64,000 nucleotides of DNA. Source: Hymenobacter fodinae (GTDB taxonomy: Bacteria > Bacteroidota > Bacteroidia > Cytophagales > Hymenobacteraceae). Under the pieces are notes generated by a model, which was not told the origin of the DNA, searched no databases, and saw nothing but the letters and a program-made list of their open reading frames with translations. Of the stretch, positions 1 to 64,000 are shown in pieces. The stretch spans positions 434,001 to 498,000 of the forward strand of contig NZ_SRLA01000002.1 in assembly GCF_004745825.1 (NCBI RefSeq), read 5' to 3'. Position 1 is the stretch's first letter; each line of letters starts with the position of its first letter. Both the position numbers and the translations under genes were made by a program.

Positions 1-2032
1 GAGCAGCCGTGGCAGTCAGGTAAAAGGTAGGGCCGGTAGGAACTTGAATGGTAAAGTTCTGATTCGAGATATCGAAGAAAATGCTACCCGTAGCCTGCAC
101 CCGAATGCGAGCTGTACTGCTGTTGCCTACGCTGGCAGGAATAGTAACTGTTTCCACGCCATCGTTGGGGGTGCCTGCCAGCAGCGTGGTAGGGTAGGTC
201 AGGCCGCCATCAGTAGAAAGCAAAATATCCACGTTGGCGGCATTGATAGGCGCTGCCGAGGTATTGGCCACGTTCCAGGTAACCTGCTGCGGAGCCGTAG
301 CCAGCCACGTAGTAGGCGTGTTGGGCAGCGTGACTACAAAGGGCCCCGCATTGCCAACCACCACTACTTGCATGGAGTCATACTCTATGCCGCCGCCACC
401 CACGCGGTTGTCGCGGGCCACGAGGCGAAAAATCAGGCGCCGCCCGTAGGAAGGTAGTAGCTCTCCAATAGTCTGGGTGTTGTTGACAAGGCTCGTCAGG
501 CGAGGAAAGCTACGGGTAGGGTTGGGCGTAGGAGCGAAGAACCGAAAGATGGGCGCATCGCCCGAGGGGGAATTGGCCGAGCCCGAGGGGCCTAGGTTAA
601 ATTGCTCCCAAGAGTATGTGAGGGCGTCGCCATTGGCGTCGGTAGCTGAGCCCGTTAGGACGAAGGGGGTGCTGATAGGAATTGCGTAGTTACGACCGGC
701 GTTTACTACGGGTGGGGTGTTGCCGGTAGCTGTATTTACGGCGCAGTTTCCCGCTCCCGTGATGTGCGCTACAATCTGGTCAATGCTCCGTGAGTGAAAA
801 TAGGGGTCGGAGTTGGCCTGCAGGTTGTCGTTGCTGCAAATGCCGGCGTAGGCCATAATACTCGTGCCCGAGCCCGGCTCATAGGCGGAGAAAGCAGCGC
901 GGTTGCCGCCCCCACAGTTACCACTCACGCTGTTGAACGTGTGGTCGGCCCCAAACTGGTGGCCAATTTCGTGCGCTACAAAATCAATATTGAAAGCATC
1001 GTTAATGGGAGCCGGCAGGCCCGTTACGCCCCTGGCTTTGCCTTGAGTAAAGCTGGCATTGGTGGGCAAGCACACAGAGGGCCGCTGGGCAATACCGCCG
1101 CCGCCCGTGCTGAATACGTGCCCGATGTCGTAATTGTCTTCTCCTATTTTGGTGCTAATGGTTTGCTGATTCTGATCCAGCATATCCTCCCCATCGTTGT
1201 TAGTGTAGGGGTCGGTGGCGGGGTCAAGGTAGATGAGCTCGTCAGTTCGCGGTATCAACACAAGGCGAACCGCCAGCTCCTGCTCATAAATGCCACTTAC
1301 CCGGTTTATTGAGGCTACCATACCCGCCAGTGCGCCCTCTTTCGTTCCGCCATAATAAGCTGCATATTCGCCGGTGCAGGCCAGAGCCAGCCGGTAAGTA
1401 CGTAGGGTAGTACCGTTAGCTATCAAGGCCCGGTTAGCTACTGGCACGGTGGCCCCCAGCTCATCGGCGCTGGGCGTAGCGCACACAAAGGAGAAGGCGC
1501 CCCGGTTCATGGCGCGGCGCTCAAATACGACGTGGGCCTCCGAGCTTTGGCCCGCCGGATCGATAAATACCGTTTTGTCGCCGGCCAGAATCATGGCGTG
1601 CAGGCCCGCCGGACTCACATCAAGGCGGGCAGTAGCTGTTGGGTCGTCGATGCCCTGGGCAGCGTACGTCCGGATGGTAGGGTAGCGCGCCGCCAGGGCT
1701 GGTGCCATCACGGGGACCTGCACCACCCGAAACCGCTGAGAAGAGCCGTCGGGCAACGGCAAGGAAACTACGGTGGCGGAGGTCCGGGCGCTGCCTTTTT
1801 GCTGGGCAGGAGCAGTGCTTAACGCCTCGCGCACAGCGGGTAGCTGAACGTTAATGGCTCGGAAGTGGGAAAGCGGCTGCGTAACCTGCCGAGCGGCAGC
1901 CGGCAGCTGAGCATCAGACCAGAGCACCCGCTGGGCGGTGGCTGGCAATGAGGCACCCAGGATGGCTAGTAGTAGGCCACCCAGTAATGCCGGTTCGCCA
2001 AACTGCCGGAGTACAGTAAATTGTTTAAACAT
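1..2032 (-). CDS. Reprolysin-like secreted zinc metalloprotease (C-terminus beyond window)
   Basis: Reading leftward from an ATG at 2032-2030, the frame stays open for about 677 codons to the window edge, so the gene is partial at its 3' end. The N-terminus has a hydrophobic segment ending in ATAQ, a typical signal peptide. The zinc-binding metzincin motif HEIGHQFGADH is encoded at 941-973 (first His near residue 354), followed by a Met-turn-like SIMAYAGIC. A reprolysin-type (M12B-like) catalytic domain is therefore well supported. Downstream the protein continues as beta-sandwich-like sequence (for example STDGGLTYPTTLL), as in Bacteroidota exported proteases that end with a type IX secretion tag. 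That tag would lie outside the window, so secretion by that route is inferred. The substrate is unknown. It is separated from its right neighbour by a terminator hairpin. Confidence 0.88.
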   Translation of the reverse strand, partial: MFKQFTVLRQFGEPALLGGLLLAILGASLPATAQRVLWSDAQLPAAARQVTQPLSHFRAINVQLPAVREALSTAPAQQKGSARTSATVVSLPLPDGSSQRFRVVQVPVMAPALAARYPTIRTYAAQGIDDPTATARLDVSPAGLHAMILAGDKTVFIDPAGQSSEAHVVFERRAMNRGAFSFVCATPSADELGATVPVANRALIANGTTLRTYRLALACTGEYAAYYGGTKEGALAGMVASINRVSGIYEQELAVRLVLIPRTDELIYLDPATDPYTNNDGEDMLDQNQQTISTKIGEDNYDIGHVFSTGGGGIAQRPSVCLPTNASFTQGKARGVTGLPAPINDAFNIDFVAHEIGHQFGADHTFNSVSGNCGGGNRAAFSAYEPGSGTSIMAYAGICSNDNLQANSDPYFHSRSIDQIVAHITGAGNCAVNTATGNTPPVVNAGRNYAIPISTPFVLTGSATDANGDALTYSWEQFNLGPSGSANSPSGDAPIFRFFAPTPNPTRSFPRLTSLVNNTQTIGELLPSYGRRLIFRLVARDNRVGGGGIEYDSMQVVVVGNAGPFVVTLPNTPTTWLATAPQQVTWNVANTSAAPINAANVDILLSTDGGLTYPTTLLAGTPNDGVETVTIPASVGNSSTARIRVQATGSIFFDISNQNFTIQVPTGPTFYLTATAA

Positions 2033-2211
2033 GTAGGCCTAAAAGAGAGGTAGAAATGCACCAGAGGAGAGGTACGGGCAAGAAACCTAATGTAGCGGTT
2101 TTGTAGGCGTGATAAGGCAAATATCTGCAGCTCACCCTTTTTACTAGATGACCGGGTGGTATTTACTGCGCGATAAGTGTGGAAACGGACCTAGCATCTC
2201 CACCACATAAA

Positions 2212-2235
2212 GAAAGCCCGCTTATGCGGGCTTTC
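2212..2235 (-). terminator. Intrinsic terminator after the 2271-4232 gene
   Basis: A perfect 10-bp inverted repeat (GAAAGCCCGC / GCGGGCTTTC) with a TTAT loop lies just beyond the stop of the leftward gene. On the minus strand it is followed by TTTATG. It fits a rho-independent terminator of the transglutaminase-like cluster. Confidence 0.75.
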
Positions 2236-2270
2236 CTGTCATCAACGCTAAACCAACGGCTGAGACTATG

Positions 2271-4232
2271 CTAAGCATCTGTTTTCACGAGGACCACCTG
2301 GGCTTTGTCAGCTGCACTAATCTTGCGCCGAAACTCCCGGTAAGCTGGGTAGTCAGACGGGGCAAAACGGGTGCGAGGCATTAGCAAGCGCCGTACGTAC
2401 AGTAGCGTACCATCGGGGAGGGGCTGGAGTTGGCTGGAGTAGGTGCCGAATGCGGTGGTTAACTGCACGGGAGTGGGCAAGCTTTCGGGGCGGAAACCGG
2501 CGGGCACGTGAATACGCACGGTGTCGGTGTAGGTAAAGGCATTATCCAGCCAGATTGGGGTGCGTCGTTCGCCTACAGTGGCCGGCAGGGCGCTCCAGCG
2601 GCTTAATAGGTTAGGCGTTAAGAAAGCCCGCTTGCCCGATACGGAAGCCCAGCCGGGTAACGTAAGACCAAGCGTTTCCGTTAGGGCCGGCACGGTAGCG
2701 CGCTGGTCGGCGGTGTAGGCCAGTTTGCTGATGCTGAAGTTGGAGAATGGTAAGTGCTCCGCTATGTATTTCTTTTGGTCAGCGGGGTTAAGAGCATGAG
2801 TGAGCTGGGCGTACATATCCTGCTCTAGGCCAGTACGTCGGGTAAAAATGCTGGCGGTGGCGTTGCCCGTTGCATCCACGTACACGTCGGTGCGCCGCTC
2901 GCGGCGGTTGTCGGGGGCGCCGTATTGAGGGGTGCGCACCAGCTTGCCGCCTTGGGGCGTAATCAGCAAAGCGTGGCGGTTACCCGTAAAGCTGCTCATA
3001 TACCCGAAAGGGTTGGTTTGGCTGGTGCACTCCAGCCACACCGTATCGGGTTTGGCCGCCTTTTGCAGGGGCACGCACAGCACCACATGGTTAAACTGCT
3101 GGCTCGGGAAATCAGTACGAATGTCGGGGGCATCGGCCCGCACCAAGGCGCAGTAAGAGGGCAAGCTAGCCGCTTTTAGCAGGGCTTGGCAGTAGTTGGT
3201 TAGGGCTTTGCAGTCGCCGTAGCCGTTGCTGGCTACGCTGCTGGCCGGGAACGTTTGCCAGCCACCAATGCCTAACTGCACCGAAACGTAGCGGGTATTG
3301 GCCTGTAACCACTCATACACCTTCCGGATGCGGGCGCGCTCATCGGGCTCCTGCTGCACCAGGGCCGCAATTTTGGTGCGCACGGCCTCGGGCAGTTCAT
3401 CACGCCCTTGGTTTAGCTCATAATTCCACTGGCCTAGGGTTTGCCAGGAGGTAAGCATGCCAGTATGGCCCTGCACCTCAAAGCTGCTGGGCGCCGTGTA
3501 TACCCTAGGAGTAATTTCTCCAATGGGCGGGCCATCGGCTTCTTCCTCCGTGGCGGGCAGGTTACTCAGTTGCCATTCATATGCCTCTAGACCACCCGGC
3601 TGGGTTGACTTGCGCAGAGCTACCCCCGAGGGCAAATCGTGCTCCTGGTAGCGCAGGGGTAAGTTGATAGGAGCCAGTACCCGGAAGGAAGCATGTTCCA
3701 CGGCCACCTCTTCGTCGTACTGGGGGCGCCAGGTGGGGTAAAACAACGTGTTGGTGGAAGCAACTTCATACTCAAACTCTACAGTGTACGGGTACACTGG
3801 CTGGCGCAAGTCGGCGGTGCGGCCCCGGCCGTCGTTGGCCAGGCTAAAACCATCGGAAAGGGCAATGTCCTTGATGTCAGCGGCTCGCAAGGAGCGGAGT
3901 AGGCGCCCCTCAGCATCATACACAGAGCCCCGGAAGTAGTTAACGCTGTTGAGTTGGTCATACACCACCAGCTCGCGCCCGTAATGGGAGCCGGCCTCGT
4001 CCAGAATAGTTACCGCCCGCCGTACGGTTTGCACCGTGCGCCCCACCGACTTAACTAGAAACGTCTCGTCAACCTCGCGGATCACGGCGTGGGCATTTTC
4101 GCGTAGCTCGCTGGCCATGGCTGCCACCGGGTATTTTGGGGCGGGTCCGGCCACTAGGCCAGTTGGCAGCAGGGTAACCCCAGCTACTAGGCCTAGTAGC
4201 GTGCGGGCCCAAAGAGTTGGTATCACCTTCAC
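2271..4232 (-). CDS. DUF3857/transglutaminase-like exported protein (catalytic residues present)
   Basis: This 653-residue protein has an N-terminal signal sequence (residues 1-28), a DUF3857 beta-rich region (about 45-250) and a transglutaminase core (about 280-420). The core keeps the expected catalytic residues: Cys near 341 in NGYGDCKAL, His near 382 in QQFNHVVL, and an acidic residue near 401 in VWLECTSQ. It may act as a periplasmic or surface cysteine protease or amidase, but the substrate is unknown in this family. The start is GTG, and its first bases overlap the TGA of the upstream gene by 4 nt (GTGA), which argues for translational coupling with 4229-6274. It is the last and only apparently active member of a three-gene tandem family. 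Confidence 0.88.
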   Translation of the reverse strand: MKVIPTLWARTLLGLVAGVTLLPTGLVAGPAPKYPVAAMASELRENAHAVIREVDETFLVKSVGRTVQTVRRAVTILDEAGSHYGRELVVYDQLNSVNYFRGSVYDAEGRLLRSLRAADIKDIALSDGFSLANDGRGRTADLRQPVYPYTVEFEYEVASTNTLFYPTWRPQYDEEVAVEHASFRVLAPINLPLRYQEHDLPSGVALRKSTQPGGLEAYEWQLSNLPATEEEADGPPIGEITPRVYTAPSSFEVQGHTGMLTSWQTLGQWNYELNQGRDELPEAVRTKIAALVQQEPDERARIRKVYEWLQANTRYVSVQLGIGGWQTFPASSVASNGYGDCKALTNYCQALLKAASLPSYCALVRADAPDIRTDFPSQQFNHVVLCVPLQKAAKPDTVWLECTSQTNPFGYMSSFTGNRHALLITPQGGKLVRTPQYGAPDNRRERRTDVYVDATGNATASIFTRRTGLEQDMYAQLTHALNPADQKKYIAEHLPFSNFSISKLAYTADQRATVPALTETLGLTLPGWASVSGKRAFLTPNLLSRWSALPATVGERRTPIWLDNAFTYTDTVRIHVPAGFRPESLPTPVQLTTAFGTYSSQLQPLPDGTLLYVRRLLMPRTRFAPSDYPAYREFRRKISAADKAQVVLVKTDA

Positions 4233-6274
4233 GATTTTTTCTTCAGAACAATTTGCTCCATTTGCTTAGCCACTACCAAGCGGTAAAACTCGCGCAACGA
4301 GCTGTATTCATCGGCGCTGTATATGGGGCGGCTCAGGTTCAGGCGGCTGGTAATTTGCAGAATACCTGCCTCAGGCTGCGCCTGGAAAACAAAGCGCCCC
4401 CCGTTATCGGGTAGCATCAGAGAGGTTGGTTTAGGTAGCTCCTCCACTTCATAGCCGACTGGAAGGTTGATGGTAAGGATGAGAATTTCATCCATAGGAA
4501 AACCGAAGTCCACCGGGAACAGGCGGTTCTCATGCACAAAGGGGTTGCGAGAGTTGCCAAAATGCATCAGCGGACGCAAGTACAGCGTGCCCGCCGGCGC
4601 TTCACCCCCAGCTACCGTCATTTCGTAGTCGAGCGTGAGCGGTTTTTCCAACGCGTCGCGCTGCAAAAACTGGTATTTATCGATGCTCCAGCCCTCCCGG
4701 CCCTTGAGCAGCTCTTCCACAAATTTCTTTTCGCCCCTGTCGCGCAGTTTGTCCCGCTGCATTAGGGCAGCGTAGCCGCCATGTTCAGCGTGCACTTTGC
4801 CACTGTAGCCGCCCTTCTCATCTAGCGTGAGCTGAATTTTCTGGTACTCCGTCAGGCGCTGCTGCGGGGCCAAACTAATCCAACGGGAGGCTGAGGCAGT
4901 GGGCATTATCAAGCGACCCACGCTGTTAAGGCAGCGGGTGGGCAGCATGCCCACGGGCAACAGCTCGTCGGTAGCATCAGCCATAACTTCTTTCCCATCG
5001 GGCATAGTCACGTGCGCTACTACATAGTTGAAGCGCGAGAGCAACGGCATAATCTCCGGCTCCACAAAACCATGGTCGCGGGTGCTCAGCAGCACGGGGT
5101 TGGCCTGGAATCCGGCTTCGCGCAGGGCCGCAATCAGTAGCAGATTAATATCGGCGGAGCTGCCTCGGTGCTGGTCGTAAGCCTTGCGCACTGGCCCCGA
5201 ACTGTACATCCAGTTGTTGCCATCGTGCTTTATGGTTTTGCGGACCAAGCTATGGATGGCCGCCACCTGCGCAGCCGGTGTAGTCTCCTTAGCCATCAAA
5301 GACGTCAACTGGTCCTTAAGAAAGCTGCAGCGCTTCAACTGTCCACCAAAGTTTTCGTGGTCGAGCAGCTCCTCATTGATCTTGTCCCAGGTATTGGCTA
5401 CGGCTCGGTAGGGCTGGTCTTCCCACTGCACGCCGGCCAACTCAAAATCAATGCGTGAGATATAATCCTTCGAGGAAGTCATAAACGGCTCATCACGGAA
5501 GGCGGGCACGTTTTTCATGGCCCAGCGGTGCTCTTTCACCTCCACTGGAATAGTAGCGCTAGAACTTGCAACCCGCGTATTGCCCGCAAAGCCACCGCCT
5601 TCTCGCACCGTAACCTGCATGGTGCCCGTGGTATGCTCCGAGACATCGGCGGTGGCATACCCTTGCATCATCATCTTGTAGTCGTAGTACTTCGGAATAC
5701 TAGCGCGGTACTCGCTCCAGCGCACCGGAATGTCGTCTTGAAACTGCCAATCCTGGAAGTTAAAGGTGAAATCGGAGGTGACGGTGTAGGCAAATTCTAT
5801 CACCGAGTTCTCGCGCACATTAGGCAGCGTGAATTTGCGAATGGTAACATTGGGGCTTGCCTCCTCCCGGAAAATGGCCTCCGATGCGAGCTTTTCTTTC
5901 ACCAACTGCCCATTCACCATGTTATAAGTGAAGCCTCTCAGTTTGGAGAGCCTTTCCTCACTGGTGTTTTTATGATACAGCGGCACCTTAACGGTGGCCC
6001 GATCGTACCCGGATTTTTTAAGGATTTTGATGCGGGTTACGCGGTCAAATACGATGTGAAAATCATCCTCGCTGTACACAAACCGGGAGTTGCCGTAGTC
6101 GCATAACACTACGGCTTCCGCGGTGCTGTCAGCGATGAAGCTTTTCGGGTCGAAATCCTCCGGATTCGGCTTCCCGAATTTGATGGGTTCTGGAGCCTGA
6201 GCCAAGGCGGCGGGCATAAGGCCTCCGCTTACTACGGCTAGCAGAGCCAGCCGGCGCAGTATAGGTAACATCAT
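4229..6274 (-). CDS. DUF3857/transglutaminase-like exported protein, catalytic Cys and His replaced
   Basis: This 681-residue protein has a signal peptide ending in ALAQ near residue 26, then a DUF3857-like N-terminal half and a transglutaminase-like domain (about 320-480). Where the neighbour has GDCK, this protein has RGSSADINLL (about 370-380) with no Cys, and the His motif FNHV reads FNYV. It is therefore probably not a Cys-His transglutaminase or peptidase and may instead have a binding or structural role; that role is inference. Its stop overlaps the GTG start of the next gene, so the two are probably co-translated. The sequence is clearly paralogous to 6569-8599: both share phrases such as VIEFxYxVTSDFxFNxQDWQF and DIPVRWSEYRA. 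Confidence 0.85.
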   Translation of the reverse strand: MMLPILRRLALLAVVSGGLMPAALAQAPEPIKFGKPNPEDFDPKSFIADSTAEAVVLCDYGNSRFVYSEDDFHIVFDRVTRIKILKKSGYDRATVKVPLYHKNTSEERLSKLRGFTYNMVNGQLVKEKLASEAIFREEASPNVTIRKFTLPNVRENSVIEFAYTVTSDFTFNFQDWQFQDDIPVRWSEYRASIPKYYDYKMMMQGYATADVSEHTTGTMQVTVREGGGFAGNTRVASSSATIPVEVKEHRWAMKNVPAFRDEPFMTSSKDYISRIDFELAGVQWEDQPYRAVANTWDKINEELLDHENFGGQLKRCSFLKDQLTSLMAKETTPAAQVAAIHSLVRKTIKHDGNNWMYSSGPVRKAYDQHRGSSADINLLLIAALREAGFQANPVLLSTRDHGFVEPEIMPLLSRFNYVVAHVTMPDGKEVMADATDELLPVGMLPTRCLNSVGRLIMPTASASRWISLAPQQRLTEYQKIQLTLDEKGGYSGKVHAEHGGYAALMQRDKLRDRGEKKFVEELLKGREGWSIDKYQFLQRDALEKPLTLDYEMTVAGGEAPAGTLYLRPLMHFGNSRNPFVHENRLFPVDFGFPMDEILILTINLPVGYEVEELPKPTSLMLPDNGGRFVFQAQPEAGILQITSRLNLSRPIYSADEYSSLREFYRLVVAKQMEQIVLKKKS

Positions 6275-6568
6275 ATAAGATGAGGTAAAAAGGCAGTCGT
6301 AAATACGCTGATCCGGCTAGTGGCGGGAGTAGACGATAAATAGGATATAGCGAGAGCAAAAGAGCTAAAGCGCGTATGCTAGACTAAAGGTGAGAAATAT
6401 ATAGTTGTGTTTGCAGGTCAGATGAAGAAAAATGAAGCACCTAGTTATCGGCCAACCTACTAGGTAAAGTGCTACTGGCGGTGAAGCCTTCTAGGCCTGG
6501 TCACCCGCGGTAAAATACGCCCTGAAAGCGTTGTGCATTATAGCTCAATGCTTTCACAGGAGCTAGGC

Positions 6569-8599
6569 CTACTTACGGCGCACCACCAGCATTTCGGCGC
6601 ACTTGGCCGTGGCCTGTTGGTGCAAGGCGCGCAGGGCGGTGTACTCGCTAGGGGAGTATTCTACCTTCAGGAGCTGTAGGCGGGCGACTAGCTGCACGGT
6701 TTCGGGTGTAGTCTGCGACACTTGATAGAGAAAACGCCCCCCATTGTTCGGTAAGCTGAGCGCCACGGAAGAAGGCATTTCCTGCACGGAGTACCCGGCG
6801 GGCAGCGTCAGGGTCACGAGCGAAGTATATTCGTGAGGCATCCCGAAGTTGACGGGGTAGCGCCGGTCTTCTGAGGTGAACGGATTGGTAACGGCACCCA
6901 ATGATTTCAGCAGGGGCAAATACAGCAGTTCTGCCTTTCCTTCTGGACCGGCAAAAGTTAGGTCCATGGCTACCCCCAACGGCTTGTGTACCGAGTCGGG
7001 GTTGAGCAACTGCAGCTTGGAAGGCTGCCACTCCGACCACCGGTGGCCTAGCGACGCCAAATACTCAGCGGACGAGCTATGCCGAATCTGACGACGGGCC
7101 TGCAGGCCCGCGTATCCGGCGTATTCTAGCTTGGTATTGCCCTGTAAGTCGCCCTCGGGCGTGAGCCGCAGGTGAGTCGTCCAAAGCTCCGTGTACGCAG
7201 TAGATGATTTCAGCGGTACCCACCGGCCCGCGGCATTAGCCAGGCAGCCTTGCTCATTTAGGCAGCGCTCGGGCAATACCCCAAACGGAAGGCTGGGCTC
7301 CGTGGCATCCAGCAGCACCTCGGTATTGTTGGGCAGGGCCACGTGGGCTGCTACATAGTTGAACTGAGTAATTACCGGCAAATCGGTTTGCACCATGCCG
7401 TGGCTGCGGGTGCTGATGAGCAGGGGCGTGGCCTCTAGGCCGGCGGCCCGGAGCGTTTGCACCAGCAGCAGGTTTACGTCGGCGGCGTTGCCAGAGTGGC
7501 GCTCTACGCTCCGGCGCAATGGCTGCGATACAAACACGGCGGGCTGGTCGTTGTACTTGATGCTACGCTGCACCAGGGCCAGCACGGCCGCCGCCCGGAC
7601 CTTAGGGTCGGGGTACCGGGCCTTGAGAGCTTGCGCCTCAGCAGCCAAAGGGGCCGTGGCCGAAATGGCATTGCCAAACTCCTCATCTTGCTGCAGCAGC
7701 TTCCAGAGGGCATCCCACTTGCCCGTTACATCGTGGTAGTCATTGCCCGAGAAATTGGTGCCCGCCAGTTCAAAGTGTACGCTGCGCAGATAATCGCGCT
7801 CGGTGGTCATAAACGGCTCCTCCCGGAAAGCGGGCACGTCTTTCAGCACCCAGCGCAACTGCAAGGCTAGGCCTGCAATTTGGGAGTTCACGCCCGGCGC
7901 TAAGCCCTCACCGGCCGAGGTAAAGCTGGTGGAATACGGCACCGTCAGCGACTCCTGCACCGCAAAAGGCAAATAGCCCCTAGTTATGGTTTTGTAGGAG
8001 TAGAACTGCGGAATATTAGCCCGGTACTCGCTCCAGCGCACCGGAATCTCGTGCTCAAATTGCCAGTCCTGCAGATTGAAGATAAAGTCGGACGTGACGC
8101 TGTACGTGAATTCGATGATGGAGCCCTCCCGGACATCGGGCATAGTAAAGGAAAATTGCACATGGTTCTTGTCGAGCTTTTCCTTAGCTACTTGCGGATC
8201 AGCTACCAGCTTGGTCTGGGTTACGCGGCCGTCGGTGAGGTTATAGGTGAGGCCTTTGAGAGAACTAACGCGCTCTTGCTTCCCGTCGCGGACGTAGAGC
8301 GGAACACGCACCGTAGCATATTCATAGCCAGCTTTCTGATGAATGCGCAAACGAGCCGTGCGCTCAAATACCACTTTAAAATCGCCATTGCCCCCAACTA
8401 TTTTGCTGGTGCCATAGTCGCAGAGGTATTCGGCCGGGGCGGCCGTGCTGTCAGTGGCAACTGGCAGGGCCTCGAAATCGGCTTTGGTTACCGTGCCAAA
8501 CTTGATGGGAGGAGCCGCGGCTTTTTGTGCCAGTGCCGGCAAACTCATGCATAAACTAAGGGCAAACGCCCAAAAACGCCGACGCGTAAATACGGACAT
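6569..8599 (-). CDS. DUF3857/transglutaminase-like exported protein, catalytic Cys and His replaced (paralogue)
   Basis: This 676-residue protein has a signal peptide (cleavage likely after SLPALAQ, about residue 25), a DUF3857-like region and a degenerate transglutaminase-like domain. The Cys motif is replaced by SGNAADVNLL and the His motif by FNYVAAHV, the same losses seen in the next gene. The two proteins keep parallel motifs over their whole length, indicating a tandem duplication. A gap of 294 bp separates them, so this copy may have its own transcript or run through. The function is unknown. Exported Bacteroidota members of this family are often found in tandem arrays. Confidence 0.85.
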   Translation of the reverse strand: MSVFTRRRFWAFALSLCMSLPALAQKAAAPPIKFGTVTKADFEALPVATDSTAAPAEYLCDYGTSKIVGGNGDFKVVFERTARLRIHQKAGYEYATVRVPLYVRDGKQERVSSLKGLTYNLTDGRVTQTKLVADPQVAKEKLDKNHVQFSFTMPDVREGSIIEFTYSVTSDFIFNLQDWQFEHEIPVRWSEYRANIPQFYSYKTITRGYLPFAVQESLTVPYSTSFTSAGEGLAPGVNSQIAGLALQLRWVLKDVPAFREEPFMTTERDYLRSVHFELAGTNFSGNDYHDVTGKWDALWKLLQQDEEFGNAISATAPLAAEAQALKARYPDPKVRAAAVLALVQRSIKYNDQPAVFVSQPLRRSVERHSGNAADVNLLLVQTLRAAGLEATPLLISTRSHGMVQTDLPVITQFNYVAAHVALPNNTEVLLDATEPSLPFGVLPERCLNEQGCLANAAGRWVPLKSSTAYTELWTTHLRLTPEGDLQGNTKLEYAGYAGLQARRQIRHSSSAEYLASLGHRWSEWQPSKLQLLNPDSVHKPLGVAMDLTFAGPEGKAELLYLPLLKSLGAVTNPFTSEDRRYPVNFGMPHEYTSLVTLTLPAGYSVQEMPSSVALSLPNNGGRFLYQVSQTTPETVQLVARLQLLKVEYSPSEYTALRALHQQATAKCAEMLVVRRK

Positions 8600-8693
8600 G
8601 ATGTAATAAGTAACTTGCCCGGCTAGGCCACCTCAAGTGGCTAGCTGGCTAAGGAAATAATGTGTTAGATATAGTCGGGTAGGAACCATCTAG

Positions 8694-8710
8694 TCAGCCG
8701 AACCGGCTGA
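8694..8710 (-). terminator. Short GC-rich hairpin downstream of methyltransferase gene
   Basis: A 7-bp inverted repeat TCAGCCG-AAC-CGGCTGA lies about 40 bp beyond the stop of the leftward methyltransferase gene. No T-run follows on the minus strand, so terminator function is only a possibility. Confidence 0.35.
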
Positions 8711-8751
8711 ACCGTAGCAATAAGCGCATGTACTAGGGTAGGCAGATGTAG

Positions 8752-9519
8752 CTATAGTTTCTTGGTGACAACGTAAAATGGGTCGCCCTTCCAAAAGCCG
8801 TACTTGAATATCTCATCGTCAGTAAACTCGGCGGTGTAGTCATCTACACGCACCTCAAAACCGGCGGCTTCCAGGGTATCTTTATAGTCTAGACCATATA
8901 GCCGCACGTGGTCGTTGAGGCCGAAAACCCGCTCCCGCTCTTTGGGGTCGGTAATCGTCAGGTCTTCGTGCGTTTCGGCTTTGGTGGGGTCCAGCGCCAC
9001 CTGTAAAATTCCCCAGCCACCAGGCTTTAGCATCTTATAGACGTTGCGGATGGCCTTTTTATCATCGTGGATGTAGGCAAAAACGTGGTTGCAAAGTATT
9101 ACATCAAAGGTATTATCCGGAATATCAGGGTCGAGAAGGTCTAAATATTTGGTGCCCTTCTGATAAAGATAAGGCAGAATGTCGGCGGGGTAATAGTCAA
9201 TATTTGCTTCCTGCGCGAAGCGTTTGAACAGCATATCTTCCGGCGCCACGTGCAAGAGCTTGACGGGCTTCCGGTAAATATCCGTTTTATCTTCCAGATA
9301 CATCCACAAGGCGCGGTGCCTTTCCAAACTTTCGCACCTGACGCACCATGAGTTTGGCTTCTTCCAGATGCTGAAGGGGGCAAATTCACGGAACGTGCTC
9401 TTACAACACGGGCAAAGTACCTTGTCGCCGGCAAACTTATGGCGGAGGTAGGCTAACCTGATACTATTGGGAATCTTGAAGAGGATACCAAGATCGGCCT
9501 TTTGCTTTGTTGTGAGCAT
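8752..9519 (-). CDS. Class I SAM-dependent methyltransferase with N-terminal Cys cluster
   Basis: A Methyltransf_11-like fold is indicated by the core region around PDNTFDVILCNHVFAYIHDD (motif IV and following) and MLKPGGWGILQV (post-motif). The expected SAM glycine loop is not canonical: the corresponding strand reads KLLHVAPED. The N-terminus carries CPCC and CVRC pairs about 30 residues apart, a likely zinc-binding knuckle as in proteins of this type found near glycan genes. The reading frame extends upstream to 9564, but I prefer the internal ATG at 9519 (MLTTKQKADLG), which gives about 255 residues and a sensible N-terminus. The substrate is unknown. The gene stands alone on the minus strand with AT-rich DNA upstream (9565-9717). 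Confidence 0.8.
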   Translation of the reverse strand: MLTTKQKADLGILFKIPNSIRLAYLRHKFAGDKVLCPCCKSTFREFAPFSIWKKPNSWCVRCESLERHRALWMYLEDKTDIYRKPVKLLHVAPEDMLFKRFAQEANIDYYPADILPYLYQKGTKYLDLLDPDIPDNTFDVILCNHVFAYIHDDKKAIRNVYKMLKPGGWGILQVALDPTKAETHEDLTITDPKERERVFGLNDHVRLYGLDYKDTLEAAGFEVRVDDYTAEFTDDEIFKYGFWKGDPFYVVTKKL

Positions 9520-9717
9520 GCTACTACACCTGAAGTGGAAGTGATGCTCTAATCTAAGGTGCAATTGGTGCTTTTTGGCTAAATTGGTAATATATTTATT
9601 ATAGATATAACATACAAAAGACGGATAGACACAGGGGGCGCGACAATAAGGGGCCTCGCGTCTAGATATAACGGAGTATCAACTCACGGACGACCTAGAA
9701 AATTGATGCGCCCGCGC

Positions 9718-10899
9718 CTAGGCCACTATTGGCTTTTCGCGTACTACTGCTAGCAAGTAGGCCAGTGCCAGCAGCACGCAACTAGCACTAAGCGCATGCA
9801 CATAGGGCAAATGCTCGGCTAGGTTGCCGTAGATCCAACCGGCCAGCAGCGCGCCTAGGCCTATACCGGCTTCCAGGGCAATGTACATAGTGGCCACGGC
9901 CCGGCCCCGCCGTTCAGGGTGGCTCAGGTCGATGGTCCAGGCGTAGAGGGTAGGGGAATTGAGTCCGGTGGCCAGCCCAAACAACACGGCCGCCACCAAG
10001 AACAGCAGGGGCGTAGTGGCAAATGACAACAGGCCTAGTGCTACCATCAGCAGCGCGGATGACCAGCGTAGTACCGGCACCCGGCCGTACGTGTCGGAGG
10101 CGCGCCCGGCTACTAGGCGTACTATCAGCGAGGCCACAGTGTAACAGGTAAAAAACAGGCCTTTATTCTCGATGCCCAGCAGTCGGCTTTGGTCGGGGAT
10201 GACGGTTAGCACGGCGCCGTACGGAAACAGGCACAGCAACGTCACAAGGGCCGGGGCAAGCACGCGGGGCTCTAGCACTTCACTCCACTCTAGCTTAAGT
10301 AGGCGCCAGCTAAACTTTTCGCGCTGGGCCTGAGGCAACGTCTCCGTCATGGTGCCCTGCACCACGAGGCTTAACAAGGCCATGCCCGAGGAAGAGTAGA
10401 ACATGGTATTAAGTGAAAAGTGCTGGGCCAGTAGGCCACCGATGGCGGGGCCGGCGGCCATGCCCAGGGAGCCCGCCACGCCCAGCAGGCCCATAGCCTC
10501 GCCCCGGCGCTCAACCGGGATAATATCGGCAATGAAAGCGGCCGTGCCGGTGGGCTTAAAGCCGGTGCTGAAGCCGTGCAGCAGGCGTAGCAGCAAGAAG
10601 CCCGTAACGGTGGTGGCCCAAGGGTAAAAGAAACCGCAGATAAAGCACACCAGCGAGCCAAACACCATCACCGGGATGCGGCCCACCGTATCGGCTAGCT
10701 TGCCACTGAAGGGGCGAGAAAGCCCGGCGGTTAGAGTAAACAGGGCAATGATGAAGCCTTTGTAATCGGCGCCGCCTAGGCGGGTGAGGTGGTCGGGTAG
10801 TTCTGGCAGGAGCATGTTAAAGCTCATGAAGAACAAAAACGACGACAGGCACATCAGCCAGAAGCCGATAGTATACGTAGAAGAGCGGAAAGCGGGCAT
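9718..10899 (-). CDS. MFS transporter
   Basis: This 393-residue protein is built almost wholly of hydrophobic segments, consistent with 12 transmembrane helices of the major facilitator superfamily. The loop between helices 2 and 3 has the MFS signature GKLADTVGRIPVM, and the second half repeats it as AGRASDTYGRVPVL. The type resembles drug or metabolite exporters of the sugar/efflux permease group, but no substrate can be read from the sequence. It is divergent from the catalase gene. A TAnnTTTG box lies just upstream of the start. Confidence 0.88.
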   Translation of the reverse strand: MPAFRSSTYTIGFWLMCLSSFLFFMSFNMLLPELPDHLTRLGGADYKGFIIALFTLTAGLSRPFSGKLADTVGRIPVMVFGSLVCFICGFFYPWATTVTGFLLLRLLHGFSTGFKPTGTAAFIADIIPVERRGEAMGLLGVAGSLGMAAGPAIGGLLAQHFSLNTMFYSSSGMALLSLVVQGTMTETLPQAQREKFSWRLLKLEWSEVLEPRVLAPALVTLLCLFPYGAVLTVIPDQSRLLGIENKGLFFTCYTVASLIVRLVAGRASDTYGRVPVLRWSSALLMVALGLLSFATTPLLFLVAAVLFGLATGLNSPTLYAWTIDLSHPERRGRAVATMYIALEAGIGLGALLAGWIYGNLAEHLPYVHALSASCVLLALAYLLAVVREKPIVA

Positions 10900-10923
10900 G
10901 GGGTATGCGAAGCGGAGTAGCTA

Positions 10924-10931
10924 CAAAGGTA
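10924..10931 (-). promoter_or_regulatory. Candidate Bacteroidota -7 box for the MFS gene
   Basis: The minus strand reads TACCTTTG, matching the TAnnTTTG consensus, about 25 nt before the MFS start codon. I see no TTTG at the expected -33 spacing, so this is a one-box match only. Confidence 0.35.
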
Positions 10932-11077
10932 GGACGCCCCGCGACGAAGCCGCCGAAAACTACCGGCTTTGCTGCGTGCACCCGAGAAAAGCCCCAAATT
11001 TTATAAGCCCTGATTTAAACAGCCTACTGGCCTAGCTGGTAGTTTAGGCAAGGTTTCCATCCTTCAATTCCGATACC

Positions 11078-12760
11078 ATGAGTCAAGAACCAGAAAACCA
11101 CACCGCCTCCAACGGCCACGCGGCCAACGGCAACGGTACGGGTACGGCCGTAACCGGGGCTGGCACCTCTGAGGACACGCGCACCGCTGCTGGCGAAAAC
11201 GCCCAGACGCTCACCACTCGCCAGGGCCACCCCCTGACCAACAACCAGAACACTCGTACCGTGGGAAACCGCGGGCCGGCTACGCTGGAGAACTATCAGT
11301 TCATTGAGAAAATCAGCCACTTCGACCGGGAGCGGGTTCCTGAGCGCGTGGTGCACGCCCGCGGCGCCGGTGCCCACGGTGTATTTGAGGCCTACGGCAA
11401 AGTGGGCGATGAACCCATTGAGAAGTACACCCGCGCCAAGCTGTTTAACACCGCTGGCAAGCAAACTCCCGTGTTTGTGCGCTTCAGCACCGTAGGCCAC
11501 GGTGGCCACTCGCCCGAAACCCTGCGCGACCCACGCGGCTTTGCAGTAAAGTTCTACACCGAAGACGGCAACTGGGACCTCGTGGGCAACAACCTGAAGG
11601 TGTTCTTCATTCGGGACGCCATGAAGTTCCCGGACCTGATTCACTCGCAGAAGCCTGACCCAGTGCATAACCGCCAGACTGGTGAGCGGATTTTCGACTT
11701 TATCTCGAATACGCCGGAGGCCATGCACATGGTGTCGTTCCTATTCTCACCCTGGGGCATTCCAGCCAACTACCGCCAGATGCAGGGCTCAGGCGTGAAT
11801 ACCTACAAGTGGGTAAACGCTCAGGGCGAAGCCGTGCTGGTGAAATACCACTGGGAGCCGCTGCAGGGTATCAAGAACCTGACAGCGCAAGAAGCCGAGG
11901 CAATTCAGGCCAAAAACTTCAACCACGCCACCCAGGACCTGTACGAGCACATCGAGAAGGGCGACTTCCCGCAGTGGGAGCTGCGCGTGCAGATCATGTC
12001 CGACGATGAGCACCCCGAGCTGGACTTCGACCCGCTGGATGATACCAAAATCTGGCCCGAAGATCAGTTCCCGCACCTGCCCGTGGGCAAGATGACGTTG
12101 AACAAGAACCCCGAGAACTACTTCGCTGAGGTAGAGCAGTCGGCGTTTGGTACGGGTGTATTGGTAGACGGCCTCGACTTCTCCGACGACAAGATGCTGC
12201 AGGGCCGCACGTTCTCGTACTCCGATACCCAGCGCTACCGGGTGGGCACCAACTACTTGCAACTGCCCATCAACGCGCCCAAAAAGCACGTGGCCACCAA
12301 CCAACGCGACGGTCAGATGGCCTACCACGTTGACTCGGCTCCTGGTCAGAATAACCACATCAACTACGAGCCTAGCTCTCTCAACGGTCTGAAGGAAGCA
12401 CCCCGCACTGCTCCCGACCACATGCCGCAGTACACGGGCCGCTTGGTGCGCCAGACCATCGACCGCGAAAACAACTTCAAGCAGGCCGGTGAGCGGTACC
12501 GTCTGCACGAAGATTGGGAGCGTGACGACCTCATCAACAACATGGTGGGCGCCCTTGCCGATGCCAACCACAAGGTGAGCGACAAGATGGTGGAGCTGTG
12601 CACCAACTGCGACCCTGATTGGGGCCGCCGTTTGGAAGAAGGCCTGAAGGCAGCCCGCGCCGGCAAGACGGCCCAGGGCGGCAATCAGTACAACGAAAGC
12701 AAAGGCTCTGATGCCGTAGCCGAAGCCGAGGCTATTGCTCACGACGCCAAGCCCTACTAG
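11078..12760 (+). CDS. katA: Heme catalase
   Basis: This 560-residue protein decomposes hydrogen peroxide. The distal catalytic His is near residue 93 in [13 protein letters not shown], the distal Asn near 172 in [14 protein letters not shown], and the proximal heme-ligand Tyr near 381 in [10 protein letters not shown]. Its length fits a small-subunit catalase with a hydrophilic N-terminal extension of about 60 residues rich in Asn, Gly and Thr. There is no C-terminal flavodoxin-like domain of large-subunit catalases. The symbol is given by family; katA versus katE cannot be settled here. The gene is followed by a strong bidirectional terminator and is convergent with the NERD-like gene. Confidence 0.95.
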
Positions 12761-12774
12761 TTCTTTCCGAATTA

Positions 12775-12820
12775 GCGCATAAAAAAGGCTCCTACCACGG
12801 TAGGAGCCTTTTTTATGCGC
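12775..12820. terminator. Long bidirectional terminator between catalase and NERD-like gene
   Basis: A perfect 21-bp palindrome with loop CACG runs from GCGCAT to ATGCGC and contains paired A6 and T6 tracts. Both strands therefore show a GC-rich stem followed by a T-run, serving the convergent genes on either side. Confidence 0.9.
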
Positions 12821-12835
12821 TATACTTAAATGACC

Positions 12836-14431
12836 TCACGGAGTAACAGGTGCTGCAACGCCTGCGCTATCTGGTTGCTCAGAGCTAGGGGAAGGTTCCA
12901 CAGTATCTGTGTCTACTGAATCAGAGGTTGTGGTTGTGGCCTCAGAAGAAGAATTGGGAGTGGTTTCTGTTGCCGCAGACCGTTCCTCCGAGTTCAATTG
13001 AATAGTGTCGGGCAAAATATCCTCGATTGTAGGCGGGGTAGCTTCCGACTCGTCCGTTTCGGCTTCGGGTTGGTATTGTGGGCGGGTAGCAGTACGGGCA
13101 GGGGCTTGATCTTGCTCCCGCAACAACTTCTTTGAGGAGCGCACAATGGCCCAGCCCCCCAAAGCCACACAAACCAGGACGGCCAATACCAAAGCCACGC
13201 GCGGCAGGCGGAGGTTGGTTGCTTGCAGGCGCCGCAGGCCGTGCAGGGCAGGCGCAGACTGGGATTTGGCCGGAGGTGCAACCAGTGGCTTCGACCGAGA
13301 GCTAGAAGTTGGCTGTGGTCTGGCGGCCGATTTATTAGTAACCGCCGCCGCTGGAACTGGCCTAGCGGTGGGGGCAGGAGGCGGTGGGGCAGGTGGCCGC
13401 TGCATCTGCTCAATCAACTGGCCTAGCTGCTGAATACGGGCATCCAGTTCCCGGTTGCGAGCATCTGCTTCTGCCCGCGCGGCCTGGATGGCTTCTTCCA
13501 ATGCCGCCTTCTCCTGGCTTTCCTGCTGAAGCCGGGCTCGTAGCTCAGCGGCTTCGGCGGCAGCGGAAGGTGCCTGCGCTAGTTGGGCCCGCAATTGGGC
13601 AATGCTCTGCTCCCGCTCGGCCTCCCGGGCCTCCATGGCCTGGCGCTGGGCAGTAAGCTCGGTGTGCACTTGCTGGCTAAGCTGCTCTAGCCGTTGCATC
13701 TCCTGTTGCCCGGCGGCCACAGCCTCGGCCGGGGCACCATATGGTGCATCTTCCGGAACATCAACGGCCCCCAGCCAATACCAGAGCTGGCGGGCTTTCT
13801 GCTCCCAATAACCTATTTCTGGCGCCTCTTCGGGCGCAGTGCTTCCCGCTGCGGCGCTGGCCGTCAGGTCGTGGGCCCAAGTCAGCAACTCATCAGCCGT
13901 GAAATTGAGCTCGGGGTGGCCTAGCTGCCGCAGGCGCCGGGGCAGTTGAGCGGCCGCGCCGAGGAGCTGAAAGTTTTCGGCGCCGGGTTGTCGGCGCAGG
14001 TAGGCCTCCACGCCCGGCCCAAACTGCACGGGGTTGGCGAAGAGCACAATGCCCGTTATGTACTCAGGTAAAATAGCAGTTGAGGGCAGCTGGTCCGTCA
14101 GCCAAGTAGCTACTGCTTCCTGCTGGTGTAAAAACTGCTCAAAGGGATTAGCGGCATGTTCGTCGCCGTGCAGAGTGTAGGCGCCGAGCTGCCAGGCAGC
14201 ATCGGGCTGCGTAGAAATATCTAGTAGGCCACCTTCGGGCACAAACAGCAGCACCGTGATACTGCGCGGGCGTACAATCAGGGCATCCACCACCTCACCT
14301 TCTACTTCAAAGTTGCCGAGCAGCAGCGCCGTGTTAGGGGTAGTGTCGGCTAGCAGAGCGGTGCGCACGGCCTCGTATTGGGCCTGGCGGGCCGCATCAG
14401 CAAAGGGAGCATACAGGAGGCTGTGCAGCAT
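12836..14431 (-). CDS. NERD-like domain, coiled-coil, single-TM protein
   Basis: This 531-residue protein has four visible parts. The N-terminal 180 residues resemble a nuclease-related (NERD) fold: EGEVVDALIVRPRSITVLLF is the hydrophobic core that usually precedes the active-site strand. About residues 240-345 form a Gln/Glu/Ala-rich coiled coil, followed by a Pro-rich linker. About residues 410-432 form one transmembrane helix (ALVLAVLVCVALGGWAIV) flanked by Arg and Lys. The last 95 residues are acidic and Ser/Thr-rich, probably disordered. The Lys of the typical NERD E-x-K motif is not evident, so nuclease activity is doubtful. Topology and function are not established. No restriction or helicase partner is adjacent. 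Confidence 0.6.
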   Translation of the reverse strand: MLHSLLYAPFADAARQAQYEAVRTALLADTTPNTALLLGNFEVEGEVVDALIVRPRSITVLLFVPEGGLLDISTQPDAAWQLGAYTLHGDEHAANPFEQFLHQQEAVATWLTDQLPSTAILPEYITGIVLFANPVQFGPGVEAYLRRQPGAENFQLLGAAAQLPRRLRQLGHPELNFTADELLTWAHDLTASAAAGSTAPEEAPEIGYWEQKARQLWYWLGAVDVPEDAPYGAPAEAVAAGQQEMQRLEQLSQQVHTELTAQRQAMEAREAEREQSIAQLRAQLAQAPSAAAEAAELRARLQQESQEKAALEEAIQAARAEADARNRELDARIQQLGQLIEQMQRPPAPPPPAPTARPVPAAAVTNKSAARPQPTSSSRSKPLVAPPAKSQSAPALHGLRRLQATNLRLPRVALVLAVLVCVALGGWAIVRSSKKLLREQDQAPARTATRPQYQPEAETDESEATPPTIEDILPDTIQLNSEERSAATETTPNSSSEATTTTSDSVDTDTVEPSPSSEQPDSAGVAAPVTP

Positions 14432-14773
14432 ACGTGAGAAAGTGTAAACGTAACAGGCACCGCATGGGCCGCCCGCCGAGGGGTTCTAATGAAGCACTAT
14501 GGTGAAAGAGCAATAGTGCATTGAGCAAGCACGCGGTGGAAAGCGTGTGCATAACGCGACTGTTTCTGGCTGCATTATACGACACGATAGTGCTTGATGA
14601 AGGAAGTAGCACAGTATAGGCCTAGATGAGCGATAAGGGCAATGTCAACTACAGGCACTCTCCCAACCGTCGGGCAACGCAAGAACAACTTCTAGGCCAC
14701 TCAGACACAACCACTACTACTGCCAAAACGGCCGCGTTCCAGATTCGGCGCGAAGTGTGCCGTACACGGAATT
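14432..14773. other. Divergent intergenic region (342 bp)
   Basis: This region separates the leftward NERD-like gene from the rightward ABC exporter and should hold both promoters. I see no clear TTTG-N19-TAnnTTTG pair, hairpin, small gene or RNA. Two copies of the TAGGCC motif are present near 14618 and 14694. Confidence 0.5.
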
Positions 14774-16651
14774 ATGGCTCGTTCTGATTCTTTTTTCTCT
14801 ACCATATCTGCTAAAAAGCCGCGCCCTGATGGTAAGCCGGCTCTTTCGGTGCAGGAGCGGTTTTCGGCTCTAAAAAATCTACCTGAATTCCTGCGGCTGG
14901 TTTGGCAGACCAGCCCGGCCCTAACCCTCGGCAACATTGGCCTTCGCCTGTTGCGGGCCGCGTTGCCGGTGGTTATGCTCTACGTAGGCCAGTTGATTCT
15001 CGACACGGTGGTGCAGCTGAGTCGGCAGCCCGTCGCTGAGCGGGCGTTGGCTCCGGTTATGGGGCTCGTAGCTCTAGAGTTTGGCTTGGCTATTCTGTCG
15101 GATGCCCTGGGCCGTGGCGTGGCGTTGTTAGACTCATTGCTGGGCGACTTGTTTGCCAACCAAACCTCCGTGCGCCTCATGGAGCACGCCGCCGAGCTAG
15201 ACCTGGACCAGTTCGAAGACAGTGTTTTTTATGATAAGCTGGAGCGTGCCCGGCGGCAGACCCTCTCCCGTACCGTGCTCATGGCCCAGGTGCTTAGCCA
15301 AGCCCAGGATTTCATCACCATGGGGTTCCTGGCCGTGGGTCTCACCGCTTTCAACCCCTGGCTGTTGCTGTTGCTGCTGGTAGCAGTGGTGCCGGCGTTC
15401 CTGGGCGAGTCTCACTTCAATGAGCGCAGCTACTCCCTGGTACACGGCTGGACGCCCGAGCGACGTGAGCTGGACTATTTGCGCCAAACCGGGGCCTCCG
15501 ACGAAACTGCCAAAGAGGTCAAGATATTCGGACTCTCGGGCTTCCTGATTGATCGGTTCCGGACGCTGTCGGATGAGTTTTACCAGAAGAACAAAGACCT
15601 AGTGATTCGGCGAGCGGGCTGGGGAACGTTCTTTGCGGCCGTGGGGGCCGGGGGCTACTACGCAGCTTACGTGTACATCATTAGCCAGGCCGTGTACGGG
15701 CGCGTAAGCATTGGCCAACTGACGTTTCTGGCCGGCTCGTTTGGCCGTATGCGAGGATTGTTGGAAGGTATTTTGAGTCGGTTTAGCTCAGTAGCCGAAG
15801 GGGCTTTGTACTTGCAGGACTTTTTTGACTTCTTCCACCTGCAACCCCGCATTCGGCGCGACGAAACGCAGCCGGTGCGTCCGTTCCCGCACCCCATCCG
15901 GCAGGGGTTCACATTTGAGAATGTGGGCTTCAAGTACCGCAACGCCGAGAAATGGGCTCTGCGCAACCTCAACTTCACCCTGCAGGCTGGCGAGAAGCTG
16001 GCTTTAGTGGGAGAGAACGGGGCTGGTAAAACAACCCTGGTGAAACTGCTCTCCCGCCTCTATGACCCTACTGAGGGCCGTATTCTGCTTGATGGCTACG
16101 ACTTGCGTGAGTACGACCCCGCCGAGCTGCGCCAGGAAATCGGTGTTATATTCCAAGACTTCGTGCGCTTTCAGTTGCCAGCCGGCCAAAACCTAGCGGT
16201 GGGGCGCATTGAACAGAAAGACAATCAGCCCCGCATTGAGCAGGCAGCCGCCCAGAGCCTTGCCGACTCAGTTATTGCCAAGCTGCCTCAGGGCTACGAC
16301 CAGATGATTGGCCGGCGCTTCAACGGCGGTGTTGACCTGAGTGGGGGAGAATGGCAGAAGATTGCCCTAGGTCGGGCGTACATGCGCGAAGCTCAGCTAT
16401 TGATTCTGGATGAACCCACCGCAGCTCTCGATGCTCGCGCCGAGTACGAGGTTTTCCAACGTTTCAATGACCTGACCCAAGGCAAAACTGCCGTACTCAT
16501 TTCGCACCGCTTTAGCACGGTGCGGATGGCCAACCGAATTCTAGTTATTGAGAATGGGCAGTTCGTAGAAATTGGTAGTCATGAAGAGCTGCTGCATAAG
16601 GGAGGCCGCTACGCAGAGCTATTTCAATTGCAAGCCGCTGGCTACCGTTAA
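14774..16651 (+). CDS. ABC exporter half-transporter (permease-ATPase fusion)
   Basis: This 625-residue protein has an N-terminal ABC membrane domain (about 40-345, six predicted helices) and a C-terminal ATPase domain. The ATPase has Walker A GENGAGKTTLVK, signature DLSGGEWQK, Walker B LLILDEPTAALD and the H-loop LISHRF. Such half-transporters dimerise in the inner membrane. This one resembles the lipid/peptide exporter group seen in Bacteroidota, but the cargo is unknown. It lies upstream of the MarR-GNAT gene and is separated from it by a long palindrome, so the two are probably not one transcript. Confidence 0.92.
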   Translation: MARSDSFFSTISAKKPRPDGKPALSVQERFSALKNLPEFLRLVWQTSPALTLGNIGLRLLRAALPVVMLYVGQLILDTVVQLSRQPVAERALAPVMGLVALEFGLAILSDALGRGVALLDSLLGDLFANQTSVRLMEHAAELDLDQFEDSVFYDKLERARRQTLSRTVLMAQVLSQAQDFITMGFLAVGLTAFNPWLLLLLLVAVVPAFLGESHFNERSYSLVHGWTPERRELDYLRQTGASDETAKEVKIFGLSGFLIDRFRTLSDEFYQKNKDLVIRRAGWGTFFAAVGAGGYYAAYVYIISQAVYGRVSIGQLTFLAGSFGRMRGLLEGILSRFSSVAEGALYLQDFFDFFHLQPRIRRDETQPVRPFPHPIRQGFTFENVGFKYRNAEKWALRNLNFTLQAGEKLALVGENGAGKTTLVKLLSRLYDPTEGRILLDGYDLREYDPAELRQEIGVIFQDFVRFQLPAGQNLAVGRIEQKDNQPRIEQAAAQSLADSVIAKLPQGYDQMIGRRFNGGVDLSGGEWQKIALGRAYMREAQLLILDEPTAALDARAEYEVFQRFNDLTQGKTAVLISHRFSTVRMANRILVIENGQFVEIGSHEELLHKGGRYAELFQLQAAGYR

Positions 16652-16660
16652 TTTACTTCT

Positions 16661-16711
16661 CCATAAAGAGAACAGGCCTAGCACCTCATGCTAGGCCTGT
16701 TCTCTTTATGG
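16661..16711. terminator. Long perfect palindrome downstream of ABC exporter
   Basis: A perfect 23-bp stem with a 5-nt loop (CCTCA) starts nine bases after the stop codon. It contains the TAGGCC motif in both arms and has no T-tract outside the stem. It probably works as a terminator or mRNA 3'-end stabiliser. Confidence 0.75.
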
Positions 16712-16755
16712 AGATAAGAAGCGAAGCCTACTATCAGTCAAAATAAACTAAAACT

Positions 16756-16769
16756 TGTAAGTACTTACA
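16756..16769. promoter_or_regulatory. Perfect 14-bp palindrome, candidate MarR operator
   Basis: TGTAAGTACTTACA is a perfect palindrome 20 bp before the start of the MarR-GNAT gene. MarR dimers bind such inverted repeats and often control their own promoter, so autoregulation is a reasonable inference. The same palindrome was not noticed elsewhere in the window. Confidence 0.55.
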
Positions 16770-16789
16770 TAAATGCTTTTATTTGTGTC

Positions 16790-17743
16790 ATGAAATTCTT
16801 CGAAGAAGTAGGCACTGCAGCTTTAGGAAGTAGGCTGCGCCGTTTGAATGACATGATGACCAGTCAGGCGACGGAGGTGTATGCGCTGTACCACGTGCCG
16901 TTTGAGCCTCGGTGGTTCCCGGTGTTCTATACCGTGGCCTCTAATGCCGGCCGCCACATCGGCGACATTGCTGAGAGCATTGGGCAGACTCACGCGGCGG
17001 TAAGCCAGGTGGTAAAAGACCTCGCCAAGCACGAATTAGTAGTGGTACAACGCGCCGAGGCAGACCAGCGCCGCAGTGAAGTGTCGCTAACCGAAAAGGG
17101 GGCTGACCTGTGGCACGCCCTGCAGCAGCAAACCGCCGATGTTAGTCAGGCTATGGAAGAGCTACTGGCCGAAACACGGCATAATCTGTGGCTGGCACTA
17201 GGGGAAATGGAGTATGCCTTGTCGCGCCAGAGCTTAGCTAGCCGGGTAAAGGCCATTCGGGATGCGCGCGTGGCGGCACAGGTCCGGCTCCTAGATTATC
17301 AGCCGCAATATCAGGCTTATTTTAAACGGCTGAACGTGGAATGGATTGAGCGATATTTCCGGGTGGAAGAGGCCGATCTGAAAGCCCTCGACCATCCCGA
17401 GGAATACATTCTGCAGCGCGGTGGGCACATTTTGCTGGCCGAGTACCAGGGGGAAATTGTGGGCACCTGCGCCTTGTTGCGCATGGAAGATGAAACGTTT
17501 GAGTTAGCAAAAATGGCGGTTTCGCCCACGGCGCAGGGGCTAGGGATTGGGTTCCGGTTGGGGGAGGCCGCTATTGCCAAGGCGCAAGAGTTGGGGGCGC
17601 GCCGCCTCTACCTAGAAAGCAATACTAAGCTGACGCCAGCGCTGCAACTGTACCACAAGCTAGGCTTCCGCAAAACCGTGGCCGGACAACCCTCGCCCTA
17701 TGAGCGCTGCAACATCCAGATGGAGCGCCTCCTGACAACCTAA
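16790..17743 (+). CDS. MarR-type regulator fused to GNAT acetyltransferase
   Basis: This 317-residue protein has two domains. Residues 1 to about 145 form a MarR winged helix (IGDIAESIGQTHAAVSQVVKDLAKHELVVVQRAEADQRRSEVSLTEKG), with the recognition helix and the wing ending in DQRR. Residues about 155-317 form a GNAT fold with the acetyl-CoA loop AVSPTAQGLGIGFRLGEAAI and the downstream LYLESNTKLTPALQLYHKLGF. The arrangement is known for bifunctional MarR/GNAT proteins. The acetyl acceptor and the target genes are unknown. A palindromic operator candidate lies just upstream, and a second, stand-alone GNAT gene follows. Confidence 0.9.
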   Translation: MKFFEEVGTAALGSRLRRLNDMMTSQATEVYALYHVPFEPRWFPVFYTVASNAGRHIGDIAESIGQTHAAVSQVVKDLAKHELVVVQRAEADQRRSEVSLTEKGADLWHALQQQTADVSQAMEELLAETRHNLWLALGEMEYALSRQSLASRVKAIRDARVAAQVRLLDYQPQYQAYFKRLNVEWIERYFRVEEADLKALDHPEEYILQRGGHILLAEYQGEIVGTCALLRMEDETFELAKMAVSPTAQGLGIGFRLGEAAIAKAQELGARRLYLESNTKLTPALQLYHKLGFRKTVAGQPSPYERCNIQMERLLTT

Positions 17744-17818
17744 CGTAGCGGACTTTGGCGGTGCTGGGCGTCCAGCATACAGGCCTAGCGCTTTACCAAC
17801 CCCTTTACATTTTCGCTC

Positions 17819-18313
17819 ATGCCCGTATCCTTCCGTTTGCTGCCCGACTTGCCGCCCGCTGGCCCGGACTGGGACAACCTGCTTGCGCTGCTGGCTACTA
17901 TTTTCTCTACTTCCGAAGAACAGCAGGCTGCGGAGCTGCGCTACCAACAGGCACGTGGCCCCGTGCAAGTATGGCTGGCCGAAACCGAGGAACGGCTGGT
18001 TGGCTGTAAAGTAGGCTATGAGCGCAAACCAGGGCATTACTACAGTTGGCTGGGTGGGGTTGCCACGGCCTTCCGGGGGCAAGGTATTGCGGCTGAGCTA
18101 ATGCGCGAGCAGCACGCCTGGTGCCAGCAGCACGGATACCAACGCATCCGTACCCAAACCTATAATCAGTGGCGCGCCATGCTGCTGCTGAACCTGCGAA
18201 TGGGCTTCGATATAGTAGGCACTATGCAGGGGGCGTACGGTTTGGTTATTGTGCTTGAAAAGGAGTTGAACAGCGACGAAACGGCTGAGGCACAAAGTTA
18301 TGCTATTAAGTAG
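17819..18313 (+). CDS. GNAT family N-acetyltransferase
   Basis: This 164-residue protein has the GNAT core: VGCKVGYE (beta strands 2-3), SWLGGVATAFRGQGIAAELMREQHAW (the acetyl-CoA binding loop, R/Q-x-x-G-x-A) and RTQTYNQWRAMLLLNLRMGFDIVG at the C-terminal end. It is the usual length for a single-domain acetyltransferase. It starts 75 bp after the MarR-GNAT gene on the same strand, so the two may share a transcript and a physiological theme. The substrate is not predictable from sequence alone. Confidence 0.85.
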   Translation: MPVSFRLLPDLPPAGPDWDNLLALLATIFSTSEEQQAAELRYQQARGPVQVWLAETEERLVGCKVGYERKPGHYYSWLGGVATAFRGQGIAAELMREQHAWCQQHGYQRIRTQTYNQWRAMLLLNLRMGFDIVGTMQGAYGLVIVLEKELNSDETAEAQSYAIK

Positions 18314-18375
18314 TAGTTGATAATTGAGGAGGAGCGCTGTATCTTAGGCAAGGTTCCACCCTGTGCTTCTTGTCT

Positions 18376-18969
18376 ATGAAATTGTTTGTACTTCTATTGG
18401 TAGGGTTGAGTATGGCCCTATCTGGGTGTCTGATGTCCCGGGAGGCTCGTGTCGAGTCCGATTATAGCTTTTCCGGGCAGTTTCGGCGCTACCGCACCTA
18501 CGAGTTTGTGAGCGGGGATGGCATTGCCTCCGATACCAGCCGCCTGGGTGAGGCCGTCCGCGACGCCATTCGGACGCGCATGAAGGTGCAAGGCTACCGT
18601 CCCGCCAAACGGCGCCCCGATCTTCTAGTCAACTTTCGGCTGTTTGAGGGCACCATGCGTTTCCGCGGGTATCAGCAGCCCGACTTCTCTCGCTGGGTGA
18701 AAACCGGCTATGCCGACGATGACGAAACTCCCAGCGACCAGCGCCAGGGCTACAGTCCCGTAAAAATGTTGCTACTAGATGGCACGCTGTTGGTCACCCT
18801 AATTGATAATCAAACCAACCGCGCCGTTTGGAATGGCTATGCCTCTGGCGTATCGGTGCCCACCGGTCCCCAGGGCGAGCTTATCCTGCGTCGTTCCGTA
18901 CGCTCCATTTTCGACCAATACCACGTCTTCACCGAAGGCTACCTACAGGGCAACAACGGGGGAGAATAA
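18376..18969 (+). CDS. DUF4136-type lipoprotein
   Basis: I place the start at the ATG at 18376 because the frame's earlier codon is a TTG and the following sequence is a clean lipoprotein signal: MKLFVLLLVGLSMALSGC with the lipobox LSGC (Cys near residue 18). The mature part (about 180 residues) fits the DUF4136 pattern of Bacteroidota lipoproteins: a YRTYEFV strand, an amphipathic segment with IRTRMKVQGYRPAKRRPDLLVNF, LLLDGTLLVTLIDNQTNRAVWNGYASG and a C-terminal RSVRSIFDQY. It is probably anchored in the outer membrane. The function is unknown. Confidence 0.8.
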   Translation: MKLFVLLLVGLSMALSGCLMSREARVESDYSFSGQFRRYRTYEFVSGDGIASDTSRLGEAVRDAIRTRMKVQGYRPAKRRPDLLVNFRLFEGTMRFRGYQQPDFSRWVKTGYADDDETPSDQRQGYSPVKMLLLDGTLLVTLIDNQTNRAVWNGYASGVSVPTGPQGELILRRSVRSIFDQYHVFTEGYLQGNNGGE

Positions 18970-19026
18970 TTGAGGCAGTAGGGTGGCATAGGCACGCCCG
19001 ACCTGTCGCTTTGCACCACCTCGCCC

Positions 19027-20013
19027 TTACGCATTTCGCACCTGAATGAGCTCTGCCGCAATACTGATGGCAATTTCCTCAGGGGTGCGGCTGTGAATGG
19101 GTAGGCCAATGGGTGCTGAAATACGGGCTAGCAATTCTTCACTTGCTCCTTCGTGGCGGAGGGTGTTCAGCAACTCGGTAATTTTAGCTTGGCTGCCCAA
19201 CACACCTAAGTAACGCACGGAGTGGCCTAGCAACTGGCGCAGCACCACCAAATCGGAGCGGTACCCCACTGTCATCAGGAGCACGTACTCGTCTGGGCCT
19301 TCGGGTATTTCTGCGGCTATAGCGTCGTAGGCCACCGTGCGCTTGTGGTGGGGGAATGGATTGGCACGTAACGTGGGCAGAGTTGGGCGGTCATCAAGCA
19401 CGGTCAGCTCGAAATCTAGCGCCGCCAGCACACGGCACAGAGCCAAGCACACGTGCCCCGCCCCAATGATGGTAACCCGCGCGGCAAAGCCTAGGCGCTC
19501 CTGGTACTGCCACTGCTCGCCCGGTTGAAAGTCGAACTTCGGGGCACCTTGTGGCGCTGGCAACACTGCTAGGCCAGTAGTTGCTAACTGCAGGAGGGGT
19601 CTGGTATTCTCAGTTAAAGCCTTCACGCACGCTTCTACCGCTGGCAAGTCAGATAAAGCAAGCGGAAAAAGCAGTACCCATTGCTCGCCCGAGCAAATCA
19701 TGCCGGAGCGGTCGGCGGGGGAGTCCTTCCGGTGAATCTGGGGGCGGAAGAGCGGCCTAGTATCGGCTTCCAGTAGGCGGGCGCGGGCTAGCTCCACAAA
19801 CTTGTGTTCCATCACGCCACCTCCAATGGAGCCGGTTGTGTCGTTGGCTGTTACGCTCATTTTGAAGCCCTGGCGGCCGGGGCTGCTGCCCTCACTCGCC
19901 AGCACGCACAGCAGCGCCACCGGCACCCCCGCCCGCAAGTTGGCAGCCGCGTGTTCCCACACAAGCAAATCGCGCGGGGTGGCAGGGGAGGCGTATGGAG
20001 GAAGGGGGCTCAA
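19027..20013 (-). CDS. xdhC: XdhC-family molybdenum cofactor maturation protein
   Basis: This 328-residue protein has the XdhC/CoxI N-terminal domain (ALLCVLASEGSSPGRQGFKM and GSIGGGVMEHKFVELA) and a C-terminal Rossmann-like XdhC_C domain (VTIIGAGHVCLALCRVLAALDFELTVLDDRP, later YLGVLGSQAK and ISAPIGLPIHSRTPEEIAISIAAEL). XdhC binds the molybdenum cofactor and helps insert its sulfurated form into xanthine dehydrogenase. It is the last gene of the leftward xdh cluster. It starts 95 bp after the small membrane-protein gene that separates it from xdhB. Confidence 0.93.
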   Translation of the reverse strand: MSPLPPYASPATPRDLLVWEHAAANLRAGVPVALLCVLASEGSSPGRQGFKMSVTANDTTGSIGGGVMEHKFVELARARLLEADTRPLFRPQIHRKDSPADRSGMICSGEQWVLLFPLALSDLPAVEACVKALTENTRPLLQLATTGLAVLPAPQGAPKFDFQPGEQWQYQERLGFAARVTIIGAGHVCLALCRVLAALDFELTVLDDRPTLPTLRANPFPHHKRTVAYDAIAAEIPEGPDEYVLLMTVGYRSDLVVLRQLLGHSVRYLGVLGSQAKITELLNTLRHEGASEELLARISAPIGLPIHSRTPEEIAISIAAELIQVRNA

Positions 20014-20108
20014 CGTGAAGTAAGGGAGAAGTGTAGCACTAGGGCAGTCCGCGCCTCTGGCTTATTGAAAAGAGCAGGTGAGCACGAGCTGAAATCTGTA
20101 GCCGGTAG

Positions 20109-20585
20109 TTACCAGTTGGCGCTGAGGGCGTAGTACACGGCCATTACACCCGAAAATAAGGCACTGATTAAAAAGCGCCGGTCGGCTGGTACCTTATTCT
20201 GGATGTAGTAGTTCACCAGTAACGATACGGGTGCATTATACAAGAATGAGCGTGCGGCCATGGGGAGCAAGTCCCAGGTTATCTGGTCAAGCTGGCCCGA
20301 GCACAGCCGGATGAATACAAAGTGGCGGGCAATCCAGAGAGGGTTGAAGTAGGCCAGCGCCAGGGAGGCCCGCCGGAGTTTGGCCGTCCAGCCAGGGCGG
20401 TGTGGCACCCGGTGGTCAATCCAGCGGAAATACGCCGGTACCTCCCACGAGTAAATGGTGCCCGCAATCAGGGCAATGCCGAGCAGGCGCGACCAGGAAA
20501 AGTTGTGTTGAAGCAGGGCCGCGGCCGTGTCGCCGGCGGCGTAAATCAGGGAGCCACGGATGTGGGTACGGTAGTCGAAACGCAA
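20109..20585 (-). CDS. Small membrane protein, possible distant Mpv17/PMP22 relative
   Basis: This 158-residue protein has about four hydrophobic segments. Several phrases resemble the Mpv17/PMP22 family: an N-terminal RGSLIYAAGDTAAALLQ (compare the family's glycine-Asp-Gln helix), GTIYSWEVPAYFRWID (compare G-P-x-x-H-x-W-Y), and the C-terminal APVSLLVNYYIQNKVPADRR (compare W-P-x-x-Q-x-x-N-F-x-x-V-P-x-x-x-R). The match is by eye and distant. The ATG at 20585 makes the gene overlap the 3' end of xdhB by 40 nt. No other in-frame ATG, GTG or TTG early in the gene would shorten this, so translational coupling is likely. Its place between xdhB and xdhC hints at a role connected with purine catabolism, which is inference. 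Confidence 0.6.
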   Translation of the reverse strand: MRFDYRTHIRGSLIYAAGDTAAALLQHNFSWSRLLGIALIAGTIYSWEVPAYFRWIDHRVPHRPGWTAKLRRASLALAYFNPLWIARHFVFIRLCSGQLDQITWDLLPMAARSFLYNAPVSLLVNYYIQNKVPADRRFLISALFSGVMAVYYALSANW

Positions 20586-22855
20586 GCGGGTGTGGTAAGT
20601 AAAACGTCGGGGTAGAGGCTGAGCAATACCTTTTCGGGGGTGATAGGAGCGGAAAATGGTAGGGTAGCGCCGGGACGGAAGCTGCGAATAGCGTCGCGCA
20701 CGGCAAAGTAGGCCCCAATGCCGTACATCAGGGGTGGTTCGCCCACGGCCTTGGAGCGCATAATGGCGTTGGGGTGGCCGGGCGTATCCAGGAAATGCAC
20801 GTCAATAGTTTTGGGCGCCGAGTACAGGTCCGGGATTTTGTAACTGTTCAGGGAATTGCTCAGCAGGCGACCTTCTTCGTTGAACACCAGTTCCTCCAGC
20901 GTCATCCAGCCGATGCCCTGCACTAGGCCACCCTCAATCTGTCCCCGGTCGATTTGCGGGTGCAAGCTCTGGCCGAAGTCGTGGGCAATCTGCACCGCAT
21001 CGAAGGCATACGTGCCGCGCAAACAGTCGACGGTGACGGTGGTAATGGCCGTGCCATAGACGTGGTATGCGAAGGGGTGCCCCTGATTGGTCTGCCCGTC
21101 GAAGTGAATGCCGGGCGTAGCGTAGTGGGCGTTTTCGGTGAGACTCACGCGCTGCCAGTACGCCGCCGACACCAGCTTCTCCCAGGTAGTATCGGCGGGC
21201 GTGCCGGCGGCTAGCACCTGCTCGCCTTCGATGGTCAGGCCTTCGTATTCCAATTGCAGCTCGGTGGCTGCTAAGCGTAGCAGCCGCTCGCGCAAAGCTA
21301 GGCAGGCCAGTTCGGTGGCTTTGCCGTTGAGGTCGGCGGTGGCGCTGGCAGCGGAAGGCGAGGTGTTAGCCACGCGGGTAGTATTGGTGCTTTCCACCTT
21401 CACGCGCTCCGGCGAAATACCCAGCGTGCGCGCTGCCACCAGCATGATTTTGGTGTTTACGCCCTGCCCCATTTCCACGGCACCCGTGCTCACGCCCACC
21501 GAACCGTCGGTGTATATGTGCACCAGGGCACGAGCCTGGTTCATGGGCGTTTTGGTGAAACTGATGCCGAAGCAAATCGGCATTACCGACAGCCCCTTCT
21601 TGAACTGCTGGTTCTGGGCGTTGAAGTCATCTACCTCGGCTCGTAGGCCAGGTAGGTTGTAGCGGCTAGCGGCTGTGTCCCAGGCCTGCTCGGCATGGCA
21701 ACCCTCGGTGGGCTGACGGTAGGGTAGCACGTCGCCCTCGCGCAGCAGGTTACGCCGTTGCAATTCCGCCACCGGCACGCCCAGTTGCTCCGCCGCACAC
21801 ACCAGCGCCGACTCTATCACGAACATTCCCTGCGGCCCGCCAAAGCCCCGGAAAGCGGTGTTGGGCGGCAGGTTGGTGCGGCAGCTGTAGGCCGTGGCCG
21901 TTACGTTGGGGATGAAGTAGCTGTTGGTGGCGTGAAACAGCGTCCGTTCCAGCACGGCTGGCGAAAGGTCGGCTGCGGCACCAGCATTTTGGTAGAACGT
22001 GGCTTCGTAGGCCACTAGCTTTAGGTTTTCGTCAAACCCGATTTTAAAATCGGAGGAGTAGGGGTGACGCTTACCGGTCATGCGCAGGTCGGCCATGCGG
22101 TCAAGCACCAGCTTCACCGGCTTGCGGGTTATGGAAGCGCCCAGTGCGGCCAAGGCACCCCAAGTAGTGGCCTGGTCTTCTTTGCCCCCGAAACCACCGC
22201 CCAAGCGTGTAACGTCTACTTCTACCTGATGCATACCCACACCCAGCACCCGCGCCGTGTGGCGCTGCACCGCGGTAGGGCCCTGGGTTGAAGAAACTAC
22301 ACGCACACCGCCCATTTCGGTGGGAAAGGCATAGGCACCCTGGGTTTCGATGTAGAGGTGCTCCTGCCCGCCCGATTCGGCTACGCCCGCAAACACGTGC
22401 GCGCATTGCGCCCAAGCCGTTTGCGTGTCGCCAATCTGAAACGTGCGCGGCGGTACAATCAGCTCGTTCTGCGCGGCCGCCAGCCGCGGGTCGGTAATAA
22501 TGGGCAGGGGTGAAACCTCTACGCGCACGTGGCCGAGCGCAGCGTGGGCCTGATGCTCGGTTTCAGCTAGTACCAGCGCTACCGGCTGCCCCCTGAAATG
22601 CACGTGCCCTTCGGCCAGCAACGGCTCATCAGGCACGATACCGCCAATTTGGTTTTCCCCCGGAATATCCTCGGCAGTAAGAATGCGCACCACGCCGGGC
22701 AATTGCAGGGCGGCCTCAAAATCAATGCTAAGCAGCTTGCCATGCGCCACCGGTGACTCTACCACGGCCGCGTACAAGGTGCCCTGTTGCACCGGAATAT
22801 CATCGAGGTACTGCGATTCGCCGCGCACGTGGCGGGCTGGGTCGAGGTGGTTCAT
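20546..22855 (-). CDS. xdhB: Xanthine dehydrogenase, molybdopterin-binding subunit
   Basis: This 769-residue protein is the large catalytic subunit that oxidises hypoxanthine and xanthine. It starts directly with the conserved HLDPARHVRGESQYLDDIPV region. Molybdopterin-binding motifs include TRLGGGFGGKEDQA, NTAFRGFGGPQGMFVIE and VEMGQGVNTKI. The active-site Glu lies in the C-terminal KAVGEPPLMYGIGAYFAVRDAIR. Length and order fit bacterial XdhB. It lies 180 bp downstream of xdhA on the same strand and upstream of the small membrane gene and xdhC, forming a purine-oxidation operon. Confidence 0.95.
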   Translation of the reverse strand: MNHLDPARHVRGESQYLDDIPVQQGTLYAAVVESPVAHGKLLSIDFEAALQLPGVVRILTAEDIPGENQIGGIVPDEPLLAEGHVHFRGQPVALVLAETEHQAHAALGHVRVEVSPLPIITDPRLAAAQNELIVPPRTFQIGDTQTAWAQCAHVFAGVAESGGQEHLYIETQGAYAFPTEMGGVRVVSSTQGPTAVQRHTARVLGVGMHQVEVDVTRLGGGFGGKEDQATTWGALAALGASITRKPVKLVLDRMADLRMTGKRHPYSSDFKIGFDENLKLVAYEATFYQNAGAAADLSPAVLERTLFHATNSYFIPNVTATAYSCRTNLPPNTAFRGFGGPQGMFVIESALVCAAEQLGVPVAELQRRNLLREGDVLPYRQPTEGCHAEQAWDTAASRYNLPGLRAEVDDFNAQNQQFKKGLSVMPICFGISFTKTPMNQARALVHIYTDGSVGVSTGAVEMGQGVNTKIMLVAARTLGISPERVKVESTNTTRVANTSPSAASATADLNGKATELACLALRERLLRLAATELQLEYEGLTIEGEQVLAAGTPADTTWEKLVSAAYWQRVSLTENAHYATPGIHFDGQTNQGHPFAYHVYGTAITTVTVDCLRGTYAFDAVQIAHDFGQSLHPQIDRGQIEGGLVQGIGWMTLEELVFNEEGRLLSNSLNSYKIPDLYSAPKTIDVHFLDTPGHPNAIMRSKAVGEPPLMYGIGAYFAVRDAIRSFRPGATLPFSAPITPEKVLLSLYPDVLLTTPACVSTTVPTSVAP

Positions 22856-23036
22856 GGCGAGAGTGTAATGCGAATCCTCCGCTGGGCGGATTATAGATAG
22901 GGTGGCCTAGAACAGGGTAAATGGCTGCGCAGCTTCATGCTGGCGGGGTGCCTTACTTCCCGGCGCTATTTTCAGAATGGAGAGGAAGAGCCCACCGATT
23001 AGGTATGCCTGAACAGCTGGGGCATTGAGCGTCGTC

Positions 23037-24521
23037 TTACAGCAGGTCAGTTAACTGCAGCTGCGCCGGGAAGAACTGCAGGAAATGCGCCGCCAGTAAC
23101 TGCCGCAACAGCAGGCGCTTGTACTGCACAGTTCCGCGTACGTCACTGATGGGGCTTATTTCCTCCTGGGCCAGCTCTAGTGCCCCACGTACCGTCTCGG
23201 CGCTAATTTCCCGACCTACCAAAAACTCGGCCGTGCGCGGCAGCATCAGCGGCACTGGACCAACTCCCCCCGCCGAAAGCCGAACAGCTTGCACTAGGCC
23301 ACCCTGCACCCGCAGCCACGCCGCTGAGTTCACGCTGGCAATGTCGAGGTGAGTGCGCTTTGATACCTTCTCAAAGTTGAAGTAATCGGTAATTAAGGGC
23401 GCCGGAAAATGAATGGAAAGCACTTGCTCGTCGGCCATTTTTGCCAGTTGCTTGTAGCCTAGGTATAGGTCTTGCAGCGGTAACTCTCGGCGCTGGCCTA
23501 GGCCAGGGTCTTCCAGGGTAAGACTAGCACCGAGGGCCAAAAACAGAATAGTTAGGTCTCCGATGGGCGAAGCGTTGATGAAGTTACCCGCCACGGTGCC
23601 CATGTTCCGAATAGGGGTACTCGACACCAGCTTCAGGTACTCTGGCAGGTGCGGCAGCATCTCTTGCAGCACCTCAGACTCCAGCAGTTCTTGGGCCGTG
23701 GTGGCGGCGCCCAGCACAATTTGGTGGCCTTCGCGGCGAATACCACGGCGCTCGGGCTGCCCGTACAGCAGTTGCACCGGCATCTCGCGCAGCTGCTCGG
23801 GGCGCTGCACCAGCAAATCGGTGCCGCCGCCTAGCACTTGGGCACGGGCCGCCGAGGCAGCATCTAGGCCAGTGACGGTAACGGAATGACTGTTCTGAGC
23901 CGGCTGTGCGCTTACTGCGGAGGCTTCGGTGGCCGCGCGCAGAGCCGTGAGCTTAGCCGGAATGCCTTGGAAATAGGTAGGCACGAAACCTTGCTCCGCC
24001 AGCCAAGCTAAGGGTTGCTCCGTAGGCCGGTTCGTCAGTTGTTGCTGCAGGGCCAGCGTAGCTCGCTCTAGTGACTTATAGCCCGTGCAGCGGCAGATGT
24101 TGCCGTCAATGGAGGCCAGAGCCGTTTCTGGAGTGCCAGGCTTTGGGTTGAGCGAGTGACCGGTCAACGACATCACAAAACCTACCGTGCAAAATCCGCA
24201 CTGTGAGCCGCCCTCCGCCACAATGGCCTGCTGCACCGGCGTGAGCGTGCCCCGCGCCGCATTAATACCCTCCACTGTCACTACATGGCGGCCGTGCGCA
24301 TTGCCCAGCGGCGTCAGGCACGAGGTCATGGATTGGTAGCTTACGGTTTGCCCATCGGGTTGTAGCTCGCCTACCAGCACTGTGCAGGCCCCACAGTCGC
24401 CCTCGCGGCACCCTATTTTCGTGCCCGTCAGGTGGCGGTGGTAGCGCACAAAGTCCAGGAGCGTGCTACCCGCCGGCTGACTGGTGCGGATGAGCTGATC
24501 GTTGAGATAGAACTGAAGCAT
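23037..24521 (-). CDS. xdhA: Xanthine dehydrogenase, small subunit (2Fe-2S and FAD)
   Basis: The protein (about 494 residues from the ATG at 24521) carries electrons from the molybdenum centre to NAD+. The plant-type 2Fe-2S domain has GCREGDCGACTVLVGEL (Cys near 38, 43 and 46). The second cluster domain has SQCGFCTVGFVMSL and NICRCTGYKSLERA. A FAD-binding domain follows with LGGGTDLLVQ and TVAGNFINASPIGDLTILFL, then the CO-dehydrogenase-flavoprotein C-terminal domain. The frame opens further upstream to 24620, but MLQFYLNDQLIR is the natural N-terminus. It is the first gene of the leftward xdh operon. Confidence 0.94.
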   Translation of the reverse strand: MLQFYLNDQLIRTSQPAGSTLLDFVRYHRHLTGTKIGCREGDCGACTVLVGELQPDGQTVSYQSMTSCLTPLGNAHGRHVVTVEGINAARGTLTPVQQAIVAEGGSQCGFCTVGFVMSLTGHSLNPKPGTPETALASIDGNICRCTGYKSLERATLALQQQLTNRPTEQPLAWLAEQGFVPTYFQGIPAKLTALRAATEASAVSAQPAQNSHSVTVTGLDAASAARAQVLGGGTDLLVQRPEQLREMPVQLLYGQPERRGIRREGHQIVLGAATTAQELLESEVLQEMLPHLPEYLKLVSSTPIRNMGTVAGNFINASPIGDLTILFLALGASLTLEDPGLGQRRELPLQDLYLGYKQLAKMADEQVLSIHFPAPLITDYFNFEKVSKRTHLDIASVNSAAWLRVQGGLVQAVRLSAGGVGPVPLMLPRTAEFLVGREISAETVRGALELAQEEISPISDVRGTVQYKRLLLRQLLAAHFLQFFPAQLQLTDLL

Positions 24522-24631
24522 GGGTGGGGCAGGAAAACAAGAGCGGAAGGGAAAGTTACAGCTTTTCGGCCTTTCGGCGTAACAATTAGGTAACATAGGC
24601 GCCCAGCCGCCCGTGCCCAATCCCCCCTAGT

Positions 24632-24710
24632 ATCCTTCAGCAGGTGAGGAAGAATCTGAGTTGGCCATGTATAAGATGAACCCAGATTCCTTCGTTCGCT
24701 CGGAATGACA
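24632..24710. repeat. Interspersed-repeat-like imperfect hairpin (MITE/REP-like)
   Basis: Two imperfect inverted arms surround a central spacer: AGGAAGAATCTGAGTT on the left and AACCCAGATTCCTTCG on the right. The right flank reads TTCGCTCGGAATGACA. This resembles the small intergenic repeats with a core related to CATTCCGAGCGAACGAAGG that are widespread in Bacteroidota and other genomes. Only one copy is seen in this window, so repeat status rests on my recognition of the core. Confidence 0.5.
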
Positions 24711-24791
24711 GCCTGTATGCCTACTTTCGGCTCGGTTTTCGCCAGCAGCCGGCGCAGTGGCTGTAGGCCTGTTCTCCCTCGATTCGCTCTT

Positions 24792-25733
24792 ATGAAAGCA
24801 TTTTCTTCTCTTCGCTCGGTTCCGGCCCTAGCTATGGTGGCTGGCCTGTTGGCTACTGCTTCCTGCACGGCGCCCCGCGCCATTGTTAGCACCGGCAAAG
24901 TCACGCCCAAGGGTGAGTTCAAGATTGGGGGTAACGTGGCCTTCAATGTGCCCACCGAAACCATTAGCAAGACCGGTTCGGCTCTGATTACCGCCGCTCG
25001 CGAAACGGCCAACAAGGACACGGTGCGCTACAACCAAACCATTGAGAAGCTGCAAGTGGCGGCCCTGGCCTACGTGCTCGACCCGGTGCGGCCATCCTCC
25101 GATTTGTACCTGCGCTATGGGTTGGCCGAGCGCCTCGATGTGGGCTATAAGTATGCGTTTGGCTCGCACGTGTTCGATGCCATGTACCAGTTCATGGGCC
25201 CCACGGGTACGCCCGAAAGCCCCGGCAGCCGCGAAACCGGCGTTACCTACGGCAGCATTGGCCTGCAGTACGCTACCCAGCGTGCCAAGCTGCCCAATGT
25301 GCCCTTCCTCGATAACGTGAACGATGTGCTGGGCTTCAAAGCCAGCCGCCACGACCTGATTGTGCCGCTGGTGTTCAGCCAGTCGTTTGGCCCCGAGGAG
25401 GAAATTGGAGCTATTTCCTACGGTGTGATGTACGCCCACAGCTTCCTGCGCTACGGGTTTGAGCCACGCAACGTGTATAATGGCCCCGGCAGTGGCTCGG
25501 TAGCTGATAAAATTCCGAATCTACCCGTGGCCAAGCAGAACTTCTCCTCTTTTGGGGGCTTCGTCAACGTGAAGCTGGGCTACCGCTACGCCTACGTCAT
25601 CCCGGCTTTGTCGGTGTACTACCAGAACTACGGTCAGTACCAGCTGCTCAACAACCGCACGGCTTCCCTCAAAGGCATCACGTTCATTCCGAGCATCGGG
25701 CTGCAGTTCCGGGTGCCTACTTCGCGCCGGTAG
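24792..25733 (+). CDS. Envelope lipoprotein with beta-rich body, function unknown
   Basis: I choose the ATG at 24792 (MKAFSSLRSVPALAMVAGLLATASC) because it gives a lipoprotein signal with a plausible lipobox (TASC, Cys near residue 25). The longer frame from 24705 would place a repeat-like sequence inside the gene. The mature part (about 288 residues) is rich in alternating polar/aromatic segments such as LYLRYGLAERLDVGYKYAFGSHVFD, VKLGYRYAYVIPALSVYYQNYG and a terminal FIPSIGLQFRV. These look like transmembrane beta-strands of an outer-membrane barrel. I do not recognise a named family. Confidence 0.7.
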   Translation: MKAFSSLRSVPALAMVAGLLATASCTAPRAIVSTGKVTPKGEFKIGGNVAFNVPTETISKTGSALITAARETANKDTVRYNQTIEKLQVAALAYVLDPVRPSSDLYLRYGLAERLDVGYKYAFGSHVFDAMYQFMGPTGTPESPGSRETGVTYGSIGLQYATQRAKLPNVPFLDNVNDVLGFKASRHDLIVPLVFSQSFGPEEEIGAISYGVMYAHSFLRYGFEPRNVYNGPGSGSVADKIPNLPVAKQNFSSFGGFVNVKLGYRYAYVIPALSVYYQNYGQYQLLNNRTASLKGITFIPSIGLQFRVPTSRR

Positions 25734-25796
25734 GCCACTAGGCCCCGCGAGTTTTCTTCGGCAGCGTTCCTGGCCGACTATAGTCTAGTTACTAAT

Positions 25797-26879
25797 ATGA
25801 ATATTCTTTACGGCGTGCCGGGCGAAGGCCTAGGCCATGCTACCCGCAGCAAAGTAGTTATTGCCCATTTGCTAGAGCAGGGGCACAATGTGTGCGTAGT
25901 GAGCAGCTCGCGGGCTTTTCAGGTGTTGGCGGCCAACTTTCCCGGCCGTGTCCACGAAATTCGGGGGTTTCACCTGGCCTACCGGCAGCTTACTGTCTCG
26001 AAGCTGCGCACCGCAGCCCTTACCCTGCGTACAGCCCCGGAAAACCTGGTCGTCAACTTTCGCAAGTACCAGGAGCTGCTCTGCGATTTTGAGCCCGATC
26101 TGGTAATTTCCGACTTCGAGTCGTTCAGCTATTTCTTTGCCAAGTGGCGCCGGATTCCGGTTATCAGCATCGACAACATGCAGATCATCAGTCGGGCAAA
26201 GCTGGATATTGTGGTGCCACCAGCGGAGCGGGGCAACCTCACCGTAGCCCGCGAGATTGTGCGCGCCAAGCTGCCCCGTAGTCACCACTACCTTATCACC
26301 AGCTTTTTTGAGTTGCCGGTTATCAAGGACAACACCACGCTGGTGCCACCCATCATTCGGCCCGAAATTTTGCGTGCTAGGCCTAGCACTGGTCAGCACG
26401 TGCTAGTGTACCAGTCGGCCACTACGCAGAAAGATCTGGTGGCGCAGCTTCAGCAGCTGCCAGGGCAAGAGTTTCGGGTGTACGGGTTTAACAAGGAAGA
26501 AAGCCACGGCAATGTGCAGCTACGTGCTTTCAGCGAGCAGGGCTTTATTGATGATTTAGCCAGCGCCCAAGCGGTAGTAACTAACGGGGGCTTCTCCCTA
26601 ATTAGTGAGGCCGTGTACTTGCACAAGCCCGTGTGTGCCGTGCCTATTCCGGCGCAGTTTGAGCAGTTTCTAAATGCCGCGCAAGTAGAAAAGCTGGGTT
26701 ACGGCCGCCACTTCAGTGCCATCACCCCCGACAATCTGAAGGCCTTTCTCTACGACTTAAGTGGGTTTGAAGCCGCCCTAAGTCAGTATGAGCAGCACGG
26801 CAATGAGGTGTTGTTTGCCCGCCTACAGCAAGTGCTGGCCGGCGTGCAGGCCGAGCTGCCTCAGGGCGGAGTGGCCTAG
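25797..26879 (+). CDS. Glycosyltransferase of the MJ1255/Glyco_trans_1_3 type
   Basis: This 360-residue protein begins MNILYGVPGEGLGHATRSKVV, the N-terminal glycine-rich loop of GT-B enzymes. It ends with the donor-binding domain ASAQAVVTNGGFSLISEAVYLHKPVCAVPIPAQFEQFLNA, which has the Gly-Gly-x-x-x-x-x-E pattern typical of MurG/UGT-like enzymes. The middle (DLVISDFESFSYFFAKWRRIPVISIDNMQII) matches the family of uncharacterised MJ1255-like transferases. It probably transfers a nucleotide-sugar residue to a lipid or glycan, acceptor unknown. Neighbours are envelope lipoproteins, consistent with a cell-envelope role. Confidence 0.82.
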   Translation: MNILYGVPGEGLGHATRSKVVIAHLLEQGHNVCVVSSSRAFQVLAANFPGRVHEIRGFHLAYRQLTVSKLRTAALTLRTAPENLVVNFRKYQELLCDFEPDLVISDFESFSYFFAKWRRIPVISIDNMQIISRAKLDIVVPPAERGNLTVAREIVRAKLPRSHHYLITSFFELPVIKDNTTLVPPIIRPEILRARPSTGQHVLVYQSATTQKDLVAQLQQLPGQEFRVYGFNKEESHGNVQLRAFSEQGFIDDLASAQAVVTNGGFSLISEAVYLHKPVCAVPIPAQFEQFLNAAQVEKLGYGRHFSAITPDNLKAFLYDLSGFEAALSQYEQHGNEVLFARLQQVLAGVQAELPQGGVA

Positions 26880-27032
26880 CGCATACTAAACGCTATCGAC
26901 CAACCACTGGCCCACCCTGCAACGGAGAGCCAGCGGCTGGTTGCGTTCTAGGCCAGGGCAGCAGGGAGTAAAAGCGCTACTTTTCGAGGATGGGCGCCGC
27001 TACCTCCCACGAAAGCCGTATTTTGGGCAACC

Positions 27033-29018
27033 ATGACTTATTCTGCCCTCTGCCGCGTGGCAGCTACGGTGGCTGGCACGGGCTGCACCCTGTTGCTGGC
27101 TTGCACTGCCCACCCGCCCGCTGCTACTGTCTCTAGCACCCCCAATAAATTCACGCAGGATGCCACCCTGCGCCAAATTGCCACCGCCCAGGATGAGCGC
27201 AATACCGCAGCTTTGTTGCCTTTCCTGGAGGGGCCCAACGCCTCATATCGCCGTGAGGCTGCGCTGGCGCTAGCTTCGGTGCAGAGCAAAACGGCTACCA
27301 CGGCGCTGCTGGCGCGTCTGCAAGATACGGCGGCACCTGTGCGGCAGGCGGCCGCCTACGCCCTCGGTCAAACCGCCGATTCTACCGCCGAAGCTGGCCT
27401 CGTTAAATACCTGGCGCTGGAAATAGACCCTACGGTGCGTCGCTATGAGCTGGAAGCCTTGGGCCGCTGCACCTCCCGCTCTGGCCTAGCGGCGCTGGTT
27501 CGTTTGCCCTCTGCCCTAACTACTGATACCGCAGCGCTCAGCGGGCAGGCATGGGGCCTCTACCGGGCCGGCCTGCGCGGCCTTACCTCCGAAGCGGCGG
27601 TAACACGATTGGTGCAGTTGCTGGGTCGCACTAATCCCCTCGGGGCGCGGTTGGCCAGTGCCAATGCGTTAGCGCGCACTCGGGGGCTTAACCTAGCTCC
27701 GTATGCTATGGCTATTGGAGCGGCGGCGCAACAAGACCCTCACTACGCTGTGCGTAGCGCCGCCGCTTCTGCGTTGGGCAAAGCTGCCCAAGACCCAGTA
27801 GTGCCTAGCCTGCTGGCCAGCCTGGCCCGCCGCGACCCTGATTACCGGGTGCGGGTAAGCGCCCTGCGGGCCATGAACGCGGCTATGTATGCTCCCGTGA
27901 AGGAAGCCGCCTGGGCCGCTCTCACCGATGCCAACGCGCAGGTAGCCCTTTCGGCCGCCGAGTTCTTTCTGGCATACGCTACCAACGAGCCCGGCTCACT
28001 GTTCTTGGAAAAGGCCGATAAGCTGCCCCAGTGGCGCGTGCGAAGCACCCTTCTGGCTGCCGCCCTCAAGCAGGAAACCACCGGCCGCGAGGCTATTCGG
28101 TCTGCCGTACAGGCCCGCTACGCTGCCGCCACCAGCCCTTATGAGAAAGGGTACTTGCTTAAAGCCTTAGGGGAAGACCCGGCGGCGTTTGAGTTTGTGC
28201 GCCAGGCCACCTTCGCTCCCAATCAGTCTGTAGTGATTGGTACCTATGGCATGGAGGCCTTAGTAGCCATGCGCAATCAGGCTGATTTTCCGGCTAGCCA
28301 GCACGCCGAGTTTGCCCTGACCTTGCGGCAAGCGGTGCTTAGTCAGGATGTAGCCCGCATGGGTATTGCCGCCGAAGCCATTCGCGACCCGAAGCTTGAC
28401 CTGCGCCGCTTGCTGCCTTCCCCCGACTTTTTGGTGGAAGCCCGCGACCGGCTCGTACTGCCCCGTGACCTAGAGGCGTGGCAGTCGTTGCAGCAAACCA
28501 TTGATTACGTGCAGAAGCGCAAAGCCACGCCCGTACCCGTGGCTACTGCCGCCACGCACCCCATCAATTGGGCGCTGGTAGCCGAGCTGCCCGCTACGCA
28601 ACGCGCCGTGGTGCACACAGAAAAAGGTGATATTACGTTGCGCCTATTAGTGGAGGAGGCACCCGGCTCCGTGGCTAGCTTCGTAGAGCTTACGCGTCAG
28701 GGCTTCTACAACGGCCGCAATTTCCACCGCGTGGTACCCAACTTTGTGGCCCAGGGCGGCTGCCCCCGCGGCGACGGCTGGGGTAGCTCAGACTACAACC
28801 TGCGTTCTGAGCTAGGTGACAGACGCTACGGGGAGGGAGCCGTTGGGCTTGCCTCGGCGGGGAAGGACACGGAGAGCTGCCAGTGGTTTATTACCCACGC
28901 ACCTACCCCGCACCTCGACGGACGCTACACCATCTTTGCGCAGGTGGTATCCGGTATGGATGTCGTCAGCCGCCTCGATATAGGCGACCGAATTGATAAG
29001 ATAGAGCTAGTACGCTGA
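27033..29018 (+). CDS. HEAT-repeat lipoprotein with C-terminal cyclophilin domain
   Basis: This 661-residue protein has a lipoprotein signal ending LLLAC (Cys near 24). Residues about 45-480 are alpha-helical HEAT-like repeats, with recurring elements such as YRREAALALASVQSKTATTALLARL, VRQAAAYALGQ and VRSAAASALGKAAQDP. Residues about 520-661 form a cyclophilin-type peptidyl-prolyl isomerase: FYNGRNFHRVVPNFVAQGG (catalytic Arg in FHRV), SCQWFITHAPTPHLDGRYTIFAQVVSGMDVV. The usual Gln and Phe of the active site (QFFI in most cyclophilins) read QWFI. It probably works at the periplasmic face as a folding factor with a protein-docking scaffold; partners are unknown. A palindrome ends the gene. Confidence 0.88.
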   Translation: MTYSALCRVAATVAGTGCTLLLACTAHPPAATVSSTPNKFTQDATLRQIATAQDERNTAALLPFLEGPNASYRREAALALASVQSKTATTALLARLQDTAAPVRQAAAYALGQTADSTAEAGLVKYLALEIDPTVRRYELEALGRCTSRSGLAALVRLPSALTTDTAALSGQAWGLYRAGLRGLTSEAAVTRLVQLLGRTNPLGARLASANALARTRGLNLAPYAMAIGAAAQQDPHYAVRSAAASALGKAAQDPVVPSLLASLARRDPDYRVRVSALRAMNAAMYAPVKEAAWAALTDANAQVALSAAEFFLAYATNEPGSLFLEKADKLPQWRVRSTLLAAALKQETTGREAIRSAVQARYAAATSPYEKGYLLKALGEDPAAFEFVRQATFAPNQSVVIGTYGMEALVAMRNQADFPASQHAEFALTLRQAVLSQDVARMGIAAEAIRDPKLDLRRLLPSPDFLVEARDRLVLPRDLEAWQSLQQTIDYVQKRKATPVPVATAATHPINWALVAELPATQRAVVHTEKGDITLRLLVEEAPGSVASFVELTRQGFYNGRNFHRVVPNFVAQGGCPRGDGWGSSDYNLRSELGDRRYGEGAVGLASAGKDTESCQWFITHAPTPHLDGRYTIFAQVVSGMDVVSRLDIGDRIDKIELVR

Positions 29019-29030
29019 GCACCGTCTCAG

Positions 29031-29073
29031 AACCACAACAGGCCTCCCATAAGTTGGGAGGCCTGTTGTGGTT
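29031..29073. terminator. Long perfect palindrome between HEAT-cyclophilin and beta-helix genes
   Basis: A perfect 19-bp stem with loop TAAGT begins 12 bp past the stop codon and contains an AGGCCT core in each arm. There is no adjoining T-tract. It sits between two convergent genes and may terminate both. Confidence 0.75.
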
Positions 29074-29096
29074 ACATACCGAATGCATTGGTAGTA

Positions 29097-32021
29097 TTAC
29101 TGCTTAACCAAACGTAAGGGCTTGCTGCCGTGGTCTAGGCCTGCCAGCTGCACAAGGTAGGTGCCCTTCGTGAGCCCATTAGAAAGCTGCAAGGTCACTT
29201 CCGTTGCATTGGCTGGTATTGTTTGGGTAAGCACCAGTCGGCCGGTTAGGTCCAGAAGCTGAACCTGCGTTGCGGTGGGCAAGGGGCGAGGCAGCGTCAG
29301 GGTCACCTGCTCAGTAAGCGTGGCGGGGTTCGGGTACACGCTCGCGCTACTTGCTAGGTTTGCGGCGGAGAGCGTCACCGTTTCTACCGCCGAGTACGTG
29401 CTTTTACCATCGATATCTTGCTGTCGCAGGCGGTAGTAGATAAGCTGACCGAACAGATTGGGCTGATCGGTGTAGCTGTACTCGTGGTGCTGCGAGGTAG
29501 TGCCCTGACCTTCTACAAACGCTATTTGCTCCCATTTTTTCGCGTTAGTGCTGCGCTCCAGCCCAAAGCCTTTATTGTGCAGCTCCAGCGCCGTAGCCCA
29601 ACGCAGCAAGACATGGCCGTTGCCGGTAGGAGTGGCCTGAAACCGCACTAGTTCTACTGGCAGCGGCGGCGCCAACGAGCCGAAGGTAAAGACGCTAAAA
29701 TCGCTTATAGGTGCCGCCGACACCACCGAGCCTGCAGCCTGACTGCCACCAAGGCCGCCATTGCCTTCCGTAGCCCAGGCCGAACCTGTATAGCGGGCCA
29801 CCTGCAGGTTGGGCGAGAAGTCTGTAATGCCGCTGCGCGTGCCGTTCTCCCAGAAGAGGCGTACCTGCACGTTGTCGGTTCCGGCCGTTCTGTTCAGGTT
29901 CCAGTACTCCACGCGGCTCACCGTCCGCAGAGGAGCAGTTAGATCTGCGCTAGAATAGGCCGTAGGGAAGTACTCCGCCGTGAAGCTGCTTGCCGCATTG
30001 GCTGGCGCCGTAATGCCCAAGCGGGCCCAGTACGTGTCTTTTCCAATGGGGAAAACGAAGGCGGTGTTTCCTATTTTCTGCACGGGGCCATTCACGAAGG
30101 AACTGCTGTTGCCAGCTGTACTGGTAGCGCCGGGCAAAATGGTCAGCAGGTTAGTCGCCGTGGAATTGATGAAGCCATTAGTTAGCGTTAGGTTACCATC
30201 AATCTGGAGCGGAGAACCTAGCGTTAGTACTTTGCCTGCCCCATTCAAGGTGAGGTTTTGAATGGTGGTGGGCGAGCCAGAATTGGTTAGGGCCAACGAT
30301 TTCGTGATGACCACATCCTGATCATACATGGCTGCAAAGACGTGTACCGTTCCGTTCTCGGTTACCAGGTTTACTCCTTTTTGCAGGCAAGCAATGGGCC
30401 CCGGAGTAGGGCAAAACCGGTCAACGTTCAAAAACGACATATCACCCTGAAAACCAGGAGTAGTGGTGGCATCGGTGCGCGAGTTAAGGAATGGGGAGTA
30501 GGTAATTAAGCCGGTGGGCTCAAAGGCCGAAAGCGCCCCAAAGCCCGACGGACCGCCCAGCGTAACTACTGCGCCATTCATTCCGCTCGCACCCCGCACG
30601 GCGCTAAAGGAGTTAGAACCCAGCCAGTTCAGGCCTGCTTCTACCACGTTGGTGAGGTTCACGGCCCGCAGCGCCGTAGCGCAGCTATCAATGCGGTTGT
30701 TGCGGATGCTGTCGTTGACGGAAACCACCCCCGTATTCCGGTCGATGTCGAAGAATGGGGTGTTATCGGTGGTAGTGGTGGCGGGCCTGTCTTGCACTTG
30801 CACACCGCGCTGACACTGGGCAATGATGTTGTTGAAAACCTTATTGTTGGCCCCTTCCAGCACCACGCCAAACCCGTTGTTTTCAAACAGCGAGCTACCA
30901 AAGGTCGACAAGTAACCCCGCACGGTGTTCCCCTGAATAAATGCGCCTCCCGTCAGCAAGTCTCCGGTTATGCCTCCTCCAGTGCTGATTACCTTTCTGT
31001 CGCGGTCAACGAAGGCAATACCAGCGTTATCAAACGTAATATTAGTAGGCTGGCCTAGCCCCCGCGCGATGTAGTTGTTGCGCACCACAAAGCTGCCGGG
31101 GCCGTTGCCTAGGCCAGTACCAGTGCAGGCCTTAAGCTCCATGCCGTTCGAGGCGTTGTCGCGGATGAAGTTGCCCTCAATGAGCGCAGCAGAGGTGGTA
31201 TAAGTGCCACCAGTTCGCTCTCCGGCCGCCCCCAGCACGGCCAGGGCCGCCCCAATGTTTTGGGTAAACTGGCACCCCCGAATTACTAGGCCACTTACGC
31301 TGCCATCGTTCACGTCTAGGCCACCCCGGCGGTTCTGCTCAAACCGGCTGTCTTCAATGAGGATGTTTCGCTTGTGGCCGTTCACCAAGAAGAGCCCCCG
31401 GCCAGCTCCGGTGCTATTGGTATTCGGAGACAATGCATTCTGGGCTGCGCGCACCCGTCTGAAGGTCAGGTTTTGCGCTCCGCCTAGGCAATTCCAGAAA
31501 ATGCCGGTGTGTCGGTTTGAAACCGCCTCTACGTCTTCTACCACAAAGTTGCTGGTGGCGCTACCCGTAGTAAGAATGCCATAATCGTAATTGCGCACCG
31601 TAAACTTAGAAAGCATGACTGGGCTATTGGCGCCGCCCGAGGTGGTTACCAAGAACCCCGCTACGTCCGTTTGAGCTCCGCCGGGCGCTAGGCCACCATC
31701 GAAAATAGTAGCACTGCCCGGCGCGGCTGTAGCTGTGCCCGCACCCCGGAGGCTAACGTTTTTGTCTAGCACCACACGTTCTGAGTAGGTGCCGGCATCA
31801 ATGAAAATGGTAGAATTAGCTGTGGCGGCGCGCAGGGCGGCGCCTACCGTGGCAAAGGGGGCACTGCTACTGCCCGTGCCAGAAACATCATTGCCAGGAG
31901 CGGTGGTGTACGTATCACCCGTCGTGGTGAGGTCGTTAACGTACAGATTTTGAGCAGTAACTGTTGCCTGTAGTCCAGGCAGCAGCAGTCCTGCGGCAAG
32001 CAGAAGTACTGATTGATTCAT
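29097..32021 (-). CDS. Parallel beta-helix protein with type IX secretion tag
   Basis: The ATG at 32021 gives MNQSVLLLAAGLLLPGLQATVTAQ, a good signal peptide; the frame's earlier start at 32063 is less likely. The mature protein (about 950 residues) begins with a Disaggregatase/pectate-lyase-like right-handed beta-helix (SAPFATVGAALRAATANSTIFIDAGTYSERVVLDKNVSLRG, then NSPVMLSKFTVRNYDYGIL and similar coils). Its later part is beta-sandwich-like. The last 80 or so residues match the type IX sorting domain (SVYPNPATLTEQVTLTL, VQLLDLTGRLVLT, KGTYLVQLA). It is thus expected to be exported across the outer membrane and cell-anchored or released. No catalytic residues could be assigned. Confidence 0.88.
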   Translation of the reverse strand: MNQSVLLLAAGLLLPGLQATVTAQNLYVNDLTTTGDTYTTAPGNDVSGTGSSSAPFATVGAALRAATANSTIFIDAGTYSERVVLDKNVSLRGAGTATAAPGSATIFDGGLAPGGAQTDVAGFLVTTSGGANSPVMLSKFTVRNYDYGILTTGSATSNFVVEDVEAVSNRHTGIFWNCLGGAQNLTFRRVRAAQNALSPNTNSTGAGRGLFLVNGHKRNILIEDSRFEQNRRGGLDVNDGSVSGLVIRGCQFTQNIGAALAVLGAAGERTGGTYTTSAALIEGNFIRDNASNGMELKACTGTGLGNGPGSFVVRNNYIARGLGQPTNITFDNAGIAFVDRDRKVISTGGGITGDLLTGGAFIQGNTVRGYLSTFGSSLFENNGFGVVLEGANNKVFNNIIAQCQRGVQVQDRPATTTTDNTPFFDIDRNTGVVSVNDSIRNNRIDSCATALRAVNLTNVVEAGLNWLGSNSFSAVRGASGMNGAVVTLGGPSGFGALSAFEPTGLITYSPFLNSRTDATTTPGFQGDMSFLNVDRFCPTPGPIACLQKGVNLVTENGTVHVFAAMYDQDVVITKSLALTNSGSPTTIQNLTLNGAGKVLTLGSPLQIDGNLTLTNGFINSTATNLLTILPGATSTAGNSSSFVNGPVQKIGNTAFVFPIGKDTYWARLGITAPANAASSFTAEYFPTAYSSADLTAPLRTVSRVEYWNLNRTAGTDNVQVRLFWENGTRSGITDFSPNLQVARYTGSAWATEGNGGLGGSQAAGSVVSAAPISDFSVFTFGSLAPPLPVELVRFQATPTGNGHVLLRWATALELHNKGFGLERSTNAKKWEQIAFVEGQGTTSQHHEYSYTDQPNLFGQLIYYRLRQQDIDGKSTYSAVETVTLSAANLASSASVYPNPATLTEQVTLTLPRPLPTATQVQLLDLTGRLVLTQTIPANATEVTLQLSNGLTKGTYLVQLAGLDHGSKPLRLVKQ

Positions 32022-32345
32022 AGCAAACGTAGGAGAAACGGTGATGCTTGTCCTGGGAGCCAAGCACCTCAGGTGAGAAAAAATACATCCATCAATTGCC
32101 TGCTCAAGCAGCGCTGCGCATACCTCCTGCCTTGTGAGGTCATGCTCCGTCGTTCTAAGGATAAGGTATCTATAATCGACTCAGTAAGTAAAAGATTTTC
32201 ATAATAAATTAGCTTATGTCAAGATGATGTTGCTGGTACGAGTGGCTCCATCAACTTGTTTACTCTTACCGCCATAAAAAAGGCCTAACTCTTCAGTAAG
32301 AGCTAGGCCTGTATACCGTGGTAGCAGTCAGCTGAGGCGACTGCC
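32022..32345. other. Intergenic region upstream of beta-helix gene (324 bp)
   Basis: The stretch is AT-rich near 32150-32230. It should contain the promoter of the leftward beta-helix gene, but I see no clean TTTG-N19-TAnnTTTG pair. The only defined element is the terminator hairpin at 32275-32310 for the cupin gene. No small gene is evident. Confidence 0.5.
32275..32310 (-). terminator. Intrinsic terminator of the cupin gene
   Basis: The minus strand reads a stem AGGCCTAGCTCTT / AAGAGTTAGGCCT (one bulge or mismatch) followed by a run of six T. This lies 36 bp downstream of the cupin stop codon. Confidence 0.82.
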
Positions 32346-32687
32346 TTAATTTTCGTCGCGCCCGTGTACTTGGGCCGGGGGAGAGGTGGCCTCCACTGCC
32401 GTGAACGACTCCAAGATTTTGTACGTGTGCGAAGCGCCTTTGGGCACCACCCAAGAGTTGCCGGGCTCTAGCAATACCATTTGGCCCTCAATGTGCAGCT
32501 CGGCCCGTCCTTGCAGCACGTAACCTACTGTTTCATATGGCCGCACAGAGGGCTCCTTAGCCTCAGCCGGCGACTCGTTTTCCCACATGCGCATAGCCAC
32601 GTGCTTACCCGAGGCCAGGTATTTTTCGCCTTCGGCCCCTTTGGGTGAGTGCCGGGAATCAACTTTCGTGATGGTCGTATCAGACAT
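32346..32687 (-). CDS. Cupin domain protein
   Basis: This 113-residue single-domain protein has the two cupin motifs: VRPYETVGYVLQGRAELHIEG (motif 1, with the usual G-x-E/L strand) and LLEPGNSWVVPKGASHTYKI (motif 2, with P-x-G-x-x-H). Only some of the metal-binding residues of active cupins are obvious. The N-terminal KVDSRHSPKGAEGEKYLASGKHVAMRMWE resembles small Bacteroidota cupins of unknown substrate. It is transcribed alone, divergent from cysE. Confidence 0.82.
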   Translation of the reverse strand: MSDTTITKVDSRHSPKGAEGEKYLASGKHVAMRMWENESPAEAKEPSVRPYETVGYVLQGRAELHIEGQMVLLEPGNSWVVPKGASHTYKILESFTAVEATSPPAQVHGRDEN

Positions 32688-32868
32688 GATGCCGATGGTT
32701 AGGTAAATGGAAGGGAACTGCTAGGCTAACGCAAAGTCATCCGTAGCGGTTGCTCCCGAGGCCAGGCGTAAACCTTCCGCACTGTTGGCAGTTGCTGACT
32801 GGGTCTAGGCCTATATATTTCGGCCCTTGGCGCGTTTTGGTGCCGCCACATTTGTAGTTACTCCTTGC

Positions 32869-33699
32869 ATGTCACACGATGCATTCATTCAGGCGCTAGC
32901 TCAGGCGCATCAGCAGGCTGCCGCTCCCTTACCCGGTCCTGGCTTCTGCCTGCTCGCCGAGCAGCTCCTCAATCTGTTGTTTCCGGAGCGGGCCGAGCGC
33001 CCTTTGCGCAATGCTGATGCGGTAGCGGCCACGCTGGGCATTTGGCAAGATGATCTGACGACCTTATTGTTAGCCGTGCAAACACCTCAGCCCGCCGCTG
33101 AGCTAGCCGCCGACTGTGTAGCTAATCTGCCCATACTGCGCGATATGCTGCTGCTGGATGCTGAGGCTATTGTGGCCGCCGACCCCGCCGCGGAAGGTAT
33201 TACGGAAGTGGTAGCCACCTACCCCGGTTTCTATGCCATAGCCCTGCACCGCTTCGCCCACGGCTTGTACCAGCGCGGTGTGCCTCGCGTGCCCCGCTTG
33301 CTCAGTGAGTATGCCCACCAGCGGACCGGCATCGATATTCACCCGGGAGCCCGCATTGGTCGGTCGTTCTGCATCGACCACGGCACCGGCATTGTCATTG
33401 GGGAAACAGCCGTTATTGGAGCCCACGCTAAGATATTTCAAGGGGTTACACTGGGTGCTCTGAGCGTGGCCAAGCACTTGCAGGGCATTAAGCGTCACCC
33501 TACCATCGAAGATCATGTGGTGATTTACGCTGGGGCTACTATTTTGGGCGGCAATACGGTGGTTGGGAGCCACAGCATCATCGGTGGCAACGTGTGGCTT
33601 ACTGAGAGCGTGCCTTCCCACTCAAGGGTGTATCACCGGGCGCAGATTCAGGTAACCCGCGCCGAAGACCCGGCCGCCGACATTTCATTTTCTATTTAA
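32869..33699 (+). CDS. cysE: Serine O-acetyltransferase
   Basis: The ATG at 32869 ([14 protein letters not shown]) gives 276 residues; the longer frame begins with a TTG. The N-terminal helical domain is followed by left-handed beta-helix hexapeptide repeats: [46 protein letters not shown] and [34 protein letters not shown]. The catalytic His lies in [11 protein letters not shown]. It transfers acetyl from acetyl-CoA to L-serine, giving O-acetylserine for cysteine synthesis. Cysteine synthase follows 87 bp downstream, consistent with a cysEK unit. Confidence 0.93.
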
Positions 33700-33786
33700 A
33701 CGTCTTTTCACAGGGGGCACCCAAGACATTATGGGCGCTAGGCCTGTTCCTGACTTTTGCCACTCCCTAAACCTCCAACCAACCTC

Positions 33787-34707
33787 ATGAAAGCTACTTC
33801 CATTCTGGATACGATTGGCAACACGCCGTTGCTGCGTCTCAACCGTCTTTTCGCCCACCGCCCCGATGTGGAGGTGTGGGTGAAGCTGGAGCGTGCTAAC
33901 CCCGGTGGCAGCATTAAAGACCGCATTGCCCTTTCTATGATTGAGCAGGCCGAGAAAGATGGCTTATTAACCAAAGACTCTCTGATTGTAGAGCCCACCT
34001 CCGGCAACACAGGGGTAGGCCTAGCGATGGTGGCTGCCGTGAAGGGCTACAAGCTCACTCTGGTTATGCCCGAGAGTATGTCAATTGAGCGGCGGCGTCT
34101 GATGGCGGCGTACGGCGCCAACTTAGAGCTTACCCCCCGCGAGAAAGGCATGAAAGGAGCTATTGAAAAGGCCGGCGAAATTGTGCGCGACACCCCCGGC
34201 GCCTGGATGCCCATGCAGTTCGAAAATCCCGCCAACATCCGGGTGCACGCCGAAACTACGGCCCAAGAGATCCTGCGCGACATGCCCGAGGGGTTTGACT
34301 TTCACATTACGGGCGTGGGTACCGGCGGCCACATTACGGCCGTGACTGAGGTGCTGAAGCCCCTGTTTCCGCGCATGAAGACCTTCGCCGTGGAGCCGGA
34401 GCTCTCTCCTGTTATCAGCGGAGGCGCGCCAGGTCCTCACCCTATTCAAGGCATTGGGGCAGGCTTCATTCCTGCCAACTTGCACACTGATATCTTGGAT
34501 GGCACCATTCAGGTTAGCCAGCAAGAGGCATTTGATATGGCCCGCCGTGCTGCCCGCGAAGAAGGTATCTTTATGGGTGTATCGTCGGGCGCCTCGTTGG
34601 CTGCCGTCGCTAAAAAACTCGATGAGGTTCCGCAAGGAGGCCGCGTACTCACTTTTTGCTACGACACCGGTGAGCGGTATCTATCGGTTGAGGGCTTATT
34701 TGTATAA
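33787..34707 (+). CDS. cysK: Cysteine synthase (O-acetylserine sulfhydrylase)
   Basis: The ATG at 33787 gives [18 protein letters not shown], the standard N-terminus, and 306 residues in all. The PLP Lys lies in [16 protein letters not shown]. The substrate loop is [20 protein letters not shown], and the phosphate-binding loop is [17 protein letters not shown]. The enzyme replaces the acetyl group of O-acetylserine with sulfide. The sequence resembles CysK more than CysM, though the two cannot be fully separated by eye. With cysE it makes a two-gene cysteine pathway. Confidence 0.93.
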
Positions 34708-34715
34708 GATTCCTT

Positions 34716-34782
34716 CTAGGCCAGTAAAACGGGCAAGGCTCTTCACATAATGTGGGGAGCCTTGCTCGTTTTACTGGCCTAG
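34716..34782. terminator. Very long palindrome downstream of cysK
   Basis: A 26-bp stem with a single G-T wobble encloses a 15-nt loop. Its outer arms read CTAGGCC and GGCCTAG. It begins nine bases after the cysK stop codon and lacks an external T-tract. It probably ends the cysEK transcript. Confidence 0.75.
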
Positions 34783-34835
34783 GGCTCTGCGTAGTTGTAG
34801 CTCACCGTAAAGCGGAGTCAATAAGCCCAAAAACA

Positions 34836-34865
34836 AAAAAGCCTAACCGTAAGGTTAGGCTTTTT
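34836..34865 (-). terminator. Intrinsic terminator of the tRNA-Ala gene
   Basis: The minus strand reads AAAAAGCCTAACC-TTAC-GGTTAGGC followed by TTTTTT, a compact rho-independent terminator directly after the tRNA. Confidence 0.85.
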
Positions 34866-34874
34866 AAACGGGAG

Positions 34875-34948
<74 letters not shown>

Positions 34949-35060
34949 GTTTGTTGAGTACCGCCCGCCGGTTGCGTTTGGTGTGACAAAAGTACTGCGC
35001 GTTTTTGAATCTGCAAGAGATACGCTCAAAAAAACGCAAAAAATATGTCGCCAAGACCAT

Positions 35061-35099
35061 AAAAAAAGTGGGCTGACAATGCTGTCAGCCCACTTTTTA
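35061..35099. terminator. Intrinsic terminator of TonB receptor 1
   Basis: A 16-bp stem AAAAAGTGGGCTGACA / TGTCAGCCCACTTTTT with loop ATGC follows the stop of the leftward receptor gene. On the minus strand a T-run follows the GC-rich stem. Confidence 0.88.
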
Positions 35100-35116
35100 A
35101 GAGTTAACCAGTTGGC

Positions 35117-38100
35117 CTAGTTGAAGATATAGCGTAGGCCGATCTGTCCCTGCCAACGTGAACCAATACCGCCAGTATCGTTGCGGAAGGTTTTCGTGAG
35201 CGGTACACCCGGGGTCGTAACCCCACCTGCAGCCGTACCAATAGGGTTGGTCAGATAGCGGTACTCAAATACCGGCTGACCTTGGGCATTATATCCATCA
35301 AACGTGAGCGGGTTAACCCGGTTAGCCGTCTGGAATACTCCCCAATCACTGTTGATCAGGTTGCCCACATTGAAGATGTCCAGGCTCAGCTGCAGTGTAT
35401 TGCGGTTCTCACCAATATTGGTGAATACATCTTGCAGCAGACGTACGTCAAGACGGTTCTGCCAAGGACGTACGGCACCATTGCGCTCCGCATATTTACC
35501 GCGGCGGCTGCTTAGGTAGTCGTCCTGCTTAATGTAAGTATCCAGGTCAGCCCACTGCTGTGCTGCAGTGTACACACCACCACCCTGAGACGCCGTCAGC
35601 GTAATGTCGCGCAGGTTGATTTCGCTCTGGTTGCGAGGTACATACATCAGGTCATTCGACGTCTGGTTGTCGCCGTTCATGTCACCCGAGTACACATAGG
35701 AGAAGCGGCCAGCTGGAGCAGCCTCGTAGAACAGCGAGAGCGTGGTGCCGAGGTGGCCTAGATATTCTTTGCGGTACGATACCGAACCGATAACGCGGTG
35801 CTGCTGCAGGAATTGTGAGTAACTCAGAGCTGCTGCATTCGGATCGCCTGAGATAGAGCGGTCACGCCAGATTGACTGAGCAATTGAGCCGCCGTCATTG
35901 ACAGAGCGAGAATCCGAGTAGGTGTAAGCTGCGCTCAGGTACAGACCATTGCTGAACGACTTCTGGAGCTGCGCCGTCAGGGCATAGGAGTAGCCCTTGT
36001 TGGTATTCTTCATCAGAATAGCGTCGCTGATGTTCGGGCGAGCTGCGGTGTTGCCTCCTTGTGAGGCTGGCACGGCACCGTAAATCTGATAGTTGCGGGT
36101 AGTGGCTACCAGTCCAGCGTTGGCCCCTGTCTGGGGAGCTCCAAACGTGTAGAAGATTGGCCGGTTGTCGGCGCCGTTAGCACGGGCGAAAGGCTCGGCC
36201 TCGCTACCCGGCAGGTTCACGTTCTGGTGGTAAACGGCGTTGATGTCCTTCGTATAGAAGGCCTCCAACGTACCAATAATTCCGCCAATCAGCTGCTGGT
36301 CGATAGCAATGTTGGAGCGCCATACCTGCGGAAACTTGAAGTCCCGGTCCGTAACGGCCAAGTTGTAGGCCGTGTTAGCCGAGGCGTTCTGCGGACGGTA
36401 AGCATCTACGTTCGGGTTGAAAGGGTAGATAGATGCATTGGGGCTGGTAACCCCATTAGTAGTGGTTGGTACAGAGCCTGAGGTGCTAAACGAACCGAAC
36501 TGCACCCCGTTGTTGCTAGCCTGGTTGGATAGCCACACAAACGGCACACGGCCCGTGAAGATACCGGTACCACCGCGCACCTGCGTCTTCTTGTTGTCCA
36601 TTACATCCCAGTTGAAACCAACGCGGGGCGAGAACAGCACGCTTTTCTTCGGTACCGAGCCCGTGTTGATTTTCACCCCGTCGCGGAAGGTCAGATTAGC
36701 CGCGTTGGTGTTCTGGGGCAGGTCCGACGTCAGGAAGGGCAAGTCAGCGCGTACGCCATAGGTCACGCGCAGGTTGTTGCGCGCCGACCATTCATCCTGC
36801 ACGTATAGGCCTAGCTGAGCGGCTTTGATGTCAGCAAAGGGAAACTCTCCGCCGGGCAAAGCCGAGTACTGTAGGTTGTAACGTGCCGGACCGGGACGGG
36901 TAGCGCTGGCAGCTAGCGGGGTGTACGTAGCCGTGCTACGGTCGTAGTTGAAGCCCGCTGAGGCGTAGAAGTCTTCGAGCGAGTTGAACGAGTAGTTGCC
37001 GTAGTAATTCGGAGCGAAGCCATTACGGAACTTGTAGTACTCGTTATAAGTACCTACCGTCACGTTGTGCTTGCCCAAGTATGCGGTGAAGTTGTCACCC
37101 ACTTGGAACACATCGGAGTTCAGGATGTTGAACGCCGAGAAAGGCTCATAACCAAACGAAGTCAGCGAGTTAGCCGCATTGATACCGTTTAGAGCAGCCG
37201 TAGAGGTGCTGCGGCCCACGCTCGTGCCAATGTCAACCAGCGGGAAGATACCGCCGCTGCTCTCGCGGAAGTCGCGGAAAGCCGAATAACCCGCCGTTAG
37301 GTTGTTCGAGAACTTACCACCACCTAGGGTGCTGTTCAGTTCCGCGATGAACGAGTTCAGGTTATTATTAATCGTGTAGTACGACGATGAGAAGGGCAGA
37401 CCGAACTGCGACTGCGAGCGTTGGTTGTTGATGGCGCCCGAGGTGCTTGGTGGAATATCCGCGTACGACTTCAGGTAGTTGTACTTGATGTTGAAGCGGT
37501 TGTTCTGGTTGATATTCCAGTCAATCTTGATCGTAGCCTTGTCGCTGTTCGAGCGAAGCTTGTAGTTCTCGAATGCACCGGCGTTGTACCCATACTGCTG
37601 CTGCAGGAAGTTGCCCAGCGCTTCCAGGTCGCGGGCCGAGGCCTGCGAGGTTTGTGAGCCAGCGGCTGGAGGAGTATCCGAGCGGTTGGCGGTGAAGTTG
37701 CCAGTTGGGGGGTCGTTACGACGCTCACGCTCGGCATTCACGAAGAAGAACAACTTGTCCTTAATAATAGGACCACCTACCCGGAAGCCTTCGTTGTGTA
37801 GGCGGAAGTTGGGATACTCCTGTTTGAAGTCGCCTACCTTTTTGCCTACCAGATCTTGGTCGCGGTAAAAACCGTAGATAGAGCCCGAGAATTTGTTAGT
37901 GCCTGAACGGGTTACTACGTTGATACCAGCGCCTGTGAAGGAGCCCTGACGTACGTCGTATGGGGCAATGCTAACTTGAATTTGGTCGATAGCGTCCAGC
38001 GAGATAGGCTGAGCACCAGCTTGGCCACCTACCGTAGATTGTAGACCAAAGGCGTTATTGAAAATGGCGCCGTCAACTGTAATGTTGTTGAAGCCGCTGT

Positions 38101-38629
38101 TACGCCCCCCAAAGCTCTGTCCATTGGCCTGAGGCGTAAGACGGGTAAAGTCATTGAGTGAGCGGTTTAGAGTGGGCAGCCGCTCAATTTGCTCGCGCTG
38201 TACTGTGGTGGCAGCTCCTGTCCGGCCAGCATTAATAACTGGGTCTTGACGACCGCTAACAACAACTTCCCCTAGCGTCTGCTCCGACTCGCTCAGGTTG
38301 ATGTCTAGCCGCAGGTTTTGGCCTAGCGTTAGGAAGATGTTTTCACGTACTGATTCCTTGTAACCCACGAACGTCACGCGGATAGTATAAGGACCACCTA
38401 CGCGCATGTTCTGCAGGTTGAAGCGTCCCTCGGAGTTGGTTGGCGCTACATACTGCGTGTTGGTGGGCGTGTGCACGGCAATGACCGTGGCACCTGGCAG
38501 GCCTGCTCCCGACTTGTCGGTGATAACACCGTTCATCGCCGAAGTAGTAGTGCCTTGCGCCCAACCAAGGTGAGCTGACAAAATCGCCATTGGCACTAGG
38601 GCCACAGAGGCGTAAAGATTGCGTCTCAT
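35117..38629 (-). CDS. Oar-like TonB-dependent outer-membrane receptor (paralogue 1)
   Basis: The ATG at 38629 (MRRNLYASVALVPMAILSAHLGWAQ) opens about 1170 residues. After the signal peptide comes a carboxypeptidase-regulatory-like domain (SAMNGVITDKSGAGLPGATVIAVHTP, EGRFNLQNMRVGGPYTIRVTFVGY), then a plug domain (GEVVVSGRQD, LNDFTRLTPQANGQSF, ITVDGAIFNNAFG) and a large beta-barrel ending GQIGLRYIFN. This is the Oar/TonB-receptor class without a SusD partner, so a glycan-importing SusCD pair is not indicated; the ligand is unknown. A promoter with both -33 and -7 boxes lies just upstream. The gene is paralogous to 42904-46323. Confidence 0.92.
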   Translation of the reverse strand: MRRNLYASVALVPMAILSAHLGWAQGTTTSAMNGVITDKSGAGLPGATVIAVHTPTNTQYVAPTNSEGRFNLQNMRVGGPYTIRVTFVGYKESVRENIFLTLGQNLRLDINLSESEQTLGEVVVSGRQDPVINAGRTGAATTVQREQIERLPTLNRSLNDFTRLTPQANGQSFGGRNSGFNNITVDGAIFNNAFGLQSTVGGQAGAQPISLDAIDQIQVSIAPYDVRQGSFTGAGINVVTRSGTNKFSGSIYGFYRDQDLVGKKVGDFKQEYPNFRLHNEGFRVGGPIIKDKLFFFVNAERERRNDPPTGNFTANRSDTPPAAGSQTSQASARDLEALGNFLQQQYGYNAGAFENYKLRSNSDKATIKIDWNINQNNRFNIKYNYLKSYADIPPSTSGAINNQRSQSQFGLPFSSSYYTINNNLNSFIAELNSTLGGGKFSNNLTAGYSAFRDFRESSGGIFPLVDIGTSVGRSTSTAALNGINAANSLTSFGYEPFSAFNILNSDVFQVGDNFTAYLGKHNVTVGTYNEYYKFRNGFAPNYYGNYSFNSLEDFYASAGFNYDRSTATYTPLAASATRPGPARYNLQYSALPGGEFPFADIKAAQLGLYVQDEWSARNNLRVTYGVRADLPFLTSDLPQNTNAANLTFRDGVKINTGSVPKKSVLFSPRVGFNWDVMDNKKTQVRGGTGIFTGRVPFVWLSNQASNNGVQFGSFSTSGSVPTTTNGVTSPNASIYPFNPNVDAYRPQNASANTAYNLAVTDRDFKFPQVWRSNIAIDQQLIGGIIGTLEAFYTKDINAVYHQNVNLPGSEAEPFARANGADNRPIFYTFGAPQTGANAGLVATTRNYQIYGAVPASQGGNTAARPNISDAILMKNTNKGYSYALTAQLQKSFSNGLYLSAAYTYSDSRSVNDGGSIAQSIWRDRSISGDPNAAALSYSQFLQQHRVIGSVSYRKEYLGHLGTTLSLFYEAAPAGRFSYVYSGDMNGDNQTSNDLMYVPRNQSEINLRDITLTASQGGGVYTAAQQWADLDTYIKQDDYLSSRRGKYAERNGAVRPWQNRLDVRLLQDVFTNIGENRNTLQLSLDIFNVGNLINSDWGVFQTANRVNPLTFDGYNAQGQPVFEYRYLTNPIGTAAGGVTTPGVPLTKTFRNDTGGIGSRWQGQIGLRYIFN

Positions 38630-38655
38630 AAGAGGGGATTGATGAAAATCAGCCA

Positions 38656-38686
38656 CAAAATTATCAGGTTAAGTGCTGAGGTCAAT
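38656..38686 (-). promoter_or_regulatory. Bacteroidota promoter of TonB receptor 1
   Basis: On the minus strand TTG is followed after 19 nt by TAATTTTG, which matches the Bacteroidota TTTG-N19-TAnnTTTG pattern (the -33 box shows ATTG). The -7 box ends about 27 nt before the start codon at 38629. Confidence 0.65.
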
Positions 38687-39313
38687 GTTATTAAAATGTT
38701 ATTAAAGCATAATTATACGATACTAAGATCTGCAATAAACCGTATAAAGTGGATTTATGATAGTACTATAGCTATAAGTGTCTATACCAAGTGTGAGTGT
38801 TGGCTCACTAACTTCACGTTTGCTATGACTTATAATATTGTGTTAGTTCTACTGATGAGGCATTGTTGTGAGAGAGTTACACTTTAAAGATGCTCACAGG
38901 GCATAAGTATCACGCTACTGATGGGCGGCTGGTAAGTGAATAATCCAGCAACTAGTCGTGTATAGCCACTTTAGAAGTGTTACTGTGGGTACACGCACCT
39001 CAGCATGCTGTAGCCCATCCGTACGCGTTAGATTATTCATCAGGTAGGTATACCCGCTAGATAGTGAGTGCGGAAAGGCCATTAGCAAGAGCAGCTACGA
39101 GGAGAGACGTGGCTTAAATACGCATTAACCGAAAAGCAAATTCCGTATAAATAGCACTGCTACGGGCAAGTATGAGCCGTAAAAAAAGTCGTCACTAGGT
39201 CTGCGCATCTCGCCAGCGGCCTATAATTCCCAACTATAAGAGGCAGTGCCGCAGCTCTATGATGAGTTTGGCATGTATGCACTCGGTTGGCCTAGTCTCC
39301 TGTTTTTCTTTCC
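38687..39313. other. Divergent intergenic region (about 630 bp)
   Basis: This is the largest gene-free stretch in the window. The left part (38687-38880) is AT-rich. The rest shows no convincing ORF, hairpin, tRNA or repeat. The region should also contain the cyanophycinase promoter, but I cannot place one. The many short stop-broken frames do not suggest a decayed gene I can recognise. Confidence 0.5.
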
Positions 39314-40141
39314 ATGACGATCCACTCATCTGCCCCTAAAGGCCGCCTACTAGCAATTGGTGGCCACGAACAACGCCAAACCAACAACGGGAGTACCGAC
39401 AGCGAGCAATCTGCTGACTTCATATTAGAGCGTTTCGTTCGAGAATTGCCCGCTAAAGAAACCGTAGTAGTCGTCCCGACTGCGTCAGAAGAGCCCGAAG
39501 AAGCGGCTCAGGAGTATGTCAAGGTCTTTGCTGAGCTTGGTATCAAGAACATCGAGGTGCTCGACATCCGTACTCGGGAGGAAACCAAGAACCCGGAAGC
39601 CTTGGCCATGATTAATCGGGCCGATGGAATCATGTTCACGGGAGGCGACCAGTTACGCCTAACTACCATTTTTGGCGGCACTGATTTGTTAAAGCGCATT
39701 GCTGAGCGCTACCAGCAAGAACCCATTGTAATTGCCGGAACCAGTGCCGGCGCAGCAGCCATGAGTACGCCCATGATCTACCAAGGGCGCAACGATGCGG
39801 GTTTCGTGAAAGATGAAATCCACATCACTACCGGCTTGCAGCTCATGCGCGACGTAGCCATTGATACGCACTTTGTGGCTCGAGGCCGAATTGTGCGTAT
39901 GGCTCAGATTATAGCTACCAACCCTGGCTGTCTAGGCCTAGGCCTGGAGGAAGACACGGCCGTACTCGTAACCAAAGGCCGGGAGTTGGAAGTTATTGGA
40001 AATGGACTGGTAGTACTGGTTGATGGGCATGACTGCACGGGCAACACGATTGCCGTCATCAAGCCCGGAGAAGTGTTTTCCATTCGGGATTTACGGTTGC
40101 ACTTGCTGGCCAAAGGGCAATGCTATACGCTGCCAGTGTAA
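39314..40141 (+). CDS. cphB: Cyanophycinase
   Basis: This 275-residue peptidase S51-family protein has the nucleophile elbow VIAGTSAGAAAMS (catalytic Ser) and family motifs RLLAIGGHEQRQ, ADGIMFTGGDQLRL and HFVARGRIVRM. Cyanophycinase cleaves the aspartate-arginine storage polymer cyanophycin to dipeptides. No cyanophycin synthetase is in the window, so its partner may lie elsewhere, or the enzyme may act on related beta-aspartyl peptides. It is followed 74 bp downstream by the trehalose gene on the same strand. Confidence 0.9.
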   Translation: MTIHSSAPKGRLLAIGGHEQRQTNNGSTDSEQSADFILERFVRELPAKETVVVVPTASEEPEEAAQEYVKVFAELGIKNIEVLDIRTREETKNPEALAMINRADGIMFTGGDQLRLTTIFGGTDLLKRIAERYQQEPIVIAGTSAGAAAMSTPMIYQGRNDAGFVKDEIHITTGLQLMRDVAIDTHFVARGRIVRMAQIIATNPGCLGLGLEEDTAVLVTKGRELEVIGNGLVVLVDGHDCTGNTIAVIKPGEVFSIRDLRLHLLAKGQCYTLPV

Positions 40142-40215
40142 CCACGTAGAGTCTGTAAAGTAGCAGTGGGTGAGTATAGTAACACCAGCGTGAGCATGGC
40201 TTTTTCTCTTGTCAG

Positions 40216-42417
40216 ATGTCCCGTACGATAATCGTTTCCAACCGCTTGCCTACTAAAGTGCAGCGCACCACTGAGGGCCTTGCGTTTCAGCCCAGCGAAG
40301 GGGGGTTAGCTACTGGCCTAGGATCCATTTATCGGGCCGATGATAATGTGTGGGTAGGCTGGCCCGGGTTATTCGTTGATGACCCCAGCGAACAGCAGCA
40401 AGTAACCGAGCGTCTGCAGGCCGATAGCATGGCTCCCGTTTTTCTGACCGAAAACGAGATTCACGACTATTACGAGGGCTTCAGTAACGGCACATTGTGG
40501 CCTACCTTTCATTATTTCAGTGAGTACGCCCTCTACGAGCAAACGCACTGGGAGGCCTACGTAGCCACAAATAAGAAATTTTGCCGAGCCGTGCTGGAAT
40601 TGGCTGGCCCTGATGATACCATCTGGGTGCACGATTATCAATTGCTGCTGCTGCCCGAAATGATTCGGCGGGAGCGGCCGAAAGCAACTATCGGTTTCTT
40701 CTTGCACATCCCTTTTCCCTCGTATGAAATCATACGAGTACTGCCCTGGGGGGCGAGATTGTTGGAAGGAATGCTAGGCGCCGACCTGATTGGATTTCAT
40801 ACATTCAGTTATCAGCGCCACTTCATCAGTGCGGTTTCGCACATGTTGGGCTATCCGAACCAGAGCGGGCAAATTGACACGCCTAACCGCCCTGTGCTAA
40901 TTGATGCCTTCCCCATGGGTATCGATTACCAGCATTATGCTGAAACTGCTCAGTCTGAAATAGTAGCTCAGCATATACTGGCCTACCGCGAAGCCCTGCG
41001 AGAAGGAAGAATTATTCTTTCCATTGACCGACTCGACTATACTAAAGGAATTGCGCAGCGGCTCCGGGCCTTCGAAGCACTGCTCGAGCGCTACCCAGCG
41101 TGGCGCGGGCAAGTGAGCCTACTGATGGTAGTGGTGCCTTCTCGCGACCAGGTAGCCCAGTATCAACATCTCAAGGAGGAAATTGACGAGCTGGTAGGTC
41201 GCCTTAATGCACAATACAGCACCATCACTTGGACGCCTATCCACTATTTCTACCGATCATTTCCCTTCGAGGAACTCGTTGCGCTATACCGCTTGGCCGA
41301 CATTGCGCTCGTAACGCCCGTGCGCGACGGAATGAACCTAGTGGCTAAGGAATATGTGGCTTGCCGGACAGATGAGCGCGGCGTGCTGATCTTGAGCGAA
41401 CGAGCCGGTGCGGCCCAAGAACTGTCCGATGCCCTACTCATCAATCCTACCGATACCAACCACGTAGCAGAGGCGCTGAATGAAGCGCTATTGATGCCGG
41501 AGGAGGAGCAAGCCAGTCGGATGGGACACCTCCGCGCCTTGGTACAACAATATGATGTGTTTGCCTGGACCAAACTATTCATGGACCGACTGGCCTACAG
41601 TAAGATCAAGCAGCATATTTATGCTACTGACTCCCTTGATCAGGTTGCCAGCGCTCAATTACAGACAGATTATGCCGCGGCAACTACGCGCCTGCTTCTG
41701 TTAGACTACGATGGCACGCTGGTGCGCTTTCACTCCAACCCGCAACGAGCCCAGCCCGATGCAGAGTTGCTTCAGTTGTTAGGCTCTCTGGCGGAAAATC
41801 CACGCAACCGCCTCGTTGTCATCAGCGGACGAGACCGAGGCACATTAGAAAAGTGGCTAGGCCACTTACCCGTCGATTTTATTGCCGAGCATGGTATTTG
41901 GCTGCGGCGTGCAGGGGAGGAGTGGCAACTCTTTCAGGAGCTTCGCGCCGAATGGAAGCGGGAACTGCTTCCCATCATGGACCTCTACGTGCGCCGCACA
42001 GCTGGCTCTTTTGTAGAGGAGAAGGACTATTCCTTAGCTTGGCACTACCGCCGCGTTGATGCCGATTTAGGTGCCGTTCGAGCTAGAGAACTGCTGAGCC
42101 ACCTCTCTTTTATCACCTCCAATACCGATTTACAAGTGCTAGAAGGTAGTAAGGTACTGGAAGTGAAAAATGCAGGTATTAATAAAGGAACCGCCGTAGC
42201 TCGGTGGCTACACCAAGACCAGCCAGAGTTTATCTTGGCTCTCGGTGACGGCCGCACCGATGAAGATACATTTGGTGTACTGCCAGCGGAAGCCTACACT
42301 ATAAAAGTAGGCAACGCGGCTCGGTCGTTAGCTCGCTACTGCGTAGGCGACGCAAGTCAGGCTCGCAGTGTATTGCAACGCTTGCTACTAGTAAAAGAGG
42401 TAGAGAGAATGGCCTAA
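40216..42417 (+). CDS. Bifunctional trehalose-6-phosphate synthase/phosphatase
   Basis: This 733-residue protein fuses two enzymes. Residues 1 to about 470 are a GT20 trehalose-6-phosphate synthase: IIVSNRLPTKV, WVHDYQLLLLPEMIR, IGFFLHIPFPSYEI, DRLDYTKGIAQRL, RDGMNLVAKEYVA. Residues about 490-733 are a HAD-type phosphatase: RLLLLDYDGTLVRF (nucleophile Asp), VVISGRDR, and ALGDGRTDEDTF. It makes trehalose from UDP-glucose and glucose-6-phosphate in two steps, a stress and osmotic protectant. Such OtsA-OtsB fusions are common in Bacteroidota. Confidence 0.94.
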   Translation: MSRTIIVSNRLPTKVQRTTEGLAFQPSEGGLATGLGSIYRADDNVWVGWPGLFVDDPSEQQQVTERLQADSMAPVFLTENEIHDYYEGFSNGTLWPTFHYFSEYALYEQTHWEAYVATNKKFCRAVLELAGPDDTIWVHDYQLLLLPEMIRRERPKATIGFFLHIPFPSYEIIRVLPWGARLLEGMLGADLIGFHTFSYQRHFISAVSHMLGYPNQSGQIDTPNRPVLIDAFPMGIDYQHYAETAQSEIVAQHILAYREALREGRIILSIDRLDYTKGIAQRLRAFEALLERYPAWRGQVSLLMVVVPSRDQVAQYQHLKEEIDELVGRLNAQYSTITWTPIHYFYRSFPFEELVALYRLADIALVTPVRDGMNLVAKEYVACRTDERGVLILSERAGAAQELSDALLINPTDTNHVAEALNEALLMPEEEQASRMGHLRALVQQYDVFAWTKLFMDRLAYSKIKQHIYATDSLDQVASAQLQTDYAAATTRLLLLDYDGTLVRFHSNPQRAQPDAELLQLLGSLAENPRNRLVVISGRDRGTLEKWLGHLPVDFIAEHGIWLRRAGEEWQLFQELRAEWKRELLPIMDLYVRRTAGSFVEEKDYSLAWHYRRVDADLGAVRARELLSHLSFITSNTDLQVLEGSKVLEVKNAGINKGTAVARWLHQDQPEFILALGDGRTDEDTFGVLPAEAYTIKVGNAARSLARYCVGDASQARSVLQRLLLVKEVERMA

Positions 42418-42421
42418 GTAC

Positions 42422-42724
42422 TTAAGCCATTATTTTTCCGCGTAAGTCCCAGTGACTGGATTTGACCTCCATGCTACCGGGTTGCCGCTTAATAGTGCGT
42501 GTGTACCGCTCTCCGGCAATCAGGCCATCGGGCCTACGCTTACCGAAAAACAGAGTCACTGGCTCACCGTGTTCATTCGTAACAAAAGTGATATCGTACC
42601 CTTTGAACACATCATCAATTCGAGAGGAAGGTTCAAAAGTCTTGCTGAGCTTCTTATCTAATTCGCGGTGCAGAGGCATATAAAGGAGAGTTGTGTTTCT
42701 ACTCTCTACGGCCGTTTTTGCCAT
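42422..42724 (-). CDS. Small conserved-looking protein of unknown function
   Basis: This 100-residue soluble protein (MAKTAVESRNTTLLYMPLHRELDKKL) has no signal peptide or transmembrane segment. It has a compact alpha/beta look: FKGYDITFVTNEHGEPVTLFFGKRRPDG and ERYTRTIKRQPG. It is oriented opposite to the trehalose gene, and its stop lies 4 bp from that gene's stop, so the two genes are convergent with almost no spacer. I do not recognise a family. Codon use looks normal for the genome, which supports a real gene. Confidence 0.65.
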   Translation of the reverse strand: MAKTAVESRNTTLLYMPLHRELDKKLSKTFEPSSRIDDVFKGYDITFVTNEHGEPVTLFFGKRRPDGLIAGERYTRTIKRQPGSMEVKSSHWDLRGKIMA

Positions 42725-42845
42725 CAGATTCGAAACAGTTAACCTTTAATTTAAAACTCTTCTGTATGAAAATGCCATAGCTGGACTGTTACTTAATAAT
42801 TAGACGCCAGTATAATTTAAGCTATTTAGTCCTGTACAGTATGTA

Positions 42846-42891
42846 CAAAAAAAGAGGGTTGGCATTTTGCCAACCCTCTTTGGGTACTTAA
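42846..42891. terminator. Intrinsic terminator of TonB receptor 2
   Basis: A 14-bp stem AAAGAGGGTTGGCA / TGCCAACCCTCTTT with loop TTT follows the stop of the second receptor gene. On the minus strand a T-rich tract follows the stem. Confidence 0.88.
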
Positions 42892-42903
42892 CTAACCAGT
42901 TGA

Positions 42904-45900
42904 TTAGTTGAAGATATAACGCAGGCCAAACTGCATATAGTAGGTAGAGGCCAGAGCGTTGTTGTAACGGAAAGTATTGGTGATAGGCTGGCTGCGGTCC
43001 GTAGCTAAACGGAAGGTAGGCTTAACCGTACCACCTGCAGTGTAAACCGGCAAGTTTGGGTTGTTCGACGGAGCCGTAGTGTTGGTCGGAACCAAGATCG
43101 AGGCATTGTTGAACTGTTGTACTAAGCCCCAATCTTTATTGAGCAGGTTACCAAAGTTGAAGATATCCAGCGAGAACTGTAGTGTGTTTTTCTTACCACC
43201 AAGGTCCGTGAATATATCCTGTGCAAACTTGATATCTACTTGGTTACGCCATGGGAGTTTAGCACCGTTTCGCTCTGCATATTGACCTTTGCGCTTCTTC
43301 AAATAATCATCCTGCTCAATGTACTGGAAGAATAACTCTTTCTGACGTGCGGCCGAAACAATATTTGGGGCAGCAGAAGTACCATAGTTAAAGTCAGTGA
43401 AGATAATTTCCGACCCGTCTTTTGGTACGTAGATCAAGTCATTAGTCTGGCCATCACGGTTAAAGTCAGCACCGTAGATGTACGAGAAACGACCTTGAGA
43501 AGAGCCTTCGTAGAATACAGAGAGAGTTGTGCCCAAGTGGCCAATATACTCTTTCCGATAAGACAGCGAAGCAATTACTCGATCCGGTACAGCGAAGCCA
43601 GAATAGCTCAGCTCCGGGTCGTTCGAGTTATTCACGATAGGAGTGCCCGACCAAGTATTTAGCAATTGGTCACCGCCACCATCAAACAATACTTTCTGCT
43701 GAGTACGTACATAGGCTACCGAAGCGAAGAGACCGTTATCGAAACGCTTTTCTAGTTTGGCAGTCCCTGACAAGTAATAGCCTTGGTGACGGTTGTAAAG
43801 AACTACCGTATTGAATGCTTGCGTACCACGTGCGTCTCCTGTCCGGACGGGCTGGTTAGGCACTGGATTGGTGGCACTTACCGTAGACGACGTTAGAGGA
43901 TTGATAAAACGGTCACGGTTCAATACAGGATATACCGGGCGGTTATCTGGGTAGCCGGCCGTATTCAGAGCTGTTGGATCTACTAAGTTGGGGTTACGAC
44001 CCAATGCTATTGTAAGATCTTTGTTGTAGATACCTTCCAGAGTACCAACGATACCGAATGGCAGTTGAGCGTCAAGGGCTAAGCTGCTCTTCCAAGCCTG
44101 TGGGTTACGGAAGTTCCGGTCGGTAGCACTAAGAGTGGCAGGAACCTGAGTACCAGGTGTTGGAACCGTCGTGGGGCGGTAAGCAGCTGGATCAGGACTG
44201 AATGTTTTTGGAGCGTCAGCACCCGAGGCAGTAGTCGTAAATTGAATCAAGCCAGCATCACCTGCTTGTGATACGATCCAAACTGTGGGTACCCGACCAG
44301 AGAAGATGCCACTACCACCACGCAGCTGTAGGGTTCTGTCTCCTTTAATATCGTAATTGAAGCCAACGCGAGGCGACCACAGTACGCGGTTCTTAGGTAG
44401 AACACCTGTATCAATCTGCTCATTGTTAGCGAAGCGTAAGCCAGCTACCAATGGATGCGTCTGAATTTCTTTAACATCTAGGTAGGAATTTAACTCCAAG
44501 CGTAAGCCAGCTGTAACGCGTAACTTCTCACTCAGGTTAATTTCATCCTGTGCATAGGCAGAGTACTGTGCAGTTTTAAAACGAGGATATGCCTGTTCGT
44601 AGCCGGGCAGTAATGAGTAGGTTAGTGCGAAATCACGGGGCTGCCCTCCAGCTTTGAATTCATCCCATGAATTATACGTGTAGTAGCTAGTAGCGAAGCG
44701 CTGGAAGCCATTCTTCGTGCTCTGTAAGTCAAACTGGACACCAGCTGTGAGGTTATGAATACCAGCCGTGTAGTTAACATAGTCTACCGCTGAGTATGTT
44801 TCTACATCACGCAGGTTACCAAATGTGAAGGGCTCATAACCAAAAGAGGTGAGTGGGTTTACCCCCGTGGTATAAGTTCCGTTTGCATTACGCGTTCCAT
44901 CAAGAATATCTACGAATGGGAACACTTCACTATTTGAGCTGCGAGGGTCCTTCTGGTGGGTGTAAGTACCACGCAGGGTATTAAAGAACCGCCCGCTAAT
45001 AGTGGAGTTCAATTCAGCTGCCAGTGAATAAAAGTTGCTCTCCTGAAAGTAGTTGGAGTTGGAGAAAGGCAGGGCAAAATTACTCGTCCGAGTATTAGAG
45101 AAAGCTGTTAGAGGGCTGCGTGAGGTACTCACAAAGCTCGGTGACTTACTTTCTACTTGGCTGTAGCGAACTGAGAGGCGGTTGTTAGTATTAATGTTCC
45201 AGTCAACACGCCCTAGCAAAGTGGTACGGTCAGACTTAAACGAGTAGTCTTGATAAGGACCAGTTTCGTAACCGTACTTCTCACGTAGGAATGAACTTAC
45301 CTCATCGAGGAATGCTCCCGTAGGCCGTACTACGTTGCTGGGCGTACCAGGAGCTCCATACACCTGGCCCGCAGTGGCAACTACGTTTTGCTGGCCTGGG
45401 CTAGTACGGTCCAGTTTCTCGGCATTAACAAAAAAGAAAAGCTTGTCTTTAATTACGGGACCACCGAAGCGGAAACCATACTGCTTTTCGTTAAGATCTT
45501 GTTTAACAAAAGTTTGGTCGCCAACCTTGTTACCTTGTTGATTCTGATTGCGCCAGTAGGTGTAAACTGAGCCAGAAAAGTCGTTGCTACCAGAGCGAGT
45601 AACGGCATTGATAGCACTACCAATGAAACCAGATTGACGTACGTCGAAAGGCGTTACGTTAACCGAAATTTCCTGCACGGCATCCAGTGAGATTGGGTTA
45701 CCGTTAGCTGGCAGGTTGCCCCCAATACCAAAGTTGTTATTAAAGTCTGCACCGTCAATGGTAATATTATTCTGACGGAAATTACCACCACCAATTGCTC
45801 CAGTGCTACCAGAGTTTGCTTGAGGCGTTAGACGCGTAAAATCGTTTAGGCTGCGCGTGATAGTGGGCAAGCGCTGAATTTCTTGAGTGCTGATGTTCGT

Positions 45901-46323
45901 AGTAGAACCAGCACGCTCAGCATTCAAAACCGAACGTGTGTCATTACCACGTACTACAACTTCACCTAGCGTCTGCTCGGAGTCGCTCAGGTTGATATCG
46001 AGGCGTAGGTTCTGGCCTAGGGTCAGGAAGATATTTTCACGAACAGCCTCCTTGTACCCGATAAACGTTACGCGGATGGTGTATGGACCCCCTACACGCA
46101 TGTTCTGCAGGCTGAAACGGCCTTCCGAGTTGGTTGGCGCTACGTACTGCGTGTTAGTGGGCGTGTGCACAGCAATAACTGTGGCACCTGGCAGGCCCGC
46201 TCCCGATTTGTCGGTAATAACACCGTTCATCGCCGAGGTGGTAGTGGCCTGGCCCCAGCTTAAATGGGCTGACAGGACCGCCAGTGGCACCATGGCCATT
46301 GAGGCGTAAAGATTGCGTCTCAT
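42904..46323 (-). CDS. Oar-like TonB-dependent outer-membrane receptor (paralogue 2)
   Basis: The ATG at 46323 (MRRNLYASMAMVPLAVLSAHLSWGQ) gives about 1139 residues; the frame's earlier start is unlikely. It has the same layout as paralogue 1: signal peptide, carboxypeptidase-regulatory-like domain, plug (LGEVVVRGND, LNDFTRLTPQAN, ITIDGADFNNNFG) and beta-barrel ending MQFGLRYIFN. The first 120 residues are almost identical to paralogue 1 in DNA and protein, whereas the barrels differ widely. This suggests different ligands behind a shared signal/plug module. No SusD gene is adjacent. Confidence 0.92.
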   Translation of the reverse strand: MRRNLYASMAMVPLAVLSAHLSWGQATTTSAMNGVITDKSGAGLPGATVIAVHTPTNTQYVAPTNSEGRFSLQNMRVGGPYTIRVTFIGYKEAVRENIFLTLGQNLRLDINLSDSEQTLGEVVVRGNDTRSVLNAERAGSTTNISTQEIQRLPTITRSLNDFTRLTPQANSGSTGAIGGGNFRQNNITIDGADFNNNFGIGGNLPANGNPISLDAVQEISVNVTPFDVRQSGFIGSAINAVTRSGSNDFSGSVYTYWRNQNQQGNKVGDQTFVKQDLNEKQYGFRFGGPVIKDKLFFFVNAEKLDRTSPGQQNVVATAGQVYGAPGTPSNVVRPTGAFLDEVSSFLREKYGYETGPYQDYSFKSDRTTLLGRVDWNINTNNRLSVRYSQVESKSPSFVSTSRSPLTAFSNTRTSNFALPFSNSNYFQESNFYSLAAELNSTISGRFFNTLRGTYTHQKDPRSSNSEVFPFVDILDGTRNANGTYTTGVNPLTSFGYEPFTFGNLRDVETYSAVDYVNYTAGIHNLTAGVQFDLQSTKNGFQRFATSYYTYNSWDEFKAGGQPRDFALTYSLLPGYEQAYPRFKTAQYSAYAQDEINLSEKLRVTAGLRLELNSYLDVKEIQTHPLVAGLRFANNEQIDTGVLPKNRVLWSPRVGFNYDIKGDRTLQLRGGSGIFSGRVPTVWIVSQAGDAGLIQFTTTASGADAPKTFSPDPAAYRPTTVPTPGTQVPATLSATDRNFRNPQAWKSSLALDAQLPFGIVGTLEGIYNKDLTIALGRNPNLVDPTALNTAGYPDNRPVYPVLNRDRFINPLTSSTVSATNPVPNQPVRTGDARGTQAFNTVVLYNRHQGYYLSGTAKLEKRFDNGLFASVAYVRTQQKVLFDGGGDQLLNTWSGTPIVNNSNDPELSYSGFAVPDRVIASLSYRKEYIGHLGTTLSVFYEGSSQGRFSYIYGADFNRDGQTNDLIYVPKDGSEIIFTDFNYGTSAAPNIVSAARQKELFFQYIEQDDYLKKRKGQYAERNGAKLPWRNQVDIKFAQDIFTDLGGKKNTLQFSLDIFNFGNLLNKDWGLVQQFNNASILVPTNTTAPSNNPNLPVYTAGGTVKPTFRLATDRSQPITNTFRYNNALASTYYMQFGLRYIFN

Positions 46324-46443
46324 AAAGGGGGGATTGGTGAAAAAGTACTGTGTGAAAGGGGCAAAAGAAAAAGTTGTGTTATACTTAGGGGCTGCCGTTG
46401 AGCTCTTGTAAACCCCTATGCTACACAAGGTTTGTTTTCGGCC

Positions 46444-46451
46444 ACAAAGGT
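46444..46451 (-). promoter_or_regulatory. Candidate -7 box for TonB receptor 2
   Basis: The minus strand reads TACCTTTG, matching TAnnTTTG, about 120 nt upstream of the receptor start. No good -33 box is seen at 19-nt spacing, so confidence is low. A leader of this length would differ from the short leader of paralogue 1. Confidence 0.35.
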
Positions 46452-46462
46452 AATAGGGAAAT

Positions 46463-47140
46463 TCACAACCTCGGTCGTACAGCCTTAATGAATCTGCTTA
46501 AGTAATAATCTGACTCAAGCGCATTCTCGATTACACCTAACGAACTGGAAGAGTGAATGAACTGTACACTCTCGTCAGAGGCTTCAGTGACAAGTCCCAC
46601 GTGAGTTATGGTAGAACTACCTGGCGAACCTCCGAAAAATACTAAATCGCCGGGCTGTAGGTTCTGTGGCTTTACAGGGTCACCCCAAAGAGCCTGCTCG
46701 TTGCTAGAGCGCGGAATAGTAACATTGATGGCGGCAAATGACATGAAAAGTAAGCCGGAGCAGTCCATGCCGAGGCGGGTGGTACCACCAAATTTATAGG
46801 GGGTTCCTTCGAAGGAGCGGGCGGTTTCAATGACGGAAGCAATTTCTCGTCTGAGATTCGCTGGCGTTGGGCGGGCGCTAGGCCTCTTCACCACTACCTT
46901 GCTCTTGCCAGCCGCCGTAGCTATTTTAGCTTTGGACTTATTCGCGGGTGACACTCCGCGCCGACGTTCATTGGCCTTTATCCGGGCCATATCCCGGGCC
47001 GAGTAGTATCGACCGTTTCGGTAATTTACTTTTTTGGCACCACTGCAAGCAGCCAGCCAACTCAGCAGCCCTATCAGTAGCACTGGCAGCCACCGGCGCC
47101 ACTGCGCCGAATGCCGTACCTTCGTAACGTGTTCCCGCAT
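46463..47140 (-). CDS. NlpC/P60 (C40) peptidoglycan hydrolase-like lipoprotein
   Basis: From the ATG at 47140 (MREHVTKV) the protein has about 225 residues; the frame also opens at 47167. The N-terminus has a lipoprotein signal ending SWLAAC. A basic linker leads to the NlpC/P60 domain with the catalytic triad: Cys in GMDCSGLLFMSF, His in THVGLVTEA and a final His in FIHSSSSLGV. It is expected to cleave peptide stems of peptidoglycan from the outer-membrane or periplasmic side. The gene is divergent from the FAD-linked oxidase with about 40 bp between starts. A TATCTTTG box at 47146-47153 sits almost on the start, so the true start may lie further in. Confidence 0.87.
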   Translation of the reverse strand: MREHVTKVRHSAQWRRWLPVLLIGLLSWLAACSGAKKVNYRNGRYYSARDMARIKANERRRGVSPANKSKAKIATAAGKSKVVVKRPSARPTPANLRREIASVIETARSFEGTPYKFGGTTRLGMDCSGLLFMSFAAINVTIPRSSNEQALWGDPVKPQNLQPGDLVFFGGSPGSSTITHVGLVTEASDESVQFIHSSSSLGVIENALESDYYLSRFIKAVRPRL

Positions 47141-47182
47141 CGGTGCAAAGATAGGTGAACAGGTCATTTTGCTCCTCTATAT

Positions 47183-48592
47183 ATGGAATATCAAGTTTTA
47201 ACCCCGTCATTGATTGCTCAATTTGAGGCTATTGTTGGGGAAGCGCACGTGCTAACAGCGCAACGTGTAGAAGCCGATGTGTATGCCGATTATGGTCGTG
47301 ACCATACGGAGGATCTGCACTTTGCGCCCGATGTAGTCGTGCGCCCAGCAAACGCCGACGAGGTGAGTCAAATTGTACGGCTGTGCTACGAGTATCACAT
47401 TCCGGTAACTCCTCGCGGGGCGGGCACTGGCCTATCAGGGGGGGCGTTGCCAATCCACCATGGGGTAGTGCTGAGTACTGAGCGCCTAAACCGCATCATT
47501 GAAATTGATGAGCGCAACCTGCAGGCTACTGTGGAGCCTGGAGTGGTTACGGAAGTGTTTCAAAACGCAGTGAAGGAGGTAGGCCTGTTCTATCCGCCTG
47601 ATCCGGCTAGCAAAGGCAGCTGCTTTCTAGGTGGCAACCTTAGCGAAAGCAGCGGCGGGCCAAAAGCCGTCAAATACGGTGTCACGAAGGACTACGTGTT
47701 GAATATGCAGGTGGTACTACCTACCGGCGAAATCATCTGGACTGGTGCTAACACGCTAAAAAATGCTACTGGCTACAACCTCACCCAGCTAATGATTGGC
47801 TCCGAGGGTACGCTGGGCATTATCACGCGTATTGTATTCAAGCTGCTTCCTTACCCGCAACAGAACATTCTGCTACTGGCACCTTTCCGGGATGAAACTG
47901 AGGCCGCTACTGCCGTTTCAGCAATTTTTAGAGCGGGTATCGTGCCATCTGGCCTAGAGTTTATGGAGCGTGAGGCTATTGAATGGTCATCACGCTACCT
48001 CAATATTCCGCTTAATCTGCCAACTGACATCCGTGCCCACTTACTTATTGAGCTTGATGGGCAGGATCTGGATCAGCTGTATAAAGAGGCAGAAGCCGTA
48101 TACGCCGTGCTGGAAAAATACGACGTAGATGAGATCCTGCTGGCCGATACAGCAACTCAGAAAGATGACTTGTGGCGGATTCGCCGTAACATCGGCAATG
48201 CTGTGCGCTATAATTCTGTCTACAAGGAAGAAGATACAGTTGTACCTCGGGCCGAGCTGGCCACGCTACTGAGGGGAGTAAAGGAAATCGGAACTCGATA
48301 CGGCTTTAACTCAGTGTGCTACGGCCACGCTGGCGACGGGAATTTGCACGTCAACATTATTCGTGGTGAGCTCGATGATGAAATGTGGCATCGTGGCCTA
48401 CAAGAGCCAATTAAAGAATTGTTCCGGCTGTGCGTTAGCCTGGGCGGAACAATTTCCGGTGAGCACGGAATAGGCCTAGTACAGAAACCGTATATCGGTA
48501 TTGCTATTGGAGAGGCTCAGCTCAACTTGATGCGCGGTATCAAGCAAGTGTTCGACCCGCACGGTATCATGAATCCGGGTAAAATCTTCTAA
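47183..48592 (+). CDS. glcD: FAD-linked oxidase of the glycolate oxidase/D-lactate dehydrogenase type
   Basis: This 469-residue protein has an N-terminal FAD_binding_4 domain: DVVVRPANADEVSQIVRLCYEYHIPVTPRGAGTGLSGGA, LGGNLSESSGGPKAVKYGVTKDYVL. Its C-terminal FAD-oxidase domain has the conserved CYGHAGDGNLHVNI and GEHGIGLVQK. It oxidises a D-2-hydroxy acid such as glycolate or D-lactate; which one cannot be read here. No partner subunits (glcE/glcF-like) are adjacent. The symbol is by family resemblance only. Confidence 0.85.
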   Translation: MEYQVLTPSLIAQFEAIVGEAHVLTAQRVEADVYADYGRDHTEDLHFAPDVVVRPANADEVSQIVRLCYEYHIPVTPRGAGTGLSGGALPIHHGVVLSTERLNRIIEIDERNLQATVEPGVVTEVFQNAVKEVGLFYPPDPASKGSCFLGGNLSESSGGPKAVKYGVTKDYVLNMQVVLPTGEIIWTGANTLKNATGYNLTQLMIGSEGTLGIITRIVFKLLPYPQQNILLLAPFRDETEAATAVSAIFRAGIVPSGLEFMEREAIEWSSRYLNIPLNLPTDIRAHLLIELDGQDLDQLYKEAEAVYAVLEKYDVDEILLADTATQKDDLWRIRRNIGNAVRYNSVYKEEDTVVPRAELATLLRGVKEIGTRYGFNSVCYGHAGDGNLHVNIIRGELDDEMWHRGLQEPIKELFRLCVSLGGTISGEHGIGLVQKPYIGIAIGEAQLNLMRGIKQVFDPHGIMNPGKIF

Positions 48593-48596
48593 CGAC

Positions 48597-48646
48597 TTTT
48601 TCATAAAAAACGCCTCCCATTTGTTGAGAGGCGTTTTTTATGAAAA
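48597..48646. terminator. Long bidirectional terminator after FAD-linked oxidase
   Basis: A perfect 19-bp outer stem (TTTTCATAAAAAACGCCTC and its complement) encloses a short inner loop. Paired A6 and T6 tracts are inside the stem, so both strands can terminate. It serves the convergent oxidase and acyl-CoA-binding genes. Confidence 0.88.
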
Positions 48647-48668
48647 ACGGTTGGGAGTCGAGAATACT

Positions 48669-49199
48669 CTAGCTTTGGTCGCCTTTCAATTTATCTTCAC
48701 CACCATAGGGGGCGCCGGCAGTGATGTCGCCGCGTAGGCCACCTTGCGAAACGCCTGGCTGAGTAGATGGCTGTTGCGAAAGGGTCGTATTGTCGTTGGC
48801 CTGTACTTCTGGTCCGGAGTTGGCATCGGCGCCACCAACCTGTGAGCCGGTTGCGGGCTGACCGTTACCCGTGATAACAGTAGTAGACTCTCCGACTGGC
48901 CCTGCTATCTCCGCCACCTTCGCAATGTATTGCCGGCGCGCATCATCATGGCTGACTCCTTTATACTTGCTCCAGGCATCCCACTGAGCCTGTGAAAGGC
49001 CTTTAGGGCCATTCGGGTTGTCGGGCGTATCATCTCCTACTTCGTCACGCTTCGCGTCATGGTCACCATCTGTAGCTTGCTTATATAGGCCGTACAGGTC
49101 GTTCATATGCGCTGCGGCTTGATCACCAGGAAGGTTGTCTACGCGCGAAACAGCTGCTTCAAACTCTTGCTGCAGAGTTAGTTGGTCTTGTAAATTCAT
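48669..49199 (-). CDS. Acyl-CoA-binding protein with long disordered C-terminal tail
   Basis: This 176-residue protein has an ACBP-like four-helix domain in the first 105 residues: FEAAVSRVDNLPGD, DLYGLYKQATDGDHD, AQWDAWSKYKGVSHDDARRQYIAKVAEI. These match the family's YxLYKQAT-x-GD and KxDAWxxxKGxSxxxAxxxYI motifs, which bind the acyl-CoA adenine and phosphate. The remaining 70 residues are Gly/Gln/Asp/Ser/Thr-rich and probably disordered. ACBPs carry long-chain acyl-CoA in eukaryotes and in some bacteria; a similar pool or transport role is inferred. The gene is alone on the minus strand, divergent from asnB. Confidence 0.85.
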   Translation of the reverse strand: MNLQDQLTLQQEFEAAVSRVDNLPGDQAAAHMNDLYGLYKQATDGDHDAKRDEVGDDTPDNPNGPKGLSQAQWDAWSKYKGVSHDDARRQYIAKVAEIAGPVGESTTVITGNGQPATGSQVGGADANSGPEVQANDNTTLSQQPSTQPGVSQGGLRGDITAGAPYGGEDKLKGDQS

Positions 49200-49310
49200 G
49201 GCTATGGTCGAGGTAAGGATGGGAGAGCATCTAAGAGGTGTACTAACGTGGCACGGCTTTGGTTGCGAGCGGCGACCGTAGTTTTTCCGAACTCAAGTCC
49301 TGATAGTTCG

Positions 49311-49318
49311 TACTTTTG
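49311..49318 (+). promoter_or_regulatory. Candidate -7 box just before asnB
   Basis: TACTTTTG matches TAnnTTTG and ends only eight bases before the asnB start codon, which would give a nearly leaderless message. No clear TTTG is seen 19 nt upstream. Confidence 0.3.
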
Positions 49319-49326
49319 CCCGCCCT

Positions 49327-51234
49327 ATGTGTGGAATTACCGGAGTATTCGCCTTTACTGAAGCAGGCCGCGGTTCGCTAGCGTCCTTGCATGCCTCAAC
49401 CGACGCCATTGTTAGCCGAGGTCCCGATTCTCAAGGACACTTTGTCTACGATCGGTGTGGCCTAGGCTTTCGTCGCCTAGCTATTCTTGACCTCACCGCC
49501 GATGGTAACCAGCCCATGACGGATGAGTCAGGTCGCTATACTATTGTCTTTAACGGCGAGATTTTCAACTTTAAAGAGTTGCGCCAAAAGCTAATCAGTA
49601 AAGGCCACCGCTTTCACTCCCAAACCGACACGGAAGTAATTCTACGCCTGTATATCTCGGAAGGGCGCAGCTTTATTAAAAAGCTGAATGGCTTTTTTGG
49701 GTTTGCCATCTACGATAAGGAAGAGGATTCCGTCTTTATCGCCCGCGACCGGATGGGGGAGAAGCCCCTGTTGCTCTATCGTGATGAGGATAAGCTACTC
49801 TTCGCTTCAGAAATGAAGTCGCTACTGGCGTTGGGCATTCCGCGTAAGCTCGACTATGTAGCGCTGAGTCATTACTTGCAGCTCAACTATATTCCTGGAC
49901 CAGCTACGATTTTTAAAGGAGTCAAAAAGCTCCTGCCAGGCCACTATCTGTACATCAAGGGCAAGAAGGTAGTCCGCAAACGCTGGTACAAGATTCCTTA
50001 CGACCCTAAGAAGGTTGAGAAGAACAAGCTGACGTATGAGCAGCAGCAGAAAAAGCTGGTGGAGCTGCTGGATGATGCTACCGCCCGCCGCCTGGTAGCT
50101 GATGTGCCGCTCGGTGCCTTCCTAAGCGGAGGTATTGACTCCTCCGTTATCGTCGCGCTAGCTTCGCGTCACACCCCCCACCTGAACACCTTCAGCATTG
50201 GCTACCGTGACGAACCTTTCTTTGACGAAACGAAGTACGCTAAGCTCGTAGCCGATAAGTATAAAACCAACCACACGGTTTTCTCGCTGACCAACCAAGA
50301 CCTGTACGACCATATCTTCGATGTGTTGAATTACATCGACGAGCCCTTCGCCGATTCATCAGCCTTAGCAGTCTATATTCTCAGCAAGCGTACCCGCGAA
50401 AAGGCTACCGTGGCTCTTTCTGGTGATGGTGCTGATGAGCTCTTTGGTGGGTACAACAAGCATATGGGCGAATTTCAAGTTCGCCAAGGGGGCTTTAAAG
50501 CAGAGGCTGTTACTGGGTTAAACTTATTGTGGGATATTCTCCCGAAGTCACGTAACTCCTTCTTCGGTAATAAAATACGGCAGTTCCAACGCTTCTCCCG
50601 CGGCATGCTAAGCGGCCCGAAAGACCGCTATTGGGATTGGGCTTCTTTTGCCTCTGAAAAAGACGCTCGTAACCTGCTCAGCGCGGCTGCCCGTCGTAAA
50701 GTAGGGAAGAAGCTTGCCGATAAGCGCCGTAAAGAACTGCTCGAAGACCTGCACAGCGACGGTGACCTTAATGAGGTATTGCTGGCTGATACCAAGATGG
50801 TGTTACCCTACGACATGCTCATTAAAGTAGACCTGATGAGCATGGCTAACTCCCTTGAGGTAAGACCACCATTCCTGGACCCCAACGTGGTAAACTTTGC
50901 CTTCTCCTTGCCCGTCGAAAGCAAGATCGACGCCAATATGAAGAAGAAGATTGTGCAGGACGCATTCCGTCCTATGCTGCCTGAGGAGTTGTACAAGCGC
51001 CCGAAGCATGGTTTCGAAGTGCCCTTACTGAAGTGGTTTCGTGGCGAGCTACGACCTCTTATCGAGGATGACCTACTCTCGGACGCATTCATCGAGGCGC
51101 AAGGAGTATTTGATGTAGCCGCAATACAAGCTCTTAAAACTCAACTTTTTTCTCGTAGTCCCGGTGATGTACACGCTCGTATTTGGGCGCTTATTGTATT
51201 CCAATGGTGGTGGAAAAAGTGGATGATGGCCTAG
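49327..51234 (+). CDS. asnB: Asparagine synthase (glutamine-hydrolysing)
   Basis: This 635-residue protein begins MCGITGVFAF, whose Cys2 is the glutaminase nucleophile, followed by GFRRLAILDLTADGNQPM and the amidotransferase core. The synthase half has the PP-loop VPLGAFLSGGIDSSVIVALAS, then ALSGDGADELFGGYNKH and EVRPPFLDPNVV. It either makes asparagine or, as in many polysaccharide clusters, amidates a sugar or other substrate. Its position as the first gene of the rightward glycan cluster favours the second view but does not prove it. Confidence 0.9.
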   Translation: MCGITGVFAFTEAGRGSLASLHASTDAIVSRGPDSQGHFVYDRCGLGFRRLAILDLTADGNQPMTDESGRYTIVFNGEIFNFKELRQKLISKGHRFHSQTDTEVILRLYISEGRSFIKKLNGFFGFAIYDKEEDSVFIARDRMGEKPLLLYRDEDKLLFASEMKSLLALGIPRKLDYVALSHYLQLNYIPGPATIFKGVKKLLPGHYLYIKGKKVVRKRWYKIPYDPKKVEKNKLTYEQQQKKLVELLDDATARRLVADVPLGAFLSGGIDSSVIVALASRHTPHLNTFSIGYRDEPFFDETKYAKLVADKYKTNHTVFSLTNQDLYDHIFDVLNYIDEPFADSSALAVYILSKRTREKATVALSGDGADELFGGYNKHMGEFQVRQGGFKAEAVTGLNLLWDILPKSRNSFFGNKIRQFQRFSRGMLSGPKDRYWDWASFASEKDARNLLSAAARRKVGKKLADKRRKELLEDLHSDGDLNEVLLADTKMVLPYDMLIKVDLMSMANSLEVRPPFLDPNVVNFAFSLPVESKIDANMKKKIVQDAFRPMLPEELYKRPKHGFEVPLLKWFRGELRPLIEDDLLSDAFIEAQGVFDVAAIQALKTQLFSRSPGDVHARIWALIVFQWWWKKWMMA

Positions 51235-51308
51235 GGTAAGAAGCGCAAATTCTAAACTAGCAAACAGAGCTTCAGATTTGAAGTAGTCCACAAACGTACT
51301 TTTCCTTA

Positions 51309-52040
51309 ATGATTCCATCGGCTACGCCACGCAAGCTTTCCATCGTAATACCAGCTTATAACGAGGGGGCCACTATTCACCTAATTTTAGATCAGGTGAA
51401 AGCGGTAACTCTGTTAGGCGGTATGGAAAAGGAAGTTATTGTTGTGAATGACTGTTCGCGGGACAATACGGAAGAGGCTATTAAACGCTATATCGCTGCT
51501 AACCCAGAGTTACTAATTCAGTATCGTAAGCACGAAGTCAACCAAGGCAAAGGAGCCGCATTACATACCGGCATTCGAGAAGCGACGGGTGATTACATTG
51601 TCATTCAGGATGCAGATCTAGAGTATGATCCAGAGGAGTACAATGTATTGCTGAGGCCAGTTCTTCGTGGAGTAGCCGATGTGGTATATGGGTCGCGCTT
51701 CATGGGAGGCAAACCCCATCGTATCCTATTCTTTTGGCATAGCATAGGTAACCATTGGTTGACTATGCTCTCTAATGCCTTCTCCAATCTTAACCTCACA
51801 GATATGGAGACGTGTTACAAACTATTTCGGCGGGATATAGTACAGGGGCTTACTCTGGAAGAAAAGAGATTTGGCTTTGAGCCTGAGGTTACGCTAAAAA
51901 TTGCGCGTATACCTAACATCCGAATCTACGAAGTTGGAATAAGTTACTACGGCCGCACTTACGCTGAGGGTAAAAAAATAGGTTGGCGTGATGGATTTAG
52001 AGCAATTTACTGCATACTTAAGTATGGATTATTACAATAA
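51309..52040 (+). CDS. Family 2 glycosyltransferase, polyprenyl/dolichyl-phosphate mannosyltransferase-like
   Basis: This 243-residue GT-A enzyme starts with [22 protein letters not shown] and has [32 protein letters not shown] (the DxD region), [10 protein letters not shown] and [17 protein letters not shown]. This layout matches DPM1-like synthases that load a sugar onto polyprenyl phosphate. No C-terminal membrane helices are present. It lies between asnB and the UDP-glucose dehydrogenase gene. The donor sugar is unknown. Confidence 0.85.
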
Positions 52041-52118
52041 TTAATTAGAGAAATAGGCCCGTTACTTTCTTTTGGCCAATTTCCTTCACTGTGCCCCTTT
52101 CTCATATTTCCCTTTCAT

Positions 52119-53456
52119 ATGAAAATTGCAGTAGTAGGTACCGGGTATGTAGGCCTTGTGACAGGCACATGCTTCGCTGAAGTCGGCATTGATGTTACGT
52201 GCATCGATATCGACCAGAAAAAAATTGACAACCTCCACAAGGGTATTCTCCCTATTTACGAGCCTGGCTTGGAGGAAATGGTTTCTCGCAATGTAGCGGC
52301 AAACCGGTTGCATTTCTCCACCAACATCGGAGAGGCTATCAAAGATTGTGACGTTGCGTTTATAGCCGTAGGTACCCCTCCCGGCGAAGATGGCTCCGCT
52401 GATCTGAAATACGTGCTAGCCGTGGCCCGTAGCATTGGTGAAAATATGACCAATTATACGGTTATTGTAACCAAAAGCACAGTGCCAGTTGGTACGGCAG
52501 CTAAGGTGCGCAAAGAAATTGAAGCCGCTTTAGATAAGCGTGGCGAGAGCATCGATTTCGACGTAGCCTCAAACCCAGAATTCCTGAAAGAAGGCGCGGC
52601 CATCGACGACTTCCTCAAGCCCGACCGCATTGTGATTGGCGTGGCTTCGGAGCGCGCTGAAGAGATGATGAGCCGCCTGTACAAGCCTTTCCTGCTCAAC
52701 GGCCACCCCATCATCTTTATGGACATTCCGTCGGCAGAAATGACGAAATACGCGGCCAACTCTATGCTGGCAACGAAAATTTCGTTCATGAACGACATTG
52801 CCAACCTGTGCGAAATCATGGGAGCCGATGTGAATATGGTGCGCAAGGGCATTGGCTCTGATGCGCGCATTGGCACCAAGTTTATCTACCCCGGCATCGG
52901 CTACGGCGGCTCCTGCTTCCCCAAAGACGTGAAAGCTCTCATCAAAACGGCGGCCGAAAACGGCTACGAGATGCAGGTGTTGCAGGCCGTAGAGGGTGTG
53001 AATGAAGCGCAGAAAGAAGTCTTGTTCAGCAAAGTGAAGAAGCATTTCGGCGGCAACCTGAAAGGCAAAAAGATGGCTGTTTGGGGTCTGTCTTTCAAGC
53101 CGAAAACCGACGACATGCGCGAAGCGCCCTCGCTGGTGATTATTGAGAAACTGCTGGCCGAAGGCTGCACTGTATCGGCCTATGATCCGGTGGCTATGCC
53201 AGAAGCCAAGCACAGCCTCGGCGACAGCATTACCTACGCAAAAGATCAGTTTGATGCTCTGATTGATGCCGACGCCCTGCTAGTAGTAACGGAATGGCCG
53301 GAGTTCCGCTCTCCTTCCTTCGAAGTAGTAGGTCGTCTGCTGAAGCAGAAGGTGATTTTCGATGGCCGTAATATTTACGACCCTATCGAAATGAAAGAAG
53401 CGGGTTTCGCTTACCATTGCATTGGTATTCGCACTGCTCACCACGAGCCTGCATAA
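52119..53456 (+). CDS. ugd: UDP-glucose 6-dehydrogenase
   Basis: This 445-residue enzyme oxidises UDP-glucose to UDP-glucuronate with NAD+. It begins [23 protein letters not shown] (Rossmann loop GxGxxG). It has [50 protein letters not shown] and the catalytic Cys region [17 protein letters not shown]. The C-terminal domain has [17 protein letters not shown]. The gene is followed after about 26 bp by UDP-xylose synthase, giving UDP-glucuronate and then UDP-xylose for surface glycans. Confidence 0.95.
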
Positions 53457-53481
53457 GCGGTACCTCCTAACCAACGTAAAA

Positions 53482-54468
<987 letters not shown>

Positions 54469-54489
54469 GCCATTAGAAGCTGTAAATAG

Positions 54490-54520
54490 AAAAGCCGGCT
54501 GCCTGAGGCAGCCGGCTTTT
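54490..54520. terminator. Intrinsic terminator after UDP-xylose synthase
   Basis: A perfect 14-bp stem AAAAGCCGGCTGCC / GGCAGCCGGCTTTT with loop TGA ends the ugd-uxs transcript. It marks a break before the amino-sugar module. Confidence 0.9.
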
Positions 54521-54557
54521 TACGTTCTTTGAGGGTAAGAACAACCCGTTGTCGTAC

Positions 54558-54953
54558 ATGACTAAGCCATATCTGCTTGATTTTCCTAAAGTGGGTGCCC
54601 CCGATATTGGCTATATATCGGTAGGGGAAGTGGCAGCAGCCATACCGTTTGAGGTAAAGCGGGTATTCTGGACGTATTATACGCCCGAAAGTATTGTACG
54701 CGGACGCCATGCCCATCACCAAACTGCGCAGGTACTAGTAGCCGTAACCGGGCGCATTATTGTAATGACCGAGTTGCGCGGCGGCGACATGCAAACCTTT
54801 GTGCTAGAGCGCCCTGACCAAGGCGTGTATATCCCGCCGTACTGCTGGCACACCATGCAGTACTCGCACACGGCCGTGCAACTGGCGTTGGCTTCTACGT
54901 CCTATGATGCTGCCGACTACATCCGCGACTACGCAGAATTCAAACTGTTATGA
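54558..54953 (+). CDS. FdtA/QdtA-like dTDP-keto-sugar isomerase (WxcM-like cupin)
   Basis: From the ATG at 54558 (MTKPYLLDFPKVG) the protein has 131 residues; the longer frame begins with a TTG. It is a small cupin with VRGRHAHHQTAQVLVAVTGRIIV (the RGxHAHxxxxQxL catalytic His pair) and PDQGVYIPPYCWHTMQYS. These match FdtA/QdtA 3,4-ketoisomerases, which convert dTDP-4-keto-6-deoxyglucose to the 3-keto sugar. Whether the product is the galacto (Fuc3NAc) or gluco (Qui3NAc) form cannot be told. The stop overlaps the next start by 4 nt, showing tight coupling. Confidence 0.87.
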   Translation: MTKPYLLDFPKVGAPDIGYISVGEVAAAIPFEVKRVFWTYYTPESIVRGRHAHHQTAQVLVAVTGRIIVMTELRGGDMQTFVLERPDQGVYIPPYCWHTMQYSHTAVQLALASTSYDAADYIRDYAEFKLL

Positions 54954-55876
54954 GCACATTAGAAGCCTTGATAGAAGCGCGAGCCGGGGTGTTAACCTTT
55001 TACTCGCCCTATCATTGCTTACGTAGCCTACCGGATAGCGGATCGCCTTGGCAGCTACTTCGCGCTCAATTGCTAAGCTTTGGCAATGAGGGGGATACGT
55101 ATTGCTGGTCCAGTAATAATGGTTGTTATTTCCTGTATGCAGACTTGCCTTGGGATTCCGTGTTTTTTGGCCGTCCTATGGCTCGGCTGCGCACCATCTT
55201 GTTTGACTCTGCGATAAATCTACAAACTGCCTGCCTGGATTTTGCGGCGCATTTAGCCGCACGCGGAGTGCGTCATTGCATTGCTGATATACCGGCTGAA
55301 GATATTCAGCTACTACAGGTGCTAGGCCAGTCAGGATGGGTATTAGCTGAGACAAGGCTGCAATACGTGCATGAGAACTTACGTCAGCTTCCTCCCGAAC
55401 GATATAAGGTTAGGCAAGCAGTGGAGTCGGAACAGGACACGCTAGGCCACATTGCGGCAAAAAATCCTAATCCATTCGACCGTTTTCATGCAGATCCTTT
55501 TTTCTCCATTAAAGAGGCCAATACTTTCCTGGGCAGATATGCCACTGCGGCCGTTAATGGTTACTGTGAAGAAGTGTTAGTGCCTGATGAAGCAGGTGTT
55601 CCGCTAGACAGTTTTATTGCCGTCAACTACCAGCAGCGGGACGCAGTAAGTGAAGCCAATAGCATCGGCCGCATTATGCTTATGACGGTGGGAGTACAAA
55701 ACCGCGGATGGGGCCGCAAGCTATTGGCAGAAGCGCTGCATAGGGCGCACGAACGCGGGGTGTACGCCGTCTTTTCCACTACACAAACCACGAACAGGGC
55801 CATAATTCATATCAAAGAAAAACTGGGCTTCCGCTTGGGAGCCGTAACGCACATTCTCAGCTGGTCACGCCCTTGA
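54950..55876 (+). CDS. GNAT acetyltransferase in amino-sugar module
   Basis: This 308-residue protein overlaps the FdtA-like gene by 4 nt (ATGA), so the two are translated together. The C-terminal half is a GNAT fold: SIGRIMLMTVGVQNRGWGRKLLAEALHRAHERGVYAVFSTTQTTNRAIIHIKEKLGFRLG, where the acetyl-CoA loop is Q-N-R-G-W-G. The N-terminal half is not assigned; the whole resembles WecD-type nucleotide-sugar acetyltransferases. In context it is the likely N-acetyltransferase for the dTDP-3-amino-3,6-dideoxyhexose made by its neighbours. This is an inference from position and fold. Confidence 0.82.
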   Translation: MSTLEALIEARAGVLTFYSPYHCLRSLPDSGSPWQLLRAQLLSFGNEGDTYCWSSNNGCYFLYADLPWDSVFFGRPMARLRTILFDSAINLQTACLDFAAHLAARGVRHCIADIPAEDIQLLQVLGQSGWVLAETRLQYVHENLRQLPPERYKVRQAVESEQDTLGHIAAKNPNPFDRFHADPFFSIKEANTFLGRYATAAVNGYCEEVLVPDEAGVPLDSFIAVNYQQRDAVSEANSIGRIMLMTVGVQNRGWGRKLLAEALHRAHERGVYAVFSTTQTTNRAIIHIKEKLGFRLGAVTHILSWSRP

Positions 55877-55942
55877 TGTCATAACGGGCCTTATGCAAAG
55901 GGAATCTAGAAGTCCCATTCTATTGCTGCGTATCTTGCCGTC

Positions 55943-56881
55943 ATGCCTAAGCTGTCGGTTATTATCCCCTGCTACCACAACGAAGCAAACATTCCACTAT
56001 TGGACACAGAATTGGTGGCTAACAAGTCTCTATTTCCTCCGGATGTAGACGTTGAGTATGTCTTTGTGGATGATGGGTCTGAAGACGGTACCCTGGCAGC
56101 TCTTCATGACCTCCGAAAGCAATACCCCCGCCAAGTATGTGTGGTAGAGCTGGCCGGAAATGTAGGAGCCTATAATGCCGTTGTGGCGGGCATGGAATAT
56201 GCCACCGGCGATTGTTTAGCCGTATTAGCCGCTGACTTACAAGACCCCCCAGCCTTGTTAGTCGACATGTATGGTTACTGGAAGCAAGGCATCCGGCTGG
56301 TAATTGGCAGCCGACAAGACCGGCCCGAGACTGGCCTTTCTCGTCTGCTGTCTACTTCCTTTCACTGGTTGATGCGGCGTTTTGCGCTTCGCAATGTGCC
56401 CGCTGGTGGTTTTGACTTTGTGCTCTTCGACCGACAAGTAGCCACGGAGGTGCTTCAAATGCGTGAGCGGAACAGCAACATTTTCTACCTGATGCTCTGG
56501 CTGGGATATCCTTACGTGAACATTCCGTACGTGCGGCGTCCGCGTCGTCTAGGCCACTCCCGCTGGACCCTCGCCAAGCGCATTAAGCTGTTTGTTGATT
56601 CCTTCGTTTCTTTTTCCTTCCTGCCCATCCGGCTGATATCCGTCGTAGGCATGGTCCTGGGGACGCTGGCGCTGCTCTACGGCGCCTATATCATCCTGAT
56701 GCGCCTTCTTGGCTCGCCGGAGCCCTCCGGTTGGTCGTCGCTGATGGTAGTACTGCTGGTAGTATCGGCTTTTCAGATGCTAGCCCTTGGCATTATAGGT
56801 GAGTACGTTTGGCGCGGTCTTGATGCCGCTCGCAATCGGCCATTGTATGTCGTGAAAGAAGTAACTGAGCCTCTGTCCTAG
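55943..56881 (+). CDS. Family 2 glycosyltransferase with two C-terminal membrane helices (GtrB/ArnC-like)
   Basis: This 312-residue protein has the GT-A domain ([46 protein letters not shown] with the DxxD loop, [10 protein letters not shown]) and then two transmembrane helices near residues 228-255 and 268-290. This layout matches enzymes that put a sugar onto undecaprenyl phosphate at the inner membrane. It sits inside the amino-sugar module between the acetyltransferase and the aminotransferase, so it may handle that sugar; this is inferred. Confidence 0.88.
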
Positions 56882-56906
56882 GCCTACTGCCGCAGTTGTA
56901 ACTTAC

Positions 56907-58028
56907 ATGAATATACCCTTCTTGTCTTTTTCCGGGCAGCACGACCCCATCCGGGCGGAAGTGCTGGCAGCCATGGCTCGTGTGTATGACAGTAAATGGT
57001 ATGTGCTAGGCCAGGAGGTGGAGCAGTTCGAGGCTGCCTATGCCGCTTTTAATGAGGTAGGCCACTGTATAGGCGTGGGCAACGGCCTCGATGCTCTGCA
57101 CCTGTCGCTACGGGCGTTGGAAATTGGGCCAGGCGATGAAGTAATCGTGCCCAGCAATACGTACATCGCCACGTGGTTAGCCGTATCCTACGTAGGGGCA
57201 ACCATCGTGCCCGTTGAGCCCCGCCTGGATACTTACAACCTGGATCCTCAGTTGCTAGAGGCGGCCATTACCCCTCGTACCCGCGCCATCATTCCGGTTC
57301 ATCTCTACGGCCAAGCTTGTGAGATGAAAGCTATCATGTCCGTTGCTCATCAGCATAACTTATACGTGATTGAAGACAACGCGCAAGCCCACGGAGCCAC
57401 GTACAACGGGCAGCTAACCGGCAGCTTCGGCCACCTGAATGCCACTAGCTTTTACCCCGGTAAAAACCTGGGGGCCCTGGGCGACGCCGGAGCCGTGACC
57501 TCCAATAACCCTGGCCTAGCTCAGCGCATCAAGGCCTTGCGCAACTACGGCTCCACCGAGAAATACCTCAACAATATCATCGGTTACAACTCCCGACTCG
57601 ATGAGCTACAGGCAGCCGTACTGAGTGCTAAGTTGCCGCACCTCTCAGCATGGACGGCCCAACGCCAGCAAATTTCGGCCTGGTATACTGAAATGCTAGC
57701 TGATATACCTGGCCTCACATTGCCCCACACAGCCCCTGGCTGCTCCCATGTATTTCATGTGTATGTAGTGCGCACCATGCAGCGAGATGCTCTACAACAG
57801 TTTTTAGCTACTTCTGATATCGGAACTCTAGTTCATTATCCTGTTCCGCCTCATCAACAACTGGCCTACGAACACCTAGGGTGGGGACAGGGGCGGTTTC
57901 CCGTTGCCGAAGAGTTGGCACGTACCTCTCTTAGTCTGCCTGTATGGCCTGGTTTAACTGCTGACCAAGTAGCATTTATAGCTAAGCAGGTCAGATTGTT
58001 TTTCGAAGCTCAACCAAATAAGTACTAG
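56907..58028 (+). CDS. FdtB/QdtB-like dTDP-3-amino-sugar aminotransferase (DegT/DnrJ/EryC1)
   Basis: This 373-residue PLP enzyme begins [16 protein letters not shown]. It has [53 protein letters not shown] and the PLP-Lys motif [17 protein letters not shown], then [19 protein letters not shown]. It aminates the 3-keto position of the sugar made by the FdtA-like isomerase. The module therefore gives dTDP-Fuc3NAc or dTDP-Qui3NAc. The dTDP-glucose genes rmlA and rmlB are not in the window and must be elsewhere. Confidence 0.9.
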
Positions 58029-58088
58029 TAGCCACCACAAAGTAAGATCGTTTTCAAGTGGTAGAGCTCGTCTTAAATAGAGATTGCC

Positions 58089-58096
58089 TAGTTTTG
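58089..58096 (+). promoter_or_regulatory. Candidate -7 box upstream of rfbF
   Basis: TAGTTTTG matches TAnnTTTG about 70 nt before the rfbF start. No -33 TTTG is seen at the right spacing. The 140-bp gap here suggests a new transcript for the tyvelose cassette. Confidence 0.3.
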
Positions 58097-58168
58097 TGCA
58101 TAAGTTGGAATAACGCTGCCCCTCTGACAAGGCGTGGTGCATAGATAACCTTTATTGATACTCCTTCC

Positions 58169-58939
58169 GTGAAAGTAGTAATTCTTGCTGGCGGCCTGGG
58201 TACTCGCCTCTCCGAGGAAACGGTACTTAAGCCTAAGCCCATGGTAGAAATTGGGGATATGCCCATTCTCTGGCACATCATGAAAATTTATTCGGCCCAC
58301 GGCTTTAATGATTTCGTTATCTGCCTCGGTTACAAGGGCTATGTTATCAAGGAATACTTTGCTAATTACTTCCTGCACAAGTCAGACGTAACAATTAACC
58401 TGAAGGAGAACTCCTTGCAGGTGCATGACAGCTTTGCTGAACCCTGGAACATCACGCTAGTTGATACCGGGATGGAAACCATGACGGGTGGGCGCATCAA
58501 GCGTGTAAAGCAGCACATCGGCAACGAAACCTTCTTCCTAACTTACGGCGACGGGGTTGCAGATGTGAATATCCGCGAGTCCTTAGAGCACCACCAGCAG
58601 AGCGGTAAACTGTGCACGGTTACAGCAGTGCAGCCTAGCGGCCGTTTCGGAGCACTAAATTTTGGTGAGCAAGATCAAGTGACATCCTTTACGGAAAAGC
58701 CTAAGGGCGACGGCGCTTGGATCAACGGCGGTTTCTTCGTTTGTGAACCCTCCGTGATAGACTTTATTGAAGACGACTCGACCATTTGGGAGCGGGAGCC
58801 ACTAGAGAGTATTGCCGCCGCTGGTCAGATGCAGGCCTACAAGCACCATGGCTTCTGGAAGCCTATGGATACGTTACGAGACAAAATCGAGCTGGAAAAC
58901 GACTTGCGGAACGGGGTAGCGAAGTGGAAAACGTGGTAA
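58169..58939 (+). CDS. rfbF: Glucose-1-phosphate cytidylyltransferase
   Basis: This 256-residue enzyme uses a GTG start. It begins with the nucleotidyltransferase loop VVILAGGLGTRLSEETVLKPKPMVEIGDMPILWHIMK, the RfbF signature. Other family phrases are GFNDFVICLGYKGYVIKEYF, LTYGDGVADVNI and KHHGFWKPMDTLRDKIELE. It makes CDP-glucose from glucose-1-phosphate and CTP, the first step towards CDP-3,6-dideoxyhexoses. The rfbG start is 2 nt past its stop, so the two are coupled. Confidence 0.95.
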   Translation: MKVVILAGGLGTRLSEETVLKPKPMVEIGDMPILWHIMKIYSAHGFNDFVICLGYKGYVIKEYFANYFLHKSDVTINLKENSLQVHDSFAEPWNITLVDTGMETMTGGRIKRVKQHIGNETFFLTYGDGVADVNIRESLEHHQQSGKLCTVTAVQPSGRFGALNFGEQDQVTSFTEKPKGDGAWINGGFFVCEPSVIDFIEDDSTIWEREPLESIAAAGQMQAYKHHGFWKPMDTLRDKIELENDLRNGVAKWKTW

Positions 58940-58941
58940 GT

Positions 58942-60015
58942 ATGGATTTTAAAGCGGTTTACCAAGGTAAAAAAGTCTTCTTGACTGGGCATACTGGCTT
59001 CAAAGGAGCTTGGCTTTTACAGTGGCTACACTTGCTAGGCGCTCAAGTGAAAGGCTACGCCTTGGCTCCCGAACAGGAAGATGATCTGTATAACCTCATT
59101 AAAGGTGATACACTGTGTGAATCAATTATTGCTGATTTGCGCGACAGAGAAAAGCTGGAAACAGAAATTGTATCATTCCAGCCCGACTTTATATTTCACC
59201 TAGCGGCCCAGCCACTCGTGCGCCTCTCCTATGAGATACCGGCTGACACCTTTGCCATTAACGCAATTGGTACAGCTTATGTCTTAGACGCAGTGCGCAA
59301 GCTAGAGAAGCCCTGCACTATCGTTCTTATCACCACCGATAAGGTATATGAGAATAAAGAGTGGGTATATCCCTACCGTGAAACCGACCGCTTAGGTGGG
59401 TACGATCCTTACAGCGCCAGCAAAGCCTGTGCAGAATTGGTTATCAACTCCTACGTACAATCATTCTTTAACCCGGCCGCATACGAGCAACACCGGAAAG
59501 GTATTGCCGTTGGGCGGGCAGGCAACGTAATTGGCGGCGGCGACTGGGCCAAAGACCGGATTATTCCGGACATAGTGCGGGCTCTGCAATTAGGGCAGCC
59601 TGTAAAAGTGCGCAATCCAAAATCTGTGAGACCTTGGCAACATGTATTGGAGCCACTAGGGGGCTACTTAGTATTGGGGGCCAAACTTGCTGCTGAGCCT
59701 CTTAATTATGGAGGAGCTTGGAATTTTGGCCCGCATGCAGAGGATAATAAGACAGTAGGAGACTTGGTTTCAATTGCACTAAAAATCTGGGGTAGTGGAA
59801 GCTATGAGCAGCCAAGCCTCACAAATCAGCCTCATGAAGCTGGCCTTTTGCAGTTGGATATTAGTAAGGCAACTACAAAATTAAAATGGCAACCAAAGTA
59901 TACTGCTGCAAACGCTATTCACAAGACTCTGAACTGGTACAAAGCATTACAAGCTAATAAAAGTGCTGCAAGCCAGTTAGTACGCGCAGATATTGAAGCA
60001 TATTACTATGCTTAA
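58942..60015 (+). CDS. rfbG: CDP-glucose 4,6-dehydratase
   Basis: The ATG at 58942 (MDFKAVYQGKKVFLTGHTGFKGAWL) gives 357 residues; the longer frame running through rfbF is rejected. Motifs are the NAD loop GHTGFKGAWLLQWL, PDFIFHLAAQPLVRLSYEIPADTFAINAIGT, ITTDKVYENKEWVYPYRETDRLGGYDPYSASKACAEL (active-site Tyr and Lys) and RAGNVIGGGDWAKDR. The product is CDP-4-keto-6-deoxyglucose. The last third of the gene turns visibly AT-rich. Its stop overlaps the next start by 8 nt. Confidence 0.95.
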   Translation: MDFKAVYQGKKVFLTGHTGFKGAWLLQWLHLLGAQVKGYALAPEQEDDLYNLIKGDTLCESIIADLRDREKLETEIVSFQPDFIFHLAAQPLVRLSYEIPADTFAINAIGTAYVLDAVRKLEKPCTIVLITTDKVYENKEWVYPYRETDRLGGYDPYSASKACAELVINSYVQSFFNPAAYEQHRKGIAVGRAGNVIGGGDWAKDRIIPDIVRALQLGQPVKVRNPKSVRPWQHVLEPLGGYLVLGAKLAAEPLNYGGAWNFGPHAEDNKTVGDLVSIALKIWGSGSYEQPSLTNQPHEAGLLQLDISKATTKLKWQPKYTAANAIHKTLNWYKALQANKSAASQLVRADIEAYYYA

Positions 60016-60904
60016 GGTATTAATAATTGGCGGAAGTGGCTTTGTCGGACGTCACATTCAGGAAATTATGGCAGGTGAGGTTAACTTGTTTTTAACAAGT
60101 CGCCAAGAACATGACAGTAATGATACTGATAAAGGGCTATATTTTGACTTAGCTAAAAAGGAAACTTGGAATAATGTATTAAAGTTAAACCCAGATGTAA
60201 TTATAAATTCCGCTGGATATGGGGTAGTTAAGGAGGAAGTAGATTTAGAGACAATGTATGGTGTGAATTACAAATTTCCTAAGGAGTTTGTAAGCTATCT
60301 ATGCACTCATTCTATTAAACCATTCTGGTTGCAAATTGGAACAGCTTTCGAGTACGACTTAAATACTCAGGTAATAACTGAAGATAGCCCGTGTGTTCCT
60401 ATGACCCATTATGGAATGTCGAAATATTTATTTAGTAATTTTTTGCTGTCTTCAAGTAATACTCTTCAGTTCTTGATACTACGGCCTTTTGCTATGTTTG
60501 GCCCATATGAAACATCCAGTAAGTTTATACCATATCTTTTAAATTCTCAGTATGAGAATCGAGCTATAGAACTTTCGAGTGGAGAGCAAAAGCGGGACTA
60601 TTTCTATGTTAAAGATTTAGCCATGTTTATTAAAAATTTATTACAAGGTAAATTTCTTGATTTAGAATATAATATAATAAATGTAGGTAGTGGAGTAGCT
60701 AGCTCACTTAGAGAAATTGCTTTCAATCTAAGTAAACAGATACCTGACTATAAGCCTCAGCTTTGGCAATGGGGGCGTATAGATCAAAGAGCTGATGAAA
60801 ACAGCGTGTTCTATAATAATTCTACTAGAGCGAAAGAGCTTAATTTGGTTCTAACTCCTGTTGAAAAAGCATTTCAAGACACCATCTCTTATTATTTCAA
60901 GTAG
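60008..60904 (+). CDS. rfbS: SDR, probable CDP-paratose synthase (RfbS-like)
   Basis: From the ATG at 60008 ([22 protein letters not shown]) the protein has 298 residues. It is an extended SDR with the Rossmann loop [34 protein letters not shown], and the catalytic Tyr-x-x-x-Lys in [16 protein letters not shown]. In dideoxyhexose clusters an SDR here is either CDP-abequose synthase (rfbJ) or CDP-paratose synthase (rfbS). The rfbE epimerase two genes later acts on CDP-paratose, so paratose synthase is the coherent choice. The assignment is by context; the sequence alone shows only the reductase fold. The DNA is strongly AT-rich compared with neighbours. Confidence 0.75.
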
Positions 60905-60923
60905 TAGAGAAAAGCCCAAAAAA

Positions 60924-62225
60924 ATGTATAAAAACTTTGACAACCAATTACAGGAGCTACTTACTCAGAAAGCTACTGACAATACGAAGAAGATCTTTAT
61001 TCCAGGCCAAGATTATCTGCCGGTAACAGGCAAGGTATTAGATGCCGAGGATCTTCTTTATGGCGTAGACGCCACGCTTGATGGCTGGCTCACTACTGGG
61101 CGCTTTGGCCCTAAGTTCGAGCAAAAACTAGCGAAGTGGTTTGGTTGTAAATCTTCTCTCGTAGTCAACTCTGGTTCGTCGGCTAACCTAGTGGCTTTTT
61201 ATGCCCTTACCTCTCCGAAGTTGGGTGACCGGGCTATTAAGCCCGGTGATGAGATAATTACGGTAGCTGCTGGTTTTCCGACTACTGTGAACCCTATGGT
61301 GCAGTTTGGTTGCGTGCCGGTGTTCGTAGACGTAGATATTCCTACCTACAACATCAAAGCCGAACTGATTGAGCAGGCTGTTACACCCAAGACCAAGGCG
61401 ATTATGATGGCCCATACCCTGGGCAATCCATTTAACCTTGATGAAGTAATGCGCGTGGCTCAGAAATACAACCTATGGGTGATTGAAGATGACTGTGACT
61501 CTCTAGGAGCTACTTATAATGGAAAGAAAACTGGCACCTTCGGCGACCTAGCCACCCTGTCCTTCTACCCAGCTCATCACATCACGATGGGTGAGGGAGG
61601 AGCCGTGCTGATTAATAATATCCGTCTGAAAATGCTGGCTGAAAGCTTCCGCGACTGGGGTCGCGACTGTTATTGCGAGCCAGGAAAGGACAATACGTGC
61701 AATAAGCGTTTTTGCTGGCAGTTAGGCCAGTTGCCGTATGGCTATGACCATAAGTATACCTATTCGCACATTGGCTTTAACCTGAAGGTGACTGATATGC
61801 AAGCTGCTATTGGTCTGAGCCAGCTAAACAAAGCCGATTACTTCGTGCAGCGTCGTCGCGAAAACCATGCGATGCTGTATCAAAAGATGAAGCAGTTTGA
61901 AGAGCATTTTATCTTGCCCGAAGCTACTCCTAATTCTGATCCAAGCTGGTTTGGTTTCCTACTTACAATTCGAGATGGCAGCCCAATCGAGCGCCAAGAC
62001 CTCATTCAGCATTTGGAAGACCATAAAATAGGTACGCGCTTACTGTTTGCTGGCAACTTGCTTCGTCAGCCTGCTTACCAAAGCATCGAACACCGAGTAG
62101 TAGGTAGCTTAGAGAACACCGATACAATTATGAATCGCTCTTTCTGGCTGGGTGTGTGGCCAGGATTAGAAGAGCAGCACTATGATTATATCGTAGAAGT
62201 ACTAAATAAATTTTTTGCCAAATAG
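60924..62225 (+). CDS. rfbH: CDP-4-dehydro-6-deoxyglucose 3-dehydrase (E1)
   Basis: From the ATG at 60924 ([17 protein letters not shown]) the protein has 433 residues. It is a DegT-fold PLP/2Fe-2S dehydrase. In place of the PLP Lys it has His in the [16 protein letters not shown] motif, the hallmark of this enzyme. The iron-sulfur Cys residues lie in [17 protein letters not shown]. It removes the C3 hydroxyl of CDP-4-keto-6-deoxyglucose. Its base composition is more GC-rich than the genes on either side. A reductase (E3) partner such as rfbI is not seen in the window. Confidence 0.95.
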
Positions 62226-62227
62226 GG

Positions 62228-63244
62228 ATGAAATACTTAATAACTGGGGGATGTGGTTTTTTAGGCTCTAATCTAGCTGCTGAGGTATTGAAGCAAGGAG
62301 CCGAGTTATTTGTTTTTGACAACCTCTCTAGAGAAGGTGCATTTTTGAATCTAAAATGGCTGCAGAGTAAAGGCGATTTTAAGTTTTATAATAGTGATAT
62401 TCGCTCGTATAATGATGTAGAAAAAGCAGTAAGGGAGGTTAAACCAGATGTTTTGTTTCATCTAGCTGGGCAAGTAGCAATGACTACTTCATTAGATGAC
62501 CCAAGACGCGATTTTGAAATAAATGTATTGGGTGGTCACAATGTGTTAGAATCAGTTAGAAAATTTTCTCCTGATACAATTGTGACTTATTCTTCTACTA
62601 ACAAAGTATACGGGGATTTAGAAGATATTGAATATATTGAAACAGATACAAGGTTTATTGCTAAGGGTTATGAAAGTGGATTTGATGAAAGTTTAAGGTT
62701 GAATTTTCAATCACCATATGGCTGTTCTAAAGGAGCTACTGATCAGTACATGCTGGATTATGCCCGCATGTTTGGGCTGAAGACAGTAGTGTTTAGGCAC
62801 TCTTCCATATTTGGAGGACGTCAATTTTCTACCTTCGATCAAGGTTGGATAGGATGGTTTGTAAAACAAGCAGTAAATATAAAGAATAGACATAATAAAG
62901 AGCCTTTTACAATTTCTGGTACAGGTAAACAAGTTCGTGATGTGCTATTCGCTTCCGATTTAATATCATGTTATTTTAAAGCTATTGATAAAATTGAGAC
63001 AACAGCTGGTAACGTTTACAATATAGGAGGAGGAGTAAATAACAGCCTCTCATTAATAGAGCTGTTTAAGCTGTTAGAGGATAAGATGTCTATTCAAATG
63101 GCTTATCAAAAGTTGCCGGTTCGACAGAGTGATCAAAAAGTTTTTATTGCCTCAATTGATAAGGCATTGAATGATTTTGGATGGTCACCAAGCGTGTCTA
63201 AGGAAGTTGGTGTCGAGAGTATGATTCAATGGGTAAATGAATAA
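62228..63244 (+). CDS. rfbE: CDP-paratose 2-epimerase (CDP-tyvelose epimerase)
   Basis: This 338-residue SDR begins MKYLITGGCGFLGSNLAAEVLKQG. The following VFDNLSREGAFLNLKWLQSKGDFKFYNSDIR is characteristic of tyvelose epimerase. Further motifs are VLFHLAGQVAMTTSLDDPRRDFEINV, TYSSTNKVYGDLE, SPYGCSKGATDQYMLDY (Tyr-x-x-x-Lys) and FRHSSIFGGRQFSTFDQGWIGWF. It inverts C2 of CDP-paratose to give CDP-tyvelose. It starts 2 nt after rfbH stops. The gene is clearly AT-rich. Confidence 0.93.
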   Translation: MKYLITGGCGFLGSNLAAEVLKQGAELFVFDNLSREGAFLNLKWLQSKGDFKFYNSDIRSYNDVEKAVREVKPDVLFHLAGQVAMTTSLDDPRRDFEINVLGGHNVLESVRKFSPDTIVTYSSTNKVYGDLEDIEYIETDTRFIAKGYESGFDESLRLNFQSPYGCSKGATDQYMLDYARMFGLKTVVFRHSSIFGGRQFSTFDQGWIGWFVKQAVNIKNRHNKEPFTISGTGKQVRDVLFASDLISCYFKAIDKIETTAGNVYNIGGGVNNSLSLIELFKLLEDKMSIQMAYQKLPVRQSDQKVFIASIDKALNDFGWSPSVSKEVGVESMIQWVNE

Positions 63245-63248
63245 TAGT

Positions 63249-64000
63249 ATGGATAATGCTTTGCTTCTCTCTCTGGTTATCCCAACATACAATCGAAGTA
63301 AATACCTTGATAAACAAATTGGATGGGCAGTTGAAAGTATAGGCGATAAATGGGATAATATAGAGCTGGTTGTATGTGATAACGCGTCTGAAGATGCGAC
63401 TAAAGAAATATGTGCTAAATGGAAAAAAATACTAGATAATAAGATAACTATAATAGTTAATAATAATAATATAGGTCTTGTTAGAAATTGTTTACTTGGA
63501 ATTTCCAAAGCCAAAGGAGAATTTGTTTGGCTTATCGGTGATGATGACCCTATTCAAGTAAGAGCTGTTGCTTCTGTATTGTCAACCATCAAAGACAATA
63601 GGCAGTTGAATGTAATACACTTAAACCATAGATGTGTTTCAGGAATTGATGGTAGTATTATTATACCTAAATTTTATTCTGTAGATAGAGATATAATCAC
63701 AGATAAGGGTTCTAAAGAGTTAAGTAAACTATTGGAAAGTCACCATACAGGAGGGTTTATGTTTATTACAGCCAATGTAATAAATAGAAATGCTGCCGTC
63801 TGTTTTATGGAAGATACTCCCCCTGAAGAAGACAGTTTGCTGGCATACCCTATGTTACTGAACGCTGGGTTAGCCAGTATGGGTGGGTTTTGCCTACTTG
63901 AGTCATGTTATTTAGATTGTGTTTACCATCAATCTAGCTGGAGTAATAAATATGAGGAAGTTTCTTATGAAGAGGTTCCGAGAACACTGTTTAAGCTTAA
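63249..64000 (+). CDS. Family 2 glycosyltransferase (3' end beyond window)
   Basis: The frame opens at an ATG at 63249, 4 bp past rfbE, and runs to the window edge (about 250 codons). It begins MDNALLLSLVIPTYNRSKYL and has VVCDNASEDAT and GEFVWLIGDDDP, the GT-A nucleotide-sugar motifs. A tyvelose or other dideoxyhexose transferase is a natural guess from position, but no specificity can be read. The DNA is AT-rich like rfbE. Confidence 0.85.
   Translation, partial: MDNALLLSLVIPTYNRSKYLDKQIGWAVESIGDKWDNIELVVCDNASEDATKEICAKWKKILDNKITIIVNNNNIGLVRNCLLGISKAKGEFVWLIGDDDPIQVRAVASVLSTIKDNRQLNVIHLNHRCVSGIDGSIIIPKFYSVDRDIITDKGSKELSKLLESHHTGGFMFITANVINRNAAVCFMEDTPPEEDSLLAYPMLLNAGLASMGGFCLLESCYLDCVYHQSSWSNKYEEVSYEEVPRTLFKL

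Follow-up and report, generated by a model that had tools for sequence, protein, structure and literature searches.

The window, a stretch of 64,000 nucleotides, carries on its minus strand a gene run in the order xdhA, xdhB, X and xdhC, in which X is the name used here for the gene at 20109..20585. The xdhA gene (23037..24620, minus strand) encodes the FeS/FAD subunit (PF00941, PF01799 and TIGR02963), xdhB (20546..22855, minus strand) encodes the molybdopterin subunit of xanthine dehydrogenase (PF02738, PF20256 and TIGR02965, the last at 788 bits against a cut-off of 849.5), and xdhC (19027..20013, minus strand) encodes a member of the molybdenum-cofactor insertion chaperone family (PF13478, PF02625, TIGR02964 and NF045664). 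These identities are backed by Pfam and NCBIfam, all three proteins scoring below the curated cut-off of their own xanthine-specific NCBIfam model (for xdhC, below the cut-offs of both TIGR02964 and NF045664). Since the TIGR02963 match on xdhA starts at residue 35, the reading frame is longer than the protein, and translation probably begins near 24521. X (minus strand, TTG start) encodes a 158-residue membrane protein with a predicted Mpv17 fold, shares 40 nt with xdhB and stops 95 nt before xdhC. The coordinates agree with the sequence-only reading, which had placed a 158-residue gene between xdhB and xdhC with a 40-nt overlap with xdhB, and the phrases it quoted (AAGDTAAALL, SWEVPAYFRWIDHRVP and VNYYIQNKVPADRR) are all present in X.

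Comparison of X with its closest relative, L012 (record title Hymenobacter wooponensis), gave 14, 2 and 47 differing sites at codon positions 1, 2 and 3, respectively, as is typical of a protein subject to purifying selection. The closest relatives of X place the window in Hymenobacter. Genomes carrying X numbered 11 of 61 in Hymenobacter and 8 of 296 in a sample of the phylum. Given the codon pattern, the 11 genomes of the genus and 52 loci in named genomes, the X reading frame is a real, conserved gene rather than a chance one.

The window protein matched nothing in Pfam at E ≤ 10 or in NCBIfam at E ≤ 1, Pfam searches with 43 X-family members returned only chance-level matches, and X matched none of the known purine or urate membrane family models (e.g., NCS2 permease) in Pfam or NCBIfam. 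The 52 loci, 24 from Hymenobacter and 28 from elsewhere, were found by scanning named genomes with an alignment of 11 rows, and because the seed patterns of the scan were strict, more distant members were probably missed. By record title the 28 loci belong to at least eight phylum-level groups: other Bacteroidota, Proteobacteria (Alcanivoracaceae, Rhodocyclaceae and Lysobacterales), Calditrichota, Ignavibacteriales, Eisenbacteria, Aegiribacteria, Kiritimatiellia, Myxococcota and Acidobacteriota, with 24 of the 28 titled as MAGs, such that individual titles may be wrong. A 43-row alignment was then composed of the window protein and 42 of the 52 loci; the ten omitted are all from Hymenobacter and include two copies with an in-frame stop in the matched stretch (L028:6001-6462 at codon 49 and L029:6001-6462 at codon 122). 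Owing to these stops X appears to be decaying in both. Records L026 and L029 share the strain name Hymenobacter negativus BT442, yet the neighborhoods of xdh and X are not the same in the two, and one of the names may be in error. X belongs to a broad bacterial family of its own. The sequence-only reading had regarded a bacterial copy tied to purine oxidation as unusual, and although the tie to xdh genes stands, X is no isolated oddity, as a whole family exists. No description of the X protein was found among the matches listed from the open-access literature (titles and abstract starts) on bacterial Mpv17, PF04117, xdh membrane proteins and operons, and Hymenobacter XDH and uric acid; by this negative the family may be newly described.

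All 52 X loci had xdhB or xdhC within 5 kb. Outside Hymenobacter one or the other lay within 400 bp of X in 28 of 28 loci (xdhB in 22, xdhC in 19 and both in 13), and within Hymenobacter in 17 of 24 (both in 11), the remaining seven having xdhB 0.66-4.8 kb upstream. Among seven further X loci from the phylum sample, five had an adjoining xdhB or xdhC. In L069 the contig ends at X and xdhB is on a different one, and in L070 (genome G322) X has no xdh neighbor. Conservation of the order xdhB-X-xdhC had been proposed as a check, and the linkage indeed extends far beyond Cytophagales, but the strict order does not hold throughout, since both genes flank X within 400 bp in 24 of the 52 loci and neither L069 nor L070 has an adjoining xdh gene. 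With its linkage to xdhB or xdhC conserved across distant taxa, X qualifies as an accessory gene of the xdh genes. The order is rearranged to X-xdhC-xdhA-xdhB in L093:1561-8133 (genome G342), where an unrelated ORF separates xdhA from xdhB. Directly before xdhA in several X loci lies a gene of the cytidine/guanine-deaminase type (PF00383; L045:1816-2295, with relatives in L051, L052, L058 and L061), and such an arrangement might form a guanine-to-urate operon.

XDH does not need X, though X is tied to XDH. We counted xdhB at E ≤ 1e-200, a threshold of our choosing that dropped weaker matches in 3 of 40 genus and 2 of 40 phylum genomes; by this count 37 of 61 genus genomes have xdhB, and in no genus genome does it attain the curated cut-off of the model. 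Shared descent being ignored in both tests, xdhB was present in 11 of 11 X genomes of the genus versus 26 of the 50 lacking X (p 0.002), and in 7 of 8 X genomes of the 296-genome phylum sample versus 31 of the 288 lacking X (38 in all; p 2e-6). X is dispensable for XDH because it is absent from 26 of the 37 xdhB genomes of the genus and from 31 of the 38 of the phylum sample. Among the 26 genus genomes with xdhB and without X, the xdhB region was inspected in 20; none of these regions contained X, and eight had xdhC nearby. In a tree of XdhB fragments built from the window and 44 of 47 loci (L030 was omitted for want of xdhB in the locus, and L077 and L084 were too short), X was scattered, with six changes of the X label on the best tree and at least three forced by well-supported branches; these changes are compatible with gains or losses alike. 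An ORF judged by eye to be microbial rhodopsin-like is located within a few kb of xdhB in L073:3986-4822 and L075:4190-5026, with a further member of its cluster in L083, all in Hymenobacter lacking X.

The fold of X is predicted confidently by AlphaFold2, with a pLDDT of 86.7 from 11 sequences and of 93.0 (pTM 0.85) from 43 sequences. When this model was compared with predicted models of viral proteins by Foldseek, the best match was A0A2P0VP22 of Tetraselmis virus 1, annotated 'Putative Mpv17/PMP22 family protein' (probability 1.00, TM 0.72/0.78, rmsd 3.2, E 6.2e-4). The only other confident match was M1I2L4, an unnamed protein (probability 1.00, TM 0.72/0.77, E 0.009), and the other 48 viral matches listed had probabilities of 0.15 or less. 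The same two proteins led when the 11-sequence model was used, A0A2P0VP22 with probability 1.00 and TM 0.67/0.73, the rest being at 0.33 or less. Hence, model against model, X shares the three-dimensional fold of Mpv17/PMP22 and is Mpv17-like in its predicted fold, as the structure check suggested by the earlier reading had sought. Against the PDB the X fold had no match at E ≤ 0.001; as SYM1 has no relative in the PDB by sequence, an Mpv17 match could hardly be expected from there. The PDB rows from VIA-align (best Z 6.2, regulator DhaS) fell within the range that is uninformative for helical bundles, and the only PDB sequence match of X, to a cytochrome oxidase subunit (E 0.025), was chance-like; both were set aside.

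Similarity at the level of sequence is weak. PF04117, the Mpv17/PMP22 model, gave no match to the window protein at E ≤ 10 and one match among the 43 members (E = 1, short of the Pfam gathering score of 27 bits), whereas with the same tool SYM1 reaches 98 bits and PMP22 reaches 66. Thus, the assignment of X to Mpv17/PMP22 in the earlier reading survives in the predicted fold and not in the Pfam model, and membership of X in PF04117 was rejected, as that model does not recognize X. A PF04117 search of the 296 phylum genomes gave no matches, but neither did its control set, which makes it uninformative. For profile-profile comparison the hhalign template consisted of yeast SYM1 and Arabidopsis PMP22 only, both confirmed by PF04117. 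The X profile aligned with this template over 133 columns, colinearly and nearly at full length (E 0.0015), and although the probability was weak (16%), the score of 27.4 exceeded that of 300 of 300 column shuffles (maximum 21.2), the reversed template giving 11.7. Single templates were weaker, and of 88 background membrane-like proteins none beat SYM1 and five beat PMP22. The C-terminal motif of SYM1 and PMP22 is I-N-[FY]-x-x-V-P-L-x-x-R followed by W eleven residues later, and it is partly kept in X, where N125 and R137 are each found in 43 of 43 members, Y/F126 in 39, P133 in 20 and [VIL]PL-x-x-R in 12, with three more residues from N to P and M (43/43) in place of W. X is probably a distant sister of Mpv17/PMP22. 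That it is instead an unrelated small helical membrane protein with a generic helical-bundle resemblance to Mpv17 is very improbable, for although PF04117 finds nothing useful in X, plant PMP22 taken singly is surpassed by background proteins and the Mpv17 comparison rests on models rather than a solved Mpv17 structure, the viral matches drop steeply after the top two, the first of them annotated Mpv17/PMP22, and the colinear profile alignment outscores every shuffle.

In the 43 sequences 21 polar, Tyr/Trp or Pro positions are at least 90% conserved (Y15, D19, R33, Y45, E48, P50, Y79, N81, P82, W84, R87, H88, S113, N117, P119, N125, Q129, R137, S141, S145 and Y152), of which 20 lie in predicted helices and all lie in or adjoining helices. 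Because invariant charges are located within predicted helices of a small membrane protein, they suggest a polar path or binding site in X. We tentatively favor, at somewhat short of an even chance, the interpretation that X is an Mpv17-fold cytoplasmic-membrane protein that passes purine bases and/or urate for XDH. A purine base (xanthine, hypoxanthine or guanine) would enter and/or urate would leave via X, acting as a selective pore or facilitator, and cytoplasmic XDH would be fed or cleared by this passage. X would then act like Pxmp2, the peroxisomal Mpv17-family channel, and conserved polar residues such as D19, R33, E48, R87, H88, N117, N125, Q129 and R137 could line the path.

The genome that separates this interpretation from its closest competitor is G322, a single draft that is 99% complete by its record and carries X (L070 and L091). 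No MoCoBD_2 match was found in G322, and the other 10 of the 11 genomes in the same search had one. Its X gene is 9 bp upstream of a purine-deaminase-like amidohydrolase gene, which is followed by an XTP/dITP diphosphatase gene. The best NCBIfam model for the amidohydrolase was 5'-deoxyadenosine deaminase (508 bits, cut-off 522), and the guanine deaminase model scored lower (255 bits against a cut-off of 375). This one draft genome says that X belongs with purine bases, beyond the molybdoenzyme alone. Passage of a solute is favored over a role in enzyme maturation because G322 has X together with purine genes and no XDH was found there.

Maturation has evidence of its own. X could be a membrane anchor or maturation partner of XdhC and XDH that tethers the chaperone or the enzyme, or helps deliver the sulfurated molybdenum cofactor, an unlikely explanation that we rank second because G322 has X without any XDH found. 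In four loci titled as gammaproteobacterial (L043, L050, L056 and L057) the X and xdhC matches are at most 40 bp apart with no xdhB in the locus, and strong MoCoBD_2 matches are located elsewhere in the corresponding genomes G364, G371 and G377, that in G378 being partial only. Genome G034 likewise has an X-xdhC pair about 41 kb from xdhB. A close partnership with XdhC sits poorly with eight xdhB-X loci outside Hymenobacter that have no recognizable downstream xdhC (L037, L039, L044, L048, L049, L053, L054 and L055; L040 also lacks it, but there a contig end cuts the locus) and with G322, where there would be no XDH to mature. Moreover, passages on Rhodobacter XdhC describe no membrane partner for that protein (PMC2997495).

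If X passes purines or urate, the fate of urate and the presence of other permeases bear on which solute is carried. Uricase (PF01014) was found in none of 18 X genomes searched. HIU hydrolase was found in two of the 35 X genomes from other genera, many of which are drafts that may be incomplete. Urate breakdown is thus often missing in X genomes, which counts for urate leaving through X. Among xdhB genomes of the genus, HIU hydrolase was present in 7 of 11 with X versus 25 of 26 without X (p 0.021, the rows not being phylogenetically independent), and the same contrast in the phylum sample (0 of 7 versus 10 of 31, p 0.16) was not significant. The NCS2 purine permease (PF00860) scored above the Pfam cut-off in 13 of 46 X genomes, or 18 of 46 at E ≤ 0.001, compared with 11 of 14 well-known genomes used as controls, which are not matched relatives of the X genomes (shared descent was again ignored). 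This scarcity counts for bases entering through X. In three X-less Hymenobacter, ORFs resembling urate oxidase lie beside xdhC or one gene from it, next to an ORF that by eye is allantoinase-like: L081:2461-3348, the one ORF checked, which TIGR03383 identifies as a factor-independent urate oxidase, and similar ORFs in L085 and L089.

A narrower explanation, which we judge unlikely, is that X is a specific urate exporter for a truncated purine pathway, dispensable once urate can be degraded. It draws on the genus contrast in HIU hydrolase and on the absence of that enzyme from 33 of the 35 X genomes outside Hymenobacter, several being drafts. Five xdhB genomes of the genus have no HIU hydrolase over the cut-off, and X is present in four of them, the window genome G000, G007, G008 and G043 (fragments), the X-less fifth being G005 (fragments). 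Also in its favor are the X copies with in-frame stops, of which the one in L028 adjoins ORFs grouped by clustering with ureide-degradation genes from L025, and the uricase-like ORF adjoining xdhC or one gene off in three X-less genomes, one of them confirmed by a family model. However, HIU hydrolase is kept in seven X-bearing Hymenobacter, X itself adjoins the ureide cluster in L025 and, by clustering, in L032 and L061, 21 of 28 xdhB genomes of the phylum sample without HIU hydrolase are X-less as well, and G322 has X yet makes no urate by XDH. Urate export only was rejected as the main statement on account of the 7 of 11 X-bearing Hymenobacter with HIU hydrolase and of G322, which lacks XDH.

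Passage of purine bases and/or urate, the interpretation we favor, can be set beside reports on eukaryotic members of the fold. Pxmp2 is described as a channel, and its knockout in mouse gave latent urate oxidase and raised urate (PMC2662417). A paper that describes lower mitochondrial dGTP and dTTP and restricted purine salvage upon loss of MPV17 also cites work in which fish deficient in Mpv17 lost their guanine crystals (PMC4711891). It has been suggested that Mpv17-family members could all be channels that differ in substrate (PMC4117752). By analogy, a bacterial X beside the urate-making XDH fits the purine and urate line of Pxmp2 and MPV17. The title of a paper on the zebrafish Mpv17 phenotype (PMC3711038) names a loss of iridophore survival and not of purine transport, which counts against the purine reading. 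Going further, eukaryotic Mpv17 and PXMP2 might descend from, or share an ancestor with, XDH-linked bacterial proteins, with purine or urate permeation as the ancient job of the fold and X as an Mpv17-fold purine-base/urate channel. We consider this quite unlikely, but if true it would explain the urate phenotype of the Pxmp2 mouse together with the effects that losing Mpv17 has on purine salvage and guanine crystals. The cargo of the Mpv17 family is an open question linked to human disease (mitochondrial DNA depletion), and a compact bacterial relative whose neighbors name a pathway provides a concrete and easily testable guess, namely purines and urate. With X, many xanthine dehydrogenase operons of bacteria also gain an extra component that has had no name so far.

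Among known systems, X resembles the Mpv17/PMP22 proteins (PF04117: MPV17, SYM1, PXMP2 and plant PMP22) in predicted fold and size, and the weak colinear profile match to them takes in a GD helix, an F-x-P helix start and an invariant C-terminal N...R pair. In 20 of the 43 members a proline precedes this arginine by four residues, as it does in SYM1 (VPLQHR) and PMP22 (VPLHFR). X differs in lying below Pfam detection, in having a signature of its own (YFNPLWIARH), in being three residues longer from N to P, in the methionine (43/43) where SYM1 and PMP22 have tryptophan, and in being bacterial and genetically tied to xanthine dehydrogenase. The NCS2 xanthine/uracil permeases could have the same task, the passage of purine bases, but X has no sequence match to them and does not reach half of the PF00860 model in length. 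Pxmp2 of mammalian peroxisomes is like X in its Mpv17-family fold and functional tie to urate; it forms a wide general pore (1.4 nm) in an organelle membrane, whereas X presumably resides in the energized cytoplasmic membrane, where so wide a pore would be harmful, and X would therefore have to be narrower or gated. Finally, compared with the bacterial xdhABC operon, the subunits and the XdhC chaperone are alike, and the difference is that 11 of the 37 xdhB genomes of the genus have X as a fourth gene within the operon or close to it.
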